Shown here: positions 1 through 64,000 of the stretch, piece after piece | Numbering within the stretch: position 1 is the first letter of the stretch | How the letters are laid out: each line of letters opens with the position of its first letter | Assembly: GCA_037074765.1 (NCBI GenBank) | Contig: JBAMDO010000050.1 | Location: forward strand, 241,443-305,442 | Direction of reading: 5' to 3' | From: Mansonella perstans | Taxonomy: Eukaryota > Nematoda > Chromadorea > Rhabditida > Onchocercidae | DNA length: 64,000 nt | Translations under genes and position numbers: made by a program | Notes under the pieces: model-generated | The model's input: the letters and a program-made list of their open reading frames with translations, nothing else | What the model was told of the DNA's origin: nothing | Databases searched by the model: none

Positions 1-88
1 AATACCACCACTTCATTTAACATCAGCCTAGTATACACCCTGTACTTGAGCCATTCATCAGTTTTTTCTTATTCATGTTTATTTTCAG

Positions 89-3000
89 ATGATATTTCCC
101 AGATAAGTGGTAGTCCTGTGACGACAGTGTATCTTCAGCAGCAACATAACTTACATTTAGCAAGTGCACAGCAACCTGTTCTTGCCTTATCTCCGTCGCG
201 TGCTCGGGAGTTGGAGGAATCACGCGTTCGATCTTCAGCTGCTTTGCAAAACTGTGGGAACATTGACTCACGGTATGATATTCTGCTTGAGAATATTTCT
301 TTCCTACTTGAATCTTATTGAAGACAGCTTAAAGACATGAAGGAAGTTTTCTTCCATTTGTGTCTGATATATAGGATCCTAGTTTTAAAATTAACTATTA
401 AGTGATTTTCATTCTGAAGAGTGGTTTTTATCTATGTTGGAATTCAATTAATTTAATCAGTTTATTCATTCTACGTTTTTTAAGTCGATATTTGACATCT
501 GGTCGAAGTGCTGTTGGTGATATACCAGTTCGAAGTTCTGTTCGCGTTAATCCAATTGTAAGCAATGCAGTATGTTTCATCTTGTTTTGATAATTCTAGT
601 TTGTTTGTGGGCATATAGGTACTGAGGAACTGGCTGTTTTGCATACTGGTATATTTTGGTATATTTAAAGCTTTTTTTGAAATGAATATTTATTGCAAAA
701 GGTTGTACATCCCTAGAGCGGCTGCAAATTAACTACTAAAGTTTGTGATTATATACGGACAAAAAAATGGGAAGAAAGTTAAGTGAAACTTTCAGCTATT
801 AAATTTTCCTATTTATTTTGTAAAATTTTGTGCTGTGCAGGACTTCATACGTGGTGCAAAGCTAGTAGCACGTACTCCTGACGAAAGAAATGATATGAAG
901 CCTGTTATTATGCCCTCACCAACTGTAAACATAGCGTGTTCCACTTCTACTGAATCTGCTGCTGCACTGCACGATACATGTATTCCTTTTCCGACAGGGC
1001 AGCATGATGGCATAGCTGGTACTTCATATCCTGGACCGAGCGCGCGACCTACTATTTTGCGAAAGAATCGAGAATCAGGTAACTTTAATGTTGGTGCAGC
1101 GAAAAATTTAAGCTTGTATGAAATCCTCATGCATTACTTTTGTCTTGTAAGAAGCTTTACTGCGATGCAATTTTTTCAGGCCCTGTCCCTGCAGTGCGTC
1201 GTTTAATTGTTGCAGAAGCTCATCCTCATACAGGTCCATATCAGGAAGTACTGGCGTCTCCTTTAACTACAGTGAGAGACAATTCGAGGCAATTTTTTGT
1301 TTTGTTTAAACTTTTAATGTTTCGTGTGTGCCACTCTACATTTTCTGTCTAATTTTTCAGTTTAATGTGTTTCAAGCGCGCAAGTACAACAGACAATCGT
1401 GCGTTGAGCGGTGCGCCATGCATGTCACCTGATGCTCGAGGAATCTTCGCTAGAAAAGCGCCTGCTATATTCATTGGCAGTGTGGTGCAAAACACGAAGA
1501 ACTTTTCGGACCAGGTTAGACAAACTTCATTTTTATGTAGTGGAGAAAATTAGCAGCGATTTTCGACATTGGGATAGAGATGTGTATTGGATGCATGAGC
1601 CATCACTGAAGAACTGTTTATTCGTAATTAGTATCATATCTAAGGTTGCGGTTGCGGGAGCTGTGGAAGTTTCACCACGGAAAAGACTGAGAAAGCAAAA
1701 CTTCGAGTGCACAAATGCGGAAAAAATGAAGGTATGACTTATTTCTCTGGTTTTACACTTAAATAGATTTCTGAATAAGGTTTTTTTATGCAATGTTTCA
1801 GTTGCTTATAAGTACTGAGCGAGTCGTTGGAGACTCCTTCGTTACTATGAAAGATGAACTTACTTGGAAATCTGCAGATCTTGACTGTGAATCACGGTAT
1901 GTTTACTTTTTTGCTGATCCACGCTTTTGCACGACAGCTAATAACAGTTGCTTGCAGAGCGTTAGTTCATTCTTTTCGTTCTTTTGCCCAGAAATATTGT
2001 TTAGCACTTCATGTATTCATTAGAGTGCGTTACCTTGAACTAATTTTTATTCAAAACTTGTGTTCTTTTACAAGGAATCCAGGACGAGTCAAAAGTGATA
2101 GAGAAATTTTTTAGAGGATTGGAGGATTCAGTGCCTGAAAAAGTACCCAAACGACGCAGTCAAATACGTACAGATAATGGCGCGGGGGCAGTATCGCCGC
2201 AGCAGCGCGTTTCAGCGTCAGTTCCCCATCAGATTAATTCTGACAGTTATACAAAGGTGAAGAGGATGAAGAAAGCTCAAGTTTGCACTTGTTTATTGCT
2301 AAAATATTTGCAATTATATTGAACCTATTCTGCTCATCGTATAAGATTCTATTCATCGTATATAATAAGATTTCTACTCATGCTGTAAGATAATTGTATC
2401 AAGAAAGTGTTAATTTTCTTTCTGGTTCACTGGTTACAGTTATATGGAAAAGTTTTTGAAAATTGTAGTTTGTTTTTCTAAGGTATACATTCCCCACGAT
2501 TCCCTTCAATTGAGAATTACTTTAAAGAATCATAATTTTACTTCCTTGCCTTCTGAGACTCATTTCGAAATGCCAACTTCTTACAAATATATAATTTCAA
2601 AAGAAGTTATCAAATCTTTTCCTGTTATTTTTTTAGATCTCTCCTGTTTTCTTAAATTCCATTTGCAATTTTTTGGCCATATTGATGAACTTCAGATGCT
2701 CCCTCGGAATAAATTACCCGGATCCGGAGTCTCAGCTGTTGTTGAGCTGGATTCTAACTCATGGCCGGTCAGTAGTTTTGTTGATGAGAAGCGAACATTG
2801 CTGCAATATGAACAAATGGATTGTGCAGATGCAGAAGCAATAGAAACCCAGTTCAACGAAAAATGGATTGAAGAGGCGGAAGTACAGAAAATTGAGGATA
2901 CCACTTACTTGATGTGTCATATATTTGGGTGATTTTTTGCTCGCTTCGACTGGTTGTTTTGTAGAAATTGTTCGTTTATGTTTTCAGATATTTTCTTCGA

Positions 3001-6000
3001 AACAGATAATTCTGATTACATATTTGGCATTCTATAATACAGTTGCCATAAAATGATGTTGGAAAAGGAATGGTTGAAGTTTGTGTAAGATTCGTATTGG
3101 AGAACTGGGAACATTCAAGAAGTAGACCGGCATGATTTTTGCCATTTCTTTTAGTTTTGCACTGATTTGCAATATTATCTCTTTACTTTAATCATCATGG
3201 TTTATTAAATGTTTCATTTGCTTTTATTGTTTTTCTTTAATTGGAAAAATCGTTTATAGGTTAGAAATGGCTGTCCCATGTAATGCGTGTTCAAACAATC
3301 AACGGTTTCTTCACAAAGCATGTGATATATCAGCGACATTCTGTTTTTTTGGTGAAGACAAGATAAATAGAAATAGTCCATCAACTGTTTTGGACGAAAC
3401 CTTATCTTGTGTGAGTTTTTTCGGATTCATTCGAACATTTTTTTTGTGGCGGAAGAGGAAGATTTAGCACTATTTGTGAACCCTTTATGCTCTCTTTTTT
3501 TTGCTCCGAACACATCCCTCAATTATTTTACCGCTGGTTCGTTGCTCAGATGTCAATAGCTTGATGATTATTTCATGTTGAAGATGGCGACAGTGATGGC
3601 AAAAAAACCTGTTGTCGAATCCACTGAACTAAAAACTGCCATCACATCGGAAACCACATCGAATATTCAAAATGATAGTGGAAAAAGTGATTTACAGTGC
3701 CGTCAATTTACTGAACAGGTGTAGTAATTATGTAAGACTTTTTTTTGCCATGACGCAGTAGTTCGTTGTTCATTTCAGTGACCGGTATAATAGTTTATTA
3801 TTATATCACTAATTTTTGCTTACTTTTGGTCCTGACAGAAAACTTGATTACACTTGAGCCACTTAGAAATATTATATCACTATATTAAGTTATTAAGTTT
3901 CCTATGTTTCTGATGTTTCTGACTGAAATTGTAATTGCCGTAATAATCAATGACTGTTAAGCAGTCAGGAGAAGGACATATATTCATTGTGCTGAAGGAG
4001 CTTTATTTAGGATTATATTTCCAAAAAGCATGAAATTGTTATTTTTAGTTATCTTCCGGACGAAATAAACTGTTACCTAGTGAGCTTTACAAACATTATT
4101 TTTATGAGAGAAAAAAGTCGTTTTTAGTACAGTGTTTGTTTTTATAGAATCGGAAAATCTTTGCTCAAATGCTTTTATGTTATGGTTTAAAAGACCGTTG
4201 GCAACGTTTTGATCGTATCTCCGGTTGCGAGCGTGTAATGAAACGAATATATGTGAAACGCTGGATGTTACAAGAACATTTCCGCAATGCAAAGCAGTCG
4301 GTAACAGCCGATGCTGAACTAAATTCACATTTGGTCTGTGTTCAGGAATTCCTTTGATTCATCCGTTATATTAATGTATGTTGGTGCTTAGTGCTGAATG
4401 CAGTAAGTATATGATTTACAGGTCGCTTCGTTGGACGATTATTCAATTACGGCAGCCAAAAAACAGGCAGAGAAATTTCTTGGAAATTATCCGATTTGTT
4501 CTCCTTCAACCTCCGATAGTGTTTTTGAGAAGAATGTTAATAGCGAACCTGTGTACGTTTACAAATATCTGGAAGAAGCTTTAGAGGTTTATACGCGTAG
4601 AGCGAGTAGTGATTTAGTAGGAAGTGGCCATATATCACCCCAGGGAGGCAAGCAAATAGGTGTTAGGTTATCTCGTGGCCTACAACCTTTCGGCTACGCG
4701 AGTCGACGTGATCCAGAAACCGAAATGCTACAGGCGGTTGCAGAAGTTCTCGCGGAAATCATTGAAATCGTCATCGAAAATGATAAAGGTTTTGAACTTT
4801 GTTCCATAATTGATGCTTGAGCTATTTCTGAAGATTCATTTTTTAATGATTCCGAGTTGCTGGCATTAATGGGAATCATTCGCTATATTACAGAAGGACG
4901 AGAAGAAAGAAATGAACAACAGCATTTAGGAAGAAAAAGGAAAAAGAAAGATCATCATTTGATTGAAATCAAAATTGCAGACCGATTTGGGATCATTGAG
5001 CTACCTCACACTGTACCTCAAGTATAGCATTTTATTCTTTTCCGAAAATCTGGTTGTATGTGTGAGTGTGAACACTTGATCAAATTGTGTTGCAGTTATC
5101 ACTGAACACCTACACTCATTGCATTCTTTAGTGATGGTTGATTTGTTGCGTGTTGCACACTCTGCATGGAAAAGGACTTAATTAGTTTTTTCGTGACCTA
5201 CAGCATATTGAAATGTTCAGTGAATCATGATTGTACTTCCTGAACTTTTGTTTAGCACTAGTCGATACTGCTTTCGATTTTCTAATTTTTTTTAAGCACT
5301 GAAATCATATTTAAAGCACGAAGATGGATCTAGCGTGTTTGTGATTATTTTATTTTGGTGTTTTATTCTTCAGATTTTCGGTGTAATTTGTCTTGCCACC
5401 CTCTTTTCTTTCCACCCATATTTCGTTTTTTATAGAAATCACTTTTGCAGAATATATCAGTGATGTGTGTTTCAGGCTTCGAACAGTGCTGTTGCTTTGT
5501 ATGATAACATAAGCCAGTGCACTCTTAGTAGGAAAAGGAAATCAAAAGCTCCAGATGCGGATGATGCTTTCTTCATGAATATAGAAGAAGAACTGAGTCG
5601 TAAAAAAAAGCGAATTGCAGGAAATAAAAACCTTTCGCGGACGCTGCATTCCTTAAGGTTCATAAAGTATACAAATAATAAAATGCGTATGTCTAGCAGA
5701 TTTTTTTTCATTTCTGGTCGTTTGGTCTTACATACAACTGATACAGAAATGGTTAAATTTTCACTTATCACTTCTTCGTTTCAAAAGTTTACGGGCACAA
5801 TGGCGAAACGTAGTTATTATTTGAACGGCAATCAAAAGTTAACTATAAAGAATTATTTGCTAGGTTTTATTCTGACACTTCAGTGTTTAAAACGGGATTT
5901 TCAGTCAGGTGCGGGCAGTCCATCAGAGATTATCAGATATGCGGAAGGCTGAGCGTGACAATTTAAATGAAGCAACAAAACAGATGCTTGATCTTGTCAG

Positions 6001-7614
6001 AAACAGTGATCCTACTTCTTATGTCGAACTGATAAATGGTCACAAAGAAGTTAGTTTAATCTATTTACTTGGATCTGAAACTGTGTAGGCTTTCAGATAA
6101 AAACAGGATTACTGGATCAAATTGCGACAGCTTTCTTTGTAGTTGCCATCATATCTAACATGAAGTGGTTCAAGAACTTTTTATTGTCATTAACAGTGCA
6201 GTAATTTTAGTGAATTTTCTGCGACTTGCGGTATGTTTGCAGTTTTAGATTACATTCTTTTATGACTTATCTAATATACCAGTATTTGCCAAGTTTGTTG
6301 TAACACATCTTCTTAAGGAATGTCAACCTTACGACAATGATACTGTTCGAGAAGAAAAATGGCAAAGTCGGCTTCTGTCATTTACTAAAGCGATCCCACC
6401 TAAAATTATTCCAACTTCAAGAAACTATGATGCAAATTTAGCAATGAAGCTTCACCCACCAATGAATTATATACTTAAATTGTTTGGGGTCTGCTTTTTT
6501 GTCAAATGTTAGAAGATGGAATGTTAGTGCAGTAAAATATATTTTCGATGAACACAGTGACTTCGAGATTAAACAAAACGTTGAGTGCAGTCATTTGAAG
6601 AGGGCATCTTCTCATAGTTTTTTTTTTTTTTTTTTTTTTTTTTGCACTGATCTCAGTGTTGTGCAACCATAATGGAGCTGTCAGCTATAGACTCTGCTGA
6701 CACTAGTTTGTTGATATAGCTAATTTTAATTTACCGTCCCTGACCCAATTGTCGTTTCGTAAATTCTATAATGATTTTAAGGAAAAGTGTATTCGTCCGC
6801 CCAAACGTTTTCGGTCGGGAATGAAGCGAACGCGCAAAAGTCAATCACGTAGGGGTCGCGGTCGCCAACGCGGAAATGTTGCACATTCAAAAAAAAAGTC
6901 GCCGACTCCTGAGCCGAAGCTGGAAGATCTTGAGCCACATTTTACGGCTGCAGAAATGAGTGCGATGTTCAAGAAAGAATTTGGAATGGATATGAAAACA
7001 TTTAGGCTAGCTTGAATTTATTTCATCACTTTTTCCTTTGTTAGTTTGTTTTGAGCAGTGGATTAATTTTATTCATTTTGTAACTTTTATGATTTTTAGG
7101 TTTTTTACCCAAATAATTTAGGTATGAACGCTGTTCACAACAAGAATCGCATTCGAAATTGGTTGGTCAAGAGCAGCTATCGCATAGTGGAGAACGAGGA
7201 TTGGGAGCAACAGAAATATCAGTTGCAAATCAGTCTTGTGCAGATTGCAATGTGTTGAAGGATAATATAACAGAGGATGTAGAAAATGGAAGTGCGATGA
7301 TCAGTGAAGTCATGACAGTAATTCCCGGCGACCCAGAAGTTGTTATTGAAAACTTGAACAGCGAAACGCAGCATGAGAATGGGAGCGATGAAAATGTTGA
7401 TTCATCGGTGTCAGTGCCTTGCGTAGATTCTCTCCAAAATGATGAAAGTAGCTTATTTGAACATGTGCAAACGCGTGGGCGATACATACGTGAGCATTTC
7501 GCTACGCTGTTGCATGCACTGCGAATCAGTGAGCTGTTGACAGTGAAAGCGATTAGAATGTTCAGGGACTACACAGCAGATCTGTTTGACCAAGAAAGCA
7601 AAGGTGCGGATTGA
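89..7614 (+). CDS. 3' part of a multi-exon gene for an unrecognised basic, probably nuclear protein
   Basis: The gene enters from the left edge. Exons that chain with matching splice phase are 89-272, 485-557, 841-1078 and 1180-1271. Further likely coding blocks are about 1550-1731, 1802-1893, 2075-2256, 2690-2915, 3260-3408, 3585-3717, 4148-4335, 4423-5024, 5476-5660, 5905-6050, 6320-6477, 6720-7007 and 7122-7614 (stop TGA). The protein is hydrophilic and low in complexity, with basic clusters (SPRKRLRKQ near 1675; KRTRKSQSRRGRGRQRG near 6830) that look like nuclear or nucleic-acid-binding segments. The last exon is acidic/Ser-rich and ends in a helical, Leu-rich segment (YIREHFATLLHALRISELL). 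No catalytic domain is visible. The motifs ARPTILRK and later SPRKRLRKQ faintly recall SAP130 of the Sin3 complex, but its C-terminal domain was not found, so I do not name it. The joins between 1.36 and 1.73 kb are unresolved because frame and splice phase disagree, and the block could hold two genes. Confidence 0.55.
4789..4833 (+). other. Either a 45-nt intron or an in-frame TGA inside an exon
   Basis: The reading frame of the exon starting at 4423 meets TGA at 4818-4820, yet the same frame stays open and protein-like afterwards (NDSELLALMGIIRY, then RKRKKKDHH). A GT at 4789-4790 and an AG at 4832-4833 would remove exactly 45 nt, take out the TGA and keep frame (...ENDK-DSFFNDSE...). This is far shorter than most introns in the window. 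Otherwise the TGA is a real stop, a sequence error or a readthrough site. Confidence 0.5.
6618..6643 (+). repeat. Homopolymer T tract inside an intron of the left-hand gene
   Basis: About 26 consecutive T residues lie between the likely exons ending near 6477 and starting at 6720. Similar shorter T runs occur at about 8553-8562 and 8608-8625. They are too long for a normal polypyrimidine tract alone and are prone to length error. Confidence 0.85.
7008..7121 (+). other. Candidate GC-AG intron before the last exon
   Basis: The exon starting at 6720 reads open to ...KTFR, then would give Leu-Ala-stop. There is no GT at that point, but a GC follows ACATTTAG at 7007. The acceptor ATTTAG at 7121 then resumes in frame (AG plus G, Arg, then YERCSQQESHSK). 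If it is not spliced, the protein stops at 7012-7014 and the 7122-7614 reading frame belongs to something else. Confidence 0.4.
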
Positions 7615-10600
7615 GCTTGGATTATGCATCATTTCGAGCTTCATCTCAGATTAATGTACTTGTATTTTAAACTTAAATCTCATCTTACCTACATTGTATA
7701 TTTTTTATCTTTTCATATCAAGCTTTTGCTCTTTAGATACTATGTTTTGTATAATTTCTATTTTTGGAAATCTGAATAACACGGTTTTCAATTAGTGCAT
7801 TTGTAACATGAATTGTCATTGCTGATTTTTTCATAACTGAAGTGGTGGTCATAATAATTTTTATGGAAAACCTACTATACATGATCTCGTATTTTTATGG
7901 TGTTCAGTGCAGCTCATGTTACCTGATGTTAAATGCATGTTGTTCTCAATGATTCTATAATGGCACTTAAATAAGGCAATTATAATTTGTTATGGCAAGG
8001 AGTATGTGTTTATGTTATCTTCATTTTGATGATGCATCGCAAAATTTAATAACATTTACCATCTTTGTTACATATGTATTTTTAAAGTATTTCTTTTTTC
8101 CAAGCCTAAATTCTTAAAGAATTGTTTATGTAATTATAAAATGTAATGGAATCTGTAAATTCTCTTCGCCTTTGATTGAGATTGGCGAATTGAACCTATG
8201 TGAATCGATGTAGAATCGTTATATCAGTATTTTTTATTTTATTAAGCATACAAAAAAAGTCTGATAGTTTTTGCGGTAGTAGTGAACTGTACTTGATGCT
8301 GTTTTGTACAGATTATTGTTACTTCCACTTGTTTAAGTTCCATGTTTACTTTCAAGGAAAAACATTTCCGATCTGAAATAGTCCGTAACTAGTGGAAATG
8401 AGCAGGTTTTGTCATTCCGTTTTATATTTGGACAGTTCAACGTAAAACGAACTTATTGCTGTTCTTTATTTGCACTTTATTTTCTTGGCATAAAAGCCTG
8501 TTAATTTTTGTTCACTGTTCAATTCCCTCATGTTCTTCCGTGTGCTATGGATTACTTTTTTTTTTCTAATTTAAATCGTTAAAATTGTTGTCGCTTTTGT
8601 TTCACATTTTTTTTTTTTTTTTTTTATGAGGATGTGCCTATGTGCTCATTCTTTGTGGTTTCATATGCACAAGAAATTTAATGCTAATGAATTTTGCAGA
8701 TAGGTGTTAAAAATCGCATATAAGCTAGTATTAATTAAGTGGTCTTTTGATTCAGTCTGCTATTCTATGGAGACACTTAACTGAAGCTGTGAATTGCTGA
8801 CCGAAGTAAAGTTTAGATTAAAGTTGGTTGAATGATGATAAGTTCCTAGTGAATTTGTGAAGTTCGTAAGTTTGACAGGGCAACACAGATGTAGTACAAG
8901 AGATCGTAGTAATACAAGGTGCATCAACTTTGGTAGCTATCCTATCCATAAACTACTAGGCCGAAAAATACGAATAACATTGGTCTTTGTGAGATAGTCA
9001 ATACGAGAATTGTTCGTATATATTACCGCGAAATCTGATTGGGCACTGGATAAAATTCAAATGACGAGAATGACCATTTTATTTAGGGTTATTGGTCAAC
9101 CGTGAGGGTGTCAAAGTGCAATTGCAGGGCAGTCCTACTTTTTAATTCTGTAGCCCTCTTTTGTAATCAGGTGCAAATAGGTCAGAGTGGCAACTGCTAT
9201 TCATTGTCGGAAAATCCGAAATGTAAGTTTCTAGTTTGAGTTGTATTAAGTTAAAATATTTGTGAGATAAGTGATTTAGCTGTCGTCTTCCATTCTATTA
9301 ATTAAAATGAGGCATGGCTTAATTATTGTAAAAGACGTATATCTGCTGATTTTGTAAAAATCTTAGGCAGCTGTTGGAACATTGTAGGACTTTATATGTA
9401 TCTGTTGGAATGTTGTAAGAACTGATATACAGCTGTACTTATTATAAGTCAGACCCACTTGCTTACAATGTGAAAGACTAGGATCTTTGACACACACTCA
9501 TCCACTTTAACATAATTTTGTGTTCAGTTCAGTTTCGTGCAACATCTGAACTGTCGTTGTGATTCTTAATCTCGCCAATAAATCTATCTTTTGATCCTGC
9601 TTAGCTGCAATCTACAGAAGTGAGACCAATTCCTTCTCAAACACAAGCATTTCTCTATACAAATTCTCAAATTTTCATGACATTTCAAGGTATGAAAAGG
9701 AGTTTTTCGAAGAGGACTTCGATCGAAATATAAACGCAATTATCGTTAAGCAAATGGTGCATTGGGTATAAATGTTTCACTTGATAGCAATCACTTTTGT
9801 ACGCTCCATTGGATCAACCAGCAACTTCTATGGATCCCATATTTGGGGCCGTGGAAGTATTACATTAGGAACGATTACTAATCGCAAGGCTGTTTTTATT
9901 GTACTTAAAGATTCATGTCAATAGTTTCTGATGTGAATAGTATCGGAAACTCATGATTTCTCGAATTTAGCGGCGGAAATTAACCAACATTGTGAGGAAT
10001 TATAAGAAAAAATTGTGATGAACGTGCATATCCGACTTGTAATTGCGCTTTTCCCGGCGTGTATATTCTTATTTAAATAACACGGGTCCAGATCACCTGA
10101 AATCCTCCACCACTCAATTGAAGCCATGAAATCAGTCCTTCCGATCGTACCTTCAATTTTTCAATAATTTTCTCCTCGACGCACTTCCGGTTTTTGCCCT
10201 TGTGAAAACATTTCAAAAGGTAAGCTATCAAAAAAACAGAGACCACACAACAGTGCTCTTTCCACTTTCCTCCTACCCATTCCCGTTAGTCCCAATCACC
10301 CGGAATCTTTCCTTCCGAAAATCATCAGCACATCTGAGCACATCCAGCCCCGAAACAATACAAGTAAAACCGACAACAATAATTAGGGGGTCTAATCGAA
10401 GACGAGGATCATGTCATCTATTCGTGACACTTGATATAGCGAAGCTTGACAAACACTTGTGGCTCCAAAGGAGATGTAATAATGCGACTAAAAGACTTCC
10501 GGAACGTCAAACAAGATCATCTGGTTCTTCTCTTTAATGATTTGACTTTCGGAACCAGATGGATTATGGCTGATTTATATAACCTTTCCTCATAAAACTG

Positions 10601-12757
10601 CCACACATGTTGGTTTTTATAATGTGAAGCTCTAAATATGCAGGAAGCTTGCAAACAGTTACACTTAACAATCTTTAATGATTTTCCAAATTGAAATAAT
10701 TCACTTTACATTGATTTTTAATCAAAGATTTTATCCAAAATTTCATTTAATGCTTTGGCAGAAACCAATTAGCAGCAGTACAAGATTTATATAAGTTATT
10801 TGTAAAAATTTCAAAACAAATCAAGTCTTACTGCAGTTATTTCTGTCAGTCTAATTGTGAAGTTTCTGCGAAATTTTTTAACTTGTAAGCCCTTTAAATG
10901 AAATTCTAGATATATTACTTCATCAGACTTTATAACTCAATGACAGAACACCTTAGACGACAGAAAGAGATCGTAGAAACTGGACCAACTTCTTCAAGCG
11001 CCTTTCGCGGTGGAAATAGCAATCAGTATTTCAAGGTTTTGTAGGAACACAACATAAAACAATATATGGTCAGACATCGGGCATTCCATGAAAGACATAC
11101 ACAAATCTGACGAAAAACATCACGAACATTTGAACATAACCATTGGATATTTAGGCCAATCGAAATATGCCGGTTTGTGAATATTTCATATGGTACATAT
11201 CGCGGATTAAACATCTTACATGTTGTTAATTTTATTTAGAAAAAATGCCTAAACTAAATGAATCGTTAAAACTGAAGAAAATACTGCCAAAATCTTTGAC
11301 ATCAGCCTCCAAAACCTGAAGTTTTCTGATAAGCAAAGTGTGCACTAATTCAAAATGCATTTTTTGCGCTTTCGTTTTTAATTATTTCTAAATAATACTC
11401 CTCCCTTGCCCTCTTTGCTGGACTCATTGTTACTGCAAAATCTGTTAGAAGGAGAGAAAAATATAAATCACTATTTTCTCTTCAATGGCTTTTAAAAAAT
11501 GGAAAAAAAGGATAACGTACCGTAATTTCATGAAATATAAAATAAGACCCAATAGCTTAAAACGCGCCTCATCAAGCGGTAATAGATATATTATCGATAA
11601 ATTTAACAAGACAGAATCTGGAAAAGAACCAATACCAAGATTTAATATTTCTCAGATAAATACTTAAAAAGTTACCTCAAAATTCTAACTATGGGGAATT
11701 TCATTCGCTTGCAGTGTAATCATGCAGCAATTATGATTTGTTAAATCACTTTGATTTGACAAGCATGACACTGCACCGAAAATTCCTTTCAAAAAATTCA
11801 AACCGTGATATTCACAGAAGATGGAAAACACAGTAATTTGAGAGATTAAATTCTGAACTACGTAAACTGAATACCGCTTGTTATGAATGCTTACCTCAAA
11901 TAGAGTTGAAAATTTAACACAATTGTGGTAGATTGAAATCAATATTAAATATAATGAAAGTTAGAGAAAGAGAAACATGAAATATAATAAATAGAAATGT
12001 GGAGAAAGAGATTCAATTAGTTGGACAAAGAAAGTCAGTTAACAATATCGAAGCAGCAAGAACACAGATTTTATTTACACGCAAACATTCGGTGCATTTA
12101 TATTTGAAAAAGCACTGATAGGAAAAACAAACAACATTAAAATCCTAATATTTCATCACTGAGTCTTTTCATCCACCACATAACAATCAATACTTTCAGA
12201 TTATTTATTAAAACCACCGCAAATCTGACTCTTGCAAGTACAAACTCCTCTAACTCAACATCATCCATATTGTATTATTAACAAGAAAAAAATCTACATA
12301 AACTCACAAATCATTCATCAACAAATCAGTATTAGCGATTAATGCGATATTGGAAGTGATGAACCGATCAAGATACTGATCCTTTGCATATCAATGAACA
12401 AAGCGAAAGTCATAATAGAAAAATTGATGCAGCAATAAATAACATGATGGACAACCAAGATGTTCGTGAAGCATATATCTGCTTTACTGAGTTCACTTTT
12501 TCTGCAAGAGTGATTATGAATTGAATAAGTTACCGGACAGTGCACTAGAAAATTTAGCCGAAATAAACTAACATTTTAAAATTTCGCCGAATTTTTAAAT
12601 ATAAAATATTATAGAAAATTAGTGCAAAACTCAACAAGGTCATGAAATACAAAATTTATATCTCAATGATGTAAGAAATGCTGACTACTTAATATCAAAA
12701 CAAAATGGAACGTGATCGAAGAAGTTTCAAGCAAAATGAAATGATCATTACAGCTTT
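7615..12757. other. Intergenic stretch between convergent genes; no gene recognised
   Basis: The stretch follows the stop of the left-hand + strand gene and precedes the stop of the - strand adhesion gene. It should hold both 3' UTRs. Open frames here (for example 10202-10537 and 11485-11667, both +) have no domain, no splice context and no protein-like composition that I can support. Confidence 0.6.
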
Positions 12758-15700
12758 TCAGCTATCAATAAAGTTAGCTGAACTAAACGCGAATAGTCCA
12801 ACTAACAAGTAGCTAATTTCTAAGTCTCCATTTCGAACAATTATAAAGTTAAAAACTAAGATAGTGCCAAAGATTGATACAAGATGTAAGAAGCAAGTTT
12901 CATGATTAATGTAGGAAATAAATTTAAGCAAACAAAATAAGAGTTCATCAGTTGAAGTGAAGTACTTACTGTCATTAGTCATATTGCCAAAAGGCGGTAT
13001 TTTCATCGTAACATAAGATCGAGCCAAAGAGCCCCATCCTAGTGTGTTCCGCGCTTTCACTTGTAATTCGTATTCTAAACCTGGCCGTAGCCAGACCAAA
13101 TCTTCGCTTCCGTTCCAAATTTCACCATCTTGCTCCTCTGAATTGTTTTGTCATGCTTAATAGGTTAAGTTAGGGGGTCTTGAAAATTTAACACTTTTCA
13201 TGTTGATTCAGTAACGCTTAAACAAAAGTGATTTCAACACACTTTCTTCTCTTCCAGTACTTATATTGTTAAGTGGTGAAAAGAGATTTCAAAATTTTAA
13301 ATAAACAACCTTTGTTTGCCCTTATGGACTTAAACTGCTGCCACGTGTCATCGCTGGAGAATCGATACAAAATTTGATATTCGATGATTGGATCCACTGA
13401 ATGTACGCTCCAAGAAAGTCGAGTTCCATTTGCGTTTAAGTGAGGTGGTCCTGGTCGACCTACAAAGTAATGCAATTCCAAAATCGCAATTTCAAATTTA
13501 AAATACCTGATCCAAAAACACCTTTGTCCTATGCTTCTACTCCCTCCTCTTCCCATCACCTCGCAAGACGCATTTTTATCGATGAATGTATAGAGCAAAA
13601 AAAAAATTTTGAAAAGATTTTTAAGAATTTAGGAAAGGTTTTTTCGAATTTTGAAACAAAATTTACTTTGATTTAACTGGAAAAAACAAAATTTATTTTT
13701 TGTCACAATCGTTTCTGAAACCGTATTGGACAATTTACCTATTTGTTGCATAGTCTAAATATTTAATTGTGTATCAGTGAATCGAAAAATGATCGCACAG
13801 GATGATTTTTCACTTCCTACACTCATTTTATAGCCCATTAAATCATTTTCTTGGACAAAATTACAACCAATCGTCAAATTTTCAGCCACACTCAAATTTC
13901 CTTGAAAATCGACCTACTTTTTGGTTTAATTAAGACGAAATCGGAAATATCTATGCACAAGTTTTCAGTAATTATTTATAAGCTTGTACACTCCAAATGC
14001 TTACACCACTGCATTTGAACATTGGGAATTCAAAAAAAATCAGCCAGCAAAATGTGTAGACAAATTTTAATAAACTATATTTGAAAGGAACCAACCGCTG
14101 ACATAAATGGTCTTCTCTTTTTTACCGAGATTATTCGCTACACGACACGTGTAATCACCAAAATTATCTTCCTTAATATTTTCAATTGCTAGAATGGATT
14201 CACTATAATTATCTCGTCTGGCAGCATACTGCATTAAACCTTTGAATCTGTCATCCGAAAACTGGAAAAGAAAATGTAACTTTAAAGTAGGGAATATAGG
14301 TTGAAGATTAAAGGAAATTATGGTATCCATAAATGTCAAACGTTGCTCACTGCATCCTGAAACAATAAATATTACGAGCATTCACACGTAGCCTTATGTT
14401 TGAAGTGACGAAGAAAATAATGCAGTTGATATCGATCTTGTGGTGTTGAAATTGATCTTTCTTCTCTCTCAATCTTTTCTTATCTGTTGACTGTAAACTG
14501 TTTTTTCCGATTGCATTAGATATAAGCACTACCTAACTCAAACATTTTATCAGGTATGAAACACATTAACTCGTATTGCTTTGTAAAAGTTGACTTTTTT
14601 TTAAGCACATTTAACTTAGAGTATCAATTATTCCTGATAATAAAAGAGATCAATGTAGCTGAAAGACAAATTATTCCGGTTTATGTTTAGTTTGCGTGCT
14701 TGAATAATTTGACTAATCGACGGTCTCATCTGCTCCTCATGAGGAAACACGTCAATGCAGAGAGCAACAACAGATTGTCCCCGAATACAAAAACAATCAA
14801 ATCAAGAAAAAAACGTACATCTGCTCATTCACTCTACCTTTTTATCCTTTCAACAACAATGAATTTTTTTAATCATCAAATAAAAAATATATATGCGTAA
14901 TATTTTCTATATTTTATCAAAATTTGATAACTTCAACTTGTTAAAAGATCATTTATCTCATTCTCATTCTGCCTGTGTCTTATCGGTGATAAAGATGCAC
15001 CGGTGGGTGAAGCTCTTAGTCTTGCTGATGTAATTTGATGACACTTTCTACGTACTACCTTCCCCTTTGGGGATAGAGCAGTGGCATTAGTAATAAGAGC
15101 TATAGTAATTAGAAATCTAATCTCCTTTCATTTATTCTTTCAACCATTAAGGCATTCACGAATGATCGGAAAAGGAAGGAATAGAAGAGAGAGAGAGAGA
15201 AAGAAGTGACATCTGCTCAGGAGGTAGTACAAGCTATCTTTTCCATTTGTAAAGGGTAAAGGGTAAAAGTGTGACAAAGATGCCCCTTAATGATCCATGC
15301 CTTGCTCAGTGCAATTAAATGCATCCCAATTAGAGAATTTTCCGTCAGAGCTTAAAATTGTATCGGTGAGAATTGCAGAGCGATTTTTAAGTTTACTCGC
15401 TCTTCTAGTATTAACTATCAAAAAACATCGGTTGCAACATGAAATTTTTGGTTATCATTAATAGTGCTTTGAAACTTATTGAGAGAGAGAATTAAAATCT
15501 TGAAAAAATTTAGGGAAGCCTTTGCTTAGCTTCTGTTCAAAAAATCCAGTATATTTCAACATAATTTAGAAATGTCAACAGAAAGAGTATCTACTTTACT
15601 AGTATCTTCTGATACGATTAATTTACGTTAACCTTTTTTTTTTTTTTTACAAAGCAAGCATTTATCGGCAACAAACCTCTCTCTCTCTCTCTCTATTTTA

Positions 15701-18700
15701 ATAAGTTTTATACTTTGTTGTAAGCAGCACCAAAATATGAAACAAAAATTTTAAAAAAAATAACTGAAACACTAACATTGATTGTGAATCCATTGTAAAT
15801 CCAATCAACTTGCGGTGATGGCTCAGCGTTATATTTACAGGTTAAATTGATATCTTGATCTAGCCTTACCGGTATATATGTATATACTGAATCCACCCAT
15901 GGTGCTGCTGAAAATGTAAAATTTTTTCTACTAAATTGACCATTTTGTCTAGAATTTCACTTGAGAGCAAAAAAAAAATGAGAGTGAGGAAAACTGGAAA
16001 AAGTGCAAAATAAGAAAAAAAACGTACATTTCTCTGATGATTAAGCGGATGTAAAATTTCATAGTTTAATGTTCAAACATCAAAACGTTGTGATGTGTGT
16101 GTGTGTGAAAAAAAGCTAATAATAAATGACGATATTTAAATTAAATCACAAAGACTATTTGATGGATGTAAAACAGGAATGAGTGAGGAATTTTTGGCAG
16201 GAATACAATGTAATTCAGAAACAAATATGTTTAAACAAGCATCAGTAGTCAAGTTTCAAAATGTACTGATGTAATGAAAAAAGAGGATATAGTGACGTAT
16301 GCAATTTTAAAGTTTATCAGAATTTTGGAAATAATTTGATAGATTTTACAACATGAAATACTGAAGCTTAAAATCAAATAATTCACTTATGACTTATCAC
16401 CAAGCCACAACAACACTTGCTATGTATGTTGCAAAAGTAATTCCCTTAAACGATTTTAACCTTCCATTCTTGACTAATGATATACGTCGCACAAGAAAGC
16501 TGAATTTACATTAATTACAAAATATATCTTTGCACGGACTGCAAAGTAGACAGTAAGATAGAGAGAAGAGATCTACAAAAATAATGTGATCAGAACTGCA
16601 TAATGCTGCAAAAGAAGAAAAAGCAAGTATAAATAAACAAAAAAATACAAATCAACTAACTATAGAATTTTTAAAAAAATAAGAATACCCGCTATCTATC
16701 ATCATAAACTAGGTTCAGAATAAAAATTGAGTATAGCGAAACAGATGAGATAAATTAATCGTACCCTCACCACAAAAAATTTTATTGAAAAAAAAATTTG
16801 TTAATATGTGATGTAAAAGTGCAGTTAAATTAATCACTTAATTTGTTTTTCATTTTGGGATGAATTGTTTAAAAAAGAATGTGCTGATTTTTAATTAATG
16901 AAGAAACAGAATGCAAAGTAACTGATATGATCAAGTATCAATCTTGATGAGCCCATCTGTTTATCCTTCTGAACAGAATCTACTGCTGGCTAGTTATTGT
17001 CAGAAGTGGGAGCAGAGGGAAAAAGAAAAGTCTGCACAAATTACCATAATTCCCGCAATTAAATTCTAGTTTATAAAAATTGTTGCTTGTTATTTTGATA
17101 ACCGGATATCATCAATAATCGTCATATCAGCTCAAATGATTATGTTATGAAATAATATGTCTTACCTGATAAGAAATTAAAATTTGTGCTCAACAATCAT
17201 TCCTCAAAAACAGCACGAGGAATAATAGTGAATTAGTAAACAAAATAAATTAAATTTTCGACTTAATTTGGTAATAAGCTGCATTAAACAAAAAATAAGC
17301 CATCGATTCTGCGCATGTTACGAGCAGATCAAGTAAAAAGATAGAAGCGTGCAAAGTATTAAAAATAAGAGAAAGGTGAAAAAATATATACAACTCACAC
17401 GGCTCATGCGCTCCGTACTGATCCGCTGAAATAAACAATAAAATCAATCAATTACTTTCAAAAAGATTGATATTTAAAACAAATCGCTATTTCCTATATT
17501 TTCAAAGTATCGATAAATTCTAAAGTAAATCCAACAATGCTTTCAAAAAGAACTTTTAAATTGCAAAATTAACATTTTCTGAATGGAATATTAGTAGCGC
17601 ATTCATTTTCTCTTTTAGATCACACCATGCCAGTTATAAAACATCATTTTAAAGTTAACTAAGTGCAATTCAGTTTCGGAACTTCAGTGGAATTTTACAC
17701 CGGATAAAGTGCTCATTTCTGTAGCACAGTAAAACTTAGTTTATTCATATTTATATTTTTCCATTAAAGGTAAAGATGCAAATTACTACGAGAAAGAAAA
17801 CTCTAAGAGTCCCACCTTCACTGCAAAGCTAAAAGTGAGCTTTGAGTTAGTTCACAAACTTTCTGGATATGTTCTTTTTTGATTTTTGAAAAACGAAAAA
17901 AAATATTTGAAATCAAAACAAGTACATTGAAATTTGGAGAGAGAAAACGCTAAGCGGTAGCTTGGATGTTTGTGTCTCAAAAATTAGTTTAGCAAAGGTG
18001 AGCAGTGTTGTTTGCAGAAAAATAAAAGGAGGAATGAATAACTGCCTTTTAAAACATTCCAAGTCGCCTTTATCAAAGACTTATAAACAAGTAATGAATG
18101 TATTTTGCGCAAAAATTTCAGTAAAAAGTACACTTCACGCAACATAGATATCTTAAACTTCTTTTGAAAAATCTTTCCCGTATTTACCCATCTATAAATT
18201 GATTTTCCTTTCCTAAAACGCCAGTTATGATTCCTATTAATCATTTATTCATTTCCTTAAAAAATGATGTTAGTAGCAATATGGAAGCAGCTATATAGCT
18301 TATTCAGTTTATTGAACATATGATAAGGAGAATGAATACTGGATAACATGGAGGGTTCTAACCTATTTCATGCAAAGCTTTGTATGGTCTTGGGACAGCC
18401 TTTTCTGTTAAATTTGAAGTTCGTATCAAAATTATTCTATACAAAACCGACAAATTTTGGGTTTCTTCAAAATTTCATAAATTTTGAAATTTTCGCATTA
18501 CTTTTAGTGAAATTCTTTTGGAATAAGTAAGAGATGAAATAAAGTAACACATCTAAGCATTCAACTCCTAATGTGTAAAAGCTTCACTTTAAATTTAAAA
18601 ATTCCAGGATATATCCGAAAGTTTGCTGAATTCTTTGTCAGTGGTTATAAATTCTGATTTTGAATTTTATCAGTCGTTAACTTTAAACAACTCAATGAAA

Positions 18701-20786
18701 AATTACTCTGTACTCGAACTTCGATGGTATCATGCGCATCGACGCCGACGTTATTTGATGCTGTACACTCATAGACGCCGCTATCATTCACCGTTACACG
18801 AGTTATCCTCAGCTGGCCATCTTTTGATATAGCTCTTGCTGGCATTTTTCGACCATCCTATAAATGAATCATATATTTGCTAAACCAGTCAAACAATCTG
18901 TAAAAACAAGGACACTGTTTAGAGATGAACTCTAAAAGCAACGATTGATCTATGGCCCATTCCATTAATACTTCAATGTTTAATCACTTATTTCGAATCA
19001 ATGCAAAGATCATCGGAGAAAAAAATCATAACTTTGAAAGTTTGAAAGTAAAACCATAGACAACCTTTCGTGTCCATACAACTTTTGGTGGTGGATTACC
19101 AGATACTGAACATTTAAGGACCATATTCTCACCAACATTCACAAGCAATGGATTTGCATCTGGCGATATGGAAACCATAGGACGTACTAAAATCCTCAGT
19201 TCAAAAAATTTGCAGAATAAGCATAAAGACTATGGCTGAATCACTTTCAATTAATTAGGGTCATTTCATTATTTCACTGGAACAGCCTAGATACTTCGTA
19301 AAATCTGCAAATTTCAAATTGAAATTTGGAACAGAGGAATTTATTGATAACCTTCTGTATACTTCCATTCCATGGTCTGCTCATAAATACATTCTACTTA
19401 CACTATTAAATATTCCTCCTATTTTAGACGGGGCTTCTGATGCTCTTATGCAATAATAAGAAATCGAAAGAAGAGAGAATTGTACCGTTCACTTCTAATA
19501 TGTGCGTTATTGACATCTCAGGTGATGTTATTTCACAAATATATTTTGCGCCATCGTATGGCTCCACTCGATCGATAACTAATGTGAAATTCTGTAAATT
19601 AATTAACAGATATACCAAAAAACACATTTGAGTATGCTTGATTTGTGTCAGTGAAAGATTTATAAAAAATATTTTTTAAAGATTGGTTTATGTTTGGAAG
19701 CAATGATTGCTATTTTTGTCTCTAAAAATTTTTAAAAAATTGCACATATTTTTTCTAATTATCTTCACTACTACTTCTGCCATTCTAAGGGAATTAGAAC
19801 TATATGAGACAATGATTCAGAGATCAGAACTAAAAAAAGTGTTAGCACAGTAATCCTGAATTGAAGCTGGAAAATAATAAGGTATACAGGAATGATACAT
19901 AACACAATACATATATATAATGCAATACAAAGAAAGAATAATTGAAAAATAATTGAAGAAGTATAATTTGATTACTTAGCAAGTGTTTTGCATCAAAAAA
20001 TTACTTTTTTTCAACAGAAATGGAAAATTCCTATGAGGATTTCTAACGGTTAATTATTTGCATCGACTTATAGAGAATAATATCAGCATCCAATCATAAC
20101 TGACCAAAATTTCAACACAAATCATAATTAATAAACCACTTTTAAGTCGAATTGTTACTGTGACATAAGAAGGCATGAGAAAATGAGGATGAATTCAAAT
20201 TTAGAAAATGTAAACTAATTAATAAAGCTGAAATTTAAAATAGAAAAGATAAAAAACTGCACACAAAGATAGTGAACGAGTAGTCTTCAGCCATAATTCA
20301 CAATTATTTTTTTATTTTCAAGAAATAGAAACTAACGCTATCTTTTCTACGCAACTGGAATCGTTGATCCTCATGAAAAACTTCCTCATCAGTGAACAAT
20401 ACCATTTCACCGCGTTTCCATATCACCACTGTCTCTTCCGCTACAGATTATTACAATTTTAGATTTATCCCATTATGAAAGTCCTAGTGTTAAAATTTTT
20501 GAGTGAATTTGACGCTTAGCATAAGACAAAAGCTCAGTTAATGTAGTGCCATTTTTCTATGAGAATTTGTTTTGCTATGTTTGTTTCATGTAAGCTCACT
20601 ATTTGATTTCCAGGATAAACATATGCATACCAATATTACGTATATTGCAGGGTAATTCGACACTGTCACCTTCATCAACAACGAAATGGTGTCCAGTCGT
20701 TGTTATGGTAGCTTGTGTACAATCGTAAAATACGAGCAACGTCAAAAAGGTAAGACTAACAATGTTGTAAGCCATTACATTCGTCC
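12758..20786 (-). CDS. wrk-1: GPI-type Ig/FN3 cell-adhesion protein, Wrapper/Rega-1/Klingon (WRK-1) class
   Basis: Coding exons, 5' to 3' on the minus strand, are 20640-20775 (ATG at 20773-20775), 20337-20440, 19486-19591, 19065-19186, 18707-18857, microexon 17399-17425, 15777-15907, 14096-14261, 13310-13459, 12970-13137 and 12758-12855 (stop). All joins keep phase. The order of domains is: signal peptide (MAYNIVSLTFLTLLVFY), Ig1 (VELPC; VIWKRG; DGAKYIC), Ig2 (VLKCSVSG; VVWTRK; DSGVYECTASN), a linker, Ig3 (INLTCKY; VDWIYNG; FGDYTCRVANN), and FN3 (PGPPHLNANGTRLSWS; WLRPGLEYELQVKARN). The tail is short and hydrophobic with no cytoplasmic part (SYLLVGLFAFSSANF), as in GPI signals. Drosophila Wrapper and Klingon share this Ig3-FN3-GPI plan; C. 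elegans WRK-1 belongs to that class and acts in ventral-midline axon guidance. The symbol rests on architecture alone. A 3' splice site (TTTTTTTAG) lies 11 nt before the ATG, so the transcript is trans-spliced or has an upstream exon. Confidence 0.85.
17399..17425 (-). other. 27-nt cassette microexon between Ig2 and Ig3
   Basis: It is flanked by strong sites: TTTATTTCAG on the acceptor side and GTGAGT on the donor side. It adds nine residues (about TDQYGAHEP) in phase 1. Splicing straight from exon 18707-18857 to 15777-15907 also stays in frame, so both inclusion and skipping give a full protein. It sits alone in about 2.8 kb of intron. Confidence 0.7.
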
Positions 20787-23287
20787 CTAAAAAAATTTTT
20801 CATTTTTCGATATATTCATTATCTACGAATGCAATGACACTTCGAATGCAATGACACTTAATGTTCCAAACAATATCATAAAAATAAGCAACAAGTAAAC
20901 AAAAAATAAAAAAGTGGTGCCATTCATCATCTTTTTGCTTACATTTCTATATGAAGAGTTTAGAACCAAATTTAAAATTTTAAACCTAAATTGAATGCAT
21001 GCAACCTAAAATGATGAATTTTTGCATTTTCCAAAGTTTGTTAACAATGGAAAAATAACGTTATACGGATTGATGCCTCCTTCTCCAACAAAATGAACAA
21101 TGATAGTGCTAGCGGGTTTATTTTTTGACAGCAACTTGTTCATTAAGGAATTTCGGAAATTAGTTCTTAACTTCGTCACGAATTTAATTTTCAATTATTG
21201 GTAATGACACACATGCGGAGAAGACAAAAAAGGAAACGATATCTTTAACACTGTCTACTTGTGGTGAAAAGTCGATAAATAAACGCCAACTCCATGGACT
21301 TAAGCCTACAGCATGTATAGGCTAGGAAAAGCAGAACCACCAGCATTGAAAGCAATGCGAAACTAACAGATGATAACCAAAAGAATGAATAAAATTTAGC
21401 ACAAATTTTGTTTTCGTCAATCTTCAACAGAAACACAAAAGGACTGTTGAAATGTGTGCCTATTCCTTTCAATAGTTTATTTTAGAATTTGCTTTTCCTT
21501 CCTTCAAGAATTTCAAAAACCATTTCATCTTTAATCAGCAATGATAATGATCATTTCGATTAAGTTGAAAATTTCGTTTCTGCAGACCCAAAAATTTGTT
21601 TAATTATAGCAACGATAAACCTCAATTTTTTTGCTTGGAACGAATAGCATCCTCTAATGTATGAACATTAAATTACAATTGTGCTGTTCACAAAAAATTA
21701 AATCAATTTAAAATGAAACTAATCCTTAAATCCATTTTTTGGTGCTAAAAAACAGAGAGAGAAGTATTCATTATGCCTCATGTAATCAGCAAAATTTAAA
21801 CAAAGATATTTCGAAACGTAAAATTATAGAATTTGTAAAATAGATGGATAAATGAATGAATAAACAAGAGTCGAAGTATCCACTGGATAAAGATACAAGA
21901 TACTGATTGACAGATCACTCTCCATCATTCATTCATTAATCATATCACATGCGAAATTGCGCCGCTGATTCTCATAGATAGCATTTGAATATAGATTTAT
22001 AAAAAGCATTATTTCCACTGACCACAAGGATTATCAGCAATAAGTAACCAAGGAGGGTATTGTATAATTTTGGCATATAAACATAAAAAAGTATACAAAA
22101 AACAAGGCGAATTTTCCCCAACGACTAGTGAGACAAAGGCATTTTACTGAAAAAGAAAGGATCGAAATATCATCGAATTAGCCATCCGTTATTTTGAAAG
22201 TAAAATTAGTCGAATGGAGATTATCGTTATCGTGAACAGAATAGCATCCGGTAGTGTCCATCCAGCAAATATGTCTCTTTTGAAGAGCTCCGCCTTAGCC
22301 ATGACTTCCTTCTTTCTTATGCGCTTATGTGTAAAAACCTTGCGACACATTGAATTTTTAAATACTGTTCCTGAATATGCCTTAAATAGAGCATACCGAC
22401 ATCTTGAAGAATATTTAGTCATCTAACTGATATTTCTTCTAATCAACGTCCTAGCCATTGCTTTCCACTTCTCTAAGAATTCCCTTTTTTCTTTTCTTTT
22501 TTGATGTAGAAAAATAAAACAGTTGACAATAATTGAAATAAACCTATGCATGGGTCCATAATTCGAGAAAGAACTTTTGATGAATAATTCAGGATGCTCA
22601 ATTGCATATGTTCAATTTGAAGGTAGTAAAAGCAAGATTGATAAAGAAGATATCATTCTTTTCTTACTTTAACATAAACAAGTATAGTTACTTCTTAGTT
22701 CTAATTACTACATAGAATGGTCTATCTACTTTGTGTACAATTTCAATGCAATAATCCAAAACAACGTACAATGCAAATTTCTGATTTCGTCTATTTCTGA
22801 CTAGAATTTATGAAAAATATCATTTGCTTGGGATATATGATATCAAATCGTTATTTAAATTTTACAGAGCAATTTTAATATGAAATCTAATTATTTATAG
22901 CTTCTCTATAAATTTTTAAGTAAAATTTAACATGAACAGCCCTTATGTAAACTTCTAATTTTCTGAGAAATTTGAGAAATGGGGTAAATTTCTAAATTTC
23001 TTTTTTTGCCAAAGTTTGATTGAAATCAAAGAACGAAAAATTTTCAAATATTTCAAAATTTGATTCATGAACTATGTATTAAGCCATGATTCGTTGTGAG
23101 CCCAAGAAATGATTCATTGATCACCGCACTACGAAAGGTCATTTCACTTTTATATCAAAATAGCATGAAAATGATGCCACTTACGTAAATCTTTGCTATA
23201 AATAATAAATACAAAAAAAGCTTAGAAAAGCAAATTATTTGAAAGGAATCAAAACATTCATCGAATATTTTCAAACAAATATCATAC
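20787..23287. other. Upstream region or first intron of the adhesion gene; no further gene seen
   Basis: AT-rich sequence without a convincing exon. If the exon at 23288-23318 is used, this is the first intron of the adhesion gene; if not, it is the promoter region. Confidence 0.5.
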
Positions 23288-23318
23288 CTAAAAGTGATGC
23301 ACATAGCAATAAGCGCAT
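23288..23318 (-). other. Possible distal first coding exon of the adhesion gene
   Basis: ATG at 23316-23318 opens a short hydrophobic peptide (MRLLLCASLL) that ends at a good donor (TTTTAG then GTATGA). It joins in phase to the acceptor at 20786, giving MRLLLCASLLGTNVMAYNIV and on. A TTTTGATTAG acceptor lies about 10 nt before the ATG, as expected for a trans-splice site. Short and unproven. Confidence 0.35.
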
Positions 23319-23431
23319 AATGAAATCCTAATCAAAAACGTTCCTAGAAATTTCAGACAGACAGGTGCGTTCGCTATATGTCCAACATGAAAATGGCTAT
23401 TTTTGGGTGTGTAGATACAGTGTGTATGTAC

Positions 23432-23432
<1 letters not shown>

Positions 23433-23478
<46 letters not shown>

Positions 23479-23506
23479 TGTGTGTGTGTGTATGTGTGTG
23501 TGTGTG

Positions 23507-23577
<71 letters not shown>
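23433..23577. repeat. Long (GT)n/(AC)n microsatellite
   Basis: Almost pure GT dinucleotide repeat of about 145 bp, broken by two TATG interruptions (near 23470 and 23491) and one GTTGTG slip (near 23507). It lies just upstream of the possible distal first exon on the minus strand. Open frames across it are repeat artefacts. Confidence 0.97.
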
Positions 23578-23584
<7 letters not shown>

Positions 23585-23599
23585 AACATGTCCAGGAAT

Positions 23600-26500
23600 A
23601 TGTCACCGATACACGCTCATGTCCACTTTAATGGCGTAATACTGATTGTTATGCGTGATGATACTTATTGAAATCGTAATGATGTCAGATATCTTAAAAT
23701 CAAAGGTCGAAAATGTTGCGTGGCACTTTTGTGCCACCAGTCATCAATATAACCACTTTTAATCATGCATATACACTACTGAAATAAGATCGAATGCAGA
23801 CATATATCAAATAAGGATGCATAAAAGCACATAATATATACATGCATACATACTACTATAGACATAGATAGGACACATACATGCATACTACAATTACCAC
23901 ATTTCAGCAATGTTGAAAAAATTTTTTTTTTTTTTTTTAGCGACAGATTTTACAAATAGAAGAGAGAAGATTTAATTGATGATGATAGTTTTATAATATC
24001 AGATAACGATTGTAATGTTTATTTAGAGGATAGAAATTTTAAGAAGTTTCATTTTCGGCAATTTAACATTTAAATTTCACTCTAAATATTACTTTAAAAA
24101 ATAGTATTGTAAAACTATTCTAATGATGATAGTTTTATATCTTTGTTTAACTTAAGAGTAAACAAGAGAAATGCAATAGATTGAGTTTGCGTAAAAAATT
24201 ACCTGAAATAATAAAAATGATAAAGTTAATATATTTTGTAATATCAATGAAAGTTTTTTTAGAGATAAGATGGACAAAAAAAATATTGATAAAATACTTG
24301 CATAAATGTATGTGCCTAAGAATTTTTTTTTTTTTGAAAGAACAATTATGAACAAATGGTTTTGTGAGCAGAAAACAAATAAAAATGCATGTGTGGAACG
24401 GATGAATAACAAAATGATGCCGTCCGACATTGTTAATGAGGAAGGAGTTTTGTTCAGGATTACATGCAGTGAACAAAAATGCCTCGCAGTATGGCGAAGT
24501 GATCGATGATCAGGTAACTAAACTGACCGCGGATTATACGAGTCCCTCCTTATATCATCATCTCTTATGTTATTTTATGTCCCATTTATTGAAAATTATT
24601 TTTTCAACGAACCAACTAAGATCAATTTTCACGTAAGTCTTTAGGAGGTCAGTAAAGCGTTGAAAATTTCATCATGCATGCATGTTGAGAAATGGTATCC
24701 AACAAAATACAGTTTTATCTTAATGATCCTCCTAATCACAAAATAAATGATTTATCAATAAAAATTTATTTCTCTTTGTTAAAATTTTTTTTTCAGCCCT
24801 CATAAAGGCAAATATACGAATTGAATTAATTTTGTTAATTGCACATCAATCAAAGCATCAGGACAATATATCACCATTTAACATGTTTAAAATCAAAAGG
24901 GAATCTTATCTGATAAATTGATGAAATGAGACATATTTAACAATATTCATTGTGCATTTTGAATTATGATAAATTTAGTAGTTACCCATTTTGTTGCTTA
25001 TATTCCAGAAAACGTTATTCCGAAATTTCCATTTTCACTCTAATTTGAATTTTACGAGTAATATAATTTTGCAAATAAATTTGGTTAGAAGAGAAATTAG
25101 TTGTTCATTTATGAAGATTAGAGCTAATTTCTCGGAAAACTCATCAGTAATGTCGAATATAGCTTGATAAATAATAATATAATAATAGATGTTAAGCATT
25201 AATAATTATATTTCAATTTACTTAGAGCTGTATGAGAACAATTAAAGGTCTTTTTCTAGCTATAGTGACCATTTGAATGAATATAGCAGCTACTCGCTGA
25301 ACAGAAGTTCATTATCTGAAACGTTTAACTTATTGTAACTTTGATGATGAGAAAAGTGAAAAGAACTAAATTAGTTCTTTCACAGCACACTAATCAACTT
25401 TTTTACTCAGCCTCTAATGCAATTTTTCGATTCAGTAGTTGAATGGATGAATAATGAATGGATTAACTATTCTTTTGTCTACAATAAAATATGTCAATTT
25501 TTATGAAAAAAAAAAGGAAATTGCCAATAAAAGAAGTTAAATGAATGGACAAAAGGAAGATGACAACTGGACAGTAGCATTAGCAGCACCTGCATCTGCA
25601 AATGTAGCACTGATATAACCATGTGCCATTTGCCAAAACGTGCTATCCAATATAAATATGTCAGTCAACCGGAACTCTTATCTCTTTTTCATAGATTTCA
25701 ACCGGAGAAAATGGTTTCGTTATAAAAATGATTTAATATTTCCGTAAATGCCAAACTTTGATAACGTTAATATTATGCGATTCTTTTGTTTTATATAGTA
25801 GAAAGCGAAATGGATCAAAAGATAATGTATACAATTATAGTATGCACAGCGATATAATGATAACCGATTGAGCCAACTAAAACCTTAGCTTATACTGTAA
25901 TTAGTCTTATATTGCATCATTATTGTATTATAATGGATAAAAGGTTGATTACAATTTATATACATTGTAATTTAATTAGAGATTACCATACTGATTTTTA
26001 ACCTATTGGCTACAACGGAATAAATACATATTATTAGAGTTAACGCCTTAAAAAGCGATTGAATACGCCGATAACTGATAAGGCATAATCGCCGTATGCT
26101 TGACTTGTTGCAGTTGGCCTTCATATGTAATGAAGATTGTAATATCGATAAGGTAATGAACGAATATCTTTCATCGTCCTTATGCTCACTAGACCGTGTC
26201 CCTTCAATATCCTTATGATTACTACAAACAGATTACGTAATAAGAAATCAAAATGTTATCCATTCCATATATCATTCATTTTTTATCACCTTACAGTTTT
26301 ATCAATATGGGAAACAAGACTTTTTAAAGTCTCTCAATCTCTAAGATCTGAAATTTCTTGAGCAGTGAATAGCGACATGTGTGAAACTTTACAACAATAT
26401 CATAATCGAACAAAGATCTCTGTATCCTTGAAAATATAAAGTCATTGTTGAGATTAAGTGATTAATTTAACTTTCTAGAAACATTGACAGCTTTTTGTTT

Positions 26501-29500
26501 TTTCTCAGAGATAAAATGAAATGAAAGAGAAGTACATTGAAAAACAGGGTAGTGGATTGCGATAGTCTGTTTTCAACGGGAATGAAATATGAATATAAGA
26601 TACAACTTAATGGATAAAAAATTTTAATGCTTGACAATAAAAAAAAACCGAAGTAGTGTAACCCAAACATTAATACTGGTTTCAGCATGATTCAAGCGAA
26701 TCGTGATAATTTTTACTTTAGAAAAGTAAGAATTGGTAATTTGGGATTTGAAATGTTCAAATAAGATTTTAAACTTTGATTACCTTAACTGACAACTTCA
26801 AGCAGTAAAAGCTATAATTCTGAAACATATATAATTCAGGTAGATAATCCCAACCTAAATGACAGAAACACAGAGACATAGAACTTTTTTCACCTCACAG
26901 TCCACCGATCACACGAAGGCTTATACAGTCTGGATTGAACACCGACCTTATTTTTATTTTGCAAATAATAATAGTTACTGTTCATTAAAAAAAAAAAGAA
27001 AATACCAAATGACAAACCGTTTTTTACAAATATAGCATGAAGAGAGGAAGAGAGAGAGAAAATTAATTATTTTTCAGAGACTGATAAGTTTTGCTTGATG
27101 CTAGAGATCTACCGCTCATTTCATCTCTTTCACATCTTCTTTTTTCATTTTCGCTAAATAATAACGAGAAAAGGAAACGGAAAGTCAATGTGATAGTGAA
27201 TTGTCCAGTCATAAATGGTCGGCATAAAATGGAGAAAAATAATTTATAGGATCAGTGATCGGTCAAGCTGAGAGCGACTAATTTTGTAAAGTAAATCAAT
27301 ATGTAATGAAGTGATACAAAGACAAGTGTCGAATAAAACTGTCGAAGTCTAGAATGTTAATTATATGTGCAAGCGTGTTGTATCACTACAAATGTAATTA
27401 GTCCCGACATTTTCTTTTTATTTGCTGATAAATATGTGAATTGATAGTATCAAATATACAAAAAAGAACTTTGCATGAAATGAGAGTGAAAGCTACGATT
27501 AAGAAATTATAGCGGTCAATCACAACAGTTTCAGTAATCATATTTGCAGTTTCATTTCTGCTAAAATCGGATGTTGACAATTCATAACAGTTTGGTATGT
27601 TAAAAAATATCAGTGTAGGATAAATGAGTTTAGGAACCTCGGGACAGTAATATAAGACATCGCACAAAACATGATTTTTATTGAGAAGCTTAACCAAAAG
27701 CTTAGCCAGTGAAAGATTAGGCAGTTCAATTTACGGCCAGTGTTATTTGAGTGCTTATTTTCATATGATTGTGTCCGGAAAGTACTGATATCACTATCGA
27801 GAGATAAATTTCACTGACTGCTGATGAAATGATCCTCAGTGACAATTCCGGCAACTCTAATCATTCTTTAGTCTCATTTTACTAATGAAGATAGAGCTGA
27901 CAATTCCGCATCGAAATTGTGGTATTTGCGATGGTGGTTTTCTTTTCTCCTTTCTCTTTCGATGCATTTCTTTTGTCTCACTTCCTTACGCAGTGTCTTT
28001 TACTGAATAATTAATTTCCTTCTCCATTTTCGGAATAAAATTACTTTAGCAACTCCTAGATCCTAAAGCTCGAACAGTGAGGTTTCAACAGCTTGCCTGA
28101 AACTCAACGAACTGCGTAAATCCAATAGTACTGTATCTCAAAGATGCTTTTATACATATAATTTTCATAATTGTTCATTTTCCTTTTTCACTGCCTTTTC
28201 GTTAACGACTAAAAAATGAGGAATTTTGTAGATCGCTAAGAAATTCCGGACCGAAAGTCTGTTTGCTTTGTAAATAAAATTTTTCTCGATCTAATTCTGA
28301 CTTCAAGAATACGACGCTTTCTCTGCTTTTATTAAGAATGCCGTAAATCCGGATCATATTGATTATATTAGCTATCAAATGATTTTACCAATTCACTGGC
28401 TAACTGATTGCCCTTTTGCAAATTAAGAGAATGTGTTTTAAAAATATTTAAAAAAAAGAGGTCAACAGACACAAAACATATTCTTGTTTCCCTTGAAGCA
28501 GAAAACATTTCATACCCTGCAAGAAGTTTACAACTGATTTGAAAAACAGAAGTGAAAAAGTCGAAGGGCTGTTGAAGATATTCAAACAGCGAAATGTTTT
28601 AATTAGAGTGAGAAGTTAAAGAGACGTTTTTGAAGCAGCAACTGAACGTCGTAGTAAGACGTATTTTTAACAATAGAAAAGCCGCCTAAGCTTTTCAAAG
28701 CAGGCATAACACGAATGCAATAAATATGTATACAGCACGAACTAATATTTCCTTGCTTTAGTTTCACATTACGCTTTTAGCACAAAATTTCTTTTTGCAA
28801 AATTTCCGCTTGGATGAAGTTTGGAATCATAACAGCTCAGAAATACACGATATTGCTTTCAAATCGAACAGATGAGTTTCGATTGGAAAAAAACGAATAT
28901 AATTTAATTGTGAGCAATACATATATATATATATATAAATCGGACAATGTGATAAAATCCAAGTCAAGTCGATTGGAAATGAGTGGCGAAAATCTTCATA
29001 ACATCATATATTTTATTCACTAAAGTATTTCTAATAAAAATTAAATTGATGAACAAAAATATTGAAAATAATCGGGAATTATAGAATATTCTTTCGCACA
29101 AGAAATATTTGGTAGAATAAAGATTTATGGAAAACTTATGTTTTTGAAATTTCAAAATCTGTAATTGTTGAAAAATAATTCTGCATTTTCAAGAAACAGG
29201 ATTGAGAAATATGAAAGCCTTAAAGAAAAAAATGAAACTTATAAGAGGCTAGATGAAAAAGCTGGACGTGATAAACAGTATTATCAGACAACTTGGCTCC
29301 TTCTTAACTGCTCAATCACAATGATCTATTTTTAAAGCTTTAATCTGTGAAGTATTTCGTTACTAAAATCCAAATTAAGTTAATCATTTGCCTGTTGTGA
29401 CAATATGCCATCATTAGTTTTCCATTTCCATTTATTTTACTATAGAGGTAATCCAGACTTTACAAGAAAATGAAAAGTGCAATTTCAACTGATTGAATGA

Positions 29501-32500
29501 ACGAATGGATGGATGGCCTCTGACTGTTGAAAGAGGTAAACTGACCATAAATATCATCTATAACTGAATGGACTGCAGGTAAAAATTCAACTCTAATTCG
29601 TTTCATTCCCATCAGCACCACCTTTCATAATGTTAAATCCTCCTCTCGGTTTCCTAATTTATTAACATTACAGGATTCGAGAACTTACAAAGTCCATCCT
29701 TATTTTTTGATTTCGGCTAGCATGTTTCTTTTAATTCATTTCGGGCATTAAACGGCTACTCTCTGTACAAACCACTAATTTTTTTGTTGAAAAGTATTAT
29801 GGAAAGATATTTTATAGTAACTTGCAGCAAATTTTGCTTACAACTATTCCGTAATTTTGGATCAAGCAGAGTGATGTAGTAGGCCTAATGAAACAATACT
29901 TCGATGAGCTTACCAAAATGGAATATATGGTAGATTATTGCTGCATCACACCACATTAAATGACACTTTGCTCACACCACATTAAATGAGAGACTTCCCA
30001 ATCTCTCATTAATAAATTCTGGAATAGCATAGATTTAAGCTTTACGTTTTCAGCGACAATATTTTTCGATGAAATTAACTTTCGAATAATGAATAGGGGT
30101 ATTGTTGATACAGTATGCAATGCAATATTACGGTGTATTCATTCTAGATTGCCTCTGACAGCTAAACCGCGAGGACAATAGTGATGAAACCGTGTAAGTT
30201 GATCGTGTTTTCCGATAGCAGTGGCTAAATGCAACTACTTAACTATTACTATGATATCAATGTTGACATTGGCAACCAAAGGATAACAAGAAAGGAAATG
30301 AGGTTGGACAGGGAAGGGAGGATTCAAATCTTACTGGACAGTGCGTTTTATCCATTCGAATAAACATACTAGATCAAATCTCTTCTAGGCAAATCGGCTT
30401 TGATAATTTTACTTCACTGCCATTAGACGAAGTAACTTACCAGTTACTTAGTCGCACCACTGCAGAAAACTTTAATAGTAATAATAGAACTATTCCTGCG
30501 TGGATAAATGAATCTTGCATGTTATCACTAGCAAAAACAAGTTTAACTGTTTCGAACGATTTAAAGCAGTGATACCTGCAAAGTATCCATAAAGACATTC
30601 AAAATGAAAGTATTCACAAAATAGACATGAAAAACGACGCCTGTAAGCGTTACGTGTCAGTTCGATCTCAAAAACATTGGTTTCGCACTGATTTACTGGT
30701 GTGCCATATAGATCAAAATCTGCAGAAATTCAATAATCTACAACAGTAGAAAGAACTTATGGATACTTTTGAAGCATGAAGGATTCTTTAAAGCACTGAT
30801 GAAGTTATTCGCACCAAAAAATTTTTGAAAAACTTCACTGACTGCTTCAGACACAGCAATGTGCTCAATATCCAGCATTGTTAAGTACCTTTATTAACGT
30901 GGAATTATTTTATCGTGCTTTTTTTTTTGTCTAACTGAAAAAATTATATAATCAAGTGGTAACGTAAAATCGATTGATAATTACAAAATTGAATCGGACC
31001 GAGAAAAACAAATGATAACATCACCATAGCATTTGCCGACATTTGCCGACATTTGCCGACACATGTCATATGCAACTTTTGAATGAGTGTAAAACTTTAA
31101 ATGTCTGTGATATAATTAACGAATAATATCGCGAATCCAGTGAATCTCACAAAAAGAAAGATTTTGGAACACACTAATAGTCGGGAACAAATGGACCTTG
31201 TACTTTCGGAATGAAATTTGCTGCAATGAAATTTTATTGCCTAAAATATTACAAATCCTAGACTTAAGTAAATGAGATTTGAGCCAGTATTACATGTGTC
31301 AATCACTTTCCATATATAGAAGATTTTGAGTCTTGGAAAAATCAGCACTAAAGGAAGGTTAATGAAGATTGTATTTGCGAGAAACAAATGCATAGAGATA
31401 ATAGAGCAGCAAAAGATCTGGTATGACAAAAAAGTAACAACAATTCTCGTTTATAATTAAGAGAATCAGTTAAAAAAAGGTGAAGTTCAGAGAAATCAGA
31501 TGTTTGTTGCACGAATATGTAGCTGGAAGAGGAATCAAGAAAGATAAGCGATTAGCGAAATCTTTTCCTTCCTTCATATTTATTTGAGGGTTACAAAGAG
31601 AGATTTTGAAGTGAAAGCAAGGTGTCGTCGCTGATGTAAAGTTCATTGGCGCAAACCAAACTAACAACACAAACAATGGCAATAAATAATGTCAGACTGC
31701 CTTCGTCTTACATCACCTCATGTACTTAGAATATTCTAACCGGTTTCCCTTGAACATTTTTATCGTGTCAGCCATTGAATAGGTCACAAAATACAACATT
31801 TTCCGCTCCTTTCAGTTTTTTCCATTCATTATCATTCGTTTTTCAAATCTTTTGTGGAGATATGGAAACATTTTCAGAACACCGCAAGGGTCAATAAAAC
31901 CCGATTGTAAGTTATACAAAAATTTTTAAAAGAGTCATATAAAAAAAGCTAGAAAACCGCAACTAGTGCAGGATAAACCCTTGAAATACGTGGATTGAGT
32001 GAACTTTCTTTTTTCAAAAAGAAAAGACGATTGCTAACAACTATTTCCGTCATAATGTTATTTTAAATATGAATTGTTTGTTGTGACCTTCGGCAAGAAG
32101 TAATTTTTAGTCAGTTGTTCATTTTAAAACGAACACAAATAATTTATTGGTTAAACACATCGTCATCAACAAATGACCGAAAATTTTTTATTTACGTTAT
32201 TGACGAAAATTAAAAAAAGTTTTCCAGGAAAAGGAGTCTTGAAATAAGTTGAGAGGATGAGATTCAAGAAATTTCTGCATAAAAAATGGAAACATTGATT
32301 CCACTCTCAATAAAGCATCTTCACAGTTGAATCTAGAACCACTAAAAATTTCTTGAATAAAACTCACGATGTCAAAAGCGAAACCATTAGTTTCAACCAA
32401 TTTGTTGATACATTGCCATGGTCACAATTGACAGCGTCCATTATAAGTTCGTTTATATTTCAAATAGCACTTCTTTGTATCTACGATATGTAGTAGCAAG

Positions 32501-35500
32501 GTGAATTTTTGCAATATAAAATATTTGCATGAATGAAAAACAGAATCCGTAAATCTGGATTCTGCAGTTTGCTTCATTTAATAGTTTGCATGATTGTAAA
32601 TTGAGATTCACACATTTTACACGAAACAGACAATGCTAATTTGAGTTTAAATCAATTGCTGCTACTAATAAATGAAAATGAGTTAATGTTTTGAAAGAAA
32701 ACTGGATGATGAATTTGGAAGAAGTTTTAACATTATATCTTACGTTATATCTTACACGAAAAGATAAATGGATTTAGTCCAGTATAAAAGTAGATGAAAA
32801 TTTGTTTTTGTTGCAACTATTAACAAAAAGGATGAAATATTTCAAATCTAATGACGTGAAATTATCAAAACCATCTGCAACAATTCAATAAATTGCATAT
32901 ATTTAACTGTGTCAGATTTTCCTCAACTTGATCAACATGTAAATGACACAAAACAGTGTAACAAAATCAGAGATTTGAAATAACTTATCTGGAATTTATA
33001 CTAACAATGAAAAGCTATAGTATGAGAAGGATTAAGGTCAGGTTCATTAAAAGTAGCTTATGCATTGCGCGTCGCCAATCATAGCAACGCTAACAACAAC
33101 GAATTCAAAAGGAAGTGTGTGAAAGGTATTGTTGATAATGTTTGCAAAAGAATACGGAAGTCTTCCTTTCATTGTAATGCGCATATTATTGTGTTTGCGT
33201 TCAAGCAGCAATAACGATTGATATTTAAGTGTTAAGTAAACTTTATAAATAAGATAGGAAACGATAAATAGGAAGTGACAAGAAATAGCAGACTGAGAAT
33301 GAATTAAAGGAATTATCGGTAATTTAACGCCATTTTTTCAAGTTCTTTAGTTTCAAATTTACAACAGTTTCGTAGTTTGCAAAACTAGCAACTGTTAGAA
33401 TTTTTCACCTTTCTTCTTAATCCCGAATTTAAAACAAAAAACTTTGCTATTCAAAACAAATTCCTTGTCAACCTCGATTATATGCGCTTTTGTTTTTTGG
33501 AAAAATTTTGATACAGATGGCCATGTAACTGTTCTGTGGTACTGGAAAAGTACATATTATCAGACGAACCTAATAGGTCTTGCTTCTCAAAACTTATAAG
33601 TATGCTTCAAATTGGATTGCAGGCCTCATTTTGAAATAAAATGGAGTTAAAAAATTGTTGACTCTAAACCAATCTAAAAATGGTGCAAAAATGATTGGCT
33701 GTGCTGCTTACTGGAGTGACATTGCGGTAAACATTCAAGTCCTTTCCATTAATATTCGTCCAAAAACAGTGTATGGAACAGAACCATTACTGCTGTGATC
33801 CATTATTATTTAGATCTTTATAGTTGCATTAACTGGATAATGGAATCTGGTGCGCAGCTCATAATCCATGGTCAAAGTGTAGCGAACCATGAAAATCATA
33901 AATCATTAAGTCTTTATCGCCACCTAGGTTTTAAAATATTTTTTGTATAAGTTAAGAATGAATTACTGTTTTCCAATTAATATGAAGGAGAACTTTTCTT
34001 CTGAATCCCAATAGCCTTGAAATTCTAACTCAGATTGGACATAATTTGAATTTAATCCCAAACAAGCATAACAATTCTTATCCACTTTAGAAAATGGTAA
34101 TATTTTACGGGCTGTTGTTAATAAGATTTTATTTCCTAATCCTTGCCACTGATTTTGTGCAGCTGATAAGCGATATGAATATATATCAATAGCACTATTT
34201 CTTCAAGGCAAATGAAAGGAAGCTTAATTAATCTTCACATAATTATGATTGCGCAATGTTTTGCTCTCAAAAATTGCTGTTTTAAGCTCAAATGTCTTAG
34301 ATATTTATAATTTTTTTAGAAGGCTCGTAATCAAAACTTCGAAGATGATTTTTATTGAAGCTTTCACCTGGAATCTTTCTGAACAAATTTCAAAACTCTG
34401 CAAATAATAACATAACAATGTATAGTGGGCAGTCAGTCCTACGTCCGTCATACTTTATCGCAAGATAGCCTTTCACGATAAAACGTACTGCAAATTTGAA
34501 AAGTGACGAAGTAAAACATTGGAATCTCTGGTGGGATGACATCATATTTTCACGAAAAGGAGTTATTTGAAATGTATTTATTTATTTTCACGAAGAGTTA
34601 TTTGAAGTGTAATTATTTTTACGATATATTTGGCGAGAAAAAAGAGCGACAAGAGACAATATCATCTGTAATAAACTTATCAATATCTCGTTAGCACTGC
34701 AAGAAACTCAGCATGTAAATTAGTTTCAATTTTACAAACAAAATTGAGTTCCCATTCACTACCATTACAAATGCTGATGAATTTGGAAATGAACAACTTT
34801 TTTCTCAATAATACTGTTTGGTGTATCTATGCAAATCATTTATGAAAAAAAATTCATCTAAGCAAATGCTTAAAATCTTCATAGAAAAAGCATGATAATA
34901 ATCCGAAACGTAGGACATAAATTGCCTTCAAAGAATTTATTTACCAATTTGTCGGATCTTTCAATCTATTAATTTATCTGAACAGTATCCTGGAAATTAT
35001 GAAAAGTTTCTGAGTTTATTTTGTAAGATAAATACTGTAAAATGCTCATGTCAATATAAAGAGAAAGGAATCAGGAAAAGATTTTTTACAACAAACTGTG
35101 CAAAAATTGGATAGTCGCATAATTGAGATAATAAAAGTGAGTGGTTATGAAGGAACAACTGTTACGAATAGTATTTGCTCGGTACGAAATCGGGTGATTT
35201 ATTTGTTGCAATAAATTATTATTGCACTCACCGAATATCACTAACGAATTCGAAATTGGTATTTGAATAATGAAGGAAAAAAAAGTGCTGCATCATTTGA
35301 AGGCTAAAAAGTATTGCTATATTTCTTTTCTTCAGTTAAATGCTGGTAATCCATTGGTACAATAAATACATCAATTAAGATCGCTTAAAAGCGAAAGTAC
35401 TACACAGCTTTGTTAGAGATCTTCGTGCATATCGGAAATAAACTATTATTTTTGAAAAAAAAAATTTTTTTTAATGCATAGTTTACTTAACTTCTAACAG

Positions 35501-36843
35501 ATAATCTGCTATCTCTTGTGAAAATAAATAGATACCGAGACCAATGTTCTCGGTAGCCTTTGCGCTGTGAATAAGAATATTACCTAACCTGAAAGAAGAA
35601 TTGTTAAGTATTTTCAAGTCAATGCTTTTAAAACATACAAATAGCTTTGAAATTCACTTTGCAGCATTAATAAAAGTCAAAAAAGACGTTCCAAAGATAA
35701 GAAAAGATAAGTGGAAATTTACATCCAAAAAAATTCCTTAAATGTAATATTACATTTCTATTGATTTCCATTCTAAAAATTTTATTCCTGAAAATTATAA
35801 CTTCCTGAAATATTTTTTATTATTAACGTGATTTTGTTGTAATACAGTCGAGCTTACTCATTTCTGCGGGACTTCACATACCTCAGAAAAAACTCCTTAT
35901 AATTTAACTTCGTTATAGTTTGCGGTGTTTTACAAACAGTAAACAATATGACTGTAATATAATTACACCACATAAATTTAAAATTCATCGTTCAAGGTGG
36001 CAAAGCATAAAGTTCCACTAAACTCCAATCTTTTTTTATCGATTCGATCTTCATGGTGCAATGAAGGAATTAAGTATGAACGATCAGGAATGTATGAAAC
36101 CGAAAGCTAAATTGGCTTGGAAGTACGAAATCCTTTGGATTACGGTAGGACCGACGTATGTTAAACACAGCTATAAATTTACGAACTTTTATTTATAATT
36201 AAGAATATCTTCGGTTTCGATTTATTATCATGCATCATGAAATAGCCGAGTAGCAGATTTTTATGAAAAAATGAAATGATGAAAAAATAAGGTGGAATAA
36301 ATGAAATTTCATGGCTTCGAAGATATTTTTTTAAAAAATTCCTCATAATTTATCCGCATTATTGACCAATTTGAGACTGTAACAGATATGTCAAATTGTG
36401 TGTAAGATTGGAAATTTCAAAGTTTTTAGGCAGACAATGTTGAATAATTATATAAGATGAATTATGATCAAAAATTGTAAGGATAATGTGCTCTGAAACA
36501 GCACACAATTTCCCACTGTTAATCTGTTGCAAATAGAAGAGGAGATATGAATTTTATAAAAAGTCATCTGTGTTGCATTTGGCTTTTATGCCAGCCCGTA
36601 TCACATCAAAAAATATGAAGCAACACATCGATAGTACAATACAATTTACCAATAAAAGAAAAACAGGATTGATCATCATCATCTGTCTTTTCTCTTAGCT
36701 TTTCTCTCTCTCTCTATAGTTCTGTAAACTATATTGCACAAATTTTCCAGACACTTTAACTCTAGATTAGTGAATTTAAAATGAAATCGGTTGCACATCT
36801 TTTTGAATTTGTGATATTCTACACTTAAATCTGTTTTTAAGAT
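23600..36843. other. 13-kb stretch without recognisable genes
   Basis: Read on both strands. It contains many short AT-rich open frames but no domain, no exon chain and no RNA gene that I could support. Minor items: a poly-T run near 23921-23938, a TA run near 28920-28938, a duplicated 'cacaccacattaaatga' near 29947-29990, and a tandem 10-mer at 31029. Confidence 0.55.
31029..31061. repeat. Three tandem copies of a 10-bp unit
   Basis: The unit catttgccga occurs three times in a row, followed by a partial fourth. It is small, with no visible function. Confidence 0.85.
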
Positions 36844-37545
36844 TGAATAAAGGAACACGATAATGAAAATACAAAACTGGTTCTTTTACTTCAATGCTTT
36901 CCAAAGTTATCGATAGATTTGCATTATGTGCTGGATCCTGATTTGGGTAATGCCTAGTTGTAGGCTTGGCTTTAATTTCCCCATATTTTTCTCCTGCTAG
37001 TTCCACTACTTCATCAAATTCCACATCATCAACAATCAGCAGTATTGCATTGTTTGGATGGTAATAGTTGTCATGAAACCTTATCATGTCATCTTGATTG
37101 TAAGTTCTAATGTCGCTTTCCCAGCCGATAACAGATCTGCCGTAGCCAGTACAGTAAAATGCACTACTCATTTCTTCCCATAGCAAATTGTTAGGATTAT
37201 TATCAAATCTCATTTTCTTTTCTTCTAATACAATATTTTTTTCCCTATCTATTTTGTTTTGAGTAACGTTAAAATTGTCCATTCTATCTGCTTCAACTTC
37301 CATTGCTGGTGGTAAGTCGCCCTTGAGGACTAATTCGTAGTAACAGGTATATTCTCTAGTGGTAAATGCGTTAAATTGCGCTCCAATACCACTCATGTCT
37401 TTAAATTTTCCTGTGGTTTCAAACATTAAATGCTCAAAGTAGTGAGCCAATCCTCCTTTGTCGATTGGATCATCCATTCCCCCCAACTTTATATATTACT
37501 GCATTGTGTTTTGAATTATGAAACAATACGACCATTTGAAGGCAC
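36844..37545 (-). pseudogene. Truncated M16 (insulinase-family) peptidase, probable nuclear Wolbachia insertion
   Basis: An intron-free minus-strand frame of about 215 codons encodes the N-terminal half of a bacterial-type M16 zinc peptidase. The zinc motif HxxEH is intact (GLAHYFEHLMFETTGKF), followed by QFNAFTTREYTCYYELVL, ADRMDNF, a VLEEKKMRFDNNP segment carrying candidate metal-binding Glu, and YHPNNAILLIV. Similarity begins earlier, in the +1 frame (NSKHNAVIYKVGG), and shifts frame at a run of six G near 37480, so the start is broken. It ends abruptly after YRVPLFN near 36845; the C-terminal half of the protease is missing. All other genes here have exons of 50-260 bp, so a 640-bp intronless bacterial-like block is foreign in style. 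It is inferred to be a fragment transferred from the Wolbachia endosymbiont rather than a nematode gene. No promoter or partner gene is evident. Confidence 0.8.
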
Positions 37546-39018
37546 TTTAATGAACAAAGGTCCACTGATAAATCAACTTTTGTGCCATACTCAAAACAAC
37601 AAGGAATAATTAAATATGAGTGCTACCTTTTTTCGCATCCAAAAATACGTTCTGAAATACATTACACTCTGCAAACTGAAAAAATTTAAGCGAACAAGTT
37701 TCGAGAATAAACTAGTTTTTCGAATTTAAAGAAAAAAGTTGCAGAAAAGTAGCGTGAAGATTGTCAATATAAAAAAGCCAAAGATTCCAAGTCAAATATC
37801 GCGTAAAATTCATTTGTTCCTGATTCCACCTGTTTAATAAACTGTTGCTGATCTGATCAGTCTCAAATGTTATTGTATAAAAAAAGTGAAAGAATGAAAG
37901 TTCAAGAAAAGAACTGCATTTCTGATGATGTTTCCGAGAACTTGAACTTTTCAAAATCAAATAAACTGCATAAAAAACGAAATAGTCCCCTATACAGACA
38001 TGAAAAAAATGTACCACAGATGGGAAAATGGGAAAGAATGCAACGATCACATAAAAAAGAAGCGGATTTCATCAATTATGTGATTACAGTCAATATCAAA
38101 AGCACGCCAAAAATGCAAGATTTTCCAGAAAAAGCATCCTTGTTGTTATGGACACCAGCAAACACATCATGCTCTCCAACTACACTAAAACTGATGACAG
38201 CATTGCATTCTTGAGCGGTAACCAGTCCCACGAAAAATGTACTTATTTCATTTTATGATCGTGCATGCTATGGTAAAGTTCCAACAAGCAGTAAAAAAAA
38301 TTTGGAATAAACCCGAACAAGAAAAGATGGCAAATGAAAAAAAGTAACATTTCAAGAACTCAACGATTAAACAAATCTTATACAGTATAGCTTACACAAA
38401 CTCCGAATCTTAGGGCACAGCAACTCTCATTTTCCTCACATTTTTTCTTATAAAATCTACATCATAGTTAAACTTCAACAACAGGGTAAGGAAATAATAA
38501 ATATTTCATAATTTGAACAAAAAAAAACCGAAAAAATAATGAATTGGAAAAAAGCCGCAGCACACAAAATTTTTTGTACACTGACAGTCACAAAAGATGC
38601 CCTTAAAAGCCATTCAGATTCTAAAGTAACTACGAAGAAATTACGATTCCAGCAATTTGTTCATAATTACTTCAAAATAAATTTTCGCACATCTTTCAAA
38701 TTTTAGAACCTTTTCATTGTTCACCAACCACCACGATAACAACTAAACTGCAAGCAGCAGTAAATGAATGAAAATAAACAAAGCTTATATTTACATGAAG
38801 GCAAAATAAGGATGAATGAGATCAATGAAATCTGTATAGTTCATTATATATCCTTAACAAACAATTACCTGTGTTAGATTTAAAAAAAGAAATCGAAACA
38901 TACAGACAAGTCGATTTCTACGCTATAACGCAACCCTGATTTCAGCTACGTTGACAACTGCAGTAAATATACTTTTCCTTGTTTTTTATGAAGCAACAAT
39001 TAACAGGATTCTACCTCC
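37546..39018. other. Region between the M16 fragment and the LRP gene; no gene seen
   Basis: AT-rich, with open frames such as 37867-38214 (+) that lack domain or splice support. It should contain the 3' UTR of the minus-strand LRP5/6-like gene next to 39019. Confidence 0.5.
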
Positions 39019-42000
39019 TTATCTAAGTGAAACATCAGATGGCGTCGACGAGTAATCGAGTAAACGTTGTTGCTGAGCAAATTTAATGGATGAGATAAAA
39101 TGACTACTTGGTAACAGCATGTGTTTCGTGCTTTCCATTGATGATGAAGCTATCGAGGAATTAATTCTACTGTTCGTTGACACTTGTAGATGGTGGGTCT
39201 CTTCATCACTGTATTCCATTCTCGGATCAATACGAACCCGATGAGGGGTTGTAACCTGAAAACATAAGAAAAATCAAGATTGTTTGTCAAGCTGATCATT
39301 GCCACAGTAAATTTTTAAACACAGCACGTGTTAATAATAAAATCCACTTAAAAAAAAGACACTAAGAGTAGATGAAGAAATACGGATTGGGCCACCTACT
39401 GTTTACTTGTGAGTAAAACTAACTGAAAAAATCAAACATCTACACATTAGTACAGAGAAAGATGATTACATCCTTTGAATAGGAAGATGGAGGACTGTGA
39501 ATTCTGGTACTAGCATTAAGTGCACGATATCGCTGTTTTCGCCTGTTTCTGTTGAAACCTGAATCACCACCACTATGCTGCAAATGAATCCGCATTCCAG
39601 CTGGTTTCACGACACCATATATCGACAAACTATAAATTATTGACGCCATTCATATAATTTTTCTTAAGCCTTACTTCTTAATTTATTTATGATTCTTCAC
39701 ATTCGATTTTTTTTTATGTAACTTTCGCTGGTTAAGCGACGCTCGATCTAACCTGATTACAGCAAAAAGCTCAAAATTCTGAGTTTATGTGAACTATAAA
39801 CACCTTGCGGCAGAAGGCGGTGGTGCAAAAAATTTCCGAGAATTCGTTTTGGTCGCAGCAGCACTGACTGTAGTAAACACTGAACTCCTTTTTGAAGAAT
39901 TACCATTGAGTGCTTGGTAATATGATATTATGTCGGTTGAAAACCGTGAATTTGGTGGAGGTAATGCGTTATATAACGAAGATGATGTTCCAAACGAGTA
40001 GGTACGAAGTTGGAACTACAAAAGGCGAAATGAAGCTTGTATTTTATTACAAACAGCAATCAGTGAGCAAATACGGTTGTAGTAAAAGAAATTTATTTAA
40101 GAAATTCCTTAACAACATACTTCAATCCGGGCTCCATCTGGATCTGCTGGCAGTAGTACTCGCGCCTCAGCATTCATTGGCAGTGAATGTGTTGCTATTA
40201 CATGAGCTGAGTTTTGTCCTAATGATCGTTGCTTTGAAAAATAGCAGCAGCACAAACTCACAATAATTAGTGTCAAAAAAAACACTGCCAACAGCATGAT
40301 CAATGCGGATGAAGGTGATATGGTTGTAGCAGTCGTCATTGTTGTACCAAATCCAGCACACAGCTAGAAATTCATAAGCGCGATTCGAGATATTTCAGTG
40401 AACAAAAAACCTCAGCCTTTTAAATGTCTTCAATAAGCCTTCCGAATTAATAGAAGTTTTAACCTGCTTCTCTTCATCCTGACCAGCATAACAGTTGCTA
40501 ATACCATCACAGATCAACTCTCGGCTGATGCATTCAACTGGATGCAATGCAGCATTTGGTCCAAAAGTACAGTCAAAATAAAGAAGTGGATTAGCACATC
40601 GGCAATGAGTCTCGTCTGATCCATCAGTACAATCTTCTGCTCCTAAATGAAAAAAAAAACATATGGGAAATACACTACCTTACAATTGCTAGCACTTTCG
40701 AAAAATCAGTTTACAAACCCTAGATTGGGAAAATGAATGAATAACCGTTACAAATAAGCGCTCGGGCAATTGATGTTTTCTTATTGTCACATGGCCACTT
40801 ATCAAATGTAACATTGCCGCACCACTGCAAAGATTCATCACTGCCATCGGTGCAATCATGATGCCCATCACATTTTGCCATTGCATGTATGCATTCTTGT
40901 CCATCATCACATTTAAACTGCCAGTGAAGACATGATGCATGTTTAAAACAGTAGGTTCCACTGAAATTATGACTCCAGTTTCGAAATATGAACAAGATAT
41001 TCCTCAGTTAAGTAACCCTAACCTTGGAGCTTGTAAGCCAAATCCAAGAGGACAGAGACATTGATGACGTTTCCTGGAATCTCGAGGGATTTGGCACAAG
41101 TGCGAACAGTGTGATACCGCACAAGTATGGTTTAAATTTACATTAAAGTCCCTTTCGATACTACCAACTACTGTCAATGCAAGAACACGCTTGACTGAGA
41201 AAGGCGACGATGTGCTCCATTTCAATTCATCCAAGGAAACGGTAGAAATATCATCCACCAATTCCAATAACAGATCATCATATCTGCAATTAAAAGAACA
41301 GGAAAACTGGCCTCCACATCCAGTAAACTAAACCACAGATTAGCTCTGACTGGGATTACTAAACCACGGACTACAAAAAAAAACCAAGTAACTAAACCAC
41401 AAATTAACTCTGACTGGGATTCATTTTTCACAATAATTATCAGTTTCTTCTCATTGATTGGAATCATATCAATATCCGAAGGTCGCGCTCTAATGTGATG
41501 ACGTACATCCGAAAACACAAGGGCATCTCGCGACCACAATCCTAAAAACAAATTGAATTTACCTGCTATCATTTTTTGATGTTTGCTTTGCTTTCAATTA
41601 CTTGCATCTCAGTGATCAGTAAACAATACTGGGTAACATAATGTGAAATCTTAAGTCTACTAAACAAAGCGGTCGGTATTTCTCACACTAAATGAGTTAT
41701 TTCTTAATTCCAAAAATAACTTTTTTTTTCACGATATACGTAAAGAACATAATGAACACGCAAAACTAACCGTTTGCTGTCGTATAGTATAAACGATCGT
41801 TGATTTGATAAGCTTGAAGTTTCACGATGTGTTTTAGATTTAGTGTTTCCCACTGCACACACTGGCGACCATTCAACGAACACCGAATAATCACAGGTAT
41901 AGAGCCACCATCATCCACGTAAAAAAGGAGGCTGAAATAACTAATCATCAGTATACGATTCCTCAAAATTTAGCGATTAAACCAAAAAAAAACAAACAAA

Positions 42001-45000
42001 TTAAATAAAAGTTCCTGTAAAGAAACGTACTTTAACCTAGGGAAAAGAGCAATTTGTCGAGGATGAGGAGGTCGACCAGTTACTGGAGAACGCTCTTTTC
42101 CTGACACAACAACACCGATATATTCCAAATGATCATTATTCTGAAGAAAAATGAAATAATTTTGCTATAATAATTAATTGGAGAACATGTAAATACGAAT
42201 TACCTTTATACGCCAGACATGAATGGATGATGCATGGCTCAGCCCATGTTCTGCGCATGAAACAAATATCTGTCGACCGATTTCATCAACTGCTAAGTGG
42301 AAAAGTATTGCACAGTTCGAACGTTTCGATAATGTAATTGTCTGGGTCTAAAAATAATTATCGATACTGCAGAAATAAACTTTGGGAATGAAAAGCGTGA
42401 CAAAGTGTATACCATGGAATGTGATAAATCTGATGATCGTTTAATAACTCTATCATCATTAGAATCAATCCAGTAAATGGAACGATTTGCAGAAAATAAA
42501 TCAGCACCCACTGAAACTGGTGTACCAACATTTGTCACTGACAGAATTGAATAAGGATCCTGAAATTATATTAAATTACAGATTTTGGAAATTTGAAAAA
42601 TTCTGGATATGAAGTCGTACATTTTTCCAGAATATGTCACCGGTAACCGCTTGTCTCAGGTTGAAGCGTATGAAACGACCTCGGATGGCAACCAACAGAA
42701 AGTGCTTTGGCGCTAAAATCAAGCAGTATTTCAGAAAAACAACAAATTAACGTTCCCCATTCAGAATATAAGAATATGAATATTTTTCTCACTGTCCGCA
42801 AAAAAATTTTAATAAGAACAACTTACGCAGGCACTTTTCTCCAACATGATCAAACGTGAAATGATCCTCACAAAAACACTTCGCGCTTGCATTGTATGAG
42901 CTTCCACTAACTGCTACGCATATATCACTACACCCACCATTGTTTTGGACACAAGTATTCCAACCTGAACAGGATAAGTGATCACAAACTGTGAAAATTT
43001 TAATTAAAAGAATACATAAACTTCTCTATTCAAGTGCCCTACTTCATGTTTATATTCAACAACTCTAAAAACAATTTTGATCCCAATTCAAACACTTCCT
43101 GTTTTGATCTCTTTAACAAATCCATCTTATCCCTACTTCAGTAGTAGTTATTGGGAGAGTTCATAAGCACTGAGTGCGGCCAAATTGTTTAATTGACTCG
43201 TAATTAAAGAACAAACAAATCGCCCACCTTCACTCATCTGTGCATGTGCAACAGCAAGATTTGTAACATGACTGATACCATCATGCAAAACTGTTAATGT
43301 GTGACCGCTATACAGATCAATAGTATTGCTATTCATATTAGCAATGTATATTTGTCGATTATAAACAGCCAATGCAGTAGGTAACAACTGTCCACTATAT
43401 AGCAAACGAACACGACCTCTTCCTGCAAATGATTTGATTTCTCACCTTAAAAAATTCATTTTCTAAGAGCGTGACATGATATTATTTTAATCCACATTAG
43501 AAATATGACAAATGCAACAAATTTAAACATGCTTTAAAAAACGATTACAAACAGCCAGTGCTGTGAGCAACTTATAAACTTATGCAGAACTTTTTTTTTT
43601 CAAAGCAGACTCTATCTAAGTGTTCTTAAACAAAACTTTTTGAAGAAAAAAAATTTTGACACTTCAAAATGCACATCACAGCTTATTGAAGCACGAAAAT
43701 GAAGCTTAACATTTTAAATTGAGTCTATATCATTAGACAATCGTCCATCCACTACTGAATTAAAAATCCAATAATCTACCTTCTTATCTGGGAAAACAAA
43801 AAACAAACCGCTGAAATCAGAAATGGAAACTCCACCTCCTCGTTCATCCAGCTCTGACCACACCAACAATTCAGAATCAAAATCAATTGCGAGCGCATTA
43901 ACTGTGTCAAGCTGTTGAACAATAACTTTGCCTCCTGATTGCGCACCGTGGAGAGGTATTTTCTAATTATGCAATACAATGTAAAATGCAAGACAAGAAA
44001 TCTAGAGATGGTCTTAATCAAACTATTATCAAAAGAATGCTAAACGAACAAACAAGACGAACATGAAACTATGGAATAAAGCAAATTAAACAAAAAGGCA
44101 ACCACTTCAACCCAAAAAATAAATTCCTAGATTAAAAATAAATGCACAGAATTTATTCATCAAACAAAACGAAAGCATTATGAAACAAGAATATACTTAC
44201 ATTTATAGTTATTTTCTGTCGGTCGTAATAATTAACAAAAACCAGAAATCGCTGAAGTGGATGGATGACTAAATATCGAGGATCGATATTTTCCCATGCA
44301 ATTGTACGATGACGACGACCGTCGCCACGAACCATTTCAATTCGACGTTGTTCTATATTACACCTTAAAATAATTAAGATTACAGTGAAACATGGATGTC
44401 AGCATATTTCGCATTCTAAAAAAATTCATTGTCTAACCAATAAATATTTGAGGTGATCCAGTCCACCGCAATATAATTCACCGCGTTTCCTTCATACACA
44501 GTTTCCAAACCAGAGCCATTAAAAAAAGCGCTACGAAGTAGTGAACGAATCGAGCGACCACGTCCTTCTGATGACCAAAAAATTCTCTGGGAAATCTAAA
44601 CAAGGTATTAATGTAATTTAAAGACGAAGATGACCATGATCAACCGCACTGCATCAGATAAAGTATCATGTTGAGACAAAGCAGTTTTACTCATAACAGG
44701 AAAAAACTGAGTCATTCCGATGAACATATATCAAAAAAAAACCTGGTTGATATTCACGCTTATTGGAGCTGATATCATATCAGCAATATTGATACGGTGA
44801 TTATTAGCCGGAGCTGCTTCCAAAGAAATTCTCATGATGTCGTTAGCTGTGTTTACTAAAGGGTTTTGCGTGTAAATGAGAAATGCAGCAGGCATAATGC
44901 ATGTTTTATTGTCTACTTGCAACTCATAACCAACCGGACAGACACATCCTCTTTCGCCATTTGGTCTGCAAAAAATATTATCAGTTGTTTCGAATATATC

Positions 45001-48000
45001 TTTAATTTGTTCATCGCAGAAAAAGAAGTAAAGTAGTCAACCAGCTTAACTTTGAAAGTTTTGGACAACGTTCTTTTGACAAAGTTCACTAATGTTACAT
45101 TTAATAAACGAAAACAAGTCTTTCGTAGAAAGACTATAATAAACCTCCAGTGCTTCAAAATTATACTCGAATTTAAAAACTCACAGCTTAACACAAATGT
45201 GCGAGCATCCACCATTACTTATCTGACACGGAGAAACACCCTCTGGGATATGATTCAGGCTAACCGCTCGAATACCCATTTGACCGAAGATAACTGCATC
45301 AGATACCACAGATAACTGTGCATCAGAGAAAGATTCATTATGCTGAGGTACACGAAACACTGTTATCTTACGACCGTACAGTGAATTGCAGTACAAAGAG
45401 TTACCTGCAAGTGACAATCTCGTTCAATTCAATATATGCCTTTTATTAGAAACAAAGTTGGAACTGATCGACATGTTCGTTTCTAACAGAAATCCAAAGT
45501 TGCGGGAGGTAAAATAGTATGATGCAATACTGTGAAAACCACTATACTGTGAAATTTTTTTTCATCTGCAATGAGGCTCCAACTTCACTCCATGACTTCT
45601 AATCAAATCTTGATTAAAACAGCTGCCAAAATTTCGTAAACGGAAGATTTAAAAATTTCTGAATACAGACAAATGAAAAAATGAACAACCTAATATAGTA
45701 AGCGAATAGGGATGGTTGACACTTTCTGAAAAAACCTGAACATCCAACTTTCCGTCAAGAGTCACCGATTTAATAAATGATCGACTTCCTTCTGCCCAAT
45801 ATAAGCGTTTATGCATTGCATCAACCACAATTCCATTTGGCCAGGCATCTTTCTCCAGCGAAACCTAAATAACAATACTGCTCTCTATGTAAATGGTGTA
45901 AGATGTGAATATATAATAGGAATACTAACCAAGGAACGAAATTAAAAAAAACCAAAACATACAAGCACTCGTCTGTGTGAACCATCTAGCCATGCTTTCT
46001 CAATACGACTCGTGCTTTCGTGCCAATCTGAGAAAAACATGTAGCCACCATCCGGATCCAAGGCTAAACCGCGTGGCTGTTTCAGTCCGTGCGATATTAC
46101 TATCTGTCGTTCTTTGCCAGACAAGCTTTGCATCTAAAGGAGTTAAAAACAAGCAAAATGAATAAATCAACAAAAACTTCATAAAGTGAAAATGATAAAG
46201 ATCAGAAGAGTCGAAATGCGGTTAAATATTTCAAGTTAATGGAGATTGCTGTAGCAGGTACAAATTACTGATGATCTAGATGAACTGGACAGATTTAGTC
46301 AACAAATGACGTCTGCATAAGCTTTTCAAAGTAATAAACAAGCAATTACTAGAAAACGAGCGACATTAAGAACCTTGATTTGTGCAACATTACTATCTAA
46401 CCAATACAGATTACGATTCAACCAGTCAACAGCCAGAGCATCGGAAATTAACTTATCTGAATCCTCAACAAAAACCTGGAAATAAGAAACACAAACGTCA
46501 ATAGTAGCCGAAAACTACAATAAATGTTATCCAAAGACTAGTTGTTCAGGTCAATTTTACAAGACAAAACAGTTCCATTAGACTTCGTGAAAAAATGACC
46601 TCCATTCCTGTGCCATCTGGATTACACCTACGAATAACACCCATGCCTCCATCAATAATGAACAATTTCTTGTCGATTGGATCAAAATCGACATGCACAA
46701 CTTTAGTCTCCCGTATCTCAGAAGCTGCGTTTGGAAGTGGTAAAGGTGTACGATATGTCGTATCTAGCGAAATAAAAATCAAGCCTGACGTCGTCGCCAC
46801 ATACAGTAAACGTTCTATTCCTGAAATTCCAAGAACAGTAGGAATAAAAACTAGCATACCGAATATTTTCTCATATAACTTCACAAATTTTCAAGGAAAC
46901 ATCACATAGCACACAAAAACCTGAAACAGAATGAACGGAAACACATAACTTCATCAATTCTATAAAAAAGAATAGGATTTTTAAGTTGAAAAAATTGCGA
47001 TCCAAATCATGATGCAGTATTTTTATCTACCAAGATTTTGCAAAATTATTCCGGAATTTATCGTCCATAAATTAGCATTACTATCATCAAATACTTCAAT
47101 GAGTGTCAGAATAAACAATACTGAAAATAACCAGCCACCATTAGGTGAACACGTTAAGCGATCTTGAAGAAGACGCACTCCCACAGGACATAGGCATGAC
47201 CGCCAAGGTGCACCAGGAATCAGCACGCAGATGTGTGAACAGCCCCCATTTTTTGACCCACAAGGATTCAACGACTGCCCTGAAATAGAGGAAGCAAAAT
47301 TTCTGATAACATTAATCTCTAGAGTTAGATAATTTGAAGTTTTTTAGAGTTCGTGTTGATATTTTTACTCTAAAATCACGAAGAACTTCAGAAATGATTT
47401 AGAAAGGAATGTACAGAAACCTACTCAGCGGCTGAACCTGTTTATCGGATACCACCAGGGTTTCAACGCCACTTGAATTAATCACCTGACGAATTGTACG
47501 ATCACAGTCCGCTTTATCACATACAGTTATGCCGGAATTCTGATTCGTCACCGATGTCCATATCAGATAATCCTAATTTTTTTTTGTTAAAGCAGAGATT
47601 TAAAAAAAATACAAAACTTTCCAGCTCCAAATTACTGCAGAAAAAGATATTCAATTGCAGAAATTTATATGGCTTATGACTACGTGATTCACAATCAAAG
47701 ATTTTTAGACAAGACTAAAACGATTTTCGAACCAACTACATACATCGAAAACATCAAGGTAAAAGGCGTTGACTTTACTAGCAACTGGTCGGCACGATTC
47801 ACGATCATATAATGAACAACTCCAAATTTGTGAATCATCCAGTGATGTCAGAGTACGAACATAGTACAACATCCGACCTGCCTTAAAAATAATAGAAATT
47901 TTTTCAAAAAAAAGGAAAAATCTGAGACTCATAGGCAACCTTTATCCCTAAATGAAGGCATTCTGACCAACAATTTGACAATTTCATTCAAGTGATCGAT

Positions 48001-50298
48001 GGTGGAACATGACGACCGCTGACTGTGATATAACCACTGATATAACTATTATTGATCAACAGATCACTATTTTTCATTCTAATATGAGATGGTCCACTAC
48101 CAACAAATGACTTGAAAAGAATGACCAGACAAACTCCGCTTATACCCAAGTTATATTGAAAAAAATAGTCTACAGCGACTAACTGCTGTCACAAACGCAT
48201 ATAAAACAATTCCTTTGCAAAAATTTGTAGTCATAATTTATAAAAGTGAATTCACCTGCTCAAGCGTAAGAGCAGATGTGGCAACCACATCCGTAGTATC
48301 ATCCTTGAAACAGTGAGGATCGTGATGTCGACCGTCCATCCATGCTCGCTCAATACGTTTATGCACGCGATTTAACCAATATATATAGCTAACAAAAAAC
48401 TTTGAAGTGCAGAAATGACAAATTTGAACATGAATGAAATCCATCTGAATTTAAAAACGAATTCAAGCAAGCTGAAAGCACTAAACATGCAACAGCTCTT
48501 GAAACAAATTTGATTTTTTGATAGGTTGTGCAGTGATAATATAGAAAAGAAATTATTACCCATCGACTGGATCAAGCACAAGCGAATGAAGAGCATCAAC
48601 TCGAGAATTTTGATTTTCAAAACTGGAATCCAGTGCAATAGCACAAGTGGTTCGACCATCCAAAGGACACACTTCAATGCGTCCAGCATTATGTATACTA
48701 GCTATTTCAACACCCACGTATCTTAAATACGCTTTTATAAATAAAATCTTGCTTTCATTGCTTAACGATATAAGCCTTTAATGTATGCATAACTGTATTT
48801 TAGTTATACCAACTTTCAGAAGTTCTATTTCTCTAACTGCGACTCTTTTCGAGAGCGCTCTACCTCATATGCCCATAAAAAAGAATTTTGCTTTGACTTT
48901 TATGGATTATTTTTTATCAAGAGTAATTGTCCATGCTTTGTAATTTTCTGAAAGTTGGACAAGCCAAATTAAAGACTTCAGAGGCACTATAATATGAAAA
49001 AACTTGGATTATCTTGTAGACACAAGCATTATATAAAAATCCACCCACATGGCGGAGTCTTCAAAATGAAATAAGAAATCAAGCTTAAAGAAAGATGTTC
49101 GACAAGACACCCCAGACTATGAAAAATCTATTTAGAGCTCAAGGCTCAGCGATGTTACAGTTCGCTTCCACAGTAAATGCCGATACCAAAATAAAATAAA
49201 TTAACTATTTTTCCCGTTCCAAAACTTTTCAAAATTTTCAAATACCAAATATAAGAAAAGTTTAGAAAAATGCATACAGTTTGCCAGTTACCCAGTCGAT
49301 AGCAAGTGAAGTGACTGTTTCCTCGACAACACCATGACTGCGATATACATATGATGGAACTTCGCTGTCATTATTAAAAGCAATAACACGGATATTACCA
49401 TTAGATGAACGCAGCCAGCTTTCCATATAAGCCAAGATGTTCTGCAGCAAGCGTTGCATTCAGTTACAATTTGACATTTGTTTGTAATACCTCTAGTTCG
49501 AGACTAAATATTATTAAAATATATTTCCTATTATAAAAAAAAAACTAATAAAGTAATGAAAACTGAAATTGACAAATACTAATAATGGAATGCGGGGGTT
49601 TTTTTTTTTGCGCTATCTTAACTGATATAAGAAGAAATTTTTTGTATATTCACAAAGTGTTAAAATAATGGATGAAGTATATCTTTCTCTTTACCAACTA
49701 ATCATGGAAAAATGCAACAATACAAGAAGTAAAAATACGCACATATTTGGTTAGGTAAAAAATAGACCAATACAAATTTTAGATATTACCGATGAATAAT
49801 ATAACTATATAAATTACGCCTTCCTCCAAACTCATTTTCAAAAATATAGTAATTCCGAACTCTGCCAGCATCGAACGCGATGAGAACAGGAAACGACTCA
49901 TCGATACCAGCAACGATTTCTGTCGCCGATGTGATCGTAGTTTTATCAATGTCCAGCATTAACTGTATGATAGTTTTCCGTTGTCGAGCTAACACTGGAA
50001 CTTTTGTCAATACTGCTAAAAAAGCATTAGAATGACTGCATAATATATTTATATTTTGGGATAATTAACATTCTGCTTTCGATACATCAAAATCATCTTT
50101 GCCTTTCAGGCACTACAGCTTAGTGTTTCGTTTTGTTTTTTTGAAGTAGAATAAAGCAAAAATGGACAGAAGAATTTAAATATCGTCAAATATATGTTTA
50201 CAATATCTTAAATTTATGAGATCTTCTAGTAAGAATAATAAATAACCTCGTTCGATAAGAATATAACATAGAACGAAGCTGAAAAGATTTCCTTTCAT
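39019..50298 (-). CDS. LRP5/LRP6/Arrow-type Wnt co-receptor
   Basis: About 32 exons on the minus strand. Exon 1 (50247-50298) holds a signal peptide (MKGNLFSFVLCYILIE). YWTD-type propeller 1 lies at about 47424-50015, EGF1 at about 47140-47280 (NPCGSKNGGCSHICVL), propeller 2 at about 45270-46890, EGF2 at about 44900-45260 (PCQISNGGCSHICV, CVCPVGYELQVDNKTCIMP), propeller 3 at about 43175-44890, EGF3 at about 42827-42989, propeller 4 at about 41140-42712 and EGF4 at about 41023-41130. Three LDLa repeats follow (40464-40960; CDGHHDCTDGSDE, CNGAEDCTDGSDE), then a TM helix (40121-40363; LIMLLAVFFLTLIIVSLCCCY) and a tail of roughly 170 residues ending at 39019. Four propeller/EGF units plus three LDLa repeats is the plan specific to LRP5/6/Arrow, which binds Wnt with Frizzled and inhibits the Axin/GSK3 complex. 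The segment after EGF2 (AAFLIYTQNP) matches that family especially well. The tail is short and lacks perfect PPPSPxS motifs. One tail splice phase is uncertain. Confidence 0.93.
39804..39867 (-). other. Likely tail exon of the LRP gene carrying a diverged PPPSPxS motif
   Basis: It has a TACTACAG acceptor and a CGCAAG/GTGTTT donor. In the frame that joins in phase to exon 39470-39629 it reads RKFFAPPPSAAS. The upstream join needs a donor GTTAAG eight bases past the stronger GTATGT at 40120, because the GTATGT site leaves the wrong phase. The acceptor at 39879 would also work. Confidence 0.55.
41326..41421. repeat. Imperfect direct repeat that copies a splice donor of the LRP gene
   Basis: A unit of about 32 bp (aactaaaccac ... 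ctctgactgggatt) occurs at 41326-41357 and 41389-41421, with a partial copy near 41358-41370. The second copy holds the used donor at 41408; the first has CT in place of the GT dinucleotide. Confidence 0.75.
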
Positions 50299-51367
50299 GT
50301 CACTTCATCGGCCATGAAATCCACTCTGCTTGAGTTACTAAAACTGAAATATACATATAGATATAGAATGATGCAAAGAAAGGAAACTAAATCAATAAAC
50401 AGATAAATTTATGGATCACATTTGAAGTCATTTTTAGAATTTCTACATACAACATAAAGTCACTCACGCACATAAAATTTTATTGACATACAGTCATCCA
50501 CGCCGAAGTATCGTCATCTGCTCATCTGCTATCGTCATCTTCGTCATCTGCATTCGTGAGTACTACCAATGTTTGCATACTACTATGTACATCTTCTACC
50601 TTACGGTGGCACAAATTTCAATTACAAAATTGATGGATTGATAGTTCCAGTTAGGTTGAATGGGTCAAAATAGATGAGAGTCTAGATTGCGCTACTTTAA
50701 TTATCTGCTTTCATCACTTTCTAGAATTAAATTAGTGGTTTCACAAAAAGTTAAAATAATTAATCTGATATTTAATTTCCATTAAACAGAGCTAAGACCT
50801 TTCATCGTCCATTTTCGGACTTTATATAAAAATAAACATCGACTATACAGACTGAGTGTTTCTCACATTCAAAATAATTTCTTTCCAAGAACTTCAATAT
50901 AGTTTAAGGCCATTTTAGTAAAAGATATGATTAGTGTTACTATAATAATATATAAACATTGTCACTTAATTGTGAACTCTCAGTAATTTGATTTGTCAAT
51001 CCCTTATAAACAATCCACACCTATACAAAACCTTCTCTAATTATGATTAAGATTATTTAGTTTGCACGCAGTTTTGTATCAGTTCGACGTCCAATTTCCC
51101 TCTTCCGCTCCTATTCATCCTTCAACTCCAAAAATTTTCTCTCTTTTCACAAATAAGAAACTCATTTGTTACTCCATTCGTTAATAATGCTATCAACACC
51201 ATCAATAAACTTTTACCAACAACGCACTTTTGTGTCAAGTAACGAAAAAAAAAACTTCATTATCAGTCTCTTCCAAATAAAGTAAAATAAAAATTTCACG
51301 ACATTCTCCTTTATAAACAATTACGATTTATTGTATGCTTGTCATATTTCATGATCATTTAAACCAA
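50299..51367. other. Upstream region of the LRP gene; promoter expected, none identified
   Basis: AT-rich sequence between the start codon at 50298 and the small inverted repeat. No coding exon was recognised. A core promoter motif cannot be assigned by eye. Confidence 0.5.
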
Positions 51368-52010
51368 CAAGCACTGATACTTATTTATCACTTCCTGTAC
51401 TTCTAATCCACCCTGCGGCAAGTTTTTACGATACATGTGTCAACAAACTTGATTACATATGTGTTGCCAAACAAGAAAAAAAGGTATGTTTTCATGATTA
51501 AATCCCTCCAAGGGTTCAAGAAAAAAGCATCTAAAAACTGACATTTATTGATTATTATTCTTCTTAGCTGAATCATCACCTTCATTTGAATTTTCAGGCA
51601 AATCCGATCTATTTGGATCCGGAAGTGCTGTATTCTGAGAATCTTCTACATATTCAATTTTCTATTGTTCATAGCTATTGTTCATAATCTATTGTTCATA
51701 ATTCATAATCTATTGTTCATAATCTTCTACATATTCAATCTTCTACATATTCAATTTTTTATCAAATAGATCGGATTTGCCTGAAAATTCAAATGAAGGT
51801 GATGATTCAGCTAAGAAGAATAATAATCAATAAATGTCAGTTTTTAGATGCTTTTTTCTTGAACCCTTGGAGGGATTTAATCATGAAAACATGCCTTTTT
51901 TTCTTGTTTGGCAACACATATGCAGTTAAGTTTGTTGATACATGTATCGCAAAAACTTGCCGCAGCGTGGATTAGAAGTATAGGAAGTGATAAATAAGTA
52001 TCAGTGCTTG
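51368..52010. repeat. Inverted repeat, arms of about 245 bp, spacer of about 150 bp
   Basis: The left arm (about 51368-51614) and right arm (about 51764-52010) are near-perfect reverse complements; each encodes the same 60-codon frame on opposite strands with only a few changes. The spacer is made of tandem pieces: about four copies of a ctattgttcataat-like unit and three of tcttctacatattcaat. The structure could form a long hairpin. It abuts the truncated eEF2K fragment. Confidence 0.9.
51543..51662 (-). other. Possible orphan C-terminal exon inside the inverted repeat
   Basis: After an acceptor-like CAATAG the minus strand reads an acidic, hydrophilic tail (KIEYVEDSQNTALPDPNRSD, then LPENSNEGDDSAKKNNNQ) and a TAA. 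Its last ~24 codons are copied in opposite orientation in the right arm (51764-51835). No parent gene is identified, and it may be chance. Confidence 0.3.
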
Positions 52011-52106
52011 AGCATATAGAAATTGTTAAGATTTTGGATAGGATAGAACGCTTACTTTTATTAAATCAACTACAAACTGCTAATTATCTTTATTAAAACA
52101 AACTGC

Positions 52107-53225
52107 TCAAAACAGAATAATCTTTTTGGGTGGATTATGACGATTAAATTCCTCAGCCCAAAGTTTGCTGTGCATTTGCAACTTCACATCTTCAAACAAC
52201 ACCTGCAAAGCAGGCGTCTGTTCCGCTATTTAAAACCTAAACATTTGTCAAAAAAAAATCTATTCAACCGTCCTTCATTTTCGCAAAAAAAAATTTCATA
52301 AAATTTAATGTTCACAAATTATGCTGTTCAACCAAACTGATAACAAATGATAACTACAATATTCAATCGTAACTATAATATTCAACCAAACTGATAACTA
52401 CAATAACCATGGAAGATCGCACGACGATTAAAACGACGAATATCAAGTAAGCCGAGGTCTTTACACAGATCTTTCAAAATCTTCATGATTTTTCATAATA
52501 TTTCTTCCACCATCTTATTCATTTTCCATTCAACTCAATTGTCTGTGAATTCCGACATACGCAAGATCAAAACCAACGAATTTCTTTGTCAACACTTCGT
52601 ATATATTTTTTTGCAACATAGTTCTGTGCGCGGTCCCAATCGTTATTTTTACCACACGATCCAAGCTTTTTCAAGCGATAACATTCGTGCATTGCACCTC
52701 GAGCAAAAGGCTTTAAGGAATATATATGAATGAATTATTCGTCAAGCAGCGGTATTTATCTACAGAATGTGTGGAAAGAAGCATTCACTATAAAACATTT
52801 TATATAGAATGAGAACGAACTATTACAACACCTTTGGATGCAATTTCACTCGTACATCATCAACAGTCCAGCACTGCTGTATACAAGAATAACGGTGACG
52901 TTTGCAGTCTCTTATAGGTAATTTATCGAAATGGACATCTGATACAAACAGAAAAAAATTAAAAAGGAAACGTTACGAACTGCATCTGTAGAATATCACA
53001 CCAATGTATACTTATTGAGCATGACAAATGTAATAATTTATAAAAATCTCGATGACATGGATATAACCGTAAAAGCACAAAATACCACGTCGCCAACTGT
53101 TGCCATCGATGTATTAATTCTCGATTTCCTTTAAATAAATGCGATGAAGAGTGGTCATATTCGAATTGCTGACAATTTCTATTATCCAAGAAATCCAGCT
53201 GATCAGACTTCCATTTTATCGACTC
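52107..53225 (-). pseudogene. Truncated eEF2 kinase (alpha-kinase) gene fragment
   Basis: Minus-strand exons are 53086-53225, 52832-52938, 52578-52710 and 52107-52225. The last three chain in phase and match the start of the eEF2K alpha-kinase domain: RHRYSCIQQCWTVDDVRVK, PFARGAMHECYRLKKL, AQNYVAKKYI, then VLFEDVKLQMHSKLWAEEFN and RHNPPKK. In eEF2K this leads straight into the rest of the kinase domain. Here the sequence after PPKK has no GT donor (AAAAAGATTATT) and meets TGA three codons later, at 52107-52109. No later kinase exon (metal- and ATP-binding parts, C-terminal helical repeats) is seen down to 50.3 kb. The 5' exon (53086-53225) also joins out of phase. The active enzyme phosphorylates eEF2 and slows elongation; this copy cannot. 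It may be a broken duplicate or the locus itself disrupted by the neighbouring inverted repeat. Confidence 0.75.
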
Positions 53226-54853
53226 CTGAAATCACGAACATACCAGCTTAGAATGACCAAAATTATCAAATAAAGGAAACAATACTGGATTGTTTTACAG
53301 ACGATTGGACGATGATCGAGGATGACAAACAAAACTGTAACAGCTTGATAACGTATGTCATACGATTGAAATTATTGTCAAAACTTTCGAAACATTTGAA
53401 CTAAAAATTTTGGAAAGAGTGATTTCGGTTAGATGAAAGCGTCATAGTTTGATTTTTTCAAATGTTCATTTACATTTCTGAACAGTAGAGTTTTGCTGTT
53501 TGCGTCCACGCAATGTGTAAAAACATTTATCTGGAATGGCTGAATGAAATGAAAATTGATTTGTAAAAAATAAAATTACATTATTCTGATCTTTTACCGT
53601 TTTTCAGCTCAACCATTTCAAAGGAAATGTTTCACCAAAAAAAAATCCTTTGATTTGCACACAAGCATGGTTCTTTGACGGAACGAAAAAATACGTCCGG
53701 ACATATTTTATCAAAATATTTGAAAGAGAAATTTTTGACCTGAAATTGAAATGAGAGTGCAATAGCAAAAATCGGCTTTTCAAACATCTGATGCTTAATT
53801 TCTTTCATCTTTTTTTTATTTGAATTTATATAAATGCTCTAAAGTTCAGAAATATGGACACTTGCAAATGAACCTAATTGCATTGTATCTTTTGACTTTG
53901 GTTCAGATGACTGCAGCTGATATTCAGGTATCTTTGCTTATGTGTCACTGTGTCTAGAATCCACTGTTTTAAGTATCCTCATCAATCAGGTCATTTTTAC
54001 CTGTCCATTAATCTTAAATCTTATTAGTGGCTTTGGTTCAGATAACTTTTTTCTTTTTATTACACTAATTATTTTTGAATTGATTTTTGATGAAAATGCA
54101 AAGGACCATAAAACTACTTTTCGATTTAATTTAGGAACGATTAATGATAAGAAGTGGTCTGTAGTCGCTATTTTTTGCACGAAACAATGCATTTCCAGAA
54201 AGATAATGTACACAAAACAACAAGTATAGTGTGGAGCAAAAATAATTTACAAAAAGTAAGTAAACAGTTCACAAAAACAATTTGCGATAAATGAACAAAT
54301 AATTCGAAAAATAATTCACAAAAAAAAAGAAAAAATACAAATAATTCATAAAACATATTATCTTTTCTGCTTAAAAAATGAACTTATTTAAATCATGTAA
54401 AATACGCACATAATTTAATCCATTTTGATAAAATTTAAATTGAAATTATATTTGGATGAAAATATTAAATTTAGAGAAACAGATCCGTAATAACTTTTTT
54501 TTACAAAACTAGTAGTTTCCAACACTTCTCAATTTACAATAATTCTTTCTTTTCATTCTGCTGTTTCCATTTTTCAATTCTCATTGCCACTCAAATGAAA
54601 ATGTGGTCTAGAGTTAATATAACTTGATAGCAGTTTGCGAAATTCAAAATATTTTTTAGACATATGCAAATTCAGTTTGAACGTCTAAAATTTTTGATTC
54701 ACTCAGAAATCAAAAAAGAAATTTTTCCATCAAAAAACAAACAATATAAGAAATATTTTAAAAGCCATCAACAAATAAAACAAAGTTAAATATCAATAAA
54801 GAGGAATACAGATAACATTGTTAATCGAAACAAACTTGACTGAAATTTTCGTT
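53226..54853. other. Between the eEF2K fragment and the FBXO47-type gene; no gene recognised
   Basis: AT-rich, including the 3' UTR of the FBXO47-type gene. The opposing open frames at 53942-54229 (+) and 53986-54213 (-) have no domain support. Confidence 0.5.
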
Positions 54854-57800
54854 TTATACATTTGGAGCCATTAGTGTTACCAGCGGTATTACAGCGCACG
54901 CAACAGCCAATTCCATATAAAAATAATCAGGATCGACTATAGAAATCACATGTTAACGAATAAGTCGATAAAAAAAGTGTACTGCTAACAGAAACAATTC
55001 TGATATTTCTATCTTCTGTTTCCATCAATTCTTGAATTACAGTGAGATCTACAGTTAATATAACTTGACAAAAGTTAGAAAATTCTGCTTGGTACAAGTG
55101 ACCAGTGCTAATTTGATTCTCATATTTTTCGAAATTATTTCATTGTTGATCCCATAGTCAAAATTATTGATTCAAAATAAACAGAAATACTTACAAGGTT
55201 CGCTCATTAGGGCATCGTTCAGTAGCTCTGATTCAATCTTCAAGTAAGAAGACAAAAAAAGGCGACGATGGGTATCCGACAGGGCACGAAATGTTTCTAA
55301 TAGCACACTAGCAACTGCTGTGCTCGAGGAGATATCCCATTGATATAAAATCTAAATTTAACGGAATCTAAAGAATTCTGAGAATTCTGAAGGTAATCAC
55401 TCAACTCATATTTCTGTGTATTTATAGCAAAACTTGTAGTGTGTTTTGCTGTTAAAAATTAGAAGTGAGTCAAAACTATCTTTTCTGCAACGCAGTGCTT
55501 CTAAAAAACCAAATTGTAGTTAAAAATTTATTCAGAAAACATGTAATCCAATAGTCTCAATAACTTCAATTTGGGAGGTTGTTAGTAAAACTTGTTCATA
55601 AACATACCGAATGAATGAGTTGCGCCGCTTCTTCTTGATGGCCATTCACTATTCGAGCATGCATTGCAATATGAGTAAGTTCTGGTCGAAGAGCCAAAAG
55701 TACAGCAAAGTTGTCCATGGTCCAGCGATACGGAGCTGCTTAAAAAACTTTCGAATTTTAATAATAGCTCAAAAAGATTATGCTTGTAATAGACTGAAAA
55801 TCTAGCAGAAGCCTAATTGTATTGCAGTATCAATCACAATTTCAATTCTTCGAGAACTATGGATTTCAAACTATTTACTTGTAATTTCCTCGATTAAATT
55901 GAAGATATGATATTCACACCATCTATATTCCCTTAAACTTTCACTGATGACCATAGAGTGGATGCTGAAGGACATGGGGCCAATTATTTCCTCACATAGA
56001 TGAAGACCTTCAATCGTCGTATTACTTAGCAGCTCCCAATCAATCACCTCTAAATATGATATGATATACAATGTTTAAATTGCAAACAATAGTCTTTAAA
56101 TTGTAGACTTATCATTGGAATTCGAATAAAAAGTCCTTTTTTGAATTTTGCCAACGGTTTTTGTTAAAGGCCTTATTTTATGGCCTTTTTTACTGTAATA
56201 CTCATACTGTTCATTAGCTTCAATTAGTCATACGAATTGAAAAGTTTATTTGATAAAAATAGATGTGGAATAGATTTTTTGAAATTCCATTTTTTAAAAT
56301 TGCGAATGAATTTTTATCTTTTAAAAATTTTTTTCAAATTAAATTCCAAAATCCAAAATTTCCTTTGATAATATATTTAGCCATTTCTTACCGCAATTAT
56401 CGTTGTCCAATTTTAAAGGTCCGAATATGATCATAAATAATTGTCCTTGTTCAGCAAGACTCTTTTGAGTGCGCAAAATAAGCGAATTCCAAAATCCATA
56501 ATATTCCTCATCCTTTTCGCAATAACTCAAGAAGAAACCTCGGAAACGTGCACGAACCTAAGAAACTGATTAAAGAACTGAACTAAAGTGGAAATCTTGG
56601 GATTATTACCTCCATTTCTAAGTGAGGATAGTTTTTCACTTTCTTTGACATGGCTCGATTGAGAATGCTATTTAGACCAGTAAATCTCATCACTGCCCGA
56701 AATAGTTCTTCACATTCATTGTGCGTCCATCCTTTGCAAAACTAGAAATAAACAATTGTTAATTTCAGCAATTAAAGATCATTATCTTCAATATCTGTAT
56801 CTGGCAAAAAACAAAATATATCTGGTCCAAACTTACTGCCATAAAGCATCGACCCCAACCGTGCCAATTTTTGATGTTTTTATTCTGAAATTTACATATT
56901 TCAAGAATTAAACAACTTTATTTCTGTAAAAATTATAATGCAAATTAGCAGTCCTCTTTTCACCTTATCGAAGAATTTTGCCAACAAGACAATACCGCCA
57001 AGATAACTCATTGTAACAGTGCAAGCTTTTAGAAGCGCACCTGAAAGAATTTCGATATGCCACTTGTATTTGCTTTAAACAAAAAAATGATGTAAATGAA
57101 AGGAGTCTAACAATGCTTCAAAAAACGCCCGAAATCAAACCGCGTAGAAGAATTTAATCTTTAAATTATGCAAACCGCATTCTGCATACTTCATACTAAA
57201 TTTATTAATAAAAAATATCGCATCTATTTACTGAAACTAACCCCAGGCATAAAATGGATCATGTGTGCTTTCAAAATCAACATCGCATCCTGCACTCGTT
57301 TCTGCCAAAAACCGTCGATTAGTCATTAAGATGTATCTACGGATTTTGGTATTCATTGTTTTGGATGAAAGACTGAGCTGCTTTAATTGTTGTACTGAAA
57401 TTAGAGTTCTATTTAAATATTTGTTATACATTTTTTTTTCATTAACATTTATTCTCTTTTCTAAAAGAAAATAAATAATAGAAAGACTTGAGAATAATTA
57501 AGTTCAGTACATGAAAACAAAAAATTTCAGTCAGACAGACGAAATATTAGAGTAAGTGTAAAAGAAATTCTCTTGTCAACACTTAAAATTTGAATTTTTG
57601 AAAATTTTTATGAAAAAGAAACAACAAAGTGCAGAACCTGGAATGCGATTAAGCATCAAATAGAGTAATTCAGGTGGAAGCATTTGAAAAATTCCAAACG
57701 GCGAATTCAAAATAGCATTGGGTACCACTTGCACTGTTGCATTCTCCAATGCTAAAAAATTTTCTAAAGCTTTTCCTACATCACTTCCAAATTCTTTTAA

Positions 57801-59677
57801 TAATGATGATACTTTTAGCTAGATTAACTGCTCTGAGATTTAAATAAATGAAGGAAACACATAAGCCAGTTGTTTGGCCTTTACATAACATTGTATAACT
57901 CTAATACACAACAATACAAATAACTTACTGCAATGCACTGCAATATGAGATGAAATCTCATAACTGCTGTATTAATTAACACCAGCTTTCAGCTGAATAT
58001 TTCATTCATCATAACGATAAAAACCGGTTCATCATAAAAGCACAATAAGGTACATTTAAGAAGCTGATAATAATAATAGTAGTAACAGTAAAATTAAACA
58101 TTATTATACCGTTTTCTTTTTCGTCGAAGAAACTGTAACTTGGAACCAGTTGACTAGAAGAAATATTGACATCTAGCGCTCCGTACGTGTTTTTTTTCTC
58201 ATCCAGCAAAAAATCGCTTTCTTTCTTAATTTGATGCTTACGAACAGCAAAAAAATTTGTGAGTTGTTCCGTTTCGGTATCTTCGAACTAAAAATAAGAC
58301 AAAAAAAAATTCCGGAAAATTTTCTCGTTCAATGGAAAATAAATACTTACATCAGTTTGACCAATACAAAATCATTCGGAAAACATCACAATGCTATTTT
58401 TAAGTCAAGGAATTTCGGCCAAATGCCTAGTCGAGGATTAATGAGTACCTTAACATAACTGCCGAGGAAGAATGATGATGAGCAATAGCATTTTGAGTTA
58501 TCAAAGCTAATATTGCTTGAATTTTCTCATCTAATAATTCAAGTTCCACAGGTAGCAATGTATTTATAGCTTCCGAAGTCAGTCAGCAAAAGGTATTTAT
58601 GATCACTGTAAAGACTTATTTTACAGAACAGAGGAGAAAACGGATATGAAGTGAAGAGTGAAGAATCAGTTATTGAAACTTAACGGCTAACACCTGTTAA
58701 TAAAAATTTGTTCGCTAGACAATAGTTTTTTTGATCAATTAGTTTTTTGTTAAGTCCTTGACCCCAATAAAATTGTTATTGCTGCTTCCATTTTACTATA
58801 AGCTTTAAGGACTACATTTCGGTTAGATGAAAAGAAAATGCAAATCAATTTCAATTGTATTTTTTGCATGGCATGTTCTGACAGAAATTATAGAATTCCA
58901 TTCGTAGCATGTTGCTTTTAGAAATGTTCAGATGTTTTCCCAGATTTCTTTTGCATAGTTCTCGCTTCTTCATTTCACTGAGATGCGAAATCATTTTGAT
59001 TGAAGCAACTATGCCAATGATCACCGGAAAATCTAGCTATTAAATGTTAAGCTTCGAGTTTGTATATCTGCTTCTATCATATTTAGGCATTTCGTCGTTA
59101 TTCACTCTGCAGATGTCCCAACATTCCATTTCATTTTGATTCATTTGATGATCGGATTTCTCCAAGAATTTTATCAGCTACACAACAAGCGATCATTGAA
59201 CAAGCAAAGTGGGCTGCTCAATCAAATACAATTTCAATTTCGGGATTTTGCTCCTATAGGCAAATTTCCAAGAATACGACTCACCTATACATTTTAAATG
59301 TCAATAAACGATGATCTCAATGCAATTAATTGTATATGCATTGATTGCCTCTTTTCGTCAGCTTTCTGGGAACAAATCGTTCTAATTGAACTTTCCTCAC
59401 CGATCACTGTTCAATTCAACTTATGATTAACTTATTCCCTTTGAAAAAAAACTTCATTCATATGATCGACGATGCACTACTACGGCAATTTCTCAATTAT
59501 TCATTATGAATTCAAATGCAATCAAGAAATGATGAATTTTCTCACCATAAAACTATTTCGATCAGTAGCTGCACTCTTCGACTGCATTTCTGCTGGATCA
59601 TTGCTAATATCGCACATATTGCAAATATCAGGTAATCCTGGTTCGTTGAAAATTTGAGAATTTAGTATTCGTCGCAT
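54854..59677 (-). CDS. FBXO47/PROM-1-type F-box protein
   Basis: Twelve coding exons chain in phase to about 533 residues: 59546-59677 (ATG), 58110-58287, about 57638-57811, 57242-57394, 56964-57040, 56837-56884, 56610-56741, 56392-56557, 55879-56049, 55608-55738, 55195-55351 and 54854-54936 (TAA). The F-box-like segment is FGIFQMLPPELLYLMLNRIP with QQLKQLSLSSKTMNTKIRRY. It is followed by the family-typical NWHGWGRCFMA, LFMIIFGP and YRWTMDNFAVLLALR with MHARIVNGHQEEAAQLI, which align in order with vertebrate FBXO47. C. elegans PROM-1 is the related meiotic F-box protein that promotes homologue pairing and meiotic entry, presumably as an SCF ubiquitin-ligase adaptor. The N-terminal ~100 residues are not conserved. 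Exon 1 lies inside the large inverted repeat. Its ATG sits 8 nt after TATTTTTAG, as for a trans-splice acceptor. The direct join from exon 1 to 58287 is phase-compatible but not proven. Confidence 0.85.
58449..58565 (-). other. Possible alternative exon upstream in the FBXO47-type gene
   Basis: The minus strand is open from an acceptor-like GAAG to a good donor (TTAAG then GTACTC), reading INTLLPVELELLDEKIQAIL and on. Its phase at the donor does not fit the exon 58110-58287 frame, so it is not part of the chain I propose. Confidence 0.25.
59113..59314 (+). other. Orphan + strand open block of about 66 codons
   Basis: It follows a CTCTGCAG acceptor and reads a mixed-composition peptide (SFDDRISPRILSATQQAIIE, QAKWAAQSNTISIS) to a TGA at 59312. 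There is no start codon, partner exon or recognised domain. It lies opposite the proposed first intron of the FBXO47-type gene. Confidence 0.25.
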
Positions 59678-60831
59678 ATTTTAATCTAAAAATAAGAGAA
59701 ACTAATAAATAAACCCAATTCATGAATTCTTCTCAATAAACTTTAGTGTTCATCATCTTTATGTAATTAAAAAAGCCGACTGCTTGAAGAGTAAAAATAT
59801 GATAGAATATTTTTATCAAATATGAGGAATAAGAAAATCTCCGAGTCTAAAATTCTACAATTGGTAATACGCATATTTAGGAGTAGCACTAATGGAAAAT
59901 TTTAGCATGATTACAATGAAAATTTAACTCTACAAAAAGTCTCAGACTAATATAACAGAATATGGAATATGCACAGAGAGGAATGGAACTGAAACTCTCA
60001 GAATAATTATTTCCAGACTGCCAGATTAAAAGGAATATTCAAATTTTTGCGCACAGCACATTTCAAGAATAGCATATGAAATTGAATAACAAATAATTGA
60101 TGATTGTAAGTCTAAAATTTAAATAATTCAGCTATTCAAATTTAAAAGTATTTTCAAATTTAAGGATGAAAAAGAATGAATAATACTTTGAAATTTTTAA
60201 ATGTTTAACGAGAAAAATACCAAATGCCAAAGATTTAATGAGTTGGAACTTTCGCAAATAAACTCCCAGTAAATAAACTCCCAGTAAAAATTGCATAACT
60301 CCCAGTTAAAAATTGCATAACTTACAAACTCCCAGCAAAAATTGCATAACTTACAGTGAAACGCAATTGCGAAATACGGGAGCTACATAACATAGCAAAG
60401 TATACGTGCGTTGCATAACGTAGCAAACATCAGTGAAAAAAAAATAAGAGATCAGGCAATGAGAAGTGAGTCACGTCTTAGTACATGAAAATTCATTTAA
60501 TGGTAATGTAAAGCAAATAAATTCTCATATTTGCAACATTTCAACTGGTATTGATTGATTTTCATTTGGGAAAGAAAAATATTTAAACGGAAAAATTCTC
60601 CCGCTGCATCTCGATAATAGTTGATAATTCATTTAATTTCCGGTACAATATTTTTGCAAAATTTTGGGTTCTTTTCTTCTTCCAGGAAAATTCATTCTCC
60701 GTTATTGTAATCTAGTAATACGAGTGATAGAATCAGGATTTTTTTCAAAATATTTGTAATTCCAGGTCATTAACGAGTAAATTTTAATCCTTCGAGATCC
60801 CTTAGATTTCAATTTGAAGGTGGAATATACA
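59443..60831 (+). repeat. Left arm of a large inverted repeat
   Basis: It reverse-complements the right arm (62659 to the window end) from about 'aaaaaaaacttcattcatatg' through 'ttcaatttgaaggtggaatat', where similarity stops sharply at about 60831. Small indels and substitutions are scattered through it. The part near 60260-60350 contains several short tandem copies of ctcccagtaaa / aattgcataact. It contains exon 1 of the FBXO47-type gene on the minus strand. Confidence 0.93.
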
Positions 60832-62658
60832 CGATTGGCAATTATTACTTCAATAATTTAGTAGTATTTTAAAACAAAAGAAAAAAAAGGAACGGATGGA
60901 ATACCGGATATTTTTATTGCTCCGCTTTAAGGCCGCTTTTTGTCAAACTTTTCCGGGAAGAACTCCGTATTATCGCTGTTTTTGCATTCAGCATGATTTT
61001 TGAATTTGAAAAAAATCATTGCTTTGTTCTGTCTATAATAATAATGCCATTTTTTTGTGCCAAAAAAAGTGTTTTGTTTTCATTCGAACTTATTGACTAA
61101 ATTTAAATATTATTTAACATGAAACTACGGTAGCATTTATTCATTTAGATCTCTTACTGTAATATGTTGTAAATAAGAATGATAAATTTGAAATTAAACT
61201 TTATGGAAGAATTTTATTTGATCAATTGAATAGTTCATTTGATAATGTTTGGCCAATTGGATAAATTTTTCCTCTCATAACGGTTGATTTCATTTTGCAA
61301 AGTACATTTCAGTATTTTTATTTAAAATTGTAACAATAAGTTAATTGCAACCACTTACAATTTATCAATTAAATTTTTCAAAACTGTAATTATCCGCATA
61401 AGTTAGGCGATTAAAATGAAGTACTACTTTCAGTGCCATATGTAAAACGGCTGCTAATTCGCTGAATGTTCACAAAATTTTATAAGAATCGAGAATTTAT
61501 ACAGTCAATAACTAATAAAGCAGAATTTCAGAAATTTGCCCACTTTGTGTATTCCTGCACACATTCTACATATTACGGTATCTATATGTGTTGCCGTTTT
61601 AATAGTCCTCAATGTGCAGTAGATAGATATAATACTTATAAATAATCGACTACATTTATGCAATGCTACAGGTCCTCATATTTGCCCACTAGGTTATTCA
61701 TGTTAAGTTTCTCCAGTAGGTTGGTTCACACCTTAAAAATGGAAGAAGTAAGGAAGTATATAAATGAATTGCATCTATCATAATTTTCCATCCAACAAAC
61801 CATTTCATTAATTCAAATTATATAACAAAATTTTGTTACGGTACTATTGATATCAATTATTAGTTACTTCTATTCCTTCTAATTTTATTCCTTCGAAATT
61901 GAAAAAGAAAGTGATTATTTGAACACTTTAATAAATTTTAATTTTCAAAAAATTTCTTTTGAATGAATTTAACAAATAAAGTGGTAAAAACAATCAATGG
62001 CCTGAAAGCTGAATAATGTTAAAAAAAGCAGTAAAGTAAGAAAATTTGTCTGTATTTTTGAAATATTAGTTTTTTATAGAATTTAAAACTGTTAATTCGT
62101 AAACGTTTATTGTTTTATCAGATCTAGTTTTGTTTGATTTCATTAAATCGAATTCTATGAAGTGGTAAATAAGCTCGATATTTGTACGAATGGCATTCTC
62201 ATTTCATTTTGCATCACTTTTTGTTGCTGTGAAAATTTTCAAGTGATTATTGAACAGGAACCAGAAACAGTTCTGGAAATATCGAGAACTTGGAATTTGC
62301 CGTCCTTTCAATATCTGTTCAGAAGTAAGTATCGTCTTTTTTTAATTAAGCAAAAATTTGATTATTAGGCAAAATTTTTCTGAACAGATAAGACTGAGGA
62401 TTATTCTAAAACATTTTATTGCCAGACCGGGTTTCGAACAACTTTCCAGCTAACTAACTTCGATTAGTCATTCATTCGATATTCGCTTAAATTAATTTTG
62501 GTAGAAATGCTTTCTCAGAAATTAATTATGCATGTAAAACTTGAAAAATTCTCAAAGAAAAACTCTCGCAATTTCTGTCTTTAAAATTTCAGAACTTCAA
62601 ATATGGATACAATATTTCGGGATTGATTAAAAAAAAAAGAGGTATTCAGTAACATGTT
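60832..62658. other. Spacer of the large inverted repeat
   Basis: About 1.83 kb of AT-rich, non-repeated sequence between the arms. The only protein-like piece is a possible + strand exon at 62244-62324. No transposase or terminal motif was recognised. Confidence 0.7.
62244..62324 (+). other. Possible short exon in the spacer
   Basis: A TTTTCAAG acceptor and a very strong donor (AGAA then GTAAGT) enclose an open frame reading VIIEQEPETVLEISRTWNLP and SFQYLFR. It points toward the right-arm exon at 63767. No family was recognised. Confidence 0.3.
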
Positions 62659-64000
62659 ATATATTCCACCTTCAAATTGAAATCTAAGGGATCTTGAAGG
62701 ATTAAAATTTACTCGTTAATGACCTGGAATTACAAATATTTTGAAAAAAATCCTGATTCTATCACTCGTATTACTAGATTACAATAACGGAGAATGAATT
62801 TTCCTGGAAGAAGAAAAAACCCAAAATTTTGCAAAAATATTGTAACGGAAATTAAATGAATTATCAACTATTATCGAGATGAAGCGGGAGAACTTTTCCG
62901 TTTAAATATTTTTCTTTCCCAAATGAAAATCAATCAATACCAGTTGAAATGTTGCAAATATGAGAATTTATTTGCTTTACATTACCATTAAATGAATTTT
63001 CATGTACTAAGGCGTGACTCACTTCTCATTGCCTGATCTCTTATTTTTTTTCACTGATGTTTGCTACGTTATGCAACGCACGTATACTTTGCTATGTTAT
63101 GTAGCTCCCGTATTTCGCAATTGCGTTTCACTGTAAGTTATGCAATTTTTACTGGGAGTTGATAAGTTATGCAATTTTTAACTGGGAGTTATGCAATTTT
63201 TACTGGGAGTTTATTTACTGGGAGTTTATTTGCGAAAGTTCCAACTCATTAAATCTTTAGCATTTGGTATTTTTCTCGTTAAACATTTAAAAATTTCAAA
63301 GTATTATTCATTCTTTTTCATCCTTAAATTTGAAAATACCTTTAAATTTGAATAGCTAAATTATTTAGATTTTAGATTCTTGAAATGTGCTGTGCGCAAA
63401 AATTTGAATATTCCTTTTAATCTGGCAGTCTGGAAATAATTATTCTGAGAGTTTCAGTTCCATTCCTCTCGTGCATATTCCATATTCTGTTATATTAGTC
63501 TGAGACTTTTTGTAAAGTTAAATTTTCATTGTAATCATGCTAAAATTTTCCATTAGTGCTACTCCTGAATATGCGTATTACCAATTGTAGAATTTTAGAC
63601 TCGGAGATTTTCTTATTCCTCATATTTGATAAAAATATTCTATCATATTTTTACTCTTCACGCAGTCGGCTTTTTAATTACATAAAGATGATGAACACTA
63701 AAGTTTATTGAGAAGAATTCATGAATTGGGTTTATTTATTAGTTTCTCTTATTTTTAGATTAAAATATGCGACGAATACTAAATTCTCAAATTTTCAACG
63801 AACCAGGATTACCTGATATTTGCAATATGTGCGATATTAGCAATGATCCAGCAGAAATGCAGTCGAAGAGTGCAGCTACTGATCGAAATAGTTTTATGGT
63901 GAGAAAATTCATCATTTCTTGATTGCATTTGAATTCATAATGAATAATTGAGAAATTGCCGTAGTAGTGCATCGTCGATCATATGAATGAAGTTTTTTTT
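62659..64000 (-). repeat. Right arm of the large inverted repeat, running off the window
   Basis: It is the mirror of 59443-60831 and still matches at the last base of the window, so its outer end is unseen. Divergence from the left arm is low over the exon and modest elsewhere. Confidence 0.93.
63767..63898 (+). CDS. Second, inverted copy of the FBXO47-type first exon
   Basis: Identical in translation to exon 59546-59677 but on the + strand: 44 codons (MRRILNSQIFNEPGLPDICN ... SAATDRNSFM) from ATG to an intact donor (ATG then GTGAGA). The same TATTTTTAG 3' splice site lies 8 nt upstream. It may lead into a duplicated downstream gene beyond the window or be a stranded exon copy; only the first exon is visible here. 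Confidence 0.6.

Follow-up and report, generated by a model that had tools for sequence, protein, structure and literature searches.

What this locus asks is how a stretch of coding sequence for a bacterial-type M16 metallopeptidase comes to lie in an assembly of the filarial nematode Mansonella perstans, and whether its open frame means anything for the worm. The locus lies in the window analysed here, the last 64,000 nucleotides of a contig of 305,442 bp, which belongs to an assembly of 75.7 Mb and 539 contigs. A sequence-only reading had described an intronless block of about 215 codons at 36844–37545, broken by a frameshift at its 5′ end and cut off within the protein at its 3′ end, and had proposed that it was a nuclear insertion from Wolbachia with a frame that was either young or kept by chance or selection. 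The available text of a recent survey (Vancaester et al. 2025, PMC12693587) reports such insertions in the genomes of filariae that are infected today and in those of five of six uninfected species.

A truncated and disrupted Wolbachia M16 gene

Homology to Wolbachia, as defined by blastn, covers 662 bases on the minus strand (36843–37504), close to the range first proposed except for its last 41 bp (37505–37545), which are not Wolbachia-like. The longest open frame of the window (36776–37495, minus strand) runs for 239 codons from stop to stop; in 50 sequences resampled from the window by a Markov model, the longest frame had a mean of 137 codons and a maximum of 209. The open body of the fragment itself (36845–37495, minus strand) accounts for 217 of these codons, in good agreement with the earlier estimate; host DNA beyond the end of the Wolbachia match at 36843 extends the frame by about 21 codons and a stop (36776–36842, minus strand). 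The translated body matches the Pfam families Peptidase_M16 (PF00675, 1.7e-19) and Peptidase_M16_C (PF05193, 2.5e-9), the latter alignment spanning only positions 3–95 of 181, and the HxxEH zinc motif is intact, as had been noticed, reading HYFEH.

Two lesions set the fragment apart from the 30 Wolbachia copies with which it was aligned, these being the loci returned among 38 matching genomes. The G run near the 5′ end (37479–37484, minus strand) differs in length near 37484 from all 30 copies and shifts the frame, bearing out the frameshift already reported. The second lesion had been overlooked: 12 bases are missing at about 37397 (37396–37398, minus strand), a deletion that keeps the frame and is found in none of the 30 copies. 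In the donor-type gene (L009), a 458 amino acid frame at 5788–7164 is full length and open, and the fragment aligns to 5987–6659 of this, 49% of the gene, and is therefore without the first 199 and last 505 bases; the 3′ end does indeed fall mid-protein. Complete N- and C-terminal domains in a single open frame are not found in the fragment, given its extent, the frameshift and the partial PF05193 match. Thus, whilst its identity to the donor-type gene is high (92% in DNA to L009 and 91% in protein to P0002, described below), the worm copy is a broken internal half.

When the fragment was compared by blastn with 11 loci from Wolbachia and a near relative, the best match was to L009 (from a record titled Rickettsiales MAG), with 92.3% identity over 674 columns, other identities being 89.2% for wOc (from Osmia), 83.5% for wOo and 82.5% for the Litomosoides brasiliensis strain. 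A genus-wide search found matches in 38 of 41 Wolbachia genomes, with identities from 92% down to 68%, and the Wolbachia origin first proposed is therefore upheld. At the protein level, P0002 from wMoz, the Wolbachia of Mansonella ozzardi, is 91% identical over 69% of the query.

The fragment nests inside Wolbachia diversity in both DNA and protein trees. In the DNA tree (31 rows, with no Mansonella Wolbachia DNA among them) it is sister to L089, which is the same gene as L009, with support of 98/96. In the protein tree (43 rows, taking 14 of 22 protein hits and 28 of 30 Wolbachia loci) it is sister to P0002 (97/81), within a group (98/90) that also includes wOc, P0011 from the Wolbachia of Madathamugadia hiepei, three other strains and the fragment P0012. 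The two loci omitted from this tree (L092 and L102) have stops in the common frame of the cut-out pieces; the L092 piece begins two bases later, and L102 shows an additional gap and is perhaps a broken copy itself. Individual residues are shared as well: a D in ADRMD is common to the fragment and P0002 (and P0012), with G in L089, L090, L091, L093 and P0011, and a T in PTTRH is common to the fragment and P0002, with I in L089, L090, L091 and L093. The Osmia, Mansonella and Madathamugadia strains belong to supergroup F, according to the available text of PMC12693587, and the grouping with wMoz points to a supergroup F donor. Judged from these sequences, the donor is a supergroup F Wolbachia close to that of Mansonella, rather than one resembling the strains previously put forward for comparison (wOo, wOv and wBm).

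Location in the worm genome and further Wolbachia pieces

The fragment lies between stretches of host DNA. In a whole-genome search with 2.8 kb around the block, the flanks on both sides occur once only (simple repeats and very common words being omitted from this search), and the other two matches of the query are to pieces that overlap the ends of the block. There are no N bases in the window. The nearest recognised host domain, an LDL-receptor class A domain at 40470–40935 (minus strand), lies about 3.0 kb from the fragment and belongs to a gene that is LDL-receptor-related by its domains (LDLa, LDLb and EGF-like; 40470–47262, minus strand), the class B and EGF-like ones extending as far as 47262. 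These features place the insertion in the nucleus, as had been suggested. On the other side, the nearest recognised domains are immunoglobulin domains at 18732–19181, and Pfam scans of both strands found no host domain in 22.4–36.8 kb; 37.5–42.3 kb was also scanned, and 42.0–51.7 kb and 12.7–22.4 kb were covered on the minus strand. To judge by these domains the fragment is probably intergenic, though it may lie in an intron or untranslated region.

The fragment has company elsewhere in the assembly. Searching the worm genome with 11.4 kb of Wolbachia sequence yields 14 matches, none of them whole-length: seven are to a dispersed Wolbachia repeat and the other seven lie on six contigs. With a 19.9-kb query that is taken from another F-like genome and includes the same M16 gene, there are 22 matches spread over 17 contigs; some of these are weak or fall within the dispersed repeat. 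The scatter of pieces is known in this way from one Wolbachia neighbourhood, the two queries overlapping in gene content. The M16 gene is represented by three more pieces, on contigs C188 (L121; L009 5792–6040), C24 (L122; 6478–6744) and C247 (L120; 6821–7055). Along the gene, those on C188 and C24 overlap the piece in the window, so they are not parts of one broken single-copy insertion.

Several other features of the worm genome were seen in the course of these searches. At C258:51551–51903 (L123, L125) there is a composite Wolbachia insertion in which two stretches that L009 has some 3.2 kb from each other meet in opposite orientations and overlap by 8 bp. The dispersed repeat (L009:1820–2350) is about 500 bp long with no long open frame, and has at least 13 to 18 matches in each of five Wolbachia genomes and seven in the worm genome; nothing in Rfam matched it at close to a gathering score. 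There are also nuclear copies of mitochondrial genes, recognised as nd5 by search in one case (L133, on C119) and by eye, as nd5- and nd4-like stretches, in two others (L134 on C3 and L135 on C25). Under the nematode mitochondrial code L133 stays open over 232 codons, and its translation is 93% identical to ND5 from Mansonella sp. 'DEUX', 84% to an Onchocerca ochengi-named cluster and 83% to Mansonella ozzardi. This makes Mansonella the most likely host genus, with a lean towards the DEUX side, though the nuclear copy may be older than the host species. One host exon used as a query matched six proteins, the best (unnamed) at 66% and the only named one, from Brugia timori, at 63%.

Relaxed constraint on the open frame

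The changes carried by the fragment are not those of a gene under the constraint seen in living Wolbachia. Sites specific to the fragment, relative to four agreeing F-like strains, fall at codon positions 1, 2 and 3 in the ratio 5/10/9, and 23 of these 24 are transitions; private changes summed over the four strains fall 15/5/39. The difference (positions 1 and 2 against position 3) is modest (Fisher p = 0.027), and the test compares four-strain agreement with three-strain agreement and includes any changes made in Mansonella Wolbachia before the transfer. Counting only bases that are absent from every Wolbachia row gives 4/10/2 (Fisher p = 0.00015), but such a count disfavours third positions and is not used as evidence here. 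By the NG86 method, the fragment has a dN/dS of 0.29 with the nearest strain and of 0.12–0.15 with five others, compared with 0.05–0.09 for the 15 pairs among those six Wolbachia rows. The fragment is also changed at eight of the 106 columns that are invariant in 28 Wolbachia rows (again without L092 and L102), where the median for a Wolbachia row set against the others is one; four Wolbachia rows likewise alter several otherwise invariant columns (10, 6, 6 and 5).

How surprising is it, then, that the body is still open? In a neutral simulation of substitutions only, with no indels, 71% of runs stayed free of stops after 16 changes, 60% after 24, 53% after 30 and 44% after 40 (5000 runs each). 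With codon positions at 5/10/9 and about 60% of simulations stop-free, neither selection nor youth is called for, and of the explanations first offered for the frame, chance suffices. Selection on the open frame was considered and rejected on the codon-position counts, the NG86 values and the simulation. As to age, the fragment differs from L089 at 22 nonsynonymous sites against 8.5 for L090, about 13 more, which suggests a neutral divergence of roughly 2.5–3% since transfer. On that estimate the fragment is not fresh, and part of its divergence could predate the transfer, having arisen inside the bacterium.

Origin of the fragment and what it means

Taken as a whole, the evidence leaves us very nearly certain that the fragment is a nuclear Wolbachia transfer (NUWT), a piece of a supergroup F M16 gene in the worm germline that is decaying neutrally as a pseudogene. 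The reading most remote from this, that the block belongs to a nematode mitochondrial-type M16 gene (MPP-beta or core protein) and is not bacterial DNA at all, can draw on the MPP-beta chains that match the translation (best 7.8e-22), but zinc protease and zinc peptidase chains score better (3.2e-34 and 1.7e-31) and Wolbachia DNA is up to 92% identical over 674 columns. The worm genome's other M16 matches, moreover, are on other contigs: a search gave 12 matches, eight loci were examined with the window's among them, and the other seven had no match at 1e-5 to the 11 Wolbachia and near-relative loci. The DNA identity to Wolbachia refutes a host gene of this kind, a best match to which would have told against the original proposal, and we give it practically no weight. 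A misjoin in the assembly, bringing a piece of a live Wolbachia genome into a worm contig, deserves more thought, since live Wolbachia are reported in M. perstans and Mansonella sp. DEUX in the available text of PMC10145164 and such DNA is to be expected in the sample. Against it, the lesions occur in none of the aligned Wolbachia copies, both ends are cut inside the gene, the flanks are single-copy host DNA with no N, three more pieces of the gene lie on other contigs, and no match covers the full 11.4-kb segment, the matches being short and scattered. An artefact is thus very improbable.

It might also be supposed that the worm has retained or domesticated the fragment as a gene or exon derived from the Wolbachia protease. 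The 239-codon frame, the longest in the window, and the intact zinc motif would fit this, and transcribed Wolbachia-derived sequences are reported from other filaria, namely Brugia and Onchocerca flexuosa, in the available text of PMC3849323, PMC3458923 and PMC3549793. Yet the codon-position pattern, the raised dN/dS and the eight altered invariant columns speak of relaxed constraint, the start and the C-terminal part of M16 are absent, and the frame stays free of stops in about 60% of simulations; retention would appear, if anything, less probable even than a misjoin. Comparable to the misjoin in its improbability is that the fragment is transcribed, for example by read-through from the LDL-receptor-related gene, and has some effect through a short, truncated peptide of M16 type or through a regulatory RNA. 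The motif and the 217 open codons can be counted against a decaying NUWT, though an open frame is a common outcome of neutral change.

Amongst the worm's own M16 genes, three near-identical copies of an insulin-degrading-enzyme exon (L001, L002 and L003, on C81, C235 and C531) lie near contig ends, with 98.6–99.7% DNA identity over 2.3–2.6 kb. Their zinc motif reads CFCEH, Cys replacing the first His, and they are possibly inactive paralogues; a fourth, less similar copy (L004, on C337) keeps HFCEH.

On this reading, part of the chromosome of a supergroup F Wolbachia belonging to the Mansonella lineage, with the middle of the M16 gene on it, entered the DNA of the worm germline, most likely when a double-strand break was repaired by end joining. 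Neutral pseudogene decay after insertion would account for the frameshift, the 12-bp deletion and the mostly transitional changes; no working protease would be made, the open body persisting by chance.

In the available text of PMC12693587, NUWTs are reported in all 22 filarial genomes but S. labiatopapillosa, and the only carriers without supergroup F copies are E. elaphi and Li. sigmodontis. The fragment resembles the NUWTs described there in being a short Wolbachia piece on a nuclear contig, of supergroup F, decayed and one of many, and no difference in kind was found in comparison with that text. The main text contains no occurrence of M16, insulinase or peptidase; its supplements may or may not list the locus. 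The fragment is an ordinary relic, one more case of a well-described phenomenon. It does carry a caution, that a PCR or protein search for the Wolbachia M16 gene can match worm DNA. On its own it matters little, as a further trace of a supergroup F Wolbachia in the line of Mansonella, but together with its sister pieces it could help to establish whether the F infection was already there before the Mansonella species separated.
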